Part shown: piece after piece, positions 1-64,000 of the stretch | How positions within the stretch are numbered: position 1 is the first letter of the stretch | How the letters are laid out: every line of letters starts with the position of its first letter | DNA from: Archivesica marissinica | Lineage: Eukaryota; Mollusca; Bivalvia; Venerida; Vesicomyidae | Direction: 5' to 3' | Assembly (NCBI GenBank): GCA_014843695.1 | Contig: CM026400.1 | Span: 48,213,301-48,277,300 of the forward strand | DNA: 64,000 nt | Made by a program: the position numbers and the translations under genes | Notes under the pieces: model-generated | Databases searched by the model: none | Told to the model about the DNA's origin: nothing | What the model saw: the letters and a program-made list of their open reading frames with translations, nothing else

Positions 1-121
1 GAAAGTTCTCTATATGTGCTGTCGCTTTTTAACTATGTACACATTTAAACGTTGACGAAATCAATGGCGGACGACTTGAGTTCACCGAGTTAGACCGGGT
101 ACACGTAAGTTCTACATATAC

Positions 122-292
122 CACAGGAACTTGAAATGTTATCCATAAGCCACCAAAGATCTAGTACCTCTATCCTAGGACACCCACTCTACCAAAGGTC
201 TCGTACCTCTATCATTGGACACCCCCTAGGGTATCCTAGGATAGAGGTACGAGACCTTTGGTGGCTTATGGATAATATTTCAAGTTCCTGTG
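122..292. mobile_element. Hairpin (foldback) MITE, copy 1
   Basis: The two ~60-bp arms are near-perfect inverted repeats: the left arm begins CACAGGAACTTGAAAT and the right arm ends in its complement. The centre contains CCTAGG palindromes. A related copy lies at 3397-3505. No coding capacity was seen. It would fold into a long hairpin, as expected for a non-autonomous foldback or MITE element. Confidence 0.8.
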
Positions 293-815
293 CATATACG
301 TAGTATGTGCTCCGTCATTGCCCAGAATGCAGGAAATGGCGTTTCATACCATCTAGATTTTAAAAAATCCACGTGGGCGGGGCATCCCCGGACCATCTAG
401 CGGCCTCGGTCCCTTCGGGGGCATCCGTGGCAGCAGTTTACTACAATGGCTCTTGACAGAAATTGGCCACACGGGTTCAGTTTACATTTACGTTAATAAT
501 AATTATTTTCGTCTATATTACATTGTGCATATGTACTCACCATGTAAACAATCAGTCATATTTATTTTTTTGCCAGTGATGTTAATTTTTTGTTCCAATC
601 AAATTATGCCTAATGTTGTATTTGTTCAGAGTTACCGTATATTTCCATATCTTATAATTCCGACCTAACAAAACCAAGTTGACAATTAACGATTTCGTAA
701 CAGCAAATTGAATTAATGTTTTGGAATTAGGTCAAGGATGATAATGACAAAGTTAGTGGTCAAACCGATATTGTTGGCTTTTACTACAGTTTTATTGAGC
801 GGATATAGCGACTCT
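293..815. other. Intergenic, no gene recognised
   Basis: This stretch holds a short GC-rich patch (about 365-440) and AT-rich unique sequence. The one short open frame (453-668) has no recognisable domain and I do not treat it as a gene. Confidence 0.5.
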
Positions 816-822
816 TTTATAA
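816..822 (+). promoter_or_regulatory. Possible TATA box of the RING gene
   Basis: TATAAAA lies 124-130 bp upstream of the start codon at 946. A second AT-rich TATA-like motif follows near 830. There is no direct evidence of a transcription start. Confidence 0.35.
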
Positions 823-945
823 AACCATGGATATAAAATTGGACACAGAGAGACAATAATTCAGGTGCACGGAGCACCCGGATTAACCAGCTCCAGTCTA
901 GTGTAGAACTATGCAGTTATAAAACATCACCCTACCCACTCCTAA

Positions 946-1668
946 ATGGCAATATTAGTCTTGGGTATATTATCAATCCTGTGTGTTGGTTTGACCATTT
1001 GCTGCACGATTCTACTTGGAATATCGGGACTTGATTATAGATATGTATGTATCCCGATATGTTTGACAGTGCTTTTGGCCTTCGTGTGCTATATCTGCTA
1101 TAAAGTGATGGCAGGTTTCATAAAGCTTGTTGTTGCTTTTGTGGTATTCTGTGTGTACGTGGTTCCATTCCTAGCCCGCGTTGTGATACTCTTGCACACT
1201 TCACTTATATACATTATGAATATTGCTGTGTTCCTGTTGAACTCTACAGGTCATATCCGCAATAGTGTTCAAGGTATCGACGCACGTGATCATAATTTGC
1301 ACGAGCAGGAAGTGCCAGACTATGATGACTATAATGACGTCAGAAGGAACATAGGTGATAATGATGATATGCACAGACAGAGGGGACACACACCTCAGAG
1401 ATTGTATCCCGATCTAACCGATTTTAACGACAACAGCGAACAATTTGAGGACAATTCTGATGATGATTATGTTCATGTACATACTAATCGTAACCATGAC
1501 GATGATCAGCAGTGCATCATTTGTTTTGAACGCGTTAGAAACGCCGCAATATTCCCGTGTGGGCATGCTCAAATGTGTGAACAATGCACGAGACGCATTA
1601 TGATGGGAAGGAATTTGTGTCCAATATGTCAAAGGCGGATCGTTGAGTACAGGAAAATTTATCTGTAG
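946..1668 (+). CDS. Multi-pass membrane RING-finger protein, putative E3 ubiquitin ligase (RNF26/neuralized-like RING)
   Basis: Single uninterrupted 240-codon frame; an in-frame TAA sits directly before the ATG (943-945), which fixes the start. Residues 1-98 are very hydrophobic and probably form three or four transmembrane helices (about 3-28, 33-55, 58-82, 84-99). Residues 110-187 are acidic, rich in Asp/Asn/His and likely disordered and cytosolic. A C3HC4 RING follows, with zinc ligands C190, C193, C205, H207, C211, C214, C225 and C228, and the protein ends shortly after in a hydrophobic IYL tail. N-terminal membrane helices plus a C-terminal RING resemble RNF26-type ligases; the RING itself also resembles neuralized/IAP RINGs. 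Such RINGs recruit E2 enzymes to ubiquitinate substrates; the substrate is unknown. The gene has no intron and is followed by AATAAA and an A-tract, so it may be a retrocopy that kept its frame. Function is inferred from the RING only. Confidence 0.8.
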   Translation: MAILVLGILSILCVGLTICCTILLGISGLDYRYVCIPICLTVLLAFVCYICYKVMAGFIKLVVAFVVFCVYVVPFLARVVILLHTSLIYIMNIAVFLLNSTGHIRNSVQGIDARDHNLHEQEVPDYDDYNDVRRNIGDNDDMHRQRGHTPQRLYPDLTDFNDNSEQFEDNSDDDYVHVHTNRNHDDDQQCIICFERVRNAAIFPCGHAQMCEQCTRRIMMGRNLCPICQRRIVEYRKIYL

Positions 1669-1856
1669 AGTTAATTGCATCATTAAACTAGTTTGAAGTT
1701 GGTCGATGTCCCCTTTTAAACACATTGCTGTCAAGAACCATTGCTGGTGCGGGCTGTTGTCTAATGTTGTTCAAACTTGTGGCCCAAACCATTTGTATTT
1801 TCATGCTCTGTATTGTATCTTTATGTGTATGACATAATTATGTACTGTTGATATGC

Positions 1857-1883
1857 AATAAAATATGGCTAAATAAAAAAAAA
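1857..1883 (+). terminator. Poly(A) signal plus encoded A-tract
   Basis: AATAAA at 1857-1862 is followed by an A-rich tract at 1871-1883, at about the distance where cleavage and polyadenylation would occur. A genome-encoded A-tract here is what a retroposed cDNA would leave. Confidence 0.55.
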
Positions 1884-1899
1884 GAACCATTGCAAACAT

Positions 1900-2905
1900 C
1901 TTACTATCAAGAGCAAATTGTAAACATAAAATACTGTCATGAGCTGTTTTTAACATCCTTCTGGCGATAATCGATAAACAATCTTGTTGTCAAGAACTCT
2001 TGTAAGCATTGCTGTCAGTCAAGAACCGATATAACTATATTGCTGTAAATAATCCATATAGCCATCTTGCTGTCAAGAACCCTTGTAACCATATTGCTGT
2101 CAAGATCCCTTGTAACCATATTGCTTTCAATGACCCTTGTATACAGATTGAGGTCAATAACTCCATATAACCATCTTGCTGTCAAGAACCCTTGTAGCCC
2201 ATATTGCTGTCAAGAACCCTTGTAACCATATTGCTTTCAATGACCCTTGTATTCAGATTGAGGTCAATAACCCATCTTGCTGTCAAGAACCCTTGTAGCC
2301 CATATTGCTTTCAATGACCATTGTATACAGATTGAGGTCAATAACCATATAACCATCTTGCTGTCAAGAACCCTTGTAGCCATCTTGCTGTCAAGAACCC
2401 TTGTAACCATATTGCTGTCAATGACCCTTGTAACCATATTGCTGTCAAGATCCCTTGTAACCATATTGCTGTCAAGAACCTTTGTAACCATCTTGCTGTC
2501 AAGATCCCTTGTAGCCCATATTGCTGTCAAGAACCTTTGTAACCATCTTGCTGTCAAGATCCCTTGTAGCCCATATTGCTGCCAATATCCCATGTAACCA
2601 TATTGCTGTCAAGAGCCTTTGTAAGTTGTAACCATATTGCTGTCAAGAACCCTTGTAACCATATTGCTGTCAAGAACCCTTGTAACCATATTACTGTCAA
2701 GATCCCTTGTAACCATATTACTGTCAAGATCCCTTGTAACCATATTACTGTCAAGATCCCATATAACCATCTTGCTGTCAAGAACCCTTGTAACCATATT
2801 GCTGTCAAGAACCCTTGTAGCCCATCTTGCTGTCAAGAGCCTTTGTAACCAACCATCTTGCTGCCAAGCCTAGAGTCATTGTAATCATTTTGCTATCGAG
2901 AACCA
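1900..2905. repeat. 27-bp tandem array, about 30+ copies
   Basis: Unit of the form CCATATTGCTGTCAAGAACC plus a TTGTAA spacer, with variants (CATCTTGCTGTC, GATCCC). Because 27 is a multiple of 3, several frames stay open on both strands; these are not genes. The array begins directly after the A-tract of the RING gene. Confidence 0.9.
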
Positions 2906-3014
2906 TTGTAGTTTGCACAAAATGCAATGTCTTTTGGATACTTTCATCATGGGCTCTATAGAAACTGTAAACTAGCACCCCTAACTGAAAATATCTATCT
3001 CTGAATACTGCCAA

Positions 3015-3220
3015 CTAATCTCACGAGTGTTACTGACAGGTCAGTTTGTTGTGGCAGAGTGTATAAACCACCCACATTTCCTGGGTAAGAACCAGTACCC
3101 AACTCTCCAACCTCCTTAGGCGAGTGTTACTGGCAGGTCAGTTTGTTGTGGCATAGTGTATAGACCACCCACATTTCCTGGGTATGAACCAGCACTCAAC
3201 TCTCCAACCTCCATAAGTGA
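3015..3220. repeat. Two-copy direct repeat, ~95 bp
   Basis: Two similar ~95-bp units contain GAGTGTTACTGNCAGGTCAG, CCACCCACATTTCCTGGGTA and CAACTCTCCAACCTCC. The downstream 3230-3360 has a tRNA-like GTTCGAAC patch and may be a decayed SINE. Confidence 0.6.
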
Positions 3221-3396
3221 CCGACAAATTTCTCACGTATCACCTTTTATCACTTATTCCTGATAGTGATAGGGAACGAACATACAGCCCTGATGATAGC
3301 AGTGAAAGGCGAGTTCGAACGACAGCGCGTTATCTAGACCACTCGGCCACCGAACCTCCTTGATTCGCTGATCAATGTAGTTTATTTACATCATAC

Positions 3397-3505
3397 CACA
3401 GGAACTTGAAATTGTATCCATTAAAAAAATAAATAGAGGGGTGGTGTCCTAGGATAGAGGTACAAGACCTTTGGTGGCTTATGGATACAATTTCATGTTC
3501 CTGTG
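3397..3505. mobile_element. Hairpin (foldback) MITE, copy 2
   Basis: Shares both ends with the element at 122-292 (CACAGGAACTTGAAAT... and its complement) but is shorter, with one arm largely deleted and replaced by an A-rich patch. Confidence 0.75.
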
Positions 3506-3557
3506 ATCATACTACCAACAAGTTAATATGGTACTGGGTCCGGGACTGTGGAATTAA

Positions 3558-4725
3558 CACTTTCCCTCATAGAAGCACCTCTTGACGCCATTACCAATAC
3601 GACATACATTGACAATGTAGTAGCCAAACCAATGTTCATAAACCCTTTCCCTCATAGAAGCACCTCTTGATGCCATTGCCAATACCACATACATTGACAA
3701 TGTAGTAGCCAAACCAATGTTCATAAACCCTTTCCCTCATAGAAGCACCTCTTGATGCCATTACCAATACCACATACATTAACCCTTTCCCTCATAGAAG
3801 CACCTCTTGACGCCATTACCAATACGACATACATTGACAATGTAGTAGCCAAACTGTTCATAATAAAGGCCAGAAACTCATGTAGTCCCAGTAATATCTA
3901 TGGAGGTGGGATAGATATGTCGACTACTTATCCACTGCATGATGGCTAAATGGCTGTCGCTTGTATGGAGATATAATAGTATATTAACCTAAATCTCTAT
4001 GTAGTCCCAGTAATATCAACGGAGGTGGGATAGATATGGCCACTACTTATCCACTGCATGATAGCTATATGGCTGTCGTTTGTATGGAGATATAATAGTA
4101 TATTAACCTAAATCTCAATGAAGTCCCAGTAATATCTATGGAGGTGGGATAGATATGGCCACTACTTATCCACTGCATGATAGCTATATGGCTGTCGTTT
4201 GTATGGAGATATAATAGTATATTAACCTAAATCTCAATGAAGTCCCAGTAATATCTGTGGAGGTGGGATAGATATGGCCACTACTTATCCACTGCATGAT
4301 AGCTAAACGGCTGTCGTTTGTATGAAGATATAATAGTACATTAACCTAAATCTCTATGTAGTCCCAGTAATATCTGTGGAGGTGGGATAGATATGGCCAC
4401 TACTTATCCACTGCATGATAGCTATATGGCTGTCGTTTGTATGGAGATATAATAGTATATTAACCTAAATCTCAATGAAGTCCCAGTAATATCTGTGGAG
4501 GTGGGATAGATATGGCCACTACTTATCCACTGCATGATAGCTAAACGGCTGTCGTTTGTATGAAGATATAATAGTACATTAACCTAAATCTCTATGTAGT
4601 CCCAGTAATATCTGTGGAGGTGGGATAGATATGGCCACTACTTATCCACTGCATGATAGCTAAACGGCTGTCGTTTGTATGGAAATATAATAGTACATTA
4701 ACCTAAATCTCTATGTAGGAAAGGG
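3558..4725 (+). mobile_element. TTAA-flanked (piggyBac-type) MITE, family T1, with expanded internal satellite
   Basis: Flanked by TTAA at 3554-3557 and 4726-4729. The ends are inverted (CACTTTCCCTCATAG on the left; complement of CCCTTTCCTACATAG on the right). The left part repeats the TIR-proximal segment (AGAAGCACCTCTTGA...) four times. The interior (about 3880-4720) is a ~119-bp unit repeated about seven times. A second copy in opposite orientation (9122-9451) has only two internal units. TTAA duplication and CCC-starting ends are typical of piggyBac-derived MITEs; the superfamily is inferred. Confidence 0.75.
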
Positions 4726-4729
4726 TTAA

Positions 4730-5014
4730 TGGAGCACGTAAATGGGGGGGATTTGGACATGTATTTTGATCTGGATTTTCCATTACCGCCCCTGAAAGTG
4801 GACAAACGATCACTCATTTACGGTATATCATCGGAAACTCACATTGTACCAATTGCAATCTAGAAAACTGCAAATATTTCAGGGAGAAATCATTCAGCCC
4901 CCTGGAAGGAGGGGATACCCCTCCCACACCCTCATTCTGCATAGTTAAAATCTCACACTGGCTATGTGCCTGTATTTTCGCCACTAGCATGCAGTCAGTA
5001 ATGGGAAGCTTTGA
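4730..5014. other. Unique intergenic sequence
   Basis: No gene or RNA recognised. Contains a C-rich patch near 4900-4930. Confidence 0.4.
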
Positions 5015-5368
5015 ATGGCTGCTTAGAACATGTAACTGCTTAGTAGAGGTCAAATATGTAACAAAATGTCAGTTAAGAAGTTTACTAACTGGCTGTTAAA
5101 GACAGGTTGACCGCTTATCAAAGGTCAAATTTGTAACAAAATGTCTAGGAAGTTTGATAACTGGCTGATAAAGACAGGTTGACCGCTTATTAGAGGTCAA
5201 ATATGTAACAAAATGCCAATTAAGAAGTTTACTAACTGGCTGTTTAAGACAGGTCGACCGCTTATTAGGTCAAATTTGTAACAAAATGCCAATTAAAAAG
5301 TTTACTAACTGGCTGTTTAAGACAGGTCAACTAATTATTACAGGTGACCACTGACGCAGGTTTGACTG
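5015..5368 (+). mobile_element. TA-flanked MITE (CAGTCAAACCTG family) with ~75-80 bp internal repeats
   Basis: Ends in ...CAGGTTTGACTG followed by TA at 5369-5370, the same terminus as copies at 8740, 22444, 30518 and 32649. The body is about four copies of a unit containing CTTATTAGAGGTCAAAT and AACTGGCTGTTTAAGACAGG. The left end is not clear. Confidence 0.6.
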
Positions 5369-5370
5369 TA

Positions 5371-7838
5371 CATGTTGTATATACAAGAGTAATAGCAATG
5401 CAACATGTATTGTATATACAGCATGTATATATATGTATTGTATATACAACATGTATATATATGTATTGTATATACAACATGTATATATATGTATTGTATA
5501 TACAACACAACATGTATATTGTATATACAACATGTATATATATGTATTGTATATACAGCATGTATATATATGTATTGTATATACAGCATGTATATATATG
5601 TATTGTATATACAACATGTATATATATGTATTGTATATACAGCATGTATATATATGTATTGTATATACAACATGTATATATATGTATTGTATATACAACA
5701 TGTATATATATGTATTGTATATACAACACAACATGTATATATATATATTGTATATACAACATGTATATATATATATTGTATATACAACATGTATATATAT
5801 GTATTGTATATACAACATGTATATATATGTATTGTATATACAACATGTATATATATGTATTGTATATACAACATGTATATATATATGTATTGTATATACA
5901 GCATGTATATATATGTATTGTATATACAACATGTATATATATGTATTGTATATACAACATGTATATATATGTATTGTATATACAACATGTATATATATGT
6001 ATTGTATATACAACATGTATATATATGTATTGTATATATAACATGTATATATATGTATTGTATATACAGCATGTATATATATGTATTGTATATATAACAT
6101 GTATATATATGTATTGTATATATAACATGTATATATATGTATTGTATATACAGCATGTATATATATGTATTGTATATACAACACAACATGTATATATATG
6201 TATTGTATATACAACACAACATGTATATATATGTATTGTATATACAACATGTATATATATATGTATTGTATATACAACACAACATGTATATATATGTATT
6301 GTATATACAACATGTATATATATGTATTGTATATACAACACAACATGTATATATATATATGTATTGTATATACAACACAACATGTATATATATGTATTGT
6401 ATATACAACACAACATGTATATATATGTATTGTATATACAGCACAACATGTATATATATGTATTGTATATACAGCACAACATGTATATATATGCATTGTA
6501 TATACAGCATGTATATATATGTATTGTATATACAACATGTATATATATATATGTATTGTATATACAACATGTATATATATGTATTGTATATACAACATGT
6601 ATATATATGTATTGTATATACAACATGTATATATATGTATTGTATATACAACATGTATATATATGTATTGTATATACAACATGTATATATATGTATTGTA
6701 TATCTGTATATATATGTTGTATACAACATGTATATATATGTATTGTATATACAACATGTATATATATGTATTGTATATACAACATGTATATATATGTATT
6801 GTATATACAACATGTATATATATGTATTGTATATACAACATGTATATATATATGTATTGTATATACAGCATGTATATATATGTATTGTATATACAACATG
6901 TATATATATGTATTGTATATACAACATGTATATATATGTATTGTATATACAACATGTATATATATGTATTGTATATACAACATGTATATATATGTATTGT
7001 ATATACAACATGTATATATATGTATTGTATATACAGCATGTATATATATGTATTGTATATACAGCATGTATATATATGTATTGTATATACAACATGTATA
7101 TATATGTATTGTATATACAGCATGTATATATATGTATTGTATATACAGCATGTATATATATGTATTGTATATACAGCATGTATATATATGTATTGTATAT
7201 ACAGCATGTATATATATGTATTGTATATACAACATGTATATATATGTATTGTATATACAACATGTATATATATGTATTGTATATACAGCATGTATATATA
7301 TGTATTGTATATACAACATGTATATATATGTATTGTATATACAGCACAACATGTATATATATGTATTGTATATACAGCATGTATATATATGTATTGTATA
7401 TACAGCATGTATATATATGTATTGTATATACAGCATGTATATATATGTATTGTATATACAACATGTATATATATGTATTGTATATACAGCATGTATATAT
7501 ATGTATTGTATATACAACATGTATATATATGTATTGTATATACAACATGTATATATATGTATTGTATATACAACATGTATATATATGTATTGTATATACA
7601 ACATGTATATATATGTATTGTATATACAACATGTATATATATGTATTGTATATACAACACAACATGTATATATATGTATTGTATATACAACACAACATGT
7701 ATATATATGTATTGTATATACAACACAACATGTATATATATGTATTGTATATACAGCATGTATATATATGTATTGTATATACAACACAACATGTATATAT
7801 ATGTATTGTATATACAACACAACATGTATATATATATG
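5371..7838. repeat. 28-bp AT-rich tandem array, about 85 copies (2.4 kb)
   Basis: Unit is CATGTATATATATGTATTGT plus ATATACAA, with variants (ACAGCATG, ACAACACAACATG, ATATAACATG). The core TGTATATACA is a perfect palindrome, so the array can form cruciforms. Since 28 is not a multiple of 3 and the unit carries no stop in any frame, enormous open frames (up to about 855 codons) run on both strands in all phases. They are artefacts of composition. Confidence 0.95.
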
Positions 7839-7879
7839 GACATTCTGATTAAGGTTGACAGAAGATGTCTGCCAATTAA

Positions 7880-8135
7880 CCCTTTCCACACCACAGACCT
7901 CTACATAGGCTTACAAAAAGTGTAGATCCAGATGAGCCGACTCATCAGGATCTGCACTTTTTGCCAGTAATATTAATATTTTTAGACAAAATTACCCATT
8001 TTTTATAAATGAACTGGTCCAAATGTAATTTTCCAATTAATTTATTGGTCTAAAAATATCACGCACCAGTCCATGTCAGTTACTTGGTGTTGAATGGGTG
8101 CACCAGTCCATGTCAGTTACTTGGTGTTGAATGGG
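7880..8135 (+). mobile_element. TTAA-flanked MITE, family T2
   Basis: TTAA at 7876-7879 and 8136-8139; termini CCCTTTCCACACCAC and complement of CCCATTCAACACCAAG. A subterminal stem around GTGTAGATCCAGATGAGCCG / CTCATCAGGATCTGCAC gives an internal hairpin. The last ~45 bp is duplicated. Other copies: 12540-12688, the split copy 12693-12713 + 16338-16524, and 43995-44095. Confidence 0.75.
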
Positions 8136-8182
8136 TTAAACAATTGAAACCTTGCATCATTTTAGCAGCACTAAGTATTACA

Positions 8183-8470
8183 GACGGATCTGTAGTCTAG
8201 TGGTAACACGCTGGACTGGTAATCCAGGGATCGCAGGTTCGATACCCCGTCTGACCCTATTAAAATTAACAGTCTTTCAGATGGTACTTTAAACCAAGGT
8301 CTCGTGTCGGTGATTTACATCGTGCACGTATAAGAACCAGAGGAGACTCTGGAATGGGTCTCTGTCTGTATCATTGCACTATCCTCCAAAAATCTAAAAT
8401 GACTAATCTCTTCAGGAGGTGTCACTCATATGGGTAACCCGTAGCGACGATAAATAAACGCAAAACACAC
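8183..8470 (+). mobile_element. tRNA-derived SINE, family C (Thr-like head)
   Basis: The head reads CTAGTGGTAACACGCTGGAC (A-box region), then an anticodon-like arm CTGGACTGGTAATCCAG (loop with GGT) and B box GGTTCGATACC. The tRNA-unrelated body contains AGGTCTCGTGTCGGTG, GTGCACGTATAAGAACCAGA, CTCTGGAATGGGTCTCTGTC and a tail GCGACGATAAATAAACGC. It is not a functional tRNA gene: the acceptor stem does not pair. Confidence 0.85.
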
Positions 8471-8488
8471 AGCACTATGTATGTAACA

Positions 8489-8740
8489 TTGCAAACCTGC
8501 CTTAAGCAGCCAGCCAAGGGAGTCAGAGAAAGTGGCTGCTTAGCACAGATGACTGCTTAATAGAGGTCAAATGTATAACAAAACAACATATTGGAAATCT
8601 GGAAACTGGCTGCTTAGCACAGGTGATTGCTTAATAGAGGTCAAATATATAATAAAACAAGATATTGGGAATCTGGAAACTGGCTGCTTAATACAGGTTG
8701 GCTGCTTAATGGAGGTGACCACTAACACAAGTTTGACTGT
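8489..8740 (+). mobile_element. TA-flanked MITE, CAGTCAAACCTG family
   Basis: Starts GCAAACCTGCCTTAAGCAGCC and ends AGTTTGACTGTG. The interior repeats motifs such as GGCTGCTTAGCACAG and CTTAATAGAGGTCAAAT. No ORF. Confidence 0.7.
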
Positions 8741-8759
8741 GTGTCAAATATTTCAATAA

Positions 8760-9117
8760 TTAATAGACACACTATTGTGGGTTACCAGTGATTGATTAGG
8801 CGGCGATGTTTTGTAAAGAATACATTATACAGGTATGTAAGATTTTAACCAAATTTCAGAAAAACTGAAATGTGTTGTTGCTAGGCACTAGATGACAGGG
8901 CATAATTATAGGATCATGAATAAATTACTGTCATAAAAGTATTTAAATTTCCAATGTGTTTATATTATAAGTAGCTTGTTTTGTAAAATGTTATAAAGCT
9001 ATAAGATAATTATGGTTGCTTGCCAGACAAAACTGAGGGGCTAGCATAGGAGCACTAAGAGTGTGAATAGACTAGGAGGGGATAGGGTGGGGCATATCCT
9101 TTCTCGGAATTGTTTTC
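8760..9117. other. Unique intergenic sequence
   Basis: AT-rich; I see no gene, RNA or repeat here. Confidence 0.4.
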
Positions 9118-9121
9118 TTAA

Positions 9122-9451
9122 CCCTTTCCTTCATAGAGATTTAGGTTAATATACTATTATATCTCCATACAAACGACAGCCATTTAGCTATCATGCAGTG
9201 GAGAAGTAGTCGCCATATCTATCCCACCTCCATAGATATTACTGGGACTTCATAGAGATTTAGGTTAATATACTATTATATCTCCATACAAACGACAGCC
9301 ATTTAGCTATCGTGCAGTGGATGGATAAGTAGTCGCCATATCTATCCCACCTCCACAGATATTACTGGGACTACATGAGATTCTGACCTTTATGACCATT
9401 GGTTTGTCGTATTGGTAATGGTGTCAAGAGGTGCTTCTATGAGGGAAAGGG
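9122..9451 (-). mobile_element. TTAA-flanked MITE, family T1, short copy
   Basis: TTAA at 9118-9121 and 9452-9455; TIRs CCCTTTCCTTCATAGAG and complement of CCCTTTCCCTCATAGAAG. Contains two of the ~119-bp internal units. It is the inverse-oriented relative of the copy at 3558-4725. Confidence 0.8.
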
Positions 9452-9513
9452 TTAAGCTAGAAGCGATTACCTGGAATCTCATGCTGTCTGGGGAATATTT
9501 ACTGTCGTGTTAA

Positions 9514-9600
9514 CTCTTTGTATGCTGGGTAAAGAAAAGGCTAAAAATAGTTCAAATAATTGTAGCAGACGACAATTCATTAAAGTATTTTTCTTATTTG
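9514..9600 (+). mobile_element. TTAA-MITE family T5, left part
   Basis: TTAA at 9510-9513, then CTCTTTGTATGCTGGGTAAA and ...AGTTCAAATAATTGTAGCAG. The matching right part (GGAATTTGTCATGACATATT ... GCTAGCATGCAATGAG) lies at about 10115-10222, so SINE insertions separate the two halves. Confidence 0.55.
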
Positions 9601-9607
9601 TTCCTCT

Positions 9608-9782
9608 TTTTTTTTACATCGCACCAACAGCTTAGGTCATATGGCGACTCCAGGTAGAACCACCGACCTGCCGTAAACTCACTGGAAAGAATTTGGCACT
9701 CCCAAGTTGGATTCGAACCTACAGGAGTCGGGAGCGAATGATTTGAAGTCAACAACCGTAACCACTCGACAAAAGGCGCCAT
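9608..9782 (-). mobile_element. tRNA-derived SINE, family E
   Basis: On the minus strand: CTTTTGTCGAGTGGTTACGG (A box), TTGACTTCAAATCATTCGCTC, and B box GGTTCGAATCC; the tail carries the CATATGACCTAAGCTGTTGG region and an A-run. A 30-bp array at 20317-20712 looks derived from this tail. Confidence 0.7.
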
Positions 9783-9807
9783 TACCTTTTCTATATAATT
9801 TCTTCAT

Positions 9808-9990
9808 TCTGTGTGTTTTACATTTATTTATCGTCTCTACCGGTTGCCCATATGAGCGACGCCTCCTGAAGAGATTAGTCATTTTAGATTTTTGGAGGAG
9901 AGTGCATGATACAGACAGAGACCCATTCCAGAGTCTCCTCTGGTTCTTTTACGTGCACGGTGTAAAGCACCGACACGAGACCTCGGATTT
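9808..9990 (-). mobile_element. SINE family C, 5'-truncated copy
   Basis: Tail and body only: complement of CGATAAATAAATGTAAAACAC, CTTCAGGAGGCGTCGCTCAT and GTCTCGTGTCGGTGCTTTAC. Confidence 0.75.
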
Positions 9991-10317
9991 CTTCATTCTT
10001 ACTATGTGAATATTAATAGGTACATTCATAATATATAAAACTATGGTGTCAAGGTATATGCAATTTTGAACAATAATTATTATGTTATTAACTTATTATA
10101 TGTTATATAAAACAGCTTAGTTGTTACTGAAAACTCCCCAGACGGCATGACATTCCAGGAAATATTCATGGAATTTGTCATGACATATTTCACTTATTTT
10201 TACCGCTAGCATGCAATGAGATAATCGGATATTTAGCGACATTCAAATAAATAGCTTCCTCTGCTATATCAAGCTTAATACATGTATATTATGTTGACGC
10301 TTATAAAGCCGAATAAA

Positions 10318-11236
10318 TTGGAAGGAATGTGTTAACAATTGCAAGCGTGCTCAGATAAACGGGTCGAAATAGCAAGTTATTTCCAATATAACGCCTAGAC
10401 AGACAGACGGACGGATGGACTGATAGAGGAATCAAACCATTACAAGCTTGGATAAACTGGTCGAAATAGCAAGTTATTGCCAATATAACACCTAGACGGA
10501 CGGACAGACGGACGGACTGATAGAGGAATCAATCAGATTCCCATCAAACCATTACAAGCTCGGCTAACTGGTCAAAATAGGAAGTTGTTGCCAATATAAT
10601 GCCTAGACAGACGGACGGACGGACTGATAGAGGAATCAATCAGATGCCCATCAAACCATTACAAGCTCGGCTAACTGGTCAAAATAGGAAGTTGTTGCCA
10701 ATATAACGCCTAGACAGACAGATGGACGGACTGATAGAGAAATCAATCAGATGCCCATCAAACCATTACAAGCTTGGCTAACTGGTCGAAATAGCAAGTT
10801 ATTGCCAATATAACGCCTAGACAGACTGACGGACAGACAGACAGATGGACGGACTGATAGAGAAATCAATCAGATTCCCATCAAACCATTACAAGCTTGG
10901 CTAACTGGTCGAAATAGCAAGTTATTGCCAATATAACGCCTAGACAGACTGACGGACAGACAGACAGATGGACGGACTGATAGAGAAATCAATCAGATTC
11001 CCATCAAACCATTACAAGCTTGGCTAACTGGTCGAAATAGCAAGTTATTGCCAAAACAAAGTTCTTGTTATGCCTAAACAGACAGACAGACAGACAGACA
11101 GACACACGGATAGAGGAATCAAACCATTACAAACTTGGCTAACTGGCCAACATAGGAAGTTGTTGCCAATATAATGCCTAGACAGACAGACATACGGATG
11201 GATAGAGGAATAAATCAGATGCCCATTAAACAATGA
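10318..11236. repeat. ~100-122-bp tandem array, about eight copies
   Basis: Unit includes ATCAAACCATTACAAGCTTG, CTAACTGGTCGAAATAGCAA, TTGCCAATATAACGCCTAGA, a (GACA/GACG)n microsatellite stretch and GGACTGATAGAGAAATCAAT. Length differences are mostly in the internal GACA microsatellite. Confidence 0.9.
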
Positions 11237-11454
11237 CAAAGCAGACAAGAACTCGTAGATGCTAACTCTCCAAAATCAGCTACAGCCATTGTAACAAGTA
11301 CGGTAGATTGTCCCACATTTTAACCCTCTAGTTTGCCCTTCTCTATGCACTGTTTAATACTTCACCATATATTTCTTCATACAGAAAATTAAAACAGATT
11401 CATTTGCAAATGTATCCTAGTGTTTAGTCATAATTGTGTTAAAACTGACTGTCA

Positions 11455-11935
11455 CAAACTGGCTGTCACCCACTGACTAGTCACACACCGACACCCACTG
11501 ACTATCACCCACTGACTTGTCACACACTGACCTGTCACACACTGACCATCACAAACTGACTTGTCACACACTGACTGTCACACGCCGACTTGTCACACAC
11601 TGACTCGTCACCCACTGACTTGTCACACACTGTCCGTCACACACTGACTGTCACACACTGACTGGTCACAAACTGACTTGTACACAAACTGACTGTCACA
11701 TGCCGACTTGTCACACACTGACTTGTCACACACTGACCATCACAAACTGACTTGTCACACACCAACTTGTCACACACTGACTGTCACACGCCAACTTGTC
11801 ACACACTGACTGTCACATACTGACTTGTCACACACTGACTGTCACAAACTGACTCGTCACAAACTGACTTGTCACACACTGACTCGTCACAAACTGACTT
11901 GTCACAAACTGACAATCACAAAAGATAATACAACC
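11455..11935. repeat. 14-15-bp tandem array
   Basis: Degenerate copies of TGACTTGTCACACAC with variants (TGACTGTCACA, TGACCATCACAAAC). About 35 copies with irregular spacing. Confidence 0.9.
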
Positions 11936-12091
11936 GGACCATGGTTACAATATACACAACCAGACATCATACCGATGCATCCTGCCAAGTTTAGTGAGAA
12001 TCCAACAACAGGTTTTGGAGACAAGTACAAAGGTAATGTGGACAAATAGGCTGACCTACCCAAAATTGTATATTAACCATTTTTTAATTAC

Positions 12092-12275
12092 AAATTTAAT
12101 TTAGCTCGATTGTGAAACAAGTTCTTACAACTTATATTAATCACTCTCGAGACCTCATTCCTAATGGAATCCAATTGCCACGAGGGAGAGAGAAGAGGCA
12201 TGTGGAATTTAAATGCCTTGCCTAAGGGCACAATCGTTACGGCTCCAGCGGGGCTCGAACTCCGGACCTGAAGCA
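12092..12275 (-). mobile_element. tRNA-derived SINE, family A, head-truncated
   Basis: On the minus strand it carries the B box GGAGTTCGAGCCCCGCTGGA, a body with GCCGTAACGATTGTGCC and ATGGATTCC-like segments, and the tail GAGTGATTAATATAAGTTGT ... AATCGAGCTAAA. Other copies: 29786-30017, 30914-31143, 34431-34542, 44963-45198 and 50950-51120. Confidence 0.8.
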
Positions 12276-12298
12276 AACACGATTTCCACAAATATTAA

Positions 12299-12525
12299 CC
12301 CTCGCGCATGCTAGCGGCAGATAGTCACTTGCCAACAGCATAGAACATCAGACGGTACAGAACGTGCCATCTGATCAGGCTCTATGCTGTTTGTTATTCG
12401 GAGAGTGGAGCTAAAACATTTGGCTGAATAGCAAACAACATAGATCCCGATCAGACGCAACGCCGCGGCTGACCTGGATCTATGTTGTTTGCAAAAGTGA
12501 TTTTATTTACTCAGCAGGCAAAGAG
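12299..12525. mobile_element. TTAA-flanked MITE, family T3
   Basis: TTAA at 12295-12298 and 12526-12529; ends CCCTCGCGCATGCTAGCGG and complement of CTCTTTGCCTGCTGAG. Two internal hairpins pair CAGCATAGA.. with TCTATGCTGTTTG-type arms. Related copies at 31689-31992, 32879-34048 (rearranged) and about 62490-62585. Confidence 0.7.
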
Positions 12526-12539
12526 TTAAGTTGCTATTC

Positions 12540-12688
12540 CCATAAGCCCCTAATGAGCCGTCTCATCAGGATCTGCACTTTTTGCCAGTAAATTTACTAT
12601 TTTTAGACAAAATTAGCCATTTTTGATCAATGAACAAGTCTAAACGTATCATGCACCAGTTCATGTCAGTTACTGGATGTTGAATGGG
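12540..12688 (+). mobile_element. TTAA-MITE family T2, partial copy
   Basis: Matches T2 from the CCTAATGAGCCGTCTCATCA hairpin to the terminal TGTTGAATGGG, followed by a TTAA shared with the next T2 element. The left end is lost. Confidence 0.65.
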
Positions 12689-13033
12689 TTAACCCTTTCA
12701 ACACCACAGACCTCTAAATAGTAGAGGTGACTATTGAGGCCAGAAATGCTATCGCGATAGTATTGCGATAATAGAATTCCTATTGTGATAGTATTGCAAT
12801 AGTTCATAAACTATTGCGATACTATCACGATAGTTTATTTATTTACCTTTAACAAGTTTCTAAACCAAAATTGTTTATTTATTGTGATTTTAATATGTTA
12901 TATTCTCCAGACAGGACAATATAAACAGTCCATTACAATTACTGGAATTGTTGCCTTGCCTAGAGAAGAAATAAAGCAAAAGTTTCAGCTGAATGTGTCA
13001 AAAACTCAAACTGTTTTATTTAACATTTCAAAG

Positions 13034-13155
13034 ATACTAATTTTGGTTTGTGACACCCCATCCTTCGTTTTAACAAAGCCGAAATGGTTCCAAATGGCAG
13101 ATTTGGCCTTTTTATTTGCGATAATTTCGAAGTCTAGTACGCTTCCTTTGGCCAT
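13034..13155 (-). pseudogene. BED zinc-finger N-terminal exon of a hAT transposase (fragment)
   Basis: An ATG at 13155-13153 opens a ~40-codon frame containing ANKKAKSAIWNHFGFVKTK, matching the conserved aromatic start of BED fingers (S-x-[VI]-W-x-x-F-x-F). The zinc-ligand C-x2-C and H-x-C part is absent; the frame stops at 13034 after a polar stretch. It may be a first exon or a broken ORF. Only ~430 bp remain before the element end, so no full transposase can exist here. Confidence 0.5.
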
Positions 13156-13415
13156 GATGTCGAGTTGTTTACATTCACGACGAAACCTTGTTGTTGTTCG
13201 CCGGTGAGGTATTGATGGAATTGGGTCAATTCTGAGATCCCCCTCTAGGGCAATTGAAGGGCAGGTCTAAATAACGCACCGCATAAATCTCCGAAAAGTC
13301 AGCGGCGGAACTTGTAAGTCGGCGCCTGCTTCAAACGTATTTTATTGCATGTTAGAAGTGATACAATTTGACATATTAACGAGTCTACATGTATTTTTAT
13401 ATTAAAGACTTAACA

Positions 13416-13500
13416 GGGTCCGTTATGTCAAATAATCGGGTCCGTTATGTCCAGAAATCTGGTCTGTTTCGTTCGAAATCGGGGCCGTTATGTCCAGTTA
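13416..13500. repeat. Short direct repeats (GGTCCGTTATGTC)
   Basis: Three to four degenerate copies of GGGTCCGTTATGTC-like units lie inside hAT element A. Confidence 0.6.
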
Positions 13501-13956
13501 GTTATCAATTATACATATATCCGTGATCGATCACACAGACGCTTTAATTATAATTAGGGGTGTCATGATATCAGCAACCCATATCACGATATATTGTGAT
13601 ATTTTATCAAATAATCGCGATGATATATTGCCTATTCATTTTTCATGCATTGTGATTATATTTGTTTCTATAAGAGTATTTAATAAGATGACACGGATTA
13701 CATTATACACATTTTAAGACACTATCTCATTCAACAGTATTATTAACTTGAAAAACAACAAAACACTGAATAGAATAACAACTTAAATCGACTAGAAAAT
13801 GTTTCAGAGAACGGTGAATATATAAGCACCGGTTGAAGCGATCGAGTTTGAGTTGAGTATAAAAAAGCAGATCCCCTGCATATTCATAAATTCTGGTCGG
13901 AAAAATTTGGTGAAGTATACGACTGGGTATCTATTTACAGATTCATAAACAATATA

Positions 13957-15455
13957 TACCGAGTCAAAAAAGAAACGATACCTGGTGTTTATGTGTCTAT
14001 AATTTCAACATTTATTAAGAAAATTCTTTGAAAATTCATAAGATGATAGTCCAACATGTTTGAAAGAGGAGCACATAAAGCATAGTGAGCCTCCGAAACT
14101 GTCTGCTGCGTGGTGACGTAATTCGTCGAACAGGGGTCTAATGGAGTTTTCACACAGACGTCAATACCGAGTATGGGCACCATTTGCGTCTCTCACTGCA
14201 ATGCACCGCCGTCGCATCGAATGGAAGAGTGTCTGAATCTCTTGCTGGTCAATATTTGTCCACTCCTGACGCAAAACATCCCTCAGTTGGTTTAACGTTA
14301 CCGGCTGACGTAGTCTGACTCGGCGGTCTAACGTATCCCACAAATGTTCTATGGGTGACAAGTCTGGTGACAAAGCAGGCCACGGCAGGGTTTCAATATT
14401 GTTCTGCTCCAATAATGTGGTGGAAATCCGAGCAGTATGACACCTGGCGTTGTCCTGTTGGAACAGTGTGACGTTTCTGTTGGCGTTAAAGAACAGCACA
14501 ACAACTGGCACAAGGATCTCATCACAGTACCGCTGGGCGTTTAGGTTCCAGTCCACCACTAACAGTTCAGTGCGACTGCCGAAGGTGATACCGCCCCACG
14601 CCATAACGCTTCCGCCCCCGAACAGATCGACCTGATGTACACATGCGTCGGCATAACGTTCACCGCGTCTGCGATATACCCGCTCTCTGCCATCCGCTCG
14701 ACGCAAACAGAACCGCCATTCATCGCTAAACATCACCGTATTCCACTGTAGCCGAGTCCAGCGAGCACGTTCCGTCATCCATTCCCGCTGTACGTCACGG
14801 TGACGTCGTGTCAGGATGGGTCCAACGTATGGCCGATAGGCACGAATGCCACGTTCACCGAGCCGGTTCCTGACTGCACTGATGCGATTGTTGGTCATCC
14901 CAGGAGTAACGGCAGCTGTGTGCGTAGCAGGTAGGAACCGGTCACGTAAATGCGACGGTCCTGTTCACGCGTCGTCACACGTGGTCAACCAGATCTTGGA
15001 CGGTCGTCCACCGATCCATGTGTTCGATAACGTCGAAGTAGACGTGTTATCGTGATCCGCGTAACCCCCGAGTCGATTTGCGACGTCACGCTGACGTAAA
15101 CCGCCGTCAATCATGCCAATGGCACGCATTCTCCGATTGCGGTTTAGCCTAGGCATTTTGTTAGAGGTAACAATGGGTATGTAAGGTGTTTTTCCTCGAT
15201 GATAATGCAATACCAGTACAATAAACCGGTTTTCCGATTTGTACATGTGTAGGAAGTTGTCTTTGTTGAGGAGCACGTGCAACTCGGAAATTCGGCGTTC
15301 CAGGATTATCGGGTGTTTATTTACCTGTGTTTATGGTTGGCTGACGTTGCAATAAGATACCCGGTACCGATACGTAATAATATATTAAACCTTTCTATGG
15401 TTTTATCCGTTTTACGTCATTTTTAGTTTGGTATCGTTTCTTTTTTGACTCAGTT
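13957..15455 (-). mobile_element. Tc1-like DNA transposon (DD34E), inactivated
   Basis: A perfect 21-bp inverted repeat (13961-13981 and 15431-15451) extends to about 25 bp with two mismatches. TA sits at 13955-13956 and 15456-15457 as the target duplication. Length 1.5 kb, usual for Tc1. It was inserted into the coding part of a LINE. Confidence 0.9.
14161..15162 (-). pseudogene. Tc1-family transposase pseudogene
   Basis: The N-terminal start MPRLNRNRRMRAIGMIDGG (helix-turn-helix region, about 15157 downwards) is followed by frameshifts and stops around 14890-15065, including a TGA where RSGRP is expected. The catalytic half is open from 14898 to 14161 (245 codons), with first Asp in MFSDEWRF, second Asp in FQQDNARCHTA, and Glu in SPIEHLWD 34 residues later (DD34E). 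It ends in GAHTRY. Cut-and-paste transposase function is known for the family; this copy cannot encode it. Confidence 0.9.
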
Positions 15456-16225
15456 TACAAGACAAAAAGGTAAAACAGTTTAGATTTAAACTACTGAATA
15501 TAATCTTTCCGTCTAAGATACTGAGATACAAGTGGAAAATGGTAGCTTCCCCTAACTGCTCTGTTTGTGATGTACCGGAATCATATGAACATGTATTTAT
15601 CACATGCCCTACTGTAAACCGATCCATGGAAGCATCTAATAAACGATGCGACATATCGGAATAAATTCTAACTTACGAATGCTTAGAAATATTGTAATAG
15701 GATACAAAATATCGCAACCGGACTATTTTTATATCAATGTCATACTTGCTACTTTTGGTTTTAGTTTATACAAAGCCTATTTCTTGAGTCAGAGTAGAAC
15801 TGAAATGGTTAATATATACGCCTTGTTTAAGTATGAGTTTTACATTCTACACAAATACTTGTCGGACACTTAACGCGAAAATTAAATGGATATCATGCTT
15901 AAACGATTATTTTTTACAACATTAATTGTGTACATTTTATTATATAGTTTAGTTATGTAGTGAGGTATATTATATAATTGTTAATCTGTAATATGCATGT
16001 ATAATGTGAAGGGAAAAAAATAAACGAAGTCTCTTGCTTCACAAAAAAAAAAAACGTTCAATATCGGTATTCAATATTAATATCGCGGATCCTAATTACC
16101 TAATTACTAAATACACCCCTAATTATAATATACAAGCGTTTTTTTACGGATCCGTCAAACTGAGGACAGTGTCTGTCGAAAAATCACTTTTACATGTTGA
16201 TATTGATCAAGATTTGTTTTAAAAG

Positions 16226-16329
16226 AAAACTATCGTTAACTATCGATAGTTGAACTAACTATTGCGATAGTTATCGACTTGAAAATAAGCTATCGACCTA
16301 TTGCTATCGCAATACATCGACTTCTCGAC
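16226..16329. repeat. hAT subterminal palindromes
   Basis: Repeated ACTATCGATAG / CTATTGCGATAG motifs at the right edge of element A mirror 12745-12835 at its left edge. Confidence 0.6.
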
Positions 16330-16596
16330 CTAAATAGGCTTACAAAGTGTAGATCCAGATGAGCCGTCTCATCAGGATCTGCACTTTTTGCCAGTGATAT
16401 GACTATTTTTAGACATAATTACCCATTTTGATAAATGAACTTGTCCAAATGTGATTTTCTGATTCATTTATTGGTTTATGGATATCATGGACCAGTCCAT
16501 GTGAGTTACTTGGTGTTGAATGGGTTAAGTGGCTATTCCCATACCTATTGTTCTCCTAGCCACATTTTATGGATGCAGACAGACAGTTATGTTATA

Positions 16597-16850
16597 TTTC
16601 GGGTTTTACGCGTGCATCAGTACCATTTTGGGTTATATCGCCGGCGGGCAGTTTTACCTAACAACACCTTTCCTGGGCAGGCTCCAGCGGTTAACCAGTG
16701 CTTGGTTGCACCAAACTCCGTAAGAAACTGCCAACTTTTTCATATAAATGAGACACGGCCTGAGCGGGGCTCGAACCCGTGACCATCAGTGATGACAGGT
16801 TACAGTGGTATACAAGTCAGCGACCTTAACCACTCGACCACGGAGGCGGA
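16597..16850 (-). mobile_element. tRNA-derived SINE, family D
   Basis: On the minus strand: GTGGTCGAGTGGTTAAGGTC (A box), GACTTGTATACCACTGTAAC, then GGGTTCGAGCCCCGCTCAGG (B box), and a body with TTATATGAAAAAGTTGGCAG and GGAGCCTGCCCAGGAAAGG. A second copy lies at 44121-44366. Confidence 0.8.
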
Positions 16851-17018
16851 CCTGCAGACAGACGGAAAAAACAATATGCCATTAGGAGTGACATAATTTT
16901 GTACAACACACTTGGTTTGTCGCCATTTATTTGGAGATCGAGGAAGAAATGAGAGCTGGTATTTACCGTATTTATTAATGTTTAGCATATACTTCAAGTA
17001 TACATGTACAAAGATATA

Positions 17019-17811
17019 CAGTGGAACCTCTCTAAACCAGACATCTTCGGGACTGGATCAAAAGTCCGGTTTACAGAGGTTTCCGATTTTCAGAGGTTTT
17101 TTATTGATGTGTTTTCAAAACTGCATATAACCTTTATAAAGTACATATGCCTTTATAGTTTATACTGTATTATTGCAGAACTATTTTTGAAAAACAGTTC
17201 TTTAAATATTATTTTGTAAAACAAATTGTCAAAAGTTGCGAAAATCATAATTATCTATGACTGGATTATATTGTGCTTTCACAGGTGATCAAACGGTTGC
17301 ATCAAACAATAAATTACGAGATTCACAAAATCCTTTATTCGTTATCAAACAAGTTTTATAATTGCCTATAGGATAGTAATCTACACGTGATTATAACATA
17401 ATCCCCCAGTTAGCCGACAAATTAACTATACATTGAGTGCTAATTGCAGTAGTCATCAATCAGCCTGACATCTTATAATCTTGCGCGATTATCACACGTT
17501 CATAGATCAAACGAGATTGGAAAGTGTCAGCAGCGTGTCAATTTATGACGGAATACACAAACAAATTCAACACTCTTTAGTTTATTGATGAAGACCTATG
17601 TCGCCTAAAAGTTGTTCCGGTTTTGGGAGGTTCACATCAAACTGTACCCAAATTATGCAAATTTTTCGTCCGGTTTCCGGAGTTGAGAGGTTCCGGTTTT
17701 CAGAGTGATTTTATGTAAGAAATAAAGAAGAAACAATTCGGGACTTTCAAAATCGTCCGGTTTTGGGAGTGTTCTGATTTAGAGAGGGTCCGGTTTTGGG
17801 AGGTTCCACTG
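17019..17811. mobile_element. TA-flanked MITE with pogo/Tigger-like ends (~0.8 kb)
   Basis: Flanked by TA (17017-17018, 17812-17813). The ends are CAGTGGAACCTCTCTAAACC and complement of CAGTGGAACCTCCCAAAACC. Subterminal copies of GTCCGGTTT..AGAGGTT repeat inside both ends. No transposase frame is present. CAGT[G/C]GAACCTC termini are seen in Tigger/pogo derivatives; that assignment is inferred. Confidence 0.8.
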
Positions 17812-17819
17812 TATTAGGT

Positions 17820-18080
17820 TTTCCTCCATCAACATTGTAGTACAAGAATGTATATTTGCAAATGTTCGCAGGTATTCATAGAATTAACACAGCATGTTAT
17901 TAAAATGCCATATTGTATTATTCAATAATAGGTGGAAATGACAGGTTTTCCCTGAATTAAGTTGGCATGTTATTAAAATGCCATATTGTATTATTCAATA
18001 TTAGGTGGAAATGACGGGTTTTCCCTGAATTAAGTTGGCATGTTATTAAAATGCCACATATTATTCGTTGAAGGTTGAAA
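17820..18080. repeat. Three direct repeats, ~65-75 bp
   Basis: Copies of GTTATTAAAATGCCATATTG and TGAATTAAGTTGGCATGTTA. This lies just downstream of the PRDX6 stop codon and may be its 3' UTR or flank. Confidence 0.65.
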
Positions 18081-18182
18081 TGGCAGGATCTCCTTTAGTC
18101 GGTACGTTATCACATTGTCAAAGTTTCATATTCAAACGACAAACATGGCCCTGGTGAAGTACACAAGTTCTGTCCCTTCGAA

Positions 18183-18317
18183 CTAATTGGATGGATCTGG
18201 CGTGAACCTTAGGTAACTTTTCCCAGAAGGCACGTTGCAGACAGTGACACCTTTAGGAAATAAGGCTTTTGCTTCGTCAGCTCCCACAGATGGGACGACC
18301 ATACATTTATCTCCAGG
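18183..18317 (-). CDS. PRDX6: PRDX6 exon 6 (last coding exon)
   Basis: TTTTCAG acceptor before 18317. Encodes [20 protein letters not shown] through [10 protein letters not shown] and TAG (18185-18183); 44 residues. It enters in phase 0, as the end of exon 5 requires. Confidence 0.95.
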   Translation of the reverse strand, partial: PGDKCMVVPSVGADEAKALFPKGVTVCNVPSGKSYLRFTPDPSN

Positions 18318-21300
18318 CTGAAAACAGAAACATCGAGTGTTGTCAAACTTATTTGATTTAGCGTAATGCACTAACAGCTGAGGTCATCAAGCCTTGTAAC
18401 GGGTAAACGATATACTTTACTTGTAACGGGTAAACGATATACTTTACTTGTAACGGGTAAACGATATACTTACTTGTAACGGGTAAACGATATACTTTAC
18501 TTGTAACGGGTAAACGATATACTTTACTTGTAACGGGTAAACGATATACTTTACTTGTAACGGGTAAACGATATACTTTACTTGTAACGGGTAAACGATA
18601 TACTTTACTTGTAACGGGTAAACGATATACTTTACTTGTAACGGAAACAAACACGTAAACGATATACTTTACTTGTAACGGGTAAACGATATACTTTACT
18701 TGTAACGGGTAAACGATATACTTTACTTGTAACGGGTAAACGATATACTTTACTTGTAACGGGTAAACGATATACTTTACTTGTAACGGGTAAACGATAT
18801 ACTTTACTTGTAAACGATATACTTTACTTGTAAACGATATACTTTACTTGTAAACGATATACTTTACTTGTAAACGATATACTTGTAAACGATATACTTT
18901 ACTTGTAACGGGTAAACGATATACTTTACTTGTAACGGGTAAACGATATACTTTACTTGTAACGGGTAAACGATATACTTTACTTGTAACGGGTAAACGA
19001 TATACTTTACTTGTAACGGGTAAACGATATACTTTACTTGTAACGGGTAAACGATATACTTTACTTGTAAACGATATACTTTACTTGTAAACGATATACT
19101 TTACTTGTAAACGATATACTTTACTTGTAACGGGTAAACGATATACTTTACTTGTAACGGGTAAACGATATACTTTACTTGTAACGTGTAAACGATATAC
19201 TTTACTTGTAACGGGTAAACGATATACTTTACTTGTAAACGATATACTTTACTTGTAAACGATATACTTTACTTGTAACGTAAACGATATACTTTACTTG
19301 TAATGGGTAAACGATATACTTTACTTGTAACGGGTAAACGATATACTTTACTTGTAACGGGTAAACGATATACTTTACTTGTAACGGGTAAACGATATAC
19401 TTTACTATTCTGTCCATTATACTTTACTATTCTGTCCGTTATACTTTACTACAATGTCCGTTATACTTTACTATTCTGTCCATTATACTTTACTATTCTG
19501 TCCATTATACTTTACTATTCTGTCCGTTATACTTTACTACAATGTCCGTTATACTTTACTACAATGTCCATGTCCGTTATACTTTACTATTCTGTCCGTT
19601 ATACTTTACTATTCTGTCCATTATACTTTACTATTCTGTCCGTTATACTTTACTACAATGTCCGTTATACTTTACTACAATGTCCATTATACTTTACTAT
19701 TCTGTCCGTTATTATACTTTACTATTCTGTCCGTTATACTTTACTACAATGTCCGTTATACTTTACTATTCTGTCCGTTATACTTTACTATTCTGTCCGT
19801 TATACTTTACTATGTCCTTATACTTTACTACAATGTCCGTTATACTTTACTACAATGTCCGTTATACTTTACTATTCTGTCCGTTATACTTTACTATTCT
19901 GTCCGTTATACGTTACTATTCTGTCCATTATACTTTACTCCGATATATTTTACCATAATGTAGGATATATTTTACCATAATGTAGGATATATTTTACCAT
20001 AATGTAAGATATATTTTACCATAATGTAGGATATATTTTACCATAATGTCGGATATATTTTACCATAATGTAGGATATATTTTACCATAATGTAGGATAT
20101 ATTTTACCATAATGTAGGATATATTTTACCATAATGTACGATATATTTTACCATAATGTAGGATATATTTTACCATAATGTCGGATATATTTTACCATAA
20201 TGTCGGATATATTTTACTATTCTGTGCGTCAGAGTATATTGACAGAGAATATCCATAACGTCCGATTTATCCCGAAATGAATATTTTTGTTTTACATTTG
20301 GTCTTAAAATCACACCAACAGCATAGGTCAGTCATATGACGACTTGAAGAACATAGGTCAGTCATATGACGACTTGAAGAACATAGGTCAGTCATATGAT
20401 GACTTGAAGAACATAGGTCAGTCATATGACGACTTGAAGAACATAGGTCAGTCATATGACGACTTGAAGAACATAGATCAGTCATATGACGACTTGAAGA
20501 ACATAGGTCAGTCATATGACGACTTGAAGAACATAGGTCAGTCACATGATGACTTGAAGAACATAGGTCAGTCATATGATGACTTGAAGAACATAGGTCA
20601 GTCATATGACGACTTGAAGAACATAGGTCAGTCATATGATGACTTGAAGAACATAGGCCAGTCATATGATGACTTGAAGAACATAGGTCAGTCATATGAC
20701 GACTTGAAGAACAATTTTACTAATTGTATTGCTCCTTTATATTTGTATCTTGCCAAGAAGAGTTTTGTTTATTCTATAAACACCTGCTAATATTCCACTG
20801 TATTGTAGGTGGTGCAATGCTTTAAAAGCATGGTTCACCAGGCTGTCGATTTGCCAGTTGTAGAGGCATGGTTCACCAGGCTGTCAGTTTGCCAGTTGTA
20901 GAGACATGGTTCACCTGGCTGTCTATTTGCCAGTTGTAGAGGCATGGTTCACCTGGCTGTCTATTTGCCAGTTGTAGAGACATGGTTCACCTGGCTGTCT
21001 ATTTGCCAGTTGTAGAGGCATGGTTCACCTGGCTGTCAGTTTGCCAGTTGTAGAGACATGGTTCACCTGGCTGTCTATTTGCCAGTTGTAGAGGCATGGC
21101 TCACCTGGCTGTCTATTTGCCAGTTGTAGAGACATGGTTCACCAGGCTGTCAATTGTAGAGGCATGGTTCACCAGGCTGTCAGTTTGCCAGTTGTAGAGG
21201 CATGGTTCACCAGGCTGTCAGTTTGCCAGTTGTAGAGGCATGGTTCACCTGGCTGTCTATTTGCAAGTCATAGTAGCATGGTTCACTGAGCTGTCAATTT

Positions 21301-24300
21301 GCCAGTCATAGAAGCATGGTTCACCGAGCTGTCAATTTGCCAGTCATAGAAACATGGTTCACCGGACTGTCAATTTGCCAGTCATAGAAACATGGTTCAC
21401 CGGGCTGTCAATTTGCCAGTTGTAGAGACATGGTTCACCTGGCTGTCTATTTGCCAGTTGTAGAGGCATGGTTCACCTGGCTGTCTATTTGCCAGTTGTA
21501 GAGACATGGTTCACCTGGCTGTCTATTTGCCAGTTGTAGAGGCATGGTTCACCTGGCTGTCAGTTTGCCAGTTGTAGAGACATGGTTCACCTGGCTGTCT
21601 ATTTGCCAGTTGTAGAGGCATGGCTCACCTGGCTGTCTATTTGCCAGTTGTAGAGACATGGTTCACCAGGCTGTCAATTGTAGAGGCATGGTTCACCAGG
21701 CTGTCAGTTTGCCAGTTGTAGAGGCATGGTTCACCTGGCTGTCTATTTGCAAGTCATAGTAGCATGGTTCACTGAGCTGTCAATTTGCCAGTCATAGAAG
21801 CATGGTTCACCGAGCTGTCAATTTGCCAGTCATAGAAACATGGTTCACCGGACTGTCAATTTGCCAGTCATAGAAACATGGTTCACCGGGCTGTCAATTT
21901 GCCAGTCATAGAAGCATGGTTCACCGGGCTGCCAATTTGCCAGTCATAGAAACATGGTTCACCGGGCTGTCAATTTGCCAGTCACAGAAGCAGGGTTTGT
22001 CGAGTTGTAAAATGGTGAATAATTGGTAGATAAGAACCCCCCCCCAGACTGGAGGGTCATAACTTTATCTACATATGGTGCAGCAAGACTGACCCGGAGA
22101 GAACAAGCGACCTTCCATAACATATAATTATGTTGTACAGTGACCACTTTCAATATTTACCTTCCAGTTCGCTGGTGTGGCTACTTTCTTCTGAGCCGTC
22201 AACTGGAGGGACTCCACAACTCTCAATATTTCACTGAAAATATATATTGCAAATCTCATAATCCCATCAAATCTGGTCCATTCTTCTATATAGCTCTTAA
22301 CCAGCCAGCCAATGGAATCACACACAAATGACTGCTTAGCACAGGTGGCTACTTAATAGAGGTCAAATGTATAACAAAGTAACATATTGGGAATCTGAAA
22401 ACTGGCTGTTTAATAGAGGTGACCACTAACACAGGTTTGACTGTATATCCACCATGCTTCAAATTCATCACCTATATATCCACAAAGTTTCAAAAAAATT
22501 CATCAACACTTTTTTGAGTTAATCTGCTATCAGACAGACAGACAAACAGACAGACACGCAGCAAAACTTAATAACCCCTGCTCCTATGGTGGATTCAATA
22601 CAAGCTTGAAATAACAATGTTTTATTGCAGATAAACGCAGTAATTTACTTTTTGCGTATTTACATATTTTACCCCTTTTAAGCAGCCACCTGTTATAAGC
22701 AGTCACTTTCTATACTTATATTGACTGGCTGCTAAACTCATTGCATGCTGGGTAAAATAGAGGCTATAAATAGTTCAAATAATTGTAGCAGCCGAAAATT
22801 CATTACTATGTTTTTCTTGTTAATTTTATAACTGTAAACTCTGGAAATATGTCATGGAATATGTTTTTTCTTATTAATTTTATAACTGGAAATATGTCAT
22901 GGAATATGTTTTTCTTATTAATTTTTTAACTGTAAACTCTGGAAATATGTCATGGAATATGTTTTTTCTTATTAATTTTATAACTGTAAACTCTGGAAAT
23001 ATGTCATGGAATATGTTTTTTCTTATTAATTTTATAACTGTAAACTCTGGAAATATGTCATGGAATATGTTTTTTCTTATTAATTTTATAACTGTAAACT
23101 CTGGAAATATGTCATGGAATATGTTTTTTCTTATTAATTTTATAACTGTAAACTCTGGAAATATGTCATGGAATATGTTTTTTCTTATTAATTTTATAAC
23201 TGTAAACTCTGGAAATATGTCATGGAATATGTTTTTTCTTATTAATTTTATAACTGTAAACTCTGGAAATATGTCATGGAATATGTTTTTTCTTATTAAT
23301 TTTATAACTGTAAACTCTGGAAATATGTCATGGAATATGTTTTTTCTTATTAATTTTATAACTGTAAACTCTGGAAATATGTCATGGAATATGTTTTTTC
23401 TTATTAATTTTATAACTGTAAACTCTGGAAATATGTCATGGAATATGTTTTTTCTTATTAATTTTATAACTGTAAACTCTGGAAATATGTCATGGAATAT
23501 GTTTTTTCTTATTAATTTTATAACTGTAAACTCTGGAAATATGTCATGGAATATGTTTTNNNNNNNNNNNNNNNNNNNNNNNNNNNNNNNNNNNNNNNNN
23601 NNNNNNNNNNNNNNNNNNNNNNNNNNNNNNNNNNNNNNNNNNNNNNNNNNNNNNNNNNNNNNNNNNNNNNNNNNNNNNNNNNNNNNNNNNNNNNNNNNNN
23701 NNNNNNNNNNNNNNNNNNNNNNNNNNNNNNNNNNNNNNNNNNNNNNNNNNNNNNNNNNNNNNNNNNNNNNNNNNNNNNNNNNNNNNNNNNNNNNNNNNNN
23801 NNNNNNNNNNNNNNNNNNNNNNNNNNNNNNNNNNNNNNNNNNNNNNNNNNNNNNNNNNNNNNNNNNNNNNNNNNNNNNNNNNNNNNNNNNNNNNNNNNNN
23901 NNNNNNNNNNNNNNNNNNNNNNNNNNNNNNNNNNNNNNNNNNNNNNNNNNNNNNNNNNNNNNNNNNNNNNNNNNNNNNNNNNNNNNNNNNNNNNNNNNNN
24001 NNNNNNNNNNNNNNNNNNNNNNNNNNNNNNNNNNNNNNNNNNNNNNNNNNNNNNNNNNNNNNNNNNNNNNNNNNNNNNNNNNNNNNNNNNNNNNNNNNNN
24101 NNNNNNNNNNNNNNNNNNNNNNNNNNNNNNNNNNNNNNNNNNNNNNNNNNNNNNNNNNNNNNNNNNNNNNNNNNNNNNNNNNNNNNNNNNNNNNNNNNNN
24201 NNNNNNNNNNNNNNNNNNNNNNNNNNNNNNNNNNNNNNNNNNNNNNNNNNNNNNNNNNNNNNNNNNNNNNNNNNNNNNNNNNNNNNNNNNNNNNNNNNNN

Positions 24301-27300
24301 NNNNNNNNNNNNNNNNNNNNNNNNNNNNNNNNNNNNNNNNNNNNNNNNNNNNNNNNNNNNNNNNNNNNNNNNNNNNNNNNNNNNNNNNNNNNNNNNNNNN
24401 NNNNNNNNNNNNNNNNNNNNNNNNNNNNNNNNNNNNNNNNNNNNNNNNNNNNNNNNNNNNNNNNNNNNNNNNNNNNNNNNNNNNNNNNNNNNNNNNNNNN
24501 NNNNNNNNNNNNNNNNNNNNNNNNNNNNNNNNNNNNNNNNNNNNNNNNNNNNNNNNNNNTGGCTGTCTATTTGCCAGTTGTAGAGGCATGGCTCACCTGG
24601 CTGTCTATTTGCCAGTTGTAGAGACATGGTTCACCAGGCTGTCAATTGTAGAGGCATGGTTCACCAGGCTGTCAGTTTGCCAGTTGTAGAGGCATGGTTC
24701 ACCTGGCTGTCTATTTGCAAGTCATAGTAGCATGGTTCACTGAGCTGTCAATTTGCCAGTCATAGAAGCATGGTTCACCGAGCTGTCAATTTGCCAGTCA
24801 TAGAAACATGGTTCACCGGACTGTCAATTTGCCAGTCATAGAAACATGGTTCACCGGGCTGTCAATTTGCCAGTCATAGAAGCATGGTTCACCGGGCTGC
24901 CAATTTGCCAGTCATAGAAACATGGTTCACCGGGCTGTCAATTTGCCAGTCACAGAAGCAGGGTTTGTCGAGTTGTAAAATGGTGAATAATTGGTAGATA
25001 AGAACCCCCCCCCAGACTGGAGGGTCATAACTTTATCTACATATGGTGCAGCAAGACTGACCCGGAGAGAACAAGCGACCTTCCATAACATATAATTATG
25101 TTGTACAGTGACCACTTTCAATATTTACCTTCCAGTTCGCTGGTGTGGCTACTTTCTTCTGAGCCGTCAACTGGAGGGACTCCACAACTCTCAATATTTC
25201 ACTGAAAATATATATTGCAAATCTCATAATCCCATCAAATCTGGTCCATTCTTCTATATAGCTCTTAACCAGCCAGCCAATGGAATCACACACAAATGAC
25301 TGCTTAGCACAGGTGGCTACTTAATAGAGGTCAAATGTATAACAAAGTAACATATTGGGAATCTGAAAACTGGCTGTTTAATAGAGGTGACCACTAACAC
25401 AGGTTTGACTGTATATCCACCATGCTTCAAATTCATCACCTATATATCCACAAAGTTTCAAAAAAATTCATCAACACTTTTTTGAGTTAATCTGCTATCA
25501 GACAGACAGACAAACAGACAGACACGCAGCAAAACTTAATAACCCCTGCTCCTATGGTGGATTCAATACAAGCTTGAAATAACAATGTTTTATTGCAGAT
25601 AAACGCAGTAATTTACTTTTTGCGTATTTACATATTTTACCCCTTTTAAGCAGCCACCTGTTATAAGCAGTCACTTTCTATACTTATATTGACTGGCTGC
25701 TAAACTCATTGCATGCTGGGTAAAATAGAGGCTATAAATAGTTCAAATAATTGTAGCAGCCGAAAATTCATTACTATGTTTTTCTTATTAATTTTATAAC
25801 TGTAAACTCTGGAAATATGTCATGGAATATGTTTTTTCCTATTAATTTTATAACTGTAAATTCTGGAAATATGTCATGGAATATGTTTTTCCTATTAATT
25901 TTATAACTGTAAACTGTGGAAATATGTCATGGAATTGTTTTCTACTAATGAAATTGCGCGACATATTTGCATGATTCTTATTTTCCCCGCTAGTGTGCAG
26001 AGAGCTAAGGCAGGTTGGACTGTACTGTACACGCTTTCATCCAAGCCAACAAGAGTGATTAATATATAAGTTGTCAAAGTTTGTTCTACAATCCTCATAA
26101 AAAAAAGAAGTGTCTGATTAGCGCAGTGGTTAGCGCGCTCGCTTCTCACCAATGCAACCCGGGTTCGATCCTCGGACCGGGAAGTATGTGAGATGGTACG
26201 GTGGTCGCCAGATTGGACAGGTGGGTTTTCTCGGGTACTCCAGTTTCCTCCCACACGAATGACCACATATACGCTTTCATCCGAGCCAACGAGAATGATT
26301 AATATAAGTTGTTAGAACTTGTTTCGCAATCGTTGTAAAATAAATAAAGTTTAAAAAAAAAGAGCAAAAGCAGTAATACATTCACTAACTTCCTGAATTA
26401 CGATTCATTGTAATTTTACACTTGTACGATCTGATAAACATAATAATCTTTACCTTCAAACAACCTTCACGTTAAAGCTTAACATTTGTTAACAGGTTAA
26501 CAGGTTAACATAACCATTTGCGAACGTGCTAGTCCTATAAATATTATATTTGACGGTTCATTAAAGCTATATTCCTGTATAATGTATACATATATTCCTG
26601 TATAATGTATACATATATTCCTGTATAATGTATACATATACCGGTATGTGTACAGAATGTTCAATAATAGTGTGATAAGTCTCTTCTTTTTTTTAAACTT
26701 GACATTGAAAGTAGGGAGATTTGGCTTCTGAAAGTGGGAGATTTGGCTTCTGAAAGTGGAAGATTTGGCTTCTGAAGTAGGGAGAATTGGCTTCTGAAGT
26801 AGGGAGATTTGCTTCTGAAAGTGGGAGATTTGGCTTCTGAAGTACATGTAGGGATATTTGGCTTCTGAAAGTGAAGAGATTTGGCTTCTGAAGTAGGGAG
26901 GTTTGGCCTCTGAAAGTAGGTAGATTGGATATCTGAAAGTAGGGAGATTGGCTTCTGAAAGTGGGAGATTTGGTTTCTGAAGTAGGGAGGTTTGGCTTCT
27001 GAAAGTGAAGAGATTTGGCTTCTGAAGTAGGGAGATTTGGCTTCTGAAGTAGGGAGTTTTGTTTTTAGTCTTTTTTTGTTCGGCTCTTTTCATAGCTCCT
27101 TTTCACAGTAAAAAATGAAAATAGCAAAGAAATGATGTTCATTAAAGATATTTATGTTTATTAGTGTAGGATAGGATTTTATTTCCTCTTGTGATCATCG
27201 TAATTTGTATTTTCATGAGATGAAATAAAATCCTATCTTACTATCATTTGCTATGTATACCCCGCACATTTACGATGTAGAATTTGTCTAGTGCGCAGTA

Positions 27301-30300
27301 TACACGGGTACAGCCATCATGACATTTTTTTCATCACGGGATACAACACACAGGAATACAACATGGGGATACAACTTACTCAAAATTTCTTCCCGTTGTA
27401 GCAGGATACAACATTGACAGCATCAGCTTGCATCCGGGGCCGATGATATATACCTAAAACAGATGATAGTATGTTCGTAATCCGGGGCCAACGATAAATA
27501 CATAAATCATAAAATAGTATGTTCATAATCCGGGGCCGACGATAAATACCTAAATCATATAATAGTATGTTCATAATCCGGGGCCGACGATAAATACCTA
27601 AATCATAAAATAGTATGTTCGTAATCCGGGGCCGACGATAAATACCTAAATCATAAAATAGTATGTTCGTAATCCGGGGCCGACGATAAATACCTAAATC
27701 ATAAAATAGTATGTTCATAATCCGGGGCCGACGATAAATACCTAAATCATATAATAGTATGTTCATAATCCGGGGCCGACGATAAATACCTAAATCATAA
27801 AATAGTATGTTCGTAATCCGGGGCCGACGATAAATACCTAAATCATATAATAGTATGTTCATAATCCGGGGCCGACGATAAATACCTAAAGCATATAATA
27901 GTATGTTCATAATCTGGGGCCGATGATAAATACCTAAATCATATAATAGTATGTTCGTAATACGGGGCTAATGATAAATACTTAAATCATATAATAGTAT
28001 GTTCGTAATACGGGGCTAATGATAAATACCTAAATCATATAATAATATGTTCGTAATCCGGAGCTAATGATAAATACCTAAATCATATAATAGTATGTTC
28101 GTAATACGGGGCTAATGATAAATACCTAAATCATATAATAATATGTTCGTAATCCGGGGCCGACGACAAATACCTAAATCATATAATAATATGTTCATAA
28201 TCACAGATTTTAGAAATGTAAAAAACTCTTCAAATTGAAGATAATTGGTGAAGATGTCATGTTTATCCAGGCATACGTGATACAAGGTTAGATCATTGGT
28301 TACGGTTTATAGGGTCCAGGCATACGTGATACAAGGTTAGATCATTGGTTACGGTTTATAGGGTTCAGGCATACGTGATACAAGGTTAGATCATTGGTTA
28401 CGGTTTATAGGGTCCAGGCATACGTGATACGAGGTTAGATCATTGGTTATGGTTTATAGGGTCCAGGCATACCTGATACGAGGTTAGATCATTGGTTATG
28501 GTTTATAGGGTCCAGGCATACGTGATACAAGGTTAGATCATTGGTTATGGTTTATAGGGCCCAGGCATACGTGATACAAGGTTAGATCATTGGTTATGGT
28601 TTATAGAGTCCAGGCATACGTAATACAAGGTTAGATCATTGGTTATGGTTTATAGGGTCCAGGCATACGTGATACAAGGTTAGATCATTGGTTACGGTTT
28701 ATAGGGTCCAGGCATACGTGATACAAGGTTAGATCATTGGTTACGGTTTATAGGGTCCAGGCATACGTGATACAAGGTTAGATCATTGGTTACGGTTTAT
28801 AGAGTCCAGGCATACGTGATACGAGGTTAGATCATTGGTTATGGTTTATAGAGTCCAGGCATACGTAATACAAGGTTAGATCATTGGTTATGGTTTATAG
28901 GGCCCAGGCATACGTGATACAAGGTTAGATCATTGGTTACGGTTTATAGAGTCCAGGCATACGTGATACAAGGTTAGATCATTGGTTATGGTTTATAGGG
29001 TCGAGAGTATGTGATGTCATATTGATATGGTACAGTCATACATGATATAAGTTAATATCATTGGTTACGGTTTATAGGGTCCAGGCATACGTGATACAAG
29101 GTTAGATCATTGGTTACGGTTTATAGGGTCCAGGCATACGTGATACAAGGTTAGATCATTGGTTACGGTTTATAGAGTCCAGGCATACGTGATACGAGGT
29201 TAGATCATTGGTTATGGTTTATAGAGTCCAGGCATACGTAATACAAGGTTAGATCATTGGTTATGGTTTATAGGGCCCAGGCATACGTGATACAAGGTTA
29301 GATCATTGGTTACGGTTTATAGAGTCCAGGCATACGTGATACAAGGTTAGATCATTGGTTATGGTTTATAGGGTCGAGAGTATGTGATGTCATATTGATA
29401 TGGTACAGTCATACGTGATATAAGTTAATATCATTGGTTACGGTTTATAAGGTCCAGTCATACGTGATATAAGTTAATATCATTGGTTACGGTTTATAAG
29501 GTCCAGTCATACGTGATATAAGTTAATATTATTGGTTAAGGTTTATTGGGTTGAGAGTATGTGATCGCAGGATAGATAAACCTACTTACAGCTCTGCAAG
29601 TGAGAGGCATTCCTTTATTGTCCTTCTCTGCTGGGTCCAGCATACCCAGCTGTACGGCAAGGGTGCGCTTGCTGTCATCGATGATTGGGATGTCAAATGA
29701 TTTAGCCTTATTATGTGCTATGATATCCTACAAAAAGGTCATAAAATATATAAATGAAAAATTATTAACATTGTATTCGTATTTTGTGGAAATCGTGATA
29801 GTGCAGTGGTAGCGTGTTCGCTTCAGGTGCGAAAGGGCCAGGGTTTGCGCCCAGCTGTAGCCGTAACGTTTGTGGCCTTAGGCTTGGCATTTAAATTCCA
29901 CATGCCTTCTCTCCCTCATGGCGATGGATTCCATCAGGAATGAGGTCTTGAAGAGTGATTAATATAAGTTGTAGGAACTTGTTTCGAAATCGAGCTGAAA
30001 TTAATTTGTATAAACTAACATTGCATTCATTTCAGACAAATTTGGGACAGATGGTGCACATTACAATATGGATGGGTAGAGCCCAGATCGACAGAGAGTG
30101 AATGAGACTTTATCTATAGAGGGTAACTTCCTTGAGACCCTCTATTTTAATTAAAACATACAGTCGAACCGGTCTTAAGCAGCAAGCTAATGGAATCTCA
30201 TAGAGTGGCTGCTTAGCATAGAGTGGCTGCTTAATGGAGGATAAATCTATAATAAAGTAACATATCTGGAAACTGGCTGCTTAATACAGGTTGGCTGCTT

Positions 30301-33300
30301 AATACAGTTGACCACTAACACAGGTTGGACTCTATATACACATCAAACCTGTGTTAGTGGTCACCTCTATTAAGCAGCCAACCTGTATTAAGCAGCCAGT
30401 TGCCAGATTCCCAATATGTTGTTTTGTTATATATTTGACCTCTATTAAGCAGCCACCTGTGTTAAGCAGCCACTTTCTGTGATTCCCTTGGCTGGCTGCT
30501 TAACACAGGTTTGACTGTATACAATAAAACACTGTTGTGATGTCATACCTGTACTTGCAGTATACAAATACAAAAAACAAGTTTGTTTTAAAGGTTTAAA
30601 GTCTCACTAACACTGAGCACTATTTCAGGCACAGATGGGTACCCAGGTAGAACCACCAACCTACAACAGACCAGCTTTGAGACCCCCAGTGGAATTCAAA
30701 CCTACAGCGGTCATTCGTGTGGGAGGAAACCCACCTGTCCAATCTGGCGACCACCGTACCATCTCACATACTTCCCGGTCAGAGGATCGAACCCGAGTTG
30801 CATTGGTGAGAAGCGAGCGTGCTAACAAGAGATTCAAATTGTAAACTATCCGATTTCATACTTAGTCTAGTAATATCTTCACAAGCTTGTGGATTTATAT
30901 CTACACATGTAGTTAGTTTATACAAATTTATTTTAGCTCGATTGCGAAACAAGTTCTTTCAAACTTGTATTAATCACTCTCGAGACCTCATTCCTGATGG
31001 AATCCATCGCCATGAAGGAGAGAAGAGGGAATGTGGAATTTAAATGCCTTGCCTAAGGGCACAATCGTAACGGCTCCAGCGGGGCTCGAACTCCGGACCT
31101 TTCGCACCTGAAGCGAACGCGCATCCACTGCACTATCACGACTTATATCTAGTTCTAGAATGTACCTTCCCGGAACCCATTGCACGATAACGGTGAAAAC
31201 AACAGCAACGAACGACACAATTCCAACGAGGTTCCGTACCAGGGAAATACGTCATGCAATTTCAATACAATTGTGCCGTAACGTCACAATTCTGATAAAA
31301 TTGTACGATATATTTCCAGAGTTTTCAGTTACAAATAAGAAAAACACAATAATGAATTGTCGTCTGCTACAATTATTGGATCTATTTATAGCCTTTTTAT
31401 TTACCCAGCATGCAAAACAGTTAAATAGAGAAACCTGCTGTTGTAAAGATATGGTACCGTACCGGGGTCCAGCCTTTGTGACTCTTAACGTCATCAACGG
31501 ACAGAGCTATCAGTTTCACGCCCTTCTTCGTGAACGTGGCGGCCATACTGTTGGCCATACCGAGTTCTGTGGTACATACTGGTGTGTAGTCAGCAGGGTG
31601 CGAAAACAGGATTGCCCACCTGAAAATAACATCTAATTTTAGAAATTTATCGATATGCTACATCGCCACTTTCACGTCCATTAATTAATCCTTTGTAGGC
31701 TGAGTAAATAAAATCACATTTGCAAACAACATCGATCCAGATCAGCCGAGGCGCAATGCCGCATCTGATCAGGATCTATGTTGTTTGCTAGTCAGCCAAG
31801 TGTTTTAGCTCCACTTTCCAAATAGCAAACAGCATAGAGCCTGATCAGATGTAGCATTATGCCATCTTATTTGCTATTCAGACAAGTGTTTTAGCTCCAC
31901 TATCCAAACAGCATAGAGCCTGATCAGACGGTACATTCTGGCTCTATGCTGTTTGCAAAAGTGATTTTATCTGCCGCTAGCGTTTTAACAGGTTAATGGT
32001 GATTTATCATGAACGACATATAACAATATGTGTAGTCAAACTTGTCTTAAGCAGCCAGCCAATGGAATCACAGAAAGTGGCTACTTAGCACAGGTGGCTG
32101 CTTAATAGAGGGGAAACATATATAATAATACAACATATCAAGAATCGGGAAACTGGCTGCTTAATACAGGTTAGCTGCTTAATACAGGTGGCTGCTTAAT
32201 AGAGGAGATACGTATATAATACTGTAAGTTAGCTGCTTCGCTTACAACATTATTTATTTCAATAGTTTACATGTAATCCGGAATTAACCGTTAATTAACC
32301 GTTAATTCCTATGCGTCAGAACTCCAAACCATGTTTTATCTGCCAATCAAGAACTTAGAGACAAAATTATTAATATTATTTCTGTTTAAATCAATTATTT
32401 TCTATTGCAAATGTGTCCCAAGAATACCTCCATAAAGTCATGCAGCTCTGTGAACGTGCAGTACATGTTTCTCTTATCATTAACAACTACAGTCAAACCT
32501 GTCTTAAGCAGCCAGCCAAAGGAATCATTGAAAGTGGCTGCTTAGCACAGGTGGCTGCTTAATAGAGGTAAAATGTATAATAAAACAGCATATTGGGAAT
32601 ATGGAAACTGGCTGCTTAATGGAGGCGATCACTAACACAGGTTTGACTGTATTTATAAATATTTCCTATTCCATTTTATATTATAAGACTGGTTGCTATA
32701 GTAACACATTTTCACGAAACAGTCATTTTCACAGAGTTTCCATAACAGCGATAATGGATACTCACAATTTTGTTGAAATTAACTGCTAAATGTTCTCGCC
32801 TCTTCATGGTTCATTTTAGGTCAGAATGTTTAGGAGAATTGAGAAAGCGCGATTGCATCCTTAAAAGCACTCCCTTAACCCATTTCATTCTGGATACCGT
32901 TCAAACAGTATTTGCAAAGAACATAGAGCCAGATCAACCGCCACGGAACGTGCCGTCTGATCAGGCTCTATGCTGTTTGCTATTCAGATGATCTTGCTAA
33001 GACACTGGCTATATAGCAAACAACATAGTTTGCAAAAGCCTTTAAAGGCGTATAGCACAATAATTGATAATCGTCAAAAAAAATTTAAACTTTGCATATA
33101 TTTAGATTAGACATTTCCATGTATGAAAATATTTTAAAACTAGTGGGTCCCCGTGCTCGTTTTTGAGTTATGAGCAATTGAAGAGTGGTACCGTGTACAC
33201 ATTATTGGTCCAAATTTTGACGTCAAAAATGAGCATACAAATTCCTTTAAACATACATAAAAACACTAGAAAATGAGTTTAGTTCCATTTAATATTGCAT

Positions 33301-36300
33301 ATATTTGATGCAAACTAGCAGATGTTCATGTATATCAATAAAACTTTATAATTCTATGTGAAATATTTTTCATTTTGACCATTTTTTATTGTTTACGTCT
33401 CTGATATTTTTGCAGTTTGGCTTTGCGAAAAGTAAGAAAATGTGTCATAATGTTTTTTTCAATCGTCAGAATGTTTTTAAATTTTCTGTGTAGTACATCT
33501 ACAATATACTGATAAATATGAAAGCATAAAAAACATACCACACCGTGCTTGTTTTTGAGCTAAATGAGAATAATCGTTACCATTTCAGTGTCAAAATAGG
33601 ATATTTCCACAATTAGAGACTAATATTTGTGGTATTTCGTATTTATCATTTTATCTCAATTGCATTCTATTGTATTAAACTTACAACACACAATGCAGCA
33701 TTATCATCGCCGTTTAAAGTGTCCGAAATTACAATGGGATGTGTCCCGTCCGAATTGATGTCAGTTTTATTATCAGGCAGTACGTGTTCAAATGCAATTT
33801 GTTTCTTTCTTACAGATGACTTGGCTCCAGATAAAAACTTTCCTGTTCGATTGCGTTTATAAAAGATCATTATGAATATTAAGACGCGTACTAATTTATT
33901 GAAATATAAAACTAACACAAAAAGTGATATTATTTTTTTCTGTAGAGGTGAGCCGTGAAATGTACCAACGGTAATAATCGCGATGCGTAGAAAGCTGCGC
34001 ACGAACAATTGTGATATACGCCTTTAAATGTATTCAGAATGGAATGGGTTAAATGGTGTTATTTAATAAATGTCTGCAAAATCTGGTTAAATTACACAGC
34101 ATGACCATTAAATACAATATTTGAATAGAAGGAGTGCTTTATAATGGGGCAATTGTATCTTACTGGACAAAATGTTGTATGAAAATTGTAAAAAAAACAT
34201 TTTTTCTAGGGAGAAGTTGGGCCCCTAGGGGGCGAAGTGGGTCCCTTGGGCAACTATTTCGCCCAAGTTGCCCTCTAGAATGAGCCCTGATGATCTCAAT
34301 TACCGTACTTGGATTATCATTCACCACATCTAGTGGCTCATTTTACTCTTTGCACGCTAGCGTGGAAACTAACAGTCAAATATTTCATGCAATTTCATTA
34401 GAATTGTGTCCTTACAACTTACTCTTTTGAAATCCTCTCTGCCTCGAGGCGATGGATTCCATCAGGAATGAGGTCTCGAGAGTGATTAATATAAGTTGTA
34501 AGAACTTGTTTCGCCATCGAGCTAAAATAAATTTGTATAAACAAATCCCATAACTTTCAGTTTCAAATAAGACACTTGAATGAACCGTCGTCTGCCACAA
34601 TTATTTGAACTATTTATAGCCTTTATTTTACCCAACATGCAAAGAGTTAATGGCTGGGTATTAGTTAATTATGTATGCCTATTGGGTACAATGTGCTTGT
34701 GTTGTGGGATTGATCCAATGGGGAGGTTATTGATTAATGATTAATGATTAATTTATATACACTTCTTTTAATTTGATTGCCAAACAAGTTCTCACACCAT
34801 TTGTTGTTTATTTTGGTAGAAGTTTATGGTGTACAGTTTTAGGTAACTTTAAACACACCCAATGTAGTTCATACCCCAATGGAAACTATTAACTCGCGAT
34901 TCATTACTTATATTTACATCAATGAAACAAAGAACAAAAATATCACACTTTCCCATTAAAAGGTATTTAGTTCAAATTTGCGACTTATCGTGTGGCGGGG
35001 ATCTGATAATTATATCATCCTTGGAACAGCGTATAAACTGTAAGACACGCATTTTCTCGCAAAGAACGCTGCATAACACTGCGAATGTGCATGCCCATAA
35101 CATCGAGTGCACATGTCAAGCTGCATATCATTGCCCATAACATCGAGTGCACATGTCAAGCTGCATATCATTGCCCATAACATCGAGTGCACATGTCAAG
35201 CTGCATATCATTGCCCGTAACATCGAGTGCACATGTCAGCTGCATATCATTACTTGGAAACTCTTATACAATAAGGGCAAATACGTTCATCGAAGGAAAT
35301 GCAATAGCGATGTAAATATTACATTTAAAGTGACATATTATTGCAAAATGCAAAACAATACTCTCCTTAAATCTGTAAAACATACTGGGCTATATGTCTG
35401 TAGACATGTTGAATCATTTTAATGCTAAAGCATTTTTTCAACATTGACTACCCGAATCAATCGATCATATCTCAAATGTCTGTAAAACTTTGCATGAATG
35501 GTGAATCGGTGATCAAGTTTCCATTCTTTGACTGATAAGTAATGAATGGTTCGATATTAAATTACACTCTGGCAGATACACCATTGCTACCTCTGATCAG
35601 AGACACCTATACTCCAGGTCAGTCATTATTAGTTTACTGAACTACAGATCAACTTAATCATGACTACACACAATAACAAAATTGTATGAATGTTCGATCC
35701 CCCGTCTGACCCTAATAAACCGAGGTCTCGTGTCGGTGCTTTACACCGTGCACGTAAAAGACACATGCCAGCTGCATATCATTGCCCGTAACATCGAGTG
35801 CACATGTCAGCTGCATATCATTGCCCGTAACATCGAGTGCACATGACAGCTGCATATCATTGCCCGTAACATCGCGTGCACATGCCAGCTGCATATCATT
35901 GCCTGTAACATCGAGTGCACATGTCAAGCTGCATATCATTGCCCGTAACATCGAGTGCACATGTCAGCTGCATATCATTGCCCGTAACATCGAGTGCACA
36001 TGTCAAGCTGCATATCATTGCCCGTAACATCGAGTGCACATGCCAGCTGCATATCATTGCCCATAACATCGAGTGCACATGTCAAGCTGCATATCATTGC
36101 CCGTAACATCGAGTGCACATGTCAGCTGCATATCATTATTTGGAAATCCTTATACAATAAGGGCAAATACGTTCATCGAAGGAAATGCAATAGCGATGTA
36201 AATATTACATTTAAAGTGACATATTATTGCAAAATGCAAAACAATACTCTCCTTAAATCTGTAAAACATACTGGGCTATATGTCTGAAGACATGTTGAAA

Positions 36301-39300
36301 AAATGCTTTAGCATTAAAATGATTCAACATTTGACTACCCGAATCAACCGATCATATCTCAAATGTCTGTAAAACTTTGCATGAATGGTGAATCGGTGAT
36401 CAAGTTTCCATTCTTTGACTGATAAGTAATGAATGGTAATTCATCGGGCTCGAATGCTAATTCATTTGGCTCAAGGTTGAAACCATTAAGACAACAAGGA
36501 AGTCATCGGGCCCGAATGCTAATTCATTTGGCTCAAGGTTGAAACCATTAAGACAACAAGGAAGTCATCGGGCCCGAATGCTAATTCATTTGGCTCGAGA
36601 TTGAAACCATTATGACAACAAGGAAGTGGATTAAATGTATTGCTTCTGTGAAAAGCATTGGAGTGAAATATATGAAGTTTTGGCAATAATAAGTCTCATG
36701 TACTATAGTGACGTAGTATATCTTTCAATGGTCTCCATTTGAAATGCCAAACCTGCATTTTTACAAAATAAATTTAAACTACCGGTATTTATTTTACAAC
36801 GATTGCGAAGCAAGTTTTAACAACTTATATTAATCACTCTCGTTGGCTCGGATGAAAGCATATATGTGATCATTCGCGTGGGAGGAAACCGGAGTACCCG
36901 GAGAAAATACACCTGTCCGATCTGGCGACCATCGTACAATCTCATATACTTCCCGGTCCGAGGATCTAACCCGGGTCGCATTGGTGAGAAGCAAGCGCGC
37001 TAACCATTACAATTTTTCAGGTGGGACATAACACTGAATCTTTTTATTAAACACCAACAAGGGGTTTTGGAGATGAAGCGCTGACAGGGCTTTGTGTTAT
37101 AAAAAATGATCAAAGGGCCGTAATTTATAAATCAGCAGAATATCAAATAAGAACAGAATTGCAATTAGGCATAATACTGTGCTTCCTGCCAAGTTTGGTG
37201 AGGCATAATACTGTGCTTCCTGCCAAGTTTGGTGAGGTATAATACTGTGCTTCCTGCCAAGTTTGGTGAGGCATAATACTGTGCTTCCTGCCAAGTTTGG
37301 TGAGGCATAATACTGTGCTTCCTGCCAAGTTTGGTGAGGCATAATACTGTGCTTCCTGCCAAGTTTGGTGAGGCATAATACTGTGCTTCCTGTCAAGTTT
37401 GGTGAGGCATAATACTGTGCTTCCTGCCAAGTTTGGTGAGGCATAATACTGTGCTTCCTGCCAAGTTTGGTGAGGTATAATACTGTGCTTCCTGCCAAGT
37501 TTGGTGAGGCATAATACTGTGCTTCCTGCCAAGTTTGGTGAGGTATAATACTGTGCTTCCTGCCAAGTTTGGTGAGGCATAATACTGTGCTTCCTGCCAA
37601 GTTTGGTGAGGCATAATACTGTGCTTCCTGCCAAGTTTGGTGAGGTATAATACTGTGCTTCCTGCCAAGTTTGGTGAGGCATAATACTGTGCTTCATGCC
37701 AAGTTTGGTGAGGTATAATACTGTGCTTCCTGCCAAGTTTGGTGAGGCATAATACTGTGCTTCCTGCCAAGTTTGGTGAGGCATAATACTGTGCTTCCTG
37801 CCAAGTTTGGTGAGGCATAATACTGTGCTTCCTGCCAAGTTTGGTGAGGCATAATACTGTGCTTCCTGCCAAGTTTGGTGAGGCATAATACTGTGCTTCC
37901 TGCCAAGTTTGGTGAGGCATAATACTGTGCTTCCTGCCAAGTTTGGTGAGGTATAATACTGTGCTTCCTGCCAAGTTTGGTGAGGCATAATACTGTGCTT
38001 CCTGCCAAGTTTGGTGAGGTATAATACTGTGCTTCCTGCCAAGTTTGGTGAGGTATAATACTGTGCTTCCTGCCAAGTTTGGTGAGGCATAATACTGTGC
38101 TTCCTGCCAAGTTTGGTGAGGTATAATACTGTGCTTCCTGCCAAGTTTGATGAAAATGCAACAATGGTTTGAAAAAATGAATCGCAGCTAGATACGATAA
38201 ACTTGCACAGATCTACAAATGGATGCCTACATGACTACCCCATGCAACAATGGTTTGAAAAAATGAATCGCAGCTAGATACGATAAACTTGAACAGATCT
38301 ACAAATGGATGCCTACACGACTACCCCATGCAACAATGGTTTGTAGAGATGAAAGCACAGCTAGATAAGATACAGTAAACTTGGACAGACCTACAAATGG
38401 ATGCCTACATGACTACCCCATTCACCTCTATTTTCTTTATGCACACAAGATCAATTATAGTCACAGACGGACGGACATATATACCAAGAATCACAGCTTA
38501 TGAGCTAAATCGTGTGTTCAGGCCATGCATAATAGTCACTAACCCTAACAATCAATGACTTATGGTAGAAGATTGTCAACAATATTCATCTAAACAGTTA
38601 TAATAGTGCTAAACATCAAATGTTGGCCTGGTCGGAGGGGTATATTGCTATTTGAGGGTCTGATGGCATAATATCCTGGAAAACAATGGGAGCATTGTGT
38701 TTGTAGCATTGTGTTTGCAGCATTTTGCTTGTAGCATTGTGCTTGCAGCATAGTGTTTATAGCATTGTGCTTGCAGCATAGTGCTTGCAGCATTGTGTTT
38801 ATAGCATAGTGCTTGCAGCATTGTGCTTGCAGCATTGTGCTTGCAGCAGTGTGTGTAGCATTGTGCTTGCAGCATTGTGCTTGCAGCATAGTGTTTGTAG
38901 CATTGTGCTTGCAGCATTGTGCTTGCAGCATTGTGCTTGCAGCATTGTGCTTGTAGCATTGTGCTTGCAGCATAGTGATTGTAGCATAGTGCATGTAGCA
39001 TTGTGCTTGCAGCATTGTGCTTGTAGCATAGTGCTTGCAGCATTGTGCGTGTAGCATAGTGCTTGCAGCACTGTGCTTGCAGCATAGTGATTGCAGCATT
39101 GTGCTTGCATCATAGTGCTTGCAGCAGTGTGTGCCTGCAGCATTGTGCTTGCAGCATTGTGCTTGCATCATAGTGCTTGCAGCATTGTGCTTGCAGCATT
39201 GTGCTTGCAGCATTGTGCTTGCAGCATAGTGATTGCATCATAGTGCTTGCAGCATTGTGCTTGCAGCATTGTGCTTGCATCATAGTGCTTGCAGCATTGT

Positions 39301-42300
39301 GCTTGCATCATAGTGCTTGCAGCATTGTGTGCCTGCAGCATTGTGCTTGCATCATAGTGCTTGCAGCATTGTGCTTGCAGCATTGTGCATGCATCATAGT
39401 GCTTGCAGCAGTGTGCACTTGCATCATAGTGCTTGCAGCATTGTGCTTGCAGCATTGTGCTTGCAGCATTGTGCTTGCAGCATTGTGCTTGCAGCATTGT
39501 GCTTGCAGCATAGTGATTGCAGCATAGTGTTTGCAGCATTGTGCTTGCAGCATTGTGCTTGTAGCATAGTGCATGTAGCATAGTGCTTGCAGCATTGTGC
39601 TTGCAGCATAGTGCTTGCAGCATAGTGCTTGCAGCATAGTGATTGCATCATAGTGATTGCAGCATTGTGCTTGCATCATAGTGCTTGCAGCATTGTGCTT
39701 GCAGCATTGTGCTTGCATCATAGTACTTGCAGCAGTGTTTGTAGCATTGTGCTTGCAGCATTGTGCTTGTAGCATTGTGCTTGTAGCATTGTGCTTGCAG
39801 CATTGTGCTTGCATCATAGTGCTTGCAGCATTGTGTGCCTGCAGCATTGTGCCTGCAGCATTGTGTGCCTGCATCATTGTGCTTGCATCATTGTGCTTGC
39901 AGCAGTGTGCACTTGCAGCATTGTGCACTTGCAGCATTGTGTTTGCAGCATTGTGTTTGCTGCATAGTGCTTGCAGCATTGGGCTTGCAGCACTGTGCTT
40001 GTAGCATTGTGCTTGCAGCATAGTGCTTGCAGCATAGTGCTTGCAGCATAGTGCTTGCAGCATAGTGCTTGCAGCATTGTGCTTGCAGCATTGTGCTTGT
40101 AGCATTGTGCTTGTAGCATTGTGCTTGTAGCATCGTGCTTGCAGCATTGTGCCTGCAGCATTGTGCTTGCAGCATTGTGCTTGCAGCATTGTGCTTGCAT
40201 CATAGTGCTTGCAGCATTGTGCTTGCAGCATTGTGTGCCTGCAGCATTGTGCTTGCATCATAGTGCTTGCAGCATTGTGCTTGCATCATAGTGCTTGCAG
40301 CATTGTGCTTGCAGCATTGTGCATGCATCATAGTGCTTGCAGCATTGTGCGGTTGCAGCAGTGTGCGCTTGCAGCATTGTGTTTGCAGCATTGTGCTTGC
40401 AGCATTGTGTGCTTGCAGCATTGTGCTTGCAGCATAGTGCTTGCAGCATTGTGCTTGCAGCATTGTGCTTGCATCATTGTGCTTGTAGCATTGTGCTTGC
40501 AGCATAGTGATTGTAGCATAGTGCATGTAGCATTGTGCTTGCAGCATTGTGCTTGTAGCATAGTGCTTGCAGCATTGTGCGTGTAGCATAGTGCTTGCAG
40601 CACTGTGCTTGCAGCATAGTGCTTGCAGCATTGTGCTTGCATCATAGTGCTTGCAGCAGTGTGTGCCTGCAGCATTGTGCTTGCAGCATTGTGCTTGCAT
40701 CATAGTGCTTGCAGCATTGTGCTTGCAGCATTGTGCTTGCAGCATTGTGCTTGCAGCATAGTGATTGCATCATAGTGCTTGCAGCATTGTGCTTGCAGCA
40801 TTGTGCTTGCATCATAGTGCTTGCAGCATTGTGCTTGCATCATAGTGCTTGCAGCATTGTGTGCCTGCAGCATTGTGTGCCTGCAGCATTGTGCTTGCAT
40901 CATAGTGCTTGCAGCATTGTGCATGCATCATAGTGCTTGCAGCAGTGTGCACTTGCATCATAGTGCTTGCAGCATTGTGCTTGCAGCATTGTGCTTGCAG
41001 CATTGTGCTTGCAGCATAGTGATTGCAGCATAGTGCTTGCAGCATTGTGCTTGCAGCATTGTGCTTGTAGCATAGTGCATGTAGCATAGTGCTTGCAGCA
41101 TTGTGCTTGCAGCATAGTGCTTGCAGCATAGTGATTGCATCATAGTGCTTGCAGCACTGTGCTTGCAGCATTGTGCTTGCATCATAGTGCTTGCAGCATT
41201 GTGCTTGCAGCATTGTGCTTGCATCAGTGTTTGTAGCATTGTGCTTGCAGCATTGTGCTTGTAGCATTGTGCTTGTAGCATTGTGCTTGCAGCATTGTGC
41301 TTGCAGCATTGTGCTTGCATCATAGTGCTTGCAGCATTGTGTGCCTGCAGCATTGTGCCTGCAGCATTGTGTGCCTGCATCATTGTGCTTGCATCATTGT
41401 GCTTGCAGCAGTGTGCACTTGCAGCATTGTGCACTTGCAGCATTGTGTTTGCAGCATTGTGTTTGCTGCATAGTGCTTGCAGCATTGGGCTTGCAGCACT
41501 GTGCTTGTAGCATTGTGCTTGCAGCATAGTGCTTGCAGCATAGTGCTTGCAGCATTGTGCTTGCAGCATTGTGCTTGCAGCATAGTGCTTGCAGCATTGT
41601 GCTTGCAGCATTGTGCTTGTAGCATTGTGCTTGTAGCATTGTGCTTGCAGCATTGTGCCTGCAGCATTGTGCTTGCAGCATTGTGCTTGCATCATAGTGC
41701 TTGCAGCATTGTGCTTGCAGCATTGTGTGCCTGCAGCATTGTGCTTGCATCATAGTGCTTGCAGCATTGTGCTTGCAGCATTGTGCTTGCAGCATTGTGC
41801 ATGCATCATAGTGCTTGCAGCATTGTGCGGTTGCAGCAGTGTGCGCTTGCAGCATTGTGTTTGCAGCATTGTGCTTGCAGCATTGTGCTTGCAGCATTGT
41901 GTGCTTGCAGCATTGTGTGCTTGCAGCATAGTGCTTGCAGCATTGTGCTTGCAGCATTGTGCTTGCAGCATTGTGCTTGCAGCATTGTGCTTGCAGCATT
42001 GTGTGCTTGCAGCATAGTGCTTGCAGCATAGTGATTGCAGCATTGTGCTTGCAGCATAGTGATTGCAGCATTGTGCTTGCAGCATTGTGCTTGCAGCATT
42101 GTGCTTGTAGCATTGTGCTTGCAGCATTGTGCTTGTAGCATAGTGCTTGCAGTATTGTGCTTGCAGCATGGTGGTTGTAGCATTGTGCTTGTAGCATAGT
42201 GCTTGTAGCATTGTGCTTGTAGCATTGTGCTTGCATCATAGTGCTTGCAACATTGTGCACTTGCAGCATTGTGCACTTGCAGCATTGTGCGCTTGCAGCA

Positions 42301-45300
42301 TTGTGCGCTTGCAGCATAGTGTTTGCAGCATTGTGTTTGCAGCATTGTGCTTGCAGCATTGTGCTTGCAGCATTGTACTTGCAGCATTGTGTTTGTAGCA
42401 TAGTGCTTGTAGCATTGTAGCATAGTGATTGTAGCATTGTGCTTGTAGCATTGTGCTTGTAGCATAGTGCTTGTAGCATTCTCATGTATTTTTAGTTTGA
42501 GTGAGAATATATTGCCAAGTTCCAGCACTGAGAGGTACAATGTATCGTAGATCTGTGGAACATACATCTAGATATGCCCGACAGATTTTAACCCACCCTC
42601 TACCCCCAATAAAACAACCAGTGGAGCCTCCATGGTGTAGAGGATAAAATGCCCGCCCGTAACCAAGGGTTTGCCCGTAATCGAGGGTTTGCCCGTAACC
42701 GAGGGTTTGCCCGTAACCAAGGGTTTGCCCATAACCGAGTATTTGCCCATAACCGAGGGTTTGCCAGTAACTGATTATAAATAGGCAATTTAAGACATTT
42801 AAAATTTAATCCACATTGGCTCCTCTCTCCCACATGGCGATGGATTCTATCAGGAATGAGGTCTAGACAGTTTCACAATCCAGCTAAAACAAATTTGCAT
42901 TAATTAACACCTCAAACTTGCAGTCATACACACAGGCAGCACATAACCTCCAATTTCTACACATATTAACACACAGGCCTGATAATTATCTGATAATGTT
43001 CCTTTGAATAACATCATTCACTCCAGGAGATATTAAATTACCGGATGCGCCAGGCAATAGACCATCATCACTTAGTTACTACCTGAGATATTAAGCTGTC
43101 AGTATGCCTCATTACTTTATACTATAGTGAATGAAATAGTCTTATCGCTTTTAACAAGTGGCTATTAATATTGAATTACATTTATTTATCCAAAAAAGAT
43201 AGTTTGTAATAATTTCTAGCAAACTATTAGTATTATCCTCGACCACTCTATACTGGCCATTATATGTGGGATTTACACCGGGCATAGGTTCCACCACTCT
43301 ATACTGGTCATTATATGTGGGATTTACACCGGGCATAGGTTCCACCACTCTATACTGGCCATTATATGTTGGATTTACACCGAGCATAGGTTCCACCACT
43401 CTATACTGGCCATTATATGTGGGATTTACACCGAGCATAGGTTCCACCACTCTACCGTAGGCCTATATACCCGGTAATAAGTAAATCTGTGCCAACGAGA
43501 GTGATTATAATATAAGTCGTTAAAACTTGTTTCACAATCGTTGTAAAATAAATAAAGTTCAAACTAAATACTTAATTATAAACAAAATGAAGCGTGGGGA
43601 TAATGCATTGCCTGTCTACTTTGTTTGTTTTTGGTTACACGTACATGTGTCAAAGCTTGTTTCGCAATCATTGTAAAATAAATAAAAGCTTAAACTTAAT
43701 GAGATAGAAATAATGAAACCCATGTAACCAGAGGAGGAACAGATCTTCTGAACCCATGTTAGCACTGACCTCTTGACCCTTCCTCCACCTTCCCCCAACA
43801 AAAGATACCATTTTCAAGTCAAATAACACATGTGTACTGGGTATTTACAGATTCAAAATCACATGACTGTGATGAGTAACAGGATAATCTTAATTCAGAT
43901 AAATACACCACATGTGAAGTATCTCCACTTGAGGTGGATGTCCTTCCTCCTCGAGGGGTTCAAAGGGTGCTCAGTAGGCTCACATTTTATTTAACCCATT
44001 CACCACCAAGTAACTGACATAGACTGGTGCATGATATTTTTAGACTAATAAATTAGTAAGAAAATTACATTTGGACCAGTTCAAAATGGGTATTTTTTTT
44101 ATAAAAATAGTTATGTTATTTTATTATATTTCGGGTTTTACGCCTGCATCAGCACCATATCGGGCTATATCGCCGGCGGGCAGTTTACCTAACAACACCT
44201 TTCCTGGACAGGCTCCAGCGATTAACCAGTACTTGGGTGCACCAACCTCTGTAACTGCCAACTTTTTCATATAAATGAGACATGGCCTGAGCGGGTCTCG
44301 AACCAGTGACCATCAGTGATGATAGGTTACAGTGGTATGCAAGTCACTCGACCACGGAGGCGGACTTCTAAAAATAGTAATATTACTGTGTTTCTTAATT
44401 GTAACTGAAAACTGTAAATATGTCATTGAATTTCATTCGACATTTGATATATTCGACTTGTTTACACTGCTAGCGTGCAACGAGTGATCATAGGTGCCAT
44501 TATCTCTGGTTCCCAGTGTTCATTTGTTTGCTTTGGGGGTTCAATGTCGCACCGAAAGCACAGGACATACATGTATAGCGCCTCTCCACATATTATTGGT
44601 GGAGGAAGACAGCGGCTGCCGCTATGAGCAGTGTTTCAGGCACGGACTGCACCTGGGTAGAACCACTGACCTTTCACAAGTGACTATGTCTACGACCGTA
44701 GCCACTCGGCCCCTTCAGAGCAGCCTGACCTGGTGATGACCTTGCCATATATAGCAGAGACGTTCGATCACCTGTCCAACCCTGTCGGTGCTTTACACTG
44801 TGCACGTAAAACAACGAGAGGAGACTCTGGAATGGGTCTGTATCATTGCACTATCCTCCAAAATCTAAAATGACTAATCTCTTCAGGAGGCGTCGCCTAT
44901 ATGAGAAACCGGTAGCTGCTGACTATCAATAAATGTAAAACATTTCCAGTCATACCAATATTGTGGAAGTCGTGATAGCGCAGTGGATGCGCGTTCGCTG
45001 CAGGTGCGAAAGGTCCGGAGTTCGAGCCCCGCTGGAGCCGTTACGATTGTGCCCCGAGGTAAGGCATTTAAATTCCATGTTGCCTCTTCTCTCTCCCTCA
45101 TGGCGATGGATTCCATCAGGAATGAAGTTTCGAGAGTGATTAATACAAGTTGAAATAACTTGTTTCGCAATCGAGCTAAAATAAATTTGTATAAACTAAT
45201 TGTGACTGCGGAAAAATTCTAGAATATATAGTTATTCTGACGACCTTTCTTTTTTTTCTTTTTTTATTCGTAATATTATTTACATTATGTACATAATCAA

Positions 45301-48300
45301 CCGGCATACAAATATAACAATAATACTAGTATGTGGATCATAATACATATCCTGTGAATATGAATCAATACAATAGTTATTATAATACGTCTACAACAAA
45401 AGGTCTTTGATAGTTTTCAGTATTTGTTCAATAAATTGGTTATATACATTCACCTGTAATAAGCCGCTATCATTTTAATTTCGCTTTTAAACAATTTGAA
45501 AATATCATATTGTTTAGTCCAATTCTCTCTACAAAAGTACGATTTGTAAATGCTAAAACCAACAACCACGATAACAATATTGATGAAAAAGTATTGGGGA
45601 TCAGAAATTTTATATCCTAAAACAATAAATTTTAAGCTTCGAATATTTCTTTGGATTCCACACATGTTGAATAGATTTTGTACTTTATTCATGAATACAT
45701 ATGATTGTAGTCTTCTATTGTGTTACATTTTAATCACAGAGGGTTTTGTACAATTTTTCAGGAATTCAGAATTGCTGGGCTTGTCAAAATTTTGTTTAGT
45801 AATCTATATTTAAATTGTTTATATCTGTTGTCTGGGATCTGTTTGATAAAAGAATAAATATCTTTCCACATCTGCACACCCAGTGCAACCCCCCCCCCCT
45901 CCCTCCCCATAACAATCTGTCAAGCTTAGGTTCAATAACAGCTATCATACACTCTCGGAGCTTTTATTCAATTTGGCAGAATTTTCTCACTCGCTCATTA
46001 ATTTCAATGTAAAAACAACAAATTCATCTGTACAATATTATTAGAATCTATATCGGTATTTTATGCTTTTGACAATAGGGTTAGGGTTAGTTATTATTAA
46101 ATATATTGTCATTATTAATTGTCGCCCTAGGGTGCCCCACTTCTACCTAAAAAAAATTAATTTTTGGTTTTTACGATTTTCAAACAAAATTTTGTCTAGT
46201 AAAATACTCTGGGCTCATTATAAAGCACTCCCTCTATTCAAATGTTGTATTTAATGGTTGTACTGTGCATTTTAACCCTATTTTGCAGAAGTATATTAAA
46301 GAACACCATTTAAGGAAGCGATCACGCGCTTTCTCACTTCTCCCAAAAATTCTGACCTAGAATGAACCCTGTTTTATGAGCCCGATGTAGACAATGTGAA
46401 TGACGCCATATACTAGAAATGTATCCCCCTCCCCCCGATAAAAGGAAATAGATGTGACATGAAAATATCATTCAATGCTATATAATTAGGACTTCCAACG
46501 TCACCAGAATGCACTATTTGACATTTAGGTTAAAAAAATATGGGGGGATGCCTCCAGATCCCTCTACAGGACATCGCACCTTTAGTGCTCAATTTCACAC
46601 TGCCTACCCCCCCCTCCTGGATCTGTGACCCATGCTCAACCTACGCCTCCCCCCCTAGTGCCAATTCAGGACCTGCCAATGCTGTTCATAGGCTAATGAG
46701 AGGCGTGCAGCTAGCACACTGGATGCGGGTTGCCCTGCTTGTGGATTTTATTAACTGGATGCGGGTTGCAGTGCTTGTGGATTTTATTAACTGGATGCAG
46801 GTTGCCGTGCTTGTGGATTTTATTAACTGGATGCAGGTTGCAGTGCTTGTGGATTTTATTAACTGGATGCGGGTTGCAGTGCTTGTGGATTTTATTAACT
46901 GGATGCAGGTTGCCGTGCTTGTGGATTTTATTAACTGGATGCAGGTTGCCGTGCTTGTGGATTTATTAACTGGATGCGGGTTGCCGTGCTTGTGGATTTT
47001 ATTGTTTTATTAGTATAGCAAATTTTCAGACATATGTTTCTTATTACGCATTAATTTTTATCATGGTATACAGTGAAAAAAAATCAGGGCAGCACCCTGC
47101 CTCCCCACCGCTCCTGGATACCGTTAACGATAGAGGCAGTAACGAAATATACAATTGGCAGTAATCTTGGGACAATTGGCAGTAATCTTGGGACAATTGG
47201 CAGTAATCTGGGCATTAGGGTTAGCGCTAAATTTGATCTTCAATTGAAGAGTATTCTACTGTTCAGCTTTAGTTTACTGTTTTGTGGAATTACTGCCTCT
47301 ATCCTAGTCCAAATATTTAGACTTGAAAAATGTGACATTTTACTATCCAGGCATTTTTCAAAAATAATTTGAAACAGAAAAATTATGTAGAGGTCTTCAC
47401 ACTTTAATTTTTTAAATATCTTTTTCATGACAAACAAGGCATTTCTCAAATTTCATCCGCTTTCATTGTACACTATGTAAAACATATTCCTTTAGATAAA
47501 TCCGACCGTAAACCATTCTATTTATATAATCCGAGATGCACGTGCATTTCATGCTTTTTGCCTGTATGTGTATATTGCGTATGTGCTAATCCTACAAACC
47601 GACACAAATGACATCTGTGGTCATTGAGATGTAGAAAAAACATAAAGTTCCAACAGTTTATGATACCATGCGTCGAATGACAGTAGAAGAACGAGGGCGT
47701 GCTGTGGGAATGGTCCAGGGTGGAGTCTCTAACAGACAGGTAAGCTTTGAAATATTATAACGCTTACAATTTAACACATTTCATATACTTTAATTCACAT
47801 CCATGGACTGCATGTAACCCTACCCTAGTAAGTTTATCACTTTGTCCCTTTCAGGTTGCCAGGTTCTTTGGAAGAGACGTTAAAACCATAACCAACATCA
47901 TGGCCAAATTTGCACGTACCGGTGGCGTTGCTGACGAGCCGAGACATACCCGTAGACGAGTGACATCAAAACGACAGGACGGTGTAATTCAACGGATCCA
48001 CGTAGCTCAGCGTTTCAGACCAGCATCAGTGACTGCCAGACGAATGATTGGGATACACAACCGTCCCATATCATCACAAACTGTGCGTAGACGTTTACGG
48101 GAGCGAGGGTTACGGGCCAGACGACCGTACAGGCGTATCGTATTGAAGGTAAATCACCGTCAGGACAGGTTATTATGGGCCAGACGTCACCTTCGATACC
48201 GTAGAGCAGACTGGGCCCAGGTGTTGTTTAGTGATGAGAGCAGGTTTACACTCCAGGATAACGACTGCCGTACCAGATGTTACCGGCGACGAGGCGAACG

Positions 48301-50579
48301 GTTTGATGACGCCAACATCGTTGAACGTGACCGGTTTCAGGGAGGTTCAGTAATGATATGGGCAGCTGTCTCCCTTCATACGAAAACAAGGGCGGTTGTT
48401 GTTCCTGGCATATTGAATGCACAACGTTACCAAAATGAAATTCTGACGCCAGTGGCGATACCTCATATTCGCCAACATAGGGGCATGCAGTTCATGCACG
48501 ATGGCGCAACTTGTCACACCGCGGCCAGTACCCGAATGCTACTGGCCAGGAATCACATCAATGTCCTGCCATGGTGTTCGAAATCGCCAGATTTAAATCC
48601 CATCGAACACCTCTGGGATGAACTAGGACGCAGGATTCGACAACTTCGCCGCCAACCTCGCACTCTTCAAGAGCTAGAACGTGCCCTGATTCGGACATGG
48701 AACTCTATTCCACAGGTCTACATTACGAATTACATCAATTCCATGCATTCTAGGTGTAATGCAGTCATTAGGGCGCAGGGCGGTCACACTCGGTATTGAT
48801 GTATTCATTATGTTACTTTATATTTTAGGGTTACGTTATTGTACAGGTTACGGATTAATAAAATTACGTCCGATTATTATTATTGTTATGTTTTTTTAAC
48901 ACAAAATGATCACTTAACATTGTGTCCAATTTTCAGTAAAATATTTTATTATTTGACACAGATAACAAAAAACTAAGTGTGGAGTTAGAAAAGTTGCTAA
49001 GTATATATCTACCTCTATCCCTAACCTCTTTATACATTGTCCTAGCACCACGCCTGTGTATATAACACAGACAAAATACCAGTGGCATTGAGTAGTAGAA
49101 TAACTGAAACGTGTACATATTGATTACCTGGCACCCATGTACAACACAAGCAGACAGCATATCTATGCGATATTTTAGAGAGAAGTCCAGCGAAATATGT
49201 GCTATATATATAGTACATGTATTCCAAGTGATCTGGGGTCTCACTTAGTCTGGGAACAGGCGTCGATATATTTTGCCTGGTCAGTCAAATAAATATATTT
49301 TAAGACCAAGACCATTAATTGGGCCATATTGAGCTTCTGATCATATCTACGTCATTTTGCTAGAAGTTAAAAAGTGAAAAATCGACATGACTGGAACCCA
49401 GGCTAGGTCTCGCATTTTACCGAATAACCCAGGCTAGGTCTCACTTTTTACCGAATAACCCAGGCTAGGTCTCACTTTTTACCGACTAACCCAGGCTAGG
49501 TCTCACATTTTACCGACTAACCCAGGCTAGGTCTCACATTTTACCGACTAACCCAGGCTAGGTCTCACTTTTTACCGACTAACCCAGGCTAGGTCTCACT
49601 TTTTACCAACTAACCCAGGCTAGGTCTCACTTTTTACCGAATAACCCAGACTAGGTCTCACTTTTTACCGACTAACCCAGGCTAGGTCTCACTTTTTACC
49701 GACTAACCCAGGCTAGGTCTCACTTTTTACTGAATAACCCAGGCTAGGTCTCACTTTTTTACCGACTAACCCAGGCTAGGTCTCACATTTTACCGACTAG
49801 AAACAACTAGAGCCGGCTAGAGGTTTATTGTAAATAATTATTGCTGACCAGAAGAAATATATCAAACATTTTATAGATCTATATACAAGGCCATACAACC
49901 AAAGTTCTACTAAATTAATCCTGCTATAAAGCAGTAGTTACCATTATTCATTCGTCAGACAGCACAGACTAGAGATTCTAGTATTTGGACACGGACCCAC
50001 CTGTTTTACACCAATATTGGATAGGCATAACACTTAATTCTTTGTTTATCTAACAATGACATCTAGTTTAGTTTAATCATATTTCATTGCTTTTATCAAT
50101 TACATGTGTAATACAACAGCAAGAGATACAATACATAAATGGTGATACATGTAAATTGAAAAAACAAATGGTTTGGTCCACAAGTTTTGCCAACATTAGT
50201 AATCGGCCCGCACCAGAATGTCACACAACCGATTAATTAAACTAAATGACAGATTTTTGGTTAGTAATACGAACAAAAAACTAATGAAAAATGGGGAAAC
50301 TGATTGTCTTTGAATAATATTTTAAAAGAAAAACAACATTAAATGAGAGGGGGAGAATGTGACATAACCCGCTGTTCCACCAAGGACTCCACACTGACGC
50401 GCCAAAACCCGAACTAAAGTCATCAGCGCATTGCGTCTAATTACTTCTATGACATCTAATTAAATAAACGCTAGTATAACAACATACCCTTTATCGCCAA
50501 CCCATTTGTGGAATTCAATTGGTCCTTCTGTAGTTTCCGCCTTAAAATCAGGAAAAACTTCACCCAAATTGATACCCAT
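18183..50579 (-). CDS. PRDX6: Peroxiredoxin-6 (1-Cys peroxiredoxin), six exons over 32.4 kb
   Basis: Join on the minus strand: 50579-50488, 31619-31463, 29727-29590, 27453-27380, 25201-25129 (duplicate 22233-22161), 18317-18183. Every junction has GT/AG and matching phase. The 222-aa product matches peroxiredoxin-6 end to end (human 224). It reduces H2O2 and lipid hydroperoxides in the cytosol. Peroxidatic Cys46 sits in PVCTTE, with T43, H38 and R128 also conserved. The C-terminal Prx domain includes [19 protein letters not shown]. Residues of the phospholipase A2 site known in mammals are not kept: the GDSWG motif is GDKGWA and the D140 equivalent is Gly136, so only peroxidase activity is expected. 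Introns: ~18.9, 1.7, 2.1, 2.2-5.1 and 3.8-6.8 kb, full of satellites. Exon 5 occurs twice; both together would shift the frame (73 nt). Confidence 0.95.
18390..19405. repeat. 27/20-bp tandem array in PRDX6 intron 5
   Basis: Long unit GTAACGGGTAAACGATATAC plus TTTACTT (27 bp); a short form lacks ACGGGTA (20 bp). The two forms alternate in blocks. About 40 copies. It starts ~70 bp upstream of exon 6 in the transcript direction. Confidence 0.95.
19401..19939. repeat. 22-bp tandem array (TCCGTTATACTTTAC)
   Basis: Two unit types, TATTCTGTCCGTTATACTTTAC-like and TACAATGTCC-, about 24 copies. Shares ATACTTTACT with the array to its left and AATGT plus TTTTAC-like positions with the array to its right. 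Confidence 0.95.
19940..20222. repeat. 22-bp tandem array (GATATATTTTACCATAATGT)
   Basis: About 12 copies, near identical (GTAGG, GTCGG and GTAAG variants). Same length and alignable with the preceding 22-bp unit. Confidence 0.95.
20317..20712. repeat. 30-bp tandem array, 13 copies, SINE-seeded
   Basis: Unit GACTTGAAGAACATAGGTCA plus GTCATATGAC. The sequence just left of it (CACCAACAGCATAGGTCA) matches the tail region of SINE family E (GCACCAACAGCTTAGGTCA at 9615). As 30 is divisible by 3, open frames run on both strands but encode no recognisable protein. Confidence 0.9.
20830..21985. repeat. 38-bp tandem array, about 30 copies
   Basis: Unit GTCAGTTTGCCAGTTGTAGA plus GGCATGGTTCACCAGGCT, with two variant classes (CAGTTGTAGAG and CAGTCATAGAA). 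A block of ~490 bp recurs (the AAGTCATAGTAGC marker at about 21264 and 21750), so there is higher-order duplication. Confidence 0.95.
22161..22233 (-). CDS. PRDX6: PRDX6 exon 5, second copy (probable assembly duplicate)
   Basis: 73 nt with ATTTTCAG acceptor and GGTAAAT donor; encodes [20 protein letters not shown] and ANWK. Identical to 25129-25201, at a constant offset of 2968. Entry phase needs 2 nt from exon 4 and exit is phase 0, so the two copies cannot both be spliced in without a frameshift. Confidence 0.85.
22292..22444 (+). mobile_element. TA-MITE, CAGTCAAACCTG family, partial
   Basis: Ends CACAGGTTTGACTG; the left TIR is eroded (TAGCTCTTAACCAGCCAGCC). Duplicated at 25260-25412 as part of the contig-end repeat. 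Confidence 0.65.
22738..23559. repeat. 54-bp tandem array growing from a T5 MITE, left contig end
   Basis: CATTGCATGCTGGGTAAAAT (T5 MITE left end) leads into about 13 near-identical 54-bp units containing TAACTGTAAACTCTGGAAAT and ATGTCATGGAATATG. The sequence breaks off into Ns at 23560. The open frames on both strands (18-residue period) are a by-product. Confidence 0.9.
23560..24559. other. Assembly gap, exactly 1000 N
   Basis: Undetermined bases. The round length indicates a placeholder gap. Both flanks are tandem repeats, and the right flank duplicates the left contig from about 21592 onwards. Confidence 0.99.
24560..24968. repeat. 38-bp tandem array, duplicate segment
   Basis: Matches 21592-22000 at constant offset 2968 in the stretches compared. 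Confidence 0.95.
25129..25201 (-). CDS. PRDX6: PRDX6 exon 5, first copy in transcript order
   Basis: See the gene entry. The acceptor AG is at 25203-25202 and the donor GT follows 25129. The first base completes Asp154 begun by exon 4. Confidence 0.9.
25260..25412 (+). mobile_element. TA-MITE, duplicate of 22292-22444
   Basis: Same sequence at offset 2968. Confidence 0.65.
25705..25995. mobile_element. T5 MITE with three 54-bp units and an intact right end
   Basis: CATTGCATGCTGGGTAAAAT at the left, three copies of the 54-bp unit, then ATTTGCATGATTCTTATTTT and CCGCTAGTGTGCAGAGAG at the right. Gives the short form of what is a long array in the left contig. Confidence 0.65.
26110..26355 (+). 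mobile_element. tRNA-derived SINE, family B, full length
   Basis: Head GATTAGCGCAGTGGTTAGCG (A box), GCTCGCTTCTCACCAATGC, B box GGGTTCGATCCTCGGACC. Body GTGGTCGCCAGATTGGACAG and TTTCCTCCCACACGAATGAC; tail GAATGATTAATATAAGTTGT and TGTAAAATAAATAAAGTTT plus A-run. Shares its 3' tail style with SINE A. Other copies: 30711-30826, 36785-37010, 43484-43570 (tail) and 54603-54845. Confidence 0.9.
26360..26699. other. PRDX6 intron 4 sequence with minor repeats
   Basis: Contains three GGTTAACA units near 26495 and three 23-bp units (ATTCCTGTATAATGTATACAT) at about 26570-26640. No gene seen. Confidence 0.5.
26700..27062. repeat. ~20-bp degenerate tandem array
   Basis: About 17 copies of GTAGGGAGATTTGGCTTCTGAA with frequent 1-3-bp indels. 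Confidence 0.9.
27170..27245. repeat. Short inverted repeat (hairpin)
   Basis: AGGATAGGATTTTATTTC pairs with GAAATAAAATCCTATCTTA across a ~38-bp loop. Possibly a small foldback element in intron 4. Confidence 0.6.
27380..27453 (-). CDS. PRDX6: PRDX6 exon 4
   Basis: 74 nt; acceptor TTTTAG before 27453, donor GTAAGT after 27380. Encodes [20 protein letters not shown] plus GRNF and two bases of Asp154. Its first ~22 nt and its acceptor are the template of the 48-bp array directly upstream in the transcript (27462-28195). Confidence 0.95.
27454..28197. repeat. 48-bp array derived from the PRDX6 intron 3/exon 4 junction, about 15 copies
   Basis: Plus-strand unit: ATCCGGGGCCGACGATAAAT, ACCTAAATCATATAATAG, TATGTTCATA. 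On the transcribed strand every unit has a polypyrimidine-poor TTTAG followed by GTATTTATCGTCGGCCCCGGA, which in the PRDX6 frame reads VFIVGPG, i.e. the start of exon 4 (VYIIGPG). Each copy thus carries a potential decoy acceptor. Because 48 is divisible by 3, a spurious frame (27380-27910) spans many units. Confidence 0.95.
28245..29560. repeat. 49-bp array in PRDX6 intron 3, about 25 copies
   Basis: Unit CCAGGCATACGTGATACAAG, GTTAGATCATTGGTTACGGT, TTATAGGGT. A ~330-bp block (from about 28670 to 29035) is repeated at about 29050-29400, including a divergent unit TCGAGAGTATGTGATGTC. The transcribed strand carries ATCTAACC in most units, close to the animal branch-point consensus CTAAC. Confidence 0.95.
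29590..29727 (-). CDS. PRDX6: PRDX6 exon 3
   Basis: 138 nt in phase 0. Acceptor TTTTTGTAG, donor GTAAGT. Encodes [20 protein letters not shown] through [20 protein letters not shown] and PLTCRA; Arg128 is the conserved active-site arginine. Confidence 0.95.
29786..30017 (+). mobile_element. SINE family A, full length
   Basis: Head CGTGATAGTGCAGTGGTAGC, GTTCGCTTCAGGTGCGAAAG; body GTAACGTTTGTGGCCTTAGG, CTCATGGCGATGGATTCCAT; tail AGTGATTAATATAAGTTGTA ... TTTGTATAAAC. Confidence 0.85.
30161..30518. mobile_element. Two TA-MITEs (CAGTCAAACCTG family) in inverted tandem
   Basis: Left copy 30161-30333 (plus), right copy about 30345-30518 (minus), separated by ~12 bp. Together they form a near-palindrome with ~170-bp arms, with TA preceding the left end and following the right end. 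Confidence 0.75.
30711..30826 (-). mobile_element. SINE family B, head fragment
   Basis: Complement of GTTAGCACGCTCGCTTCTCA, the B box and GTGGTCGCCAGATTGGACAG; the tail is lost. Confidence 0.8.
30914..31143 (-). mobile_element. SINE family A, full length
   Basis: Complement of CGTGATAGTGCAGTGGATGC, CAGGTGCGAAAGGTCCGGAG, TTCGAGCCCCGCTGGAGCCG, ending in AAATTTGTATAAACTA. It sits in PRDX6 intron 2. Confidence 0.85.
31270..31440 (-). mobile_element. T5 MITE fragment beside PRDX6 exon 2
   Basis: Complement of GCATGCTGGGTAAA..., AGGCTATAAATAGATCCAAT and TTCATTATTGTGTTTTTCTT. It lies 23 bp from the exon 2 donor. Confidence 0.6.
31463..31619 (-). CDS. PRDX6: PRDX6 exon 2 (peroxidatic Cys exon)
   Basis: 157 nt; acceptor ATTTTCAG, donor GTACGG. 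Encodes [20 protein letters not shown] (His38, Thr43, Cys46) through [18 protein letters not shown]. The donor is weaker than the consensus. Confidence 0.95.
31689..31992. mobile_element. TTAA-MITE family T3
   Basis: TTAA at both ends (about 31685-31688 and 31993-31996). Internal CAAACAACATCGATCC / ATCTATGTTGTTTGC hairpin and AAACAGCATAGAGCCTGATC repeats. Confidence 0.65.
32032..32220 (+). mobile_element. TA-MITE (CAGTCAAACCTG family), partial
   Basis: AGTCAAACTTGTCTTAAGCA at the left. The interior repeats GGCTGCTTAATACAGG. The right TIR is lost. Confidence 0.6.
32490..32649 (+). mobile_element. TA-MITE (CAGTCAAACCTG family), intact
   Basis: TA at 32488-32489 and 32650-32651; termini CAGTCAAACCTGTCTTAAGC and complement of CAGTCAAACCTGTGTTAGTG. 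160 bp. Serves as the reference for the family. Confidence 0.85.
32879..34048. mobile_element. TTAA-MITE (T3/T4) carrying a nested element
   Basis: TTAA at 32875-32878 and 34049-34052; TIRs CCCATTTCATTCTGGATAC and complement of CCCATTCCATTCTGAATAC. Left part holds the AACATAGAGCCAGATC / GATCAGGCTCTATGCTGTTT hairpin of T3. It is interrupted at 33042 by a second TTAA element. Confidence 0.75.
33046..34023. mobile_element. Nested TTAA element (AGGCGTATA ends), ~980 bp
   Basis: TTAA at 33042-33045 and 34024-34027; termini AGGCGTATAGCACAAT and complement of AGGCGTATATCACAAT. A 113-codon open frame on the minus strand (34008-33667) includes [15 protein letters not shown] but matches no domain I can name. 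Superfamily inferred as piggyBac-like from TTAA. Confidence 0.65.
34078..34298 (+). repeat. Dispersed repeat, copy 1
   Basis: AATACAATATTTGAATAGAA ... GGAGTGCTTTATAATG ... CCCTAGGGGGCGAAG. Its reverse complement lies at about 46085-46376. Confidence 0.65.
34343..34646. mobile_element. T5 MITE interrupted by a SINE A fragment
   Basis: CTCTTTGCACGCTAGCGTGG at the left; CAACATGCAAAGAG then TTAA (34647-34650) at the right. The SINE A body and tail at 34431-34542 separates the two halves. Confidence 0.65.
34431..34542 (+). mobile_element. SINE family A, 3' fragment
   Basis: GGCGATGGATTCCATCAGGA to AATTTGTATAAAC. Confidence 0.8.
35075..35250. repeat. 39/40-bp array, block 1
   Basis: About 4-5 copies of GCCCATAACATCGAGTGCAC plus ATGTCAAGCTGCATATCATT. 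Confidence 0.9.
35251..35550. repeat. ~310-bp segment duplicated at 36137-36440
   Basis: TTATACAATAAGGGCAAATA ... TGATCAAGTTTCCATTCTTT. Follows array block 1 as its copy follows block 2, so array plus flank were duplicated together. Confidence 0.85.
35695..35763 (+). mobile_element. SINE family C, internal fragment
   Basis: GTTCGATCCCCCGTCTGACC to GTGCACGTAAAAGAC. It is fused directly to array block 2. Confidence 0.75.
35764..36136. repeat. 39/40-bp array, block 2, about nine copies
   Basis: Same unit as block 1, GCCCGTAACATCGAGTGCAC plus ATGTCAGCTGCATATCATT. Confidence 0.9.
36137..36440. repeat. Copy 2 of the ~310-bp flank
   Basis: Near identical to 35251-35550. It carries an internal inversion-like hairpin AACATGTTGAAAAAATGC / GCATTAAAATGATTCAACAT. 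Confidence 0.8.
36440..36628. repeat. ~62-bp direct repeat, three copies
   Basis: GAATGCTAATTCATTTGGCT, CAAGGTTGAAACCATTAAGA, CAACAAGGAAGTCATCGGGC. Confidence 0.85.
36785..37010 (-). mobile_element. SINE family B, near full length
   Basis: Tail complement TTTATTTTACAACGATTGCG at the left, head GGTTAGCGCGCTTGCTTCTC at the right; B box slightly mutated (GGTTAGATCC). Confidence 0.85.
37168..38150. repeat. 34-bp tandem array, about 29 copies
   Basis: GAGGCATAATACTGTGCTTC plus CTGCCAAGTTTGGT; almost the only variation is GCATAA/GTATAA. Very homogeneous, hence young or recently homogenised. No stop in the unit on the minus strand, so frames up to 333 codons appear and are spurious. Confidence 0.95.
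38150..38425. repeat. ~87-bp direct repeat, three copies
   Basis: ATGCAACAATGGTTTGAAAA, GATCTACAAATGGATGCCTA, CATGACTACCCC. Confidence 0.85.
38690..42482. repeat. 14-bp tandem array, about 270 copies (3.8 kb), with ~1.5-kb higher-order repeats
   Basis: Unit AGCATTGTGCTTGC with frequent single-base variants (TAGTG, CATCAT, TTGTAGC, TGTGCCTGC). Blocks recur: a variant string at about 39823-40023 is repeated at 41329-41529 (offset 1506), and 39177 onwards recurs at 40709 onwards (offset 1532). 14 is not a multiple of 3, so all frames cycle; open frames up to 363 codons are spurious. Confidence 0.95.
42650..42775. repeat. 18-bp tandem array, about seven copies
   Basis: GCCCGTAACCGAGGGTTT with minor variants. 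Confidence 0.9.
42814..42897 (+). mobile_element. SINE family A, 3' fragment
   Basis: CACATGGCGATGGATTCTAT ... CAGCTAAAACAAATTTGCAT, with a small internal deletion. Confidence 0.65.
42900..43235. other. Intron 1 unique sequence
   Basis: I see no gene or clear repeat. Confidence 0.4.
43240..43455. repeat. 51-bp tandem array, four copies
   Basis: CCACTCTATACTGGCCATTA, TATGTGGGATTTACACCGGG, CATAGGTTCCA. A multiple of 3, so frames stay open on both strands. Confidence 0.9.
43484..43570 (+). mobile_element. SINE family B, tail fragment
   Basis: GCCAACGAGAGTGATTATAA to TAAATAAAGTTCAAAC. A second tail piece lies at 43650-43690. Confidence 0.75.
43995..44095 (-). mobile_element. TTAA-MITE family T2, right-end fragment
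   Basis: TTAA at 43991-43994 followed by CCCATTCACCACCAAGTAAC; runs to CATTTGGACCAGTTC. Confidence 0.65.
44121..44366 (-). mobile_element. SINE family D, second copy
   Basis: Complement of GTCCGCCTCCGTGGTCGAGT, GGTTCGAGACCCGCTCAGGC and GCCTGTCCAGGAAAGG. A small deletion removes part of the anticodon region. Confidence 0.8.
44393..44480 (-). mobile_element. T5 MITE, right-end fragment
   Basis: GTAACTGAAAACTGTAAATA, TGTCATTGAATTTCATTCGA, CTGCTAGCGTGCAACGAG. Confidence 0.5.
44536..44722 (-). mobile_element. SINE family E-related, degraded
   Basis: Complement of GGGGCCGAGTGGCTACGGTC (A box) and the TGTCGCACCGAAAGC tail edge; the body contains a TTATTGGTGGAGGAAGACAG segment also seen at 52088 and 54900. 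Confidence 0.5.
44764..44942 (+). mobile_element. SINE family C, head-truncated
   Basis: GTTCGATCACCTGTCCAACC, GTGCACGTAAAACAACGAGA, TCTTCAGGAGGCGTCGCCTA. Confidence 0.75.
44963..45198 (+). mobile_element. SINE family A, full length
   Basis: GTGATAGCGCAGTGGATGCG, GTGCGAAAGGTCCGGAGTTC, GAGCCCCGCTGGAGCCGTTA; tail to AAATTTGTATAAACTA. The best-preserved head of the family. Confidence 0.85.
45245..45870 (-). mobile_element. LINE 3' fragment (same family as 13.8-16.0 kb)
   Basis: The minus strand reads [28 protein letters not shown], then after a stop and shift [16 protein letters not shown] and [19 protein letters not shown]. These align with the WVSIYRFINN, FRFKLLN, CDVPESYEHVF and IVIGYKISQPDYF segments of the other copy. 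It ends in an A-rich run (T-rich on the plus strand, about 45245-45268). Confidence 0.7.
46085..46376 (-). repeat. Dispersed repeat, copy 2
   Basis: Reverse-complement relative of 34078-34298 (CATTATAAAGCACTCC, TTCAAATGTTGTATTTAATGG). Confidence 0.6.
46377..46715. other. Intron 1 sequence with C-rich patches
   Basis: Several (C)7-8 runs; no gene seen. Confidence 0.4.
46716..47005. repeat. 36-bp tandem array, about eight copies
   Basis: GTGGATTTTATTAACTGGAT plus GCGGGTTGCAGTGCTT. A multiple of 3, so the frames are open but spurious. Confidence 0.9.
47150..47212. repeat. 21-bp repeat, three copies
   Basis: ACAATTGGCAGTAATCTTGGG. Confidence 0.85.
47668..48799 (+). CDS. Tc1-like transposase, apparently intact, with one intron
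   Basis: Join 47668-47739 and 47855-48799 gives 338 codons, the usual Tc1 length. Exon 1 encodes [20 protein letters not shown] plus SNRQ; donor GTAAGC and acceptor CCTTTCAG bound a 115-bp intron; exon 2 resumes [12 protein letters not shown], completing the first helix-turn-helix. Without splicing, the frame from 47747 would lack this start. The catalytic triad is complete: Asp in LFSDESRF, Asp in [11 protein letters not shown], Glu in NPIEHLWDE 34 residues later (DD34E), and the chain ends GGHTRY. No stop or frameshift is present. The protein binds transposon ends and performs cut-and-paste transposition in the nucleus. It lies in PRDX6 intron 1 on the opposite strand. I could not identify its inverted repeats with confidence. 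Confidence 0.85.
48800..49394. other. Element flank and intron 1 sequence
   Basis: AT-rich; a possible AATAAA follows the transposase at about 48858. No further gene seen. Confidence 0.4.
49395..49800. repeat. 31-bp tandem array, about 13 copies
   Basis: GACTAACCCAGGCTAGGTCT plus CACTTTTTACC, variants CATTTTACC and GAATAACC. Confidence 0.95.
49801..50487. other. PRDX6 intron 1, first 700 nt in transcript order
   Basis: Unique sequence next to the exon 1 donor. No repeat or gene recognised. Confidence 0.5.
50488..50579 (-). CDS. PRDX6: PRDX6 exon 1
   Basis: ATG at 50579-50577. Encodes [20 protein letters not shown] plus [10 protein letters not shown] and GG of Gly31; donor GTATGT after 50488. 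The frame extends upstream to a more distal ATG (50696), but homology to peroxiredoxin-6 starts exactly at the internal Met, so I place the start there. Confidence 0.93.
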
Positions 50580-50760
50580 TTTTATCGCTGTCTGGATAGT
50601 TTGTGAGCACACTTTGCTTGCAATAACGCCTATGCATGAATATTCGTTGTAACAACTCCGCCAATTACAAATGACGTTGTTCTGCTCCGATAACAAAGTT
50701 GGTGTATTTGTAAATGTGCTTGCGCGATTGGAAAATCGTCTACGTCCCGCGTGTTACTAC
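50580..50760 (-). promoter_or_regulatory. Putative PRDX6 promoter/5' UTR
   Basis: On the transcribed strand: CCAATCGCG about 150 nt upstream of the ATG, an inverted CCAAT (ATTGGCGG), and an ACGTCATT CRE-like half site. No TATA box is obvious. This is inferred from position and motifs only. Confidence 0.35.
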
Positions 50761-50949
50761 AAGCATTCAATGGCGTTTGTCAGGTAGAGTAGTTTAAAAA
50801 GCTCATTAAATGAGACAGAGAGTGCTAAAAGAACTACATACTACGGATGAAAACAGACATTAGGGCATTGGTGGTACGGTGACCAACAGCACAGCAAAAT
50901 GGTTACGCTGGGTTGGACTGTGGCAAATGACGTATTATTCGGGAAGAAT

Positions 50950-51120
50950 ACTGGGTGCTGGAGTCGTTACGATTGTGCCCTTAAGCAAGGCATTTAAATT
51001 CCGCATGCCTCTTCTCTCTCCCTCATCGTGATAGATTCCACCAGAAATGAAGTATCGAGAGTGATTAATATAAGTTGTAAGAACTTGTTTCGCAATCGTG
51101 CTAAAATAACTTTGTATAAA
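50950..51120 (+). mobile_element. SINE family A, head-truncated
   Basis: GGAGTCGTTACGATTGTGCC to AACTTTGTATAAA. Confidence 0.75.
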
Positions 51121-51159
51121 ATGTCCAGGCGACTGGATATTCAAAATTGGCGACAAAAA

Positions 51160-51425
51160 CTGGCCCGTCAATCCAGGTATCGCAGGTTTTATCCCCCGCC
51201 TGACCCTAATAAAATTAACAGTCTTTCAGATGGAACTTTACACCGAGGTCTCGTGTCGGTGCTGTACACCGTGCACGTAAAAGAACCAGAGGAGACTTTG
51301 GAATGGGTCTCTGTCTGTATCATTGTACTATCCTCCAAACATCTAAAATAACTAATTTCTTCAGGAGGCGTCGCTCATATGGGCACCCGGTAGCGGCGAT
51401 AAATAAACGTAACACACACACACAC
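51160..51425 (+). mobile_element. SINE family C, head-truncated
   Basis: Starts within the anticodon arm (AATCCAGGTATCGCAGGTTT); the body is complete to GCGATAAATAAACGTAACAC and a short (CA)n. Confidence 0.8.
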
Positions 51426-51479
51426 CTCTGTCTGCTGCAATATAATGCAATATATTGAGGACCACAACATACGTATTGA

Positions 51480-52085
51480 TAAACAACTCGGATTCACGAA
51501 GAAGCGGTTTCGTGACAAAACATCCTAAGCTTACAGGACCTACCCGTTAGGCTCTATTGTAGAATACAAATCGATGCTGTTTTCATAGACCTCAGTAAGG
51601 CCTTCGACAAAGTCAGCAGGTCCTTGTTGAATGTCATTCTTCTTCCCCTGCAACATCTTTTCCGGAATCACACATATCACTGTCATCGACACCATGCTAT
51701 TTATTCGTTACATCAACGAATTGCTCCAGAAAGTGCCGTCCACACCCTGATTGCTCGCCGACGATGAAAGAAAATCAATACATTGTGTGTCCTTACCCTC
51801 CAGGACGATCTGGACCGGCTACAGAAGTGAGCGAAAGACTGGCAGATGCTTTTCAACACTTTAAATAAAGTGTGAGATCATAAGAGTCACACGGAAGCGC
51901 AGCCCGATTTCGGCTACCTACACAATCATTAACCATGACCTATACATAGCCAGATCAGGCAAGTACCTTGGCGTTACCATATCAGACAACTTGACATGGA
52001 ATTCCAATGTGGATGATAATGCCAATAAGGCCAATAACGCTCTCAGCTTCCTCCGAAAGAACATTTCCAGCTGTCCCATGGATGG
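51480..52085 (+). pseudogene. Degenerate LINE reverse transcriptase fragment
   Basis: Broken reading frames contain AVFIDLSKAFDKVS (RT motif A), then a decayed LLADDE-like stretch (motif C region), VLTLQDDLDRLQK, and SGKYLGVTISDNLTWNSNVD (the post-RT 'KYLGV' motif), followed by NNALSFLRKNISSCP. Many stops and shifts. Jockey/CR1-like by motif style. Truncated at 52088 by a SINE-like segment. Confidence 0.75.
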
Positions 52086-52169
52086 CTATTATTGGTGGAG
52101 GAAGATGACGATGCCCCCCCCCGAGACGTATTTTAGGAACGGACGAGGCAGCCGGGTAGAACCACCGAC

Positions 52170-52828
52170 CTATATCAATTCAGCTGATTAGCTTCCTCGC
52201 TTGAAATAAGTCCACATCCCTGTGAGCGCACTCGGAGTAGGTGGATTGATGACGTTCGTGTTTGACTCGTAGAATGGTGTTCCTGGAGTGGCTGGTGATT
52301 GGGTAATTAAAGTTGACAACAATAGGAGAGAAATTTATATAAGATTGTATTTATCTTGTTTTCCAATCCTTTGTTATCTTCCTGCAACCTGTGTGTTTAT
52401 ATAATGTCCATGCATATATGCCCTTTGTACAAAAGAAGAACAATAAATAAAGTTTAAACTAAGTTGACAACTGGCGGACGCATTTTCTTCCTTTGCATTG
52501 GTGACAAGTCTTGATGGTAACTTATTTCGAAAACAGTTCCTTTACCACCCCCCCTAATGGCCATACTCCATCGAAGAAAGGATATGCCAGCTACGAGTGA
52601 AGTCGTCCCTGTCAAGTTGGTATATTGACCACTCTAGGTTAGACTTTCGTAGAAATCGTCATGGTCCAATGCCCCCCCCCCGAGTGATGGCTTGTCTTGC
52701 CATCATCGAACGCTACGGAAATACGAACAGATGGTGGTGGTTTAAGCGAATGTCCATGCACGAGTTCCCGACAAGACAGGCACTTTCATGATCCCAGTAG
52801 CATACGCATTCGTCGTCGTGGGTAGCTA
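52170..52828. other. Intergenic, no gene recognised
   Basis: Contains a SINE-like tail near 52430-52460 (AATAAATAAAGTTTAAAC) and C-runs. Confidence 0.4.
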
Positions 52829-52829
52829 G

Positions 52830-53120
52830 GTGTGTGTTTTACGATATTTATTGTCGCTACCGGTTGCCCATATGAGCGACACCTCCTGAAGAGATTAGTC
52901 ATTTTAGATTATGGAGGATAGTGCAATGATACAGACAGAGACCCATTCCAGAGTTCCACTTGTTCGCTTACGTGCACGGTGTAAGACACCGACACGAGAC
53001 CTCGGTTTAATGTCCCATCTGAAAGACTGTTAATTTTATTAGGGTCAGAGGGGGAATCGAATTTGCTACCCCTGGATTACCAGTCCAGCGTGTTAGCACT
53101 GGACTACAGATCCGTCTGTG
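52830..53120 (-). mobile_element. SINE family C, full length
   Basis: Tail at the left (GTGTGTTTTACGATATTTAT), head at the right (complement of GACGGATCTGTAGTCCAGTG). Small indels in the B box. Confidence 0.85.
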
Positions 53121-53337
53121 AGGGTAGCTAGGTATGGCATATTTCGTAGTGTATACATCACCAGAGTTATAACGCGATAGCAACGATACCAAATATGCAC
53201 CGTCAGTGAAATCGAAAATCGAAAGATATCTACGTTCTGTACCACCTATTTCATACCATAATAAAAGAGTAAAATAGACATGGTGTTATTCACGTATATC
53301 GATGTTTATATTCGGCGACACCGCTACCTAGAATGTA

Positions 53338-53590
53338 CAGACGGATCTGTAGTACAGTGGTTAACACGCTGGACTGGTAATCCAGGGATCGCAGGTTCGA
53401 TCCCCCGTTTGGCACTAATAATACATACAGAGACCAATTCCAGAGTCTTCCCTAGATCTCTTACGTGCACGATGTAAAGCACCGAAACACTACCTCGGCT
53501 AATTTGGTATGGTATAGCGGGGATCGAACTTGCGACCCCTGTATTACAAGCCCAACGTGTTAGCCACTAACCCGCTATTGTGTTAGTCCT
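53338..53590. mobile_element. SINE family C head (+) followed by a related tRNA-like segment (-)
   Basis: 53338-53420 carries GACGGATCTGTAGTACAGTG, TGGACTGGTAATCCAGGGAT and GGTTCGATCCCCCG. 53520-53590 on the minus strand has GTTAGTGGCTAACACGTTGG and AAGTTCGATCCCCGC. It may be two insertions or one rearranged copy. Confidence 0.6.
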
Positions 53591-53781
53591 AAAGTATTGT
53601 GGGCGACTATCAGCTAAGCGTGACAAAATATGAAGATGACTTTGAACAACTCATAATCAAGGTCACGATGTATATATGAACGTGATCAACTGCTGATTAC
53701 AAGTCTCGCGGTTACGAAATAGTCTCACCCGGAAATTAGTCTCACCCGAAAACAATTAGATACGAAACGATAGACATCATT

Positions 53782-54238
53782 CAGGGCCGTCGCTGGAGCT
53801 ATTTTTATGATACGCACGGCCAAATATGCTTGTTTGTCGAGTGATCATAGCGAGCGAGTACGCTAGGGGGGTCCGGGGGCATGCCCCTCCCCTGAAATTG
53901 TTTGAAATGAGGAAGCAATTTCCTGCATTTTAGTGCATTTTGTAACGTACAGGACTAAAGTTCTTACGACAATCCGTATAAAGGTATAAATTAAGGCTAG
54001 ATGTATAATATACATGATCTATCGCCATTATCAATTAAACAAGCACGTAAAATAGCACACACTAAATTTCGAGATGCACCATATTTGCAATGGGCTATAT
54101 TATTCCACCATTCCACACATCACGGCGCCTATGTATCCCTACTACCCCCCTGGGGTTTTATTGCATTTTTGGATTTTTTCATTTTCTGAGACCAATGATA
54201 CGCACGTGCGTACTTGCGTATGCCCAGCGACGGGCCTG
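53782..54238. mobile_element. MITE with CAGGGCCGTCGCTGG inverted ends
   Basis: Left terminus CAGGGCCGTCGCTGG at 53782; right end is complement of CAGGCCCGTCGCTGGG at 54238. Subterminal TGATACGCACG and complementary motifs. 457 bp, non-coding. A diverged relative may lie at about 61910-62170. Confidence 0.7.
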
Positions 54239-54509
54239 TCATTATTTACATACAAAGTGTAACCAAAGGGGAAACTATTATATACATGTAGCATATTAGC
54301 ATACCAGTCCTGTGTCTTAGTTTGTTTGTTCGTGTGTTTTGGGGGTTAAAGTCGTATAGACAGTTATGTCAAATGATATTGTATTGGTATTTAAGTCACA
54401 GACGTCACACTGGCCGGTTAGAACCACTGAACTTCTTTCTTCCGAAATATAATGTTTCTGTACATTCTTAAAACTGTTGGAAGGAACTAATCTAATTTGA
54501 CAAGATACT

Positions 54510-54600
54510 GGGGCCTGCGTTGCCAAGTGGTTAGGTCGTTGACTTCAAATCACTTGTGACGACGCTATCAAACTGGGCTTGCAGTAGGTTTAAACTTTAA
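54510..54600 (+). mobile_element. SINE family E-like head fragment
   Basis: GTTGCCAAGTGGTTAGGTCG, TTGACTTCAAATCACTTG. Short. Confidence 0.45.
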
Positions 54601-54602
54601 AC

Positions 54603-54845
54603 TTTAATTATTTTACAACGATTGAGAAGCCCGTTTTAGCAACTTATATTAATCACTGTCGTTGGCGCGGATGAAAGCGTATAATTATGTGGTAATTCGT
54701 GTGGGAGGAAACCGGAGTACCCGGAGAAAACCCACCTGTCCGATCTGGCGACAATCGTTCCATCTCACATACTTCCCGGTCCGAGGATCGAACCCGGGTC
54801 GCATTGGTGAGAAGCGAGCGCGCTAACCATTGCGCTAATCGGACA
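54603..54845 (-). mobile_element. SINE family B, full length
   Basis: Complement of GATTAGCGCAATGGTTAGCG, GGGTTCGATCCTCGGACCGG and the GTGATTAATATAAGTTG tail. Confidence 0.9.
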
Positions 54846-54966
54846 GCCAAAAGGTCGGTGGTTCTACCCGCGTGTCTGCAATATTGCACGGAGGGGCGCC
54901 AGGTGTCTTCCTCCATCGATAATAGTCGGAGAGTCCACATAGAGACCTAAGATGTTACGACTTGAA

Positions 54967-55218
54967 ACCTAACAAACACACAAAACAAACAAAACAAACA
55001 CAAAACAAAGAAAACAAAGAAAACAAAGAAAGAAAGAAAGAAAGAAAACAAACAAACAAACAAACAAACAAACAAACAAACAAACAAACAAACAAACAAA
55101 CAAACAAACAAACAAACAAACAAACAAACAAACAAACAAACAAACAAACAAACAAACAAACAAACAAACACACAAACAAACAAACAAACAAACAACAAAC
55201 AAACAAACAAACAAACAA
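54967..55218. repeat. (AAAC)n microsatellite, the (TTTG)n 3' tail of a LINE
   Basis: Nearly pure AAAC over ~170 bp with AAAG and AAAAC variants at the left. It sits at the 3' side of the minus-strand LINE (55470-58534), as expected for a LINE terminating in a microsatellite. Confidence 0.9.
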
Positions 55219-58200
55219 CTTTCAGAACAGAACATCTCTTTTAGTTCACTCAATACATGTACAGAACATGCAAATATGAGGTATTTACAATAAACAAGAC
55301 ATACAAACGAGGCTACAAAACAAAAGCACAAAACAGAATATATCAATTGTCAAGGTGAATAAATATTTCCAATAGTATTTTTAGTTATAGACACAAATAT
55401 CACAAATTTGGAAAAAGAGTATACCTGTTACATTCTTGTATGTGACATTATTATCATAATAAACTTACATCATTTCTGAAATTCTGAACTATTTTTGGTG
55501 CAAATTAATTTCTCTAATTTAAACATATTTGGGCGTCGAAAATACATCGGATTAATATATTGTCTTCTTTCATTTGTAAATTGTTCACATTCAAACAAAT
55601 AGTGAAATTCATCCCCAATTCTGTTTCTACAAGAGTTATATGTTCTTTCATTTATTGGTGTTCTTGACCAGTTTCCTGTTTCTATTGGTAATCGATGGTT
55701 TCTTGTTCTAAATTTAATTAGGTTATACAATGTGGAGTTTTGTAATTTTGATAAGTAAGGTTCAATTCCAAAAGATCTTTTAAACACTCGATTAAACGTA
55801 CTATTACTAGAGTTGTCTACCATGGTGTACCAATTATTTAAATATAAATCATGTAGTTTTTGTTTTACCGCTAGTTTTAACCATTTTGCATTAGGAAAAC
55901 TATGTTCAGTCCATACATTTATGAAACCACATTTTATTAGAATTGTTTTAACATTATATAGCCATGGAAATTTTACCTTAAGCAATTCTTCGGGTAAATT
56001 TTGTGATGTTTGTAACATATTTTTATATACTAGATGAGACAATTTCTTTGGTAGATCACCTTCTTCCGTAATACATAGTTTTGACCAGAACGAAATAATT
56101 TTTTCCTCAATAGCTATCGATAGCGGCATGCATCCAGTTTCGCCATAAATAAAATAATTTGGGGTGGACCGTTTTAATTTCAATATATATTTTAAAAATT
56201 TAAGTTGAACCCTTTCTATTACATCTAATTTCCCAAACCCCCAAATTTCAGCTCCATATAGTAGAATCGGTTTGATGGTTTTATTAAATAGGTCTATTTG
56301 TAGATCTATTGGTAGGTTAAGTCGATTTGAATTTCTTATTAGGCTATACATTGCCCTAGTTGCTTGATTTGAAATATTTTGTTTACAATTAAAGAAAGAG
56401 CCACTTCTATTGAAGAAGATACCAAGGTATTTATACTCTTTTACGACTTCTATTGTTTCCTTTTTATATTTGAAATTATACATAGGTTGTCTACCTTTTG
56501 AAAACACGATTATTTTAGTTTTTGTGATATTAACCGTGAGCTTCCATTTATCACAGTATTGTTCGTAAGTATTTAGGGCATCTTGTAAATCACTTGCAGT
56601 TTCTGCCAGTATTACTGTATCGTCTGCATAAAGTAAAATGTATATTTTTAAAAGATTAAAGAGCTCGTTTGTGTTTTGTTCATTCTGTAATAATATTCCT
56701 TGCGCATTACTATTGTTTTGGAAAAAATCTCTTAAGTCATTTAAAAATAAAGAAAATAGCAAGGAGACAAATTTTCACCTTGACGAACTCCGATGTTGCA
56801 TGTGAAGAAGTTCGAAAATTTTGAATTAACTTTTACACAAGACTTTATTCCATTATACATGTTTCTTATAACCTGTAGACATTTACCATTGATTTTAGCA
56901 TTTATTAATTTCTCCCATCAGCCATTTCTCCAGATGGTATCGAACGCTTGTTTTAAATCGATAAATGAGCAAAATAATTTTTTTCTGTTGTTGTTAACAT
57001 ATTGAATGATATGTTGTAAAATAAATAAATTGTCTGCTGTTGAAAATCCTTTTCTGAATCCCGCTTGTGTGTTGTTTAAAATAGCATTAGTTTCAACATA
57101 ATCGGTTATTCTTTTATTCAAAATACTAGTAAATACTTTGCCTAGACAACTTAACAATGTTATTGGGCGATAGTTTTCTGGTTTTGTTATGTCTCCTTTA
57201 TTTTTATATATTGGGTTAATAATACCAACTGTCCACTGTTCTGGGATGATTCCGGTATCGAATATAAGATTTAACAGTTTAACATATATGTTTTTCATCA
57301 AAGGTAAAGATGCTTTTATTTGTTCATTTAGTATTTTATCGTAGCCACTAGCTTTGTTATTTTTTAAATTTTGTATTGCCCATTCTATTTCTGTTTCAGT
57401 GATAGGGGGGTTTATATCTCCATTAATTTCATTGTCTTGATGATGATAATTATTATTATTATTATCATTGTTATCGCTATTATTATTATCAGTAAAGTTT
57501 ACATTTTTAAAGAAATTATAAAGATCTGTTAAATCAGCTTCAGTTTTATTTATAGCTCTTCCATTTAATATTTTCCAGTATTTTCTCGTGTCTTTACTTT
57601 TAACATCTCTTAATTTCCTTATATTTGAATGCTTATGTTTATTGTAAAACTGTTTCATAGTATTTTTATAAATAGTAGCAGTTCGTTTTAGGCTTTCTTT
57701 TGTTTCGTTATTCTTTCTTAGTTTATAGAGATATTTTGCGGAGTGGAAATTTTTTCTTGCCTTTTTACACTTTGGACCAAACCACGGGGATGTTTTGGAA
57801 CTGTTGGTCTCCTGTACATTGTTTATTTTGGTATAGCCAAAGGCTTCAGCAGACGTGTTTATAAATAGTTACGACATATCGTTAACGATTGCATTTACGT
57901 TCTGTTGGCTAAAATTTGTATCCACACTAAAAATTTCTAGCGTATCTTGTAAAGTTTGTATTTTATGACGATCTAGTTTATTAATAAATTCATTCGCTTT
58001 ATTTCTATCCCATAATTTAACTGACGGCTTCTCATCAGGCTGATAATCAATCGTTTTGCGTAACTTAAATTGTAGGTTAAGTTCAATTGGGTTATGAACA
58101 TCTGAAAATAATGGGCAGAAGTCTATTACCTGTAGAGATAAAACATTATTAAAAAGATTCGAGTTACAAACAAAATAATCAACCGCACTTGTTCCTTTAC

Positions 58201-58540
58201 ATGTGGCCTTACCAGGGATATCCATTGTAGTTCTTCCGTTTAAAATATATAAGTAATTAAGTTTCAAAAAATCAACAAATTGGTTTCCATAATTATTAGA
58301 AATTCTATCGCTATTTAAACGTTGTCTATTTACATTTAGAGACCTGTCAAACATACACATTTCGAGATTGTATTCTAAACAAAGTTCATCCAAATGTTGG
58401 CTTTCGAAAAATTCAGTGTCTAGTATTATGTAATCCTGCAAGCCTTTTGATCTAGAGTTGAAATCTCCAAATAAGCATATTGTATCAGATGTTCGTGAAA
58501 ACGTGTTTAAGTCGTCCTGGTTCCCTATGCTCATATCAAA
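55219..58540 (-). mobile_element. Non-LTR retrotransposon (LINE), 5'-truncated, endonuclease plus reverse transcriptase, nearly intact ORF2
   Basis: The APE-type endonuclease tail begins at 58534: CLFGDFNSRSKG, SAVDYFVCN, SDVHNPIEL. After one TAA (57870) the same frame continues into the RT: ENYRPITLLSCLGK, AGFRKGFSTADNL, FIDLKQAFDTI (motif A). A TGA (56926 region) follows, then GVRQGENLSP (motif B), a 1-nt deletion near 56768, and ILLYADDTVIL (motif C, from 56762). The C-terminal region ends with a Cys/His knuckle (SCRNRIGDEFHYLFECEQF) at 55470. The 3' UTR is ~250 bp, ending in (TTTG)n. Only two stops and one frameshift separate it from an open frame, so it is a fairly recent insertion. The endonuclease N-terminus (~200 residues) is missing. 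The clade is not assignable by eye. Confidence 0.9.
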
Positions 58541-58690
58541 CTAAAGCTCGTTCAAATAGAACAGTGACACGGTGTGCACGTCAAGTCACAGCAGCAGCAG
58601 CAGTAGCAGTAGGATTCATCGAGCTTCTGGTCATCGAACTTGCGACAAGGGACACACTCGCAAGTATCGCCGTCTTACGGAAGCGATGGA
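58541..58690. other. Junction between the LINE and the 24-bp minisatellite
   Basis: Includes a (CAG)n stretch at 58590-58610. The minus-strand frame of the adjacent array runs into it. No gene recognised. Confidence 0.4.
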
Positions 58691-61600
58691 GATATGGATA
58701 GACCCTTTCATGGAGGTATGGACATACCCTTTGATGGAGGTATGGATAGACCCTTTCATGGAGGTATGGACATACCCTTTGATGGAGGTTTGGACAGACC
58801 CTTTGATGGAGGTTTGGACAGACCCTTTGATGGAGGTTTGGACAGACCCTTTGATGGAGGTTTGGACAGACCCTTTGATGGAGGTTTGGACAGACCCTTT
58901 GATGGAGGTTTGTACATACCCTTTGATGGAGGTATGACCATACTCTTTGATGGAGGTATGGACATACCCTTTGATGGAGGTATGGCCATACTCTTTGATG
59001 GAGGTATGGACATACCCTTTGATGGATGTATGGACAGACCATTTGATGGAGGTATGGACAGACCCTTTGATGGAGGTTCGGACAGACCCTTTGATGGAGG
59101 TTCGGACAGACCCTTTGGTGGAGGTATGGACAGACCCTTTGGTGGAGGTATGGACATACCCTTTGATGGAGGTATGGACAGACCCTTTGATGGAGGTTCG
59201 GACAGACCCTTTGATGGAGGTATGGGTAGACCCTTTGGTGGAGGTATGGACAGAACCTTTGATGGAGGTATGGACAGACCCTTTGATGGAGGTATGGGTA
59301 GACCCTTTGGTGGAGGTATGGACAGAACCTTTGATGGAGGTATGGACAGACCCTTTGGTGGAGGTTCGGACAGACCCTTTGATGGAGGTTTGGACAGACC
59401 CTTTGATGGAGGTTTGGACAGACCCTTTGATGGAGGTTCGGACAGACCCTTTGATGGAGGTATGGGTAGACCCTTTGATGGAGGTATGGGTAGACCCTTT
59501 GATGGAGGTATGGGTAGACCCTTTGATGGAGTATGGTCCTTGATGGAGGTTCGGACAGACCCTTTGATGGAGGTATGGGTAGAACCTTTGGTGGAGGTTC
59601 GGACAGACCCTTTGATGGAGGTATGGACATACCCTTTGATGGAGGTTCGGACAGACCCTTTGATGGAGGTATGGACATACCCTTTGATGGAGGTTCGGAC
59701 AGACCCTTTGATGGAGGTATGGACAGACTCTTTGATGGAGGTTCGGACAGACCCTTTGATGGAGGTATGGGTAGACCCTTTGATGGAGGTTCGGACAGAC
59801 TCTTTGATGGAGGTTCGGACAGACCCTTTGATGGAGGTATGGGTAGACCATTTGATGGAGGTATGGACAGACCATTTGATGGAGGTATGGGTAGACCCTT
59901 TGCTGGAGGTATGGGTAGACCCTTTGATGGAGGTATGGGTAGACCCTTTGATGGAGGTATGGGTAGACCCTTTGATGGAGGTTCGGACAGACTCTTTGAT
60001 GGAGGTTCGGACAGACCCTTTGATGGAGGTATGGGTAGACCCTTTGATGGAGGTATGGACAGACCATTTGATGGAGGTATGGGTAGACCCTTTGATGGAG
60101 GTATGGACAGACCATTTGATGGAGGTATGGACAGACTCTTTGATGGAGGTTCTGACAGACTCTTTGATGGAGGTATGGGTAGACCCTTTGATGGAGGTAT
60201 GGACAGACCATTTGATGGAGGTATGGACAGACTCTTTGATGGAGGTTCGGACAGACTCTTTGATGGAGGTTCGGACAGACCCTTTGATGGAGGTATGGGT
60301 AGACCCTTTGATGGAGGTATGGACAGACCATTTGATGGAGGTATGGACAGACTCTTTGATGGAGGTTCGGACAGACTCTTTGATGGAGGTATGGGTAGAC
60401 CCTTTGATGGAGGTATGGACAGACCATTTGATGGAGGTATGGACAGACTCTTTGATGGAGGTTCGGACAGACACTTTGATGGAGGTTCGGACAGACCCTT
60501 TGATGGAGGTATGGGTAGACCCTTTGATGGAGGTATGGACAGAACCTTTGATGGAGGTATGGGTAGACTTTTGATGGAGGTATGGGTAGAACCGTTGATG
60601 GAGGTTCGGACAGACCCTTTGATGGAGGTATGGGTAGACCCTTTGATGGAGGTTCGGACAGACCCTTTGATGGAGGTATGGGTAGACCCTTTGGTGGAGG
60701 TTCGGACAGACCCTTTGATGGAGGTATGGGTAGACCCTTTGATGGAGGTATGGGTAGAACCTTTGATGGAGGTATGGGTAGACCCTTTGATGGAGGTATG
60801 GGTAGACCCTTTGATGGAGGTATGGGTAGACCCTTTGATGGAGGTATGGACAGACCCTTTGATGGAGGTATGGACAGACCCTTTGATGGAGGTATGGGTA
60901 GACCCTTTGATGGAGGTACGGACAGACCCTTTGATGGAGGTTCGGACAGACCCTTTGATGGAGGTATGGGTAGACCCTTTGGTGGAGGATGGTAGCCTTT
61001 GATGGAGGTATGGTATAACCTTTGATGGAGGTATGGGTAGACCCTTTGATGGAGGTATGGGTAGACCCTTTGATGGAGGTATGGGTAGAACTTTTGATGG
61101 AGGTATGGGTAGACCCTTTGATGGAGGTATGGGTAGACCCTTTGATGGAGGTATGGTAAACTTTGATGGAGGTATGGGTAGACCCTTTGATGGAGGTATG
61201 GGTAGAACCTTTGATGGAGGTATGGGTAGAACCTTTGATGGAGGTATGGGTAGACCCTTTGATGGAGGTATGGGTAGACCCTTTGATGGAGGTATGGGTA
61301 GACCCTTTGGTGGAGGTATGGGTAGACCCTTTGATGGAGGTATGGGTAGACCCTTTGGTGGAGGTATGGGTAGAACCTTTGATGGAGGTATGGGTAGACC
61401 CTTTGATGGAGGTATGGGTAGACCCTTTGATGGAGGTATGGGTAGACCCTTTGATGGAGGTTCGGACAGACCCTTTGGTGGAGGTATGGGTAGAACCTTT
61501 GATGGAGGTATGGGTAGACCCTTTGATGGAGGTATGGGTAGACCCTTTGATGGAGGTTCGGACATACCCTTTGGTGGAGGTATGGGTAGACCCTTTGGTG

Positions 61601-61762
61601 GAGGTATGGGTAGAACTTTTGATGGAGGTTCGGACAGACCCTTTGATGGAGGTTTGGACAGACCCTTTGATGGAGGTTTGGACAGACCCTTTGATGGAGG
61701 TATGGGTAGACCCTTTGATAGAGGTTTGGACAGAACCTTTGATGGAGGTATGGACAGACCCT
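58690..61762. repeat. 24-bp minisatellite, about 125 copies (3.1 kb)
   Basis: Unit GACCCTTTGATGGAGGTATG plus GACA or GGTA. Since 24 is a multiple of 3, the plus strand reads (M)DRPFDGGM-type octapeptides and the minus strand KGLPIPPS- or HQRVCPYL-type octapeptides, with no stop in several frames; frames up to 1088 codons result. At least four indels (near 59530, 60560, 60990, 61160) shift the frame yet frames stay open, which argues against coding. No flanking domain, signal peptide or splice context supports a protein. Confidence 0.9.
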
Positions 61763-61799
61763 GGAGAGTCAGAGACGTGTATATGCTGTTGTGGTATGA

Positions 61800-62400
61800 C
61801 CAGCAGTGAGGAGTTAGGTGGACGCAACTTTTTAAACAAAGATGCAAGATTTAGATTACATGGGTGTAGCTAGCGATTACATGGGTGTAGCTAGCGATTT
61901 TGAATCTGCAGGCCCGACTATATTAGATTGGTTGCCGAAAATGTTATGTTGCTAGAGGGGGCATGCTCCCTAGGGACAATTTAAATCCTAGAACGTCAAC
62001 GTCAATCGTGTGCTCAGACGCACTTTAATGTACGTCGTAGACGTTATAATTTCGATATGTTCAGAGATATACCCCGATTATACGCCCCCACCGACCCACA
62101 CTGTTATTGCATTTTCTGGGATTTATGGTTTTCATTTTCTGGGACAACCTGCAGGTCCGGGCCTTTAGTGCCTTACATAGTAGCTACGTGCCTGGATTAG
62201 AACAATGCATCATCACGATTACATGGGATAGGTCTGTCTTTGTTTGACGTAAAAACATGCGTTTAAACTTTCTAGTATACATGCTAGTGGCTTTTATGTA
62301 AAATAAACTAAACACGGACCAACGGGTTTATTATGTGGATTGGTGTTATTCTTTGCCATTCATTTTTTCACCGCCAATTAAAGGCGACTTTGCAAAAAGC
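61800..62400. other. Intergenic, one possible decayed MITE
   Basis: A tandem TTACATGGGTGTAGCTAGCG pair lies at 61857-61898, and MITE-like sequence resembling 53782-54238 at about 61910-62170. No gene. Confidence 0.4.
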
Positions 62401-62414
62401 CGAGAACCCGACCA

Positions 62415-62492
62415 AACAGAACAGCGAGTGGTTAATATAAGTTGTTTTTAACTATATTTATTTTACAACGATTGCGAAGCAAGTTTTAACAA
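62415..62492. mobile_element. SINE B tail fragments
   Basis: GAGTGGTTAATATAAGTTG (plus) and TTATTTTACAACGATTGCGA (minus complement) are juxtaposed. Confidence 0.55.
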
Positions 62493-62587
62493 ATAGCAAA
62501 CAACATAGAACCTGATCAGATGCGGTGTATGATCTGGATCCATGTTGTTTACAAATGCTTTGACTTTATTCGGCTCTGAAAGAGTTA
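62493..62587. mobile_element. TTAA-MITE T3 fragment
   Basis: AGCAAACAACATAGAACCTG, ATCTGGATCCATGTTGTTTA, CGGCTCTGAAAGAG then TTAA. Confidence 0.6.
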
Positions 62588-62639
62588 AATCAAACTCTGT
62601 CGTATGACCGTACAAGCAATACGAGATGTTAATATGGTA

Positions 62640-63235
62640 CTGAGAGAGAGGGGGGATGAGGGGAGAGGAGAGAGGAGGGGAGAGGAGAGGAAGAGGAGAG
62701 CAGAGCAGAGGAGAGAAGAGGAAGAGGAGAGCAGAGCAGAGAAGGGGAGAGGGGAGGAGAGGAGAGGAGGAAGAGGAGAGCAGAGCAGAGAAGGGGAGAG
62801 GGGAGGAGAGGAGAGGAGAGGAGGAGGAAGAGGAGAGAGAGGAGAGGAGAGGAAGAGGGAGGGAGAGGGAAGAGGAGAGGAGAGGGGAGGAGAGGAGAGC
62901 AGAGCAGAGAAGGGGAGAGGGGAGGAGAGCAGAGTAGAGCAGAGAAGGGGAGATGGGAGGAGAGGAGAGGAGAGGAGAGGAGAGGAGGAGGGAGAGGAGA
63001 GGAGAGGAGAGGAGAGGAAGAGGAAGGGGAAGAGGAGAGGGAGAGGAAGAGGAGAGCAGAGCAGGAAGGGGAGAGGGGAGGAGAGGAGAGGAGGAGGAAG
63101 AGGAGAGGAGAGGAGAGGAGAGGAGAGGAAGAGGAAGAGGAGAGGAGAGAGAGAGATATAGAGGGAGGGAGGGAGGGAGGGAGGGAAGAAGGAAGGAAAG
63201 AAGGAAGGAAAGAAGGAAGGAAAGTGGGAGGGAGG
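62640..63235. repeat. Polypurine tract (GGAGA)n, then (GGGA/AAGG)n
   Basis: About 500 bp of almost pure purine on the plus strand, with GAGCAGAGCAGAGAAGGGGA higher-order motifs, ending in (AAGG)n and (GGGA)n. Can form triplex (H-DNA). The Arg/Glu-rich and Ser/Leu/Pro-rich open frames are spurious. Confidence 0.95.
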
Positions 63236-63391
63236 GAGGGAGTGGGAGGGTTGGGCGTCTGTATTGAACATGCAGATAGGAGAAATAATGCATACACAAA
63301 CAATACAAAACCCTTATATTGGAAAGAAATAACTTTAACGAAGACAAATAATAAGTATTTAATGGTCTTAATCTTTAATAAAATCAAGAAC

Positions 63392-63620
<229 letters not shown>

Positions 63621-63699
63621 TAATAATGATTTGTATACATGTTGAAAGCCTCATGGTAGATTAACTTTTGTTAAATGAGTTCTCCCGTAAAATAAAGTC

Positions 63700-63732
63700 T
63701 TTATTATTATTATTATTATTTATTATTATTTC
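63700..63732. repeat. (ATT)n microsatellite
   Basis: TTATTATTATT run following AATAAAGTC, perhaps a SINE/LINE 3' tail. Confidence 0.8.
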
Positions 63733-63919
63733 TTCACCTTGCTACGCTTGTCAAGTGTATTGTAGCGTCTAACTGTCCAGTGTATAGAATAAATAACAAT
63801 GTTTATCTTCTACTTCACTGTAGTAATTTCTTTCACTTGACATAAGTTATGAAAATATTTTTCATTTTCATCTATGTTATTTTTACATTATAAACAATCC
63901 ACAGCTTCATTCACTAACG

Positions 63920-64000
63920 CTGTGTGTTTTACGTTTATTTATCATCGCTACCGGCTGCACATATGAGCGACGCGTCCTGAAGAAATTAATCAGTTTCGAT
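63920..64000 (-). mobile_element. SINE family C, cut by the window edge
   Basis: Tail complement GTGTGTTTTACGTTTATTTA and GCGACGCGTCCTGAAG; the rest lies outside. Confidence 0.75.

What the first reader, a model, noticed from the sequence alone, without database searches (positions are those of the whole stretch)
27380..28197. A satellite made from an intron/exon junction: ~15 decoy 3' splice sites stacked in front of PRDX6 exon 4
Each 48-bp unit repeats the last bases of intron 3 (..TTTAG) plus the first ~22 nt of exon 4. In the gene's frame the units read VFIVGPG, against VYIIGPG in the real exon, and then hit a stop. The real exon is the 3'-most member. A spliceosome scanning from exon 3 meets about 15 look-alike acceptors first, so use of any decoy would truncate the protein. 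How the true site is chosen, and whether copy number tunes PRDX6 output, is open. The decoys' VF is closer to vertebrate exon 4 (VFVFGP) than the present exon.
Basis: partly seen in the sequence, partly recalled or inferred. Interest (0 to 1): 0.8.

Follow-up and report, generated by a model that had tools for sequence, protein, structure and literature searches.

The report
Splice-junction minisatellite ("mirage") in PRDX6
In a clam-like genome, the junction where an intron meets exon 4 of the antioxidant gene PRDX6 has been copied head-to-tail about 15 times; it matches the "mirage" repeats known from amphioxus, and similar repeats at other genes here make it a test of how cells pick the right splice site.

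Summary
On the minus strand a 48-bp unit (26 nt of intron 3 end plus the first 22 nt of PRDX6 exon 4) occurs 15 times directly upstream of the real exon 4, which is the 16th and last copy. It derives from exon 4: a whole-genome DNA search matched only two places, both PRDX6 loci. All 24 decoys of the two loci keep Phe at the second codon, as do 119 of 119 parsed homologs; both real exons have Tyr. The decoys are thus older copies of the exon edge. Array length differs between the loci, 16 vs 10 units. Decoy use in register would give a stop after 8 or 15 codons in 24 of 24 cases. This is the structure called "mirage" in amphioxus (globins, Adh, troponin C, PGBD5), reported there not to disturb splicing. 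New here: a bivalve-like genome, with acceptor- and donor-side examples at kinesin exons too, and 40% tandem repeat in the window. Likeliest reading: a tolerated by-product of rampant tandem duplication. How the true site is chosen, and whether copy number regulates PRDX6, is untested.

The parts
27480..28199 (-). 15 decoy copies of the intron 3/exon 4 junction, 48 bp each (26 nt intron end + 22 nt exon start)
27432..27479 (-). 16th unit = the real intron 3 end (27479-27454) and first 22 nt of exon 4 (27453-27432)
27380..27453 (-). PRDX6 exon 4, 74 nt
27454..29589 (-). PRDX6 intron 3, 95% in tandem arrays (measured over 27454-29586)
28266..29565 (-). 49-bp arrays filling the upstream part of intron 3; matches found only at the two PRDX6 loci
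29590..29727 (-). PRDX6 exon 3, donor AGAGCT|GTAAGT
31463..31619 (-). PRDX6 exon 2 (contains TPVCTTE)
50488..50579 (-). PRDX6 exon 1, coding part
25129..25201 (-). PRDX6 exon 5 (a second copy, tblastn match 22238-22161, lies in the repeated flank of the N gap)
18183..18317 (-). PRDX6 exon 6 with stop codon

Best explanation
The array is a mirage: a minisatellite founded by tandem duplication of the 48 bp that straddle the intron 3/exon 4 boundary of PRDX6, then expanded and partly homogenised by slippage or unequal exchange. It can grow on the intron side only, because the copy joined to the rest of exon 4 must stay functional. The founding predates the Phe-to-Tyr change of the real exon and the split of the two PRDX6 loci. 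In the RNA the decoys are intron. The real acceptor is most likely chosen because most decoys have weaker pyrimidine tracts, because it alone is joined to the whole exon and lies nearest the exon's donor, and because decoy products carry an early stop and should be removed by nonsense-mediated decay. Shown: structure, origin, polarity, copy-number difference, stops. Inferred: duplication mechanism, splice choice, decay, lack of function. It is most likely a tolerated by-product of a high tandem-duplication rate in this genome.
For: Unit = junction, real copy terminal. Phe in 24 of 24 decoys and in 119 of 119 parsed homologs (1 of 120 not parsed); Tyr in the real exon of both loci. Two loci found in the genome, both PRDX6. 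16 vs 10 units although a 1736-bp intron 2 alignment is 98.85% identical. The second locus holds an intermediate unit, with a real-type CTGTTTTAG and a decoy-type TTT (unit 8). Decoy variation is alike in intron and exon parts (1.19 vs 1.27 minor letters per site over 24 decoys), as expected without coding constraint. TRF arrays cover 40% of the window and 43% of 30 kinesin match loci. The same kind recurs at kinesin acceptor and donor junctions. Amphioxus mirages are reported not to interfere with regular splicing.
Against: No RNA evidence was available, so normal splicing is inferred. In the second locus one decoy (unit 8) outscores the real acceptor on a generic matrix, 9.9 vs 7.1, so weaker decoys cannot be the whole story. 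The matrix values are recalled, not trained on this species. Loss of AG in the decoy next to the real site is not shared by the second locus. The 3-nt GAT match at the array edges is 1 nt in the second locus, so the founding mechanism is open. The array DNA of other bivalves was not available.
Confidence: 0.82

Rival explanations
1. The decoy array tunes PRDX6 output: a copy-number-dependent share of transcripts is spliced to a decoy, meets a stop and is degraded, so array length sets expression.
For: 13 of 15 window decoys and 9 of 9 in the second locus keep AG|GT in register; all 24 frames stop 8-15 codons in, 74-746 nt (window) or 74-479 nt (second locus) upstream of the exon 4/5 junction, beyond the recalled 50-nt rule; copy number differs, 16 vs 10; one decoy of the second locus outscores the real site.
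Against: Decoy exon and intron parts vary alike; most decoys have weaker acceptors; amphioxus mirages are reported not to disturb splicing. No expression data were available.
Confidence: 0.1
2. Recursive splicing: each AG|GT unit is a zero-length exon; splicing to a decoy rebuilds a donor and the intron is removed stepwise without harm.
For: Acceptor AG and GT are juxtaposed in 13 of 15 window decoys.
Against: The donor rebuilt on exon 3 (GCT|GTATTT) scores -0.2 against 6.0 for the native donor on a recalled generic matrix; intron 3 is only 2.1 kb.
Confidence: 0.04
3. Assembly artefact: the array or its length is produced by misassembly of a repeat.
For: The window does contain a likely assembly fault: flanks of the N gap at 23560-24559 repeat each other at 98.9% over 1383 bp.
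Against: Units carry different substitutions in a structured order, and the array recurs at a second locus with its own unit order.
Confidence: 0.04

Closest known systems
Mirages of amphioxus (globins BflGb6 and BflGb9, Adh3, troponin C, PGBD5)
   Same: Minisatellite-like tandem duplication across an intron/exon boundary, AG/GT signals in many but not all units, authentic boundary kept at the cluster edge, 6 vs 3 units in two BflGb6 haplotypes, acceptor- and donor-side cases (PMC3087553 and PMC3902484, passages only).
   Different: Here a bivalve-like genome, PRDX6 and kinesins; 15 decoys in one frame; decoys keep a residue that the real exon has lost.
Human IFI6 (6-16) minisatellite
   Same: A minisatellite that supplies repeated splice signals (one sentence and the title of Turri 1995 in the reference list of PMC4526556; the 1995 paper is not held).
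   Different: Donor side, and repeat units are used as donors there; use of the PRDX6 decoys is unknown.
Variable internal tandem repeats at exon-intron boundaries of human segmental-duplication genes
   Same: Minisatellite copy-number change at an exon-intron boundary, with use of cryptic splice sites (PMC2812944, passages).
   Different: There repeats within genes are reported to turn into novel introns in some cases; here the extra copies lie in an existing intron.
Intron gain by tandem duplication of AGGT-containing segments
   Same: Tandem duplication across AG|GT (title and start of abstract of PMC4974935; model discussed in a passage of PMC3087553).
   Different: No new intron or exon is seen in PRDX6 here.

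Membership tests
Mirage (intron/exon-boundary minisatellite) | Tandem repeat unit spans an intron/exon boundary | tested here: met
   26 nt intron + 22 nt exon per unit
Mirage (intron/exon-boundary minisatellite) | Many units carry AG/GT splice signals | tested here: met
   13 of 15 window decoys, 9 of 9 in the second locus
Mirage (intron/exon-boundary minisatellite) | Authentic boundary is the array-edge copy, set apart from the inner units | tested here: met
   in the window unit 16 differs from all 15 decoys at four sites; in the second locus unit 8 is intermediate
Mirage (intron/exon-boundary minisatellite) | Unit number varies between haplotypes | tested here: inconclusive
   16 vs 10 units at two loci; allele or paralog not settled
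Mirage (intron/exon-boundary minisatellite) | Regular splicing undisturbed | not testable with these tools
   no RNA reads available
Recursive splice site | Juxtaposed acceptor and donor | tested here: met
   AG|GT in 13 of 15 window decoys
Recursive splice site | Good regenerated donor | tested here: not met
   -0.2 vs 6.0 for the native donor on a recalled matrix
IFI6-type donor minisatellite | Repeated unit carries the donor site | tested here: not met
   the PRDX6 unit carries the acceptor; donor-side arrays exist at kinesin loci

The most novel reading that the evidence does not exclude
Splice-junction satellites are a genome-wide, fast-changing class in this bivalve lineage, arising at acceptors and donors of many genes; their copy number differs between alleles and shifts a fraction of transcripts into decay, giving heritable expression noise or tuning, and they store fossil versions of exon edges.
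Probability: 0.13. Interest if true: 0.82.

Novelty: new member of a known kind. Interest (0 to 1): 0.52.

Why it matters
Under the name mirage, only amphioxus cases turned up in the searches made (open-licence papers, lists capped, most listed papers not opened). Finding the structure at PRDX6 and at several kinesin exons of a bivalve-like genome suggests that it arises wherever tandem duplication is rampant. Each array is a natural experiment on splice-site choice, with many near-identical acceptors or donors in one transcript, and a fossil of the exon edge.

Tried and rejected
RNA structure hiding the decoys: the strand 27376-28202 folds worse than 20 of 20 shuffles (z +6.6), so no special structure. 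Dispersed repeat origin: seven matches at two places, both PRDX6. AG exclusion zone as the selector: the decoy next to the real site has lost AG in the window (94 nt free of AG), but the second locus shows 46 nt; dropped as a general rule. Microhomology founding (GAT): 3 nt in the window, 1 nt in the second locus; too weak. Repeated kinesin and myosin matches that proved to be separate diverged exon copies, not mirages: L059 and L061. Relatives of a clam PRDX6 in viral contigs: none. Comparison of the exon 4 DNA in other bivalves was not possible; only proteins were available. A survey of ABC-transporter exons and a genome search for exon 1 did not complete. A paper on clam haemoglobin introns was checked for mirages: passages only, the word does not occur.

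Full report
What is there. The window lies in a 1.54-Gb genome. The best protein hit by E-value is a sea-urchin model (63%), but the highest identities among named hits include clams and mussels (Ruditapes 70%, under the source's name glutathione peroxidase A; Dreissena 68%, Mactra 67%, Mya 65%), so a bivalve is likely; the species was not identified. The minus strand carries a complete six-exon PRDX6 gene: 50579-50488, 31619-31463, 29727-29590, 27453-27380, 25201-25129, 18317-18183 (worked out); the joined protein of 222 residues matches PRDX6 structures along its length. Intron 3 is 95% tandem arrays: 49-bp arrays on the exon 3 side and the 48-bp array of the finding next to exon 4.

The 48-bp array. 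Cut in register it has 15 decoys (28199-27480) and the real junction as unit 16 (27479-27432). Each unit is 26 nt of intron end and 22 nt of exon start. The consensus matches 20 of the first 22 exon nt; 200,000 shuffles reached at most 17, four times. 13 of 15 decoys keep AG in register; unit 5 has AA and unit 15 AT. All share the reading frame, and read from the in-register site all stop after 8 or 15 codons, 74-746 nt before the exon 4/5 junction.

Origin and polarity. A search of the whole genome with 251 bp of array found seven matches at two places (the tool skips very common words and scored two candidates). The second place, C15:46661997-46662476 (plus strand), is again in front of PRDX6 exon 4, with 9 decoys and the real copy. 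A protein search found six PRDX6 exon matches, all at these two loci (exons 1, 4 and 5 were not matched even here, so short exons elsewhere could be missed). The second residue of exon 4 is Phe in 119 of 119 parsed homologs (the best 120 of 7955 hits were held; one could not be parsed), Phe (TTT) in 24 of 24 decoys, and Tyr (TAT) in both real exons. The decoys therefore descend from exon 4 before it changed. Unit 8 of the second locus is intermediate: real-type CTGTTTTAG, decoy-type TTT.

The second locus. Much of the window between about 10 and 50 kb is repeated inverted 1.58 Mb away; the pieces kept on that strand sum to 31.0 kb at a mean 91.8%, arrays and a few stray pieces included. Intron 2 is 98.85% identical over 1736 bp; exons 2 and 3 differ at 3 of 295 nt and exons 4 and 5 are identical; exon 6 was not compared in that script, but its translation shows one Ser/Gly difference. 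Exon 1 was not found in the 100 kb fetched (best match 17 nt); an assembly gap lies about 0.9 kb beyond the end of the match. Whether it is an allele placed apart or a recent duplicate is open. Either way the arrays differ, 16 vs 10 units.

How the true site may be chosen. So weaker pyrimidine tracts explain most but not all. The real site alone is joined to the full exon and lies nearest its donor. Products of decoy use should be decay targets (inference and the recalled 50-nt rule). The RNA shows no special fold (20 of 20 shuffles fold at least as well). Recursive splicing is unlikely because the rebuilt donor is poor.

What it is. [quoted passage not shown] PMC3902484, passage). The IFI6 minisatellite is a donor-side relative in idea, and variable repeats at exon-intron boundaries are described in human duplicated genes (PMC2812944, passages); more tandem repeats near intron-exon junctions are reported in introns of plants and especially green algae (PMC3887541, passages). 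No mollusc mirage was met in the searches made, which cover open-licence papers only, with capped lists, most of them not opened.

It recurs in this genome. A kinesin-domain search gave 125 matches, several of them copies within one array. TRF was run on the 30 loci that were cut automatically; 15 of 30 had an array within 60 bp of the match or overlapping it, 13 of those 15 were read, and 2 spanned a junction: a donor-side array of 58 bp x 11.5 on C17 (L041) and a two-copy 92-bp donor-side duplication on C17 (L028). Three further places were fetched because their matches repeated or overlapped: an acceptor-side array of 113 bp x 6 on C6 (27 nt intron + 86 nt exon; 5 decoys, 3 of which have CAG changed to CAT; L058) and a donor-side array of 95 bp x 3.3 on C18 (L060; its third copy has lost the donor G), while L059 was a pair of diverged exons. 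In a myosin search of 74 matches one repeated pair was fetched, L061, and it too was a pair of diverged exons. These picks are not an unbiased rate. Tandem repeats cover 40% of the window, 37% of 100 kb around the second locus and 43% of the 30 kinesin loci, so junction arrays may be expected as a by-product.

Verdict. A real splice-junction satellite whose polarity is settled, a new member of a known kind, in a mollusc-like genome. Its regulatory role is open and directly testable with RNA reads.

Noticed in passing
L058:685-1362 (C6:90883700-90885700): Second acceptor-side mirage, in a kinesin P-loop exon: 113 bp x 6, three of five decoys with the acceptor AG changed to AT.
   Followed up: partly
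L060 (C18:61503100-61504000, minus strand): Donor-side mirage in another kinesin-domain gene: 95 bp x 3.3, exon end plus GTAAGA donor; third copy has lost the donor G.
   Followed up: partly
L041:1657-2325 (C17, near 26663757): Donor-side mirage, 58 bp x 11.5, exon end CTTAGATTTGCCACAAAG plus GTGAGT.
   Followed up: partly
L028:1817-1997 (C17, near 63076824): Two-copy 92-bp duplication of an exon end and its donor in a kinesin-domain gene.
   Followed up: partly
window 20700-27000: Flanks of the 1000-N gap (23560-24559) repeat each other at 98.9% over 1383 bp, so PRDX6 exon 5 appears twice; probably an assembly fault.
   Followed up: partly
C15:46634780-46673478 (L008, L009, L013, L014): Inverted second copy of PRDX6 exons 2-6 1.58 Mb away, intron 2 98.85% identical; exon 1 not found in 100 kb, assembly gap nearby.
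   Followed up: partly
window 28266-29565: 49-bp arrays filling the rest of intron 3; matches found only at the two PRDX6 loci.
   Followed up: partly
whole window: 40% of the non-N window is tandem repeat by TRF.
   Followed up: partly
L061 (C5:100289250-100289900) and L059 (C6:90889100-90890500): Diverged duplicate exons in a myosin and a kinesin-domain gene, perhaps mutually exclusive exons.
   Followed up: partly
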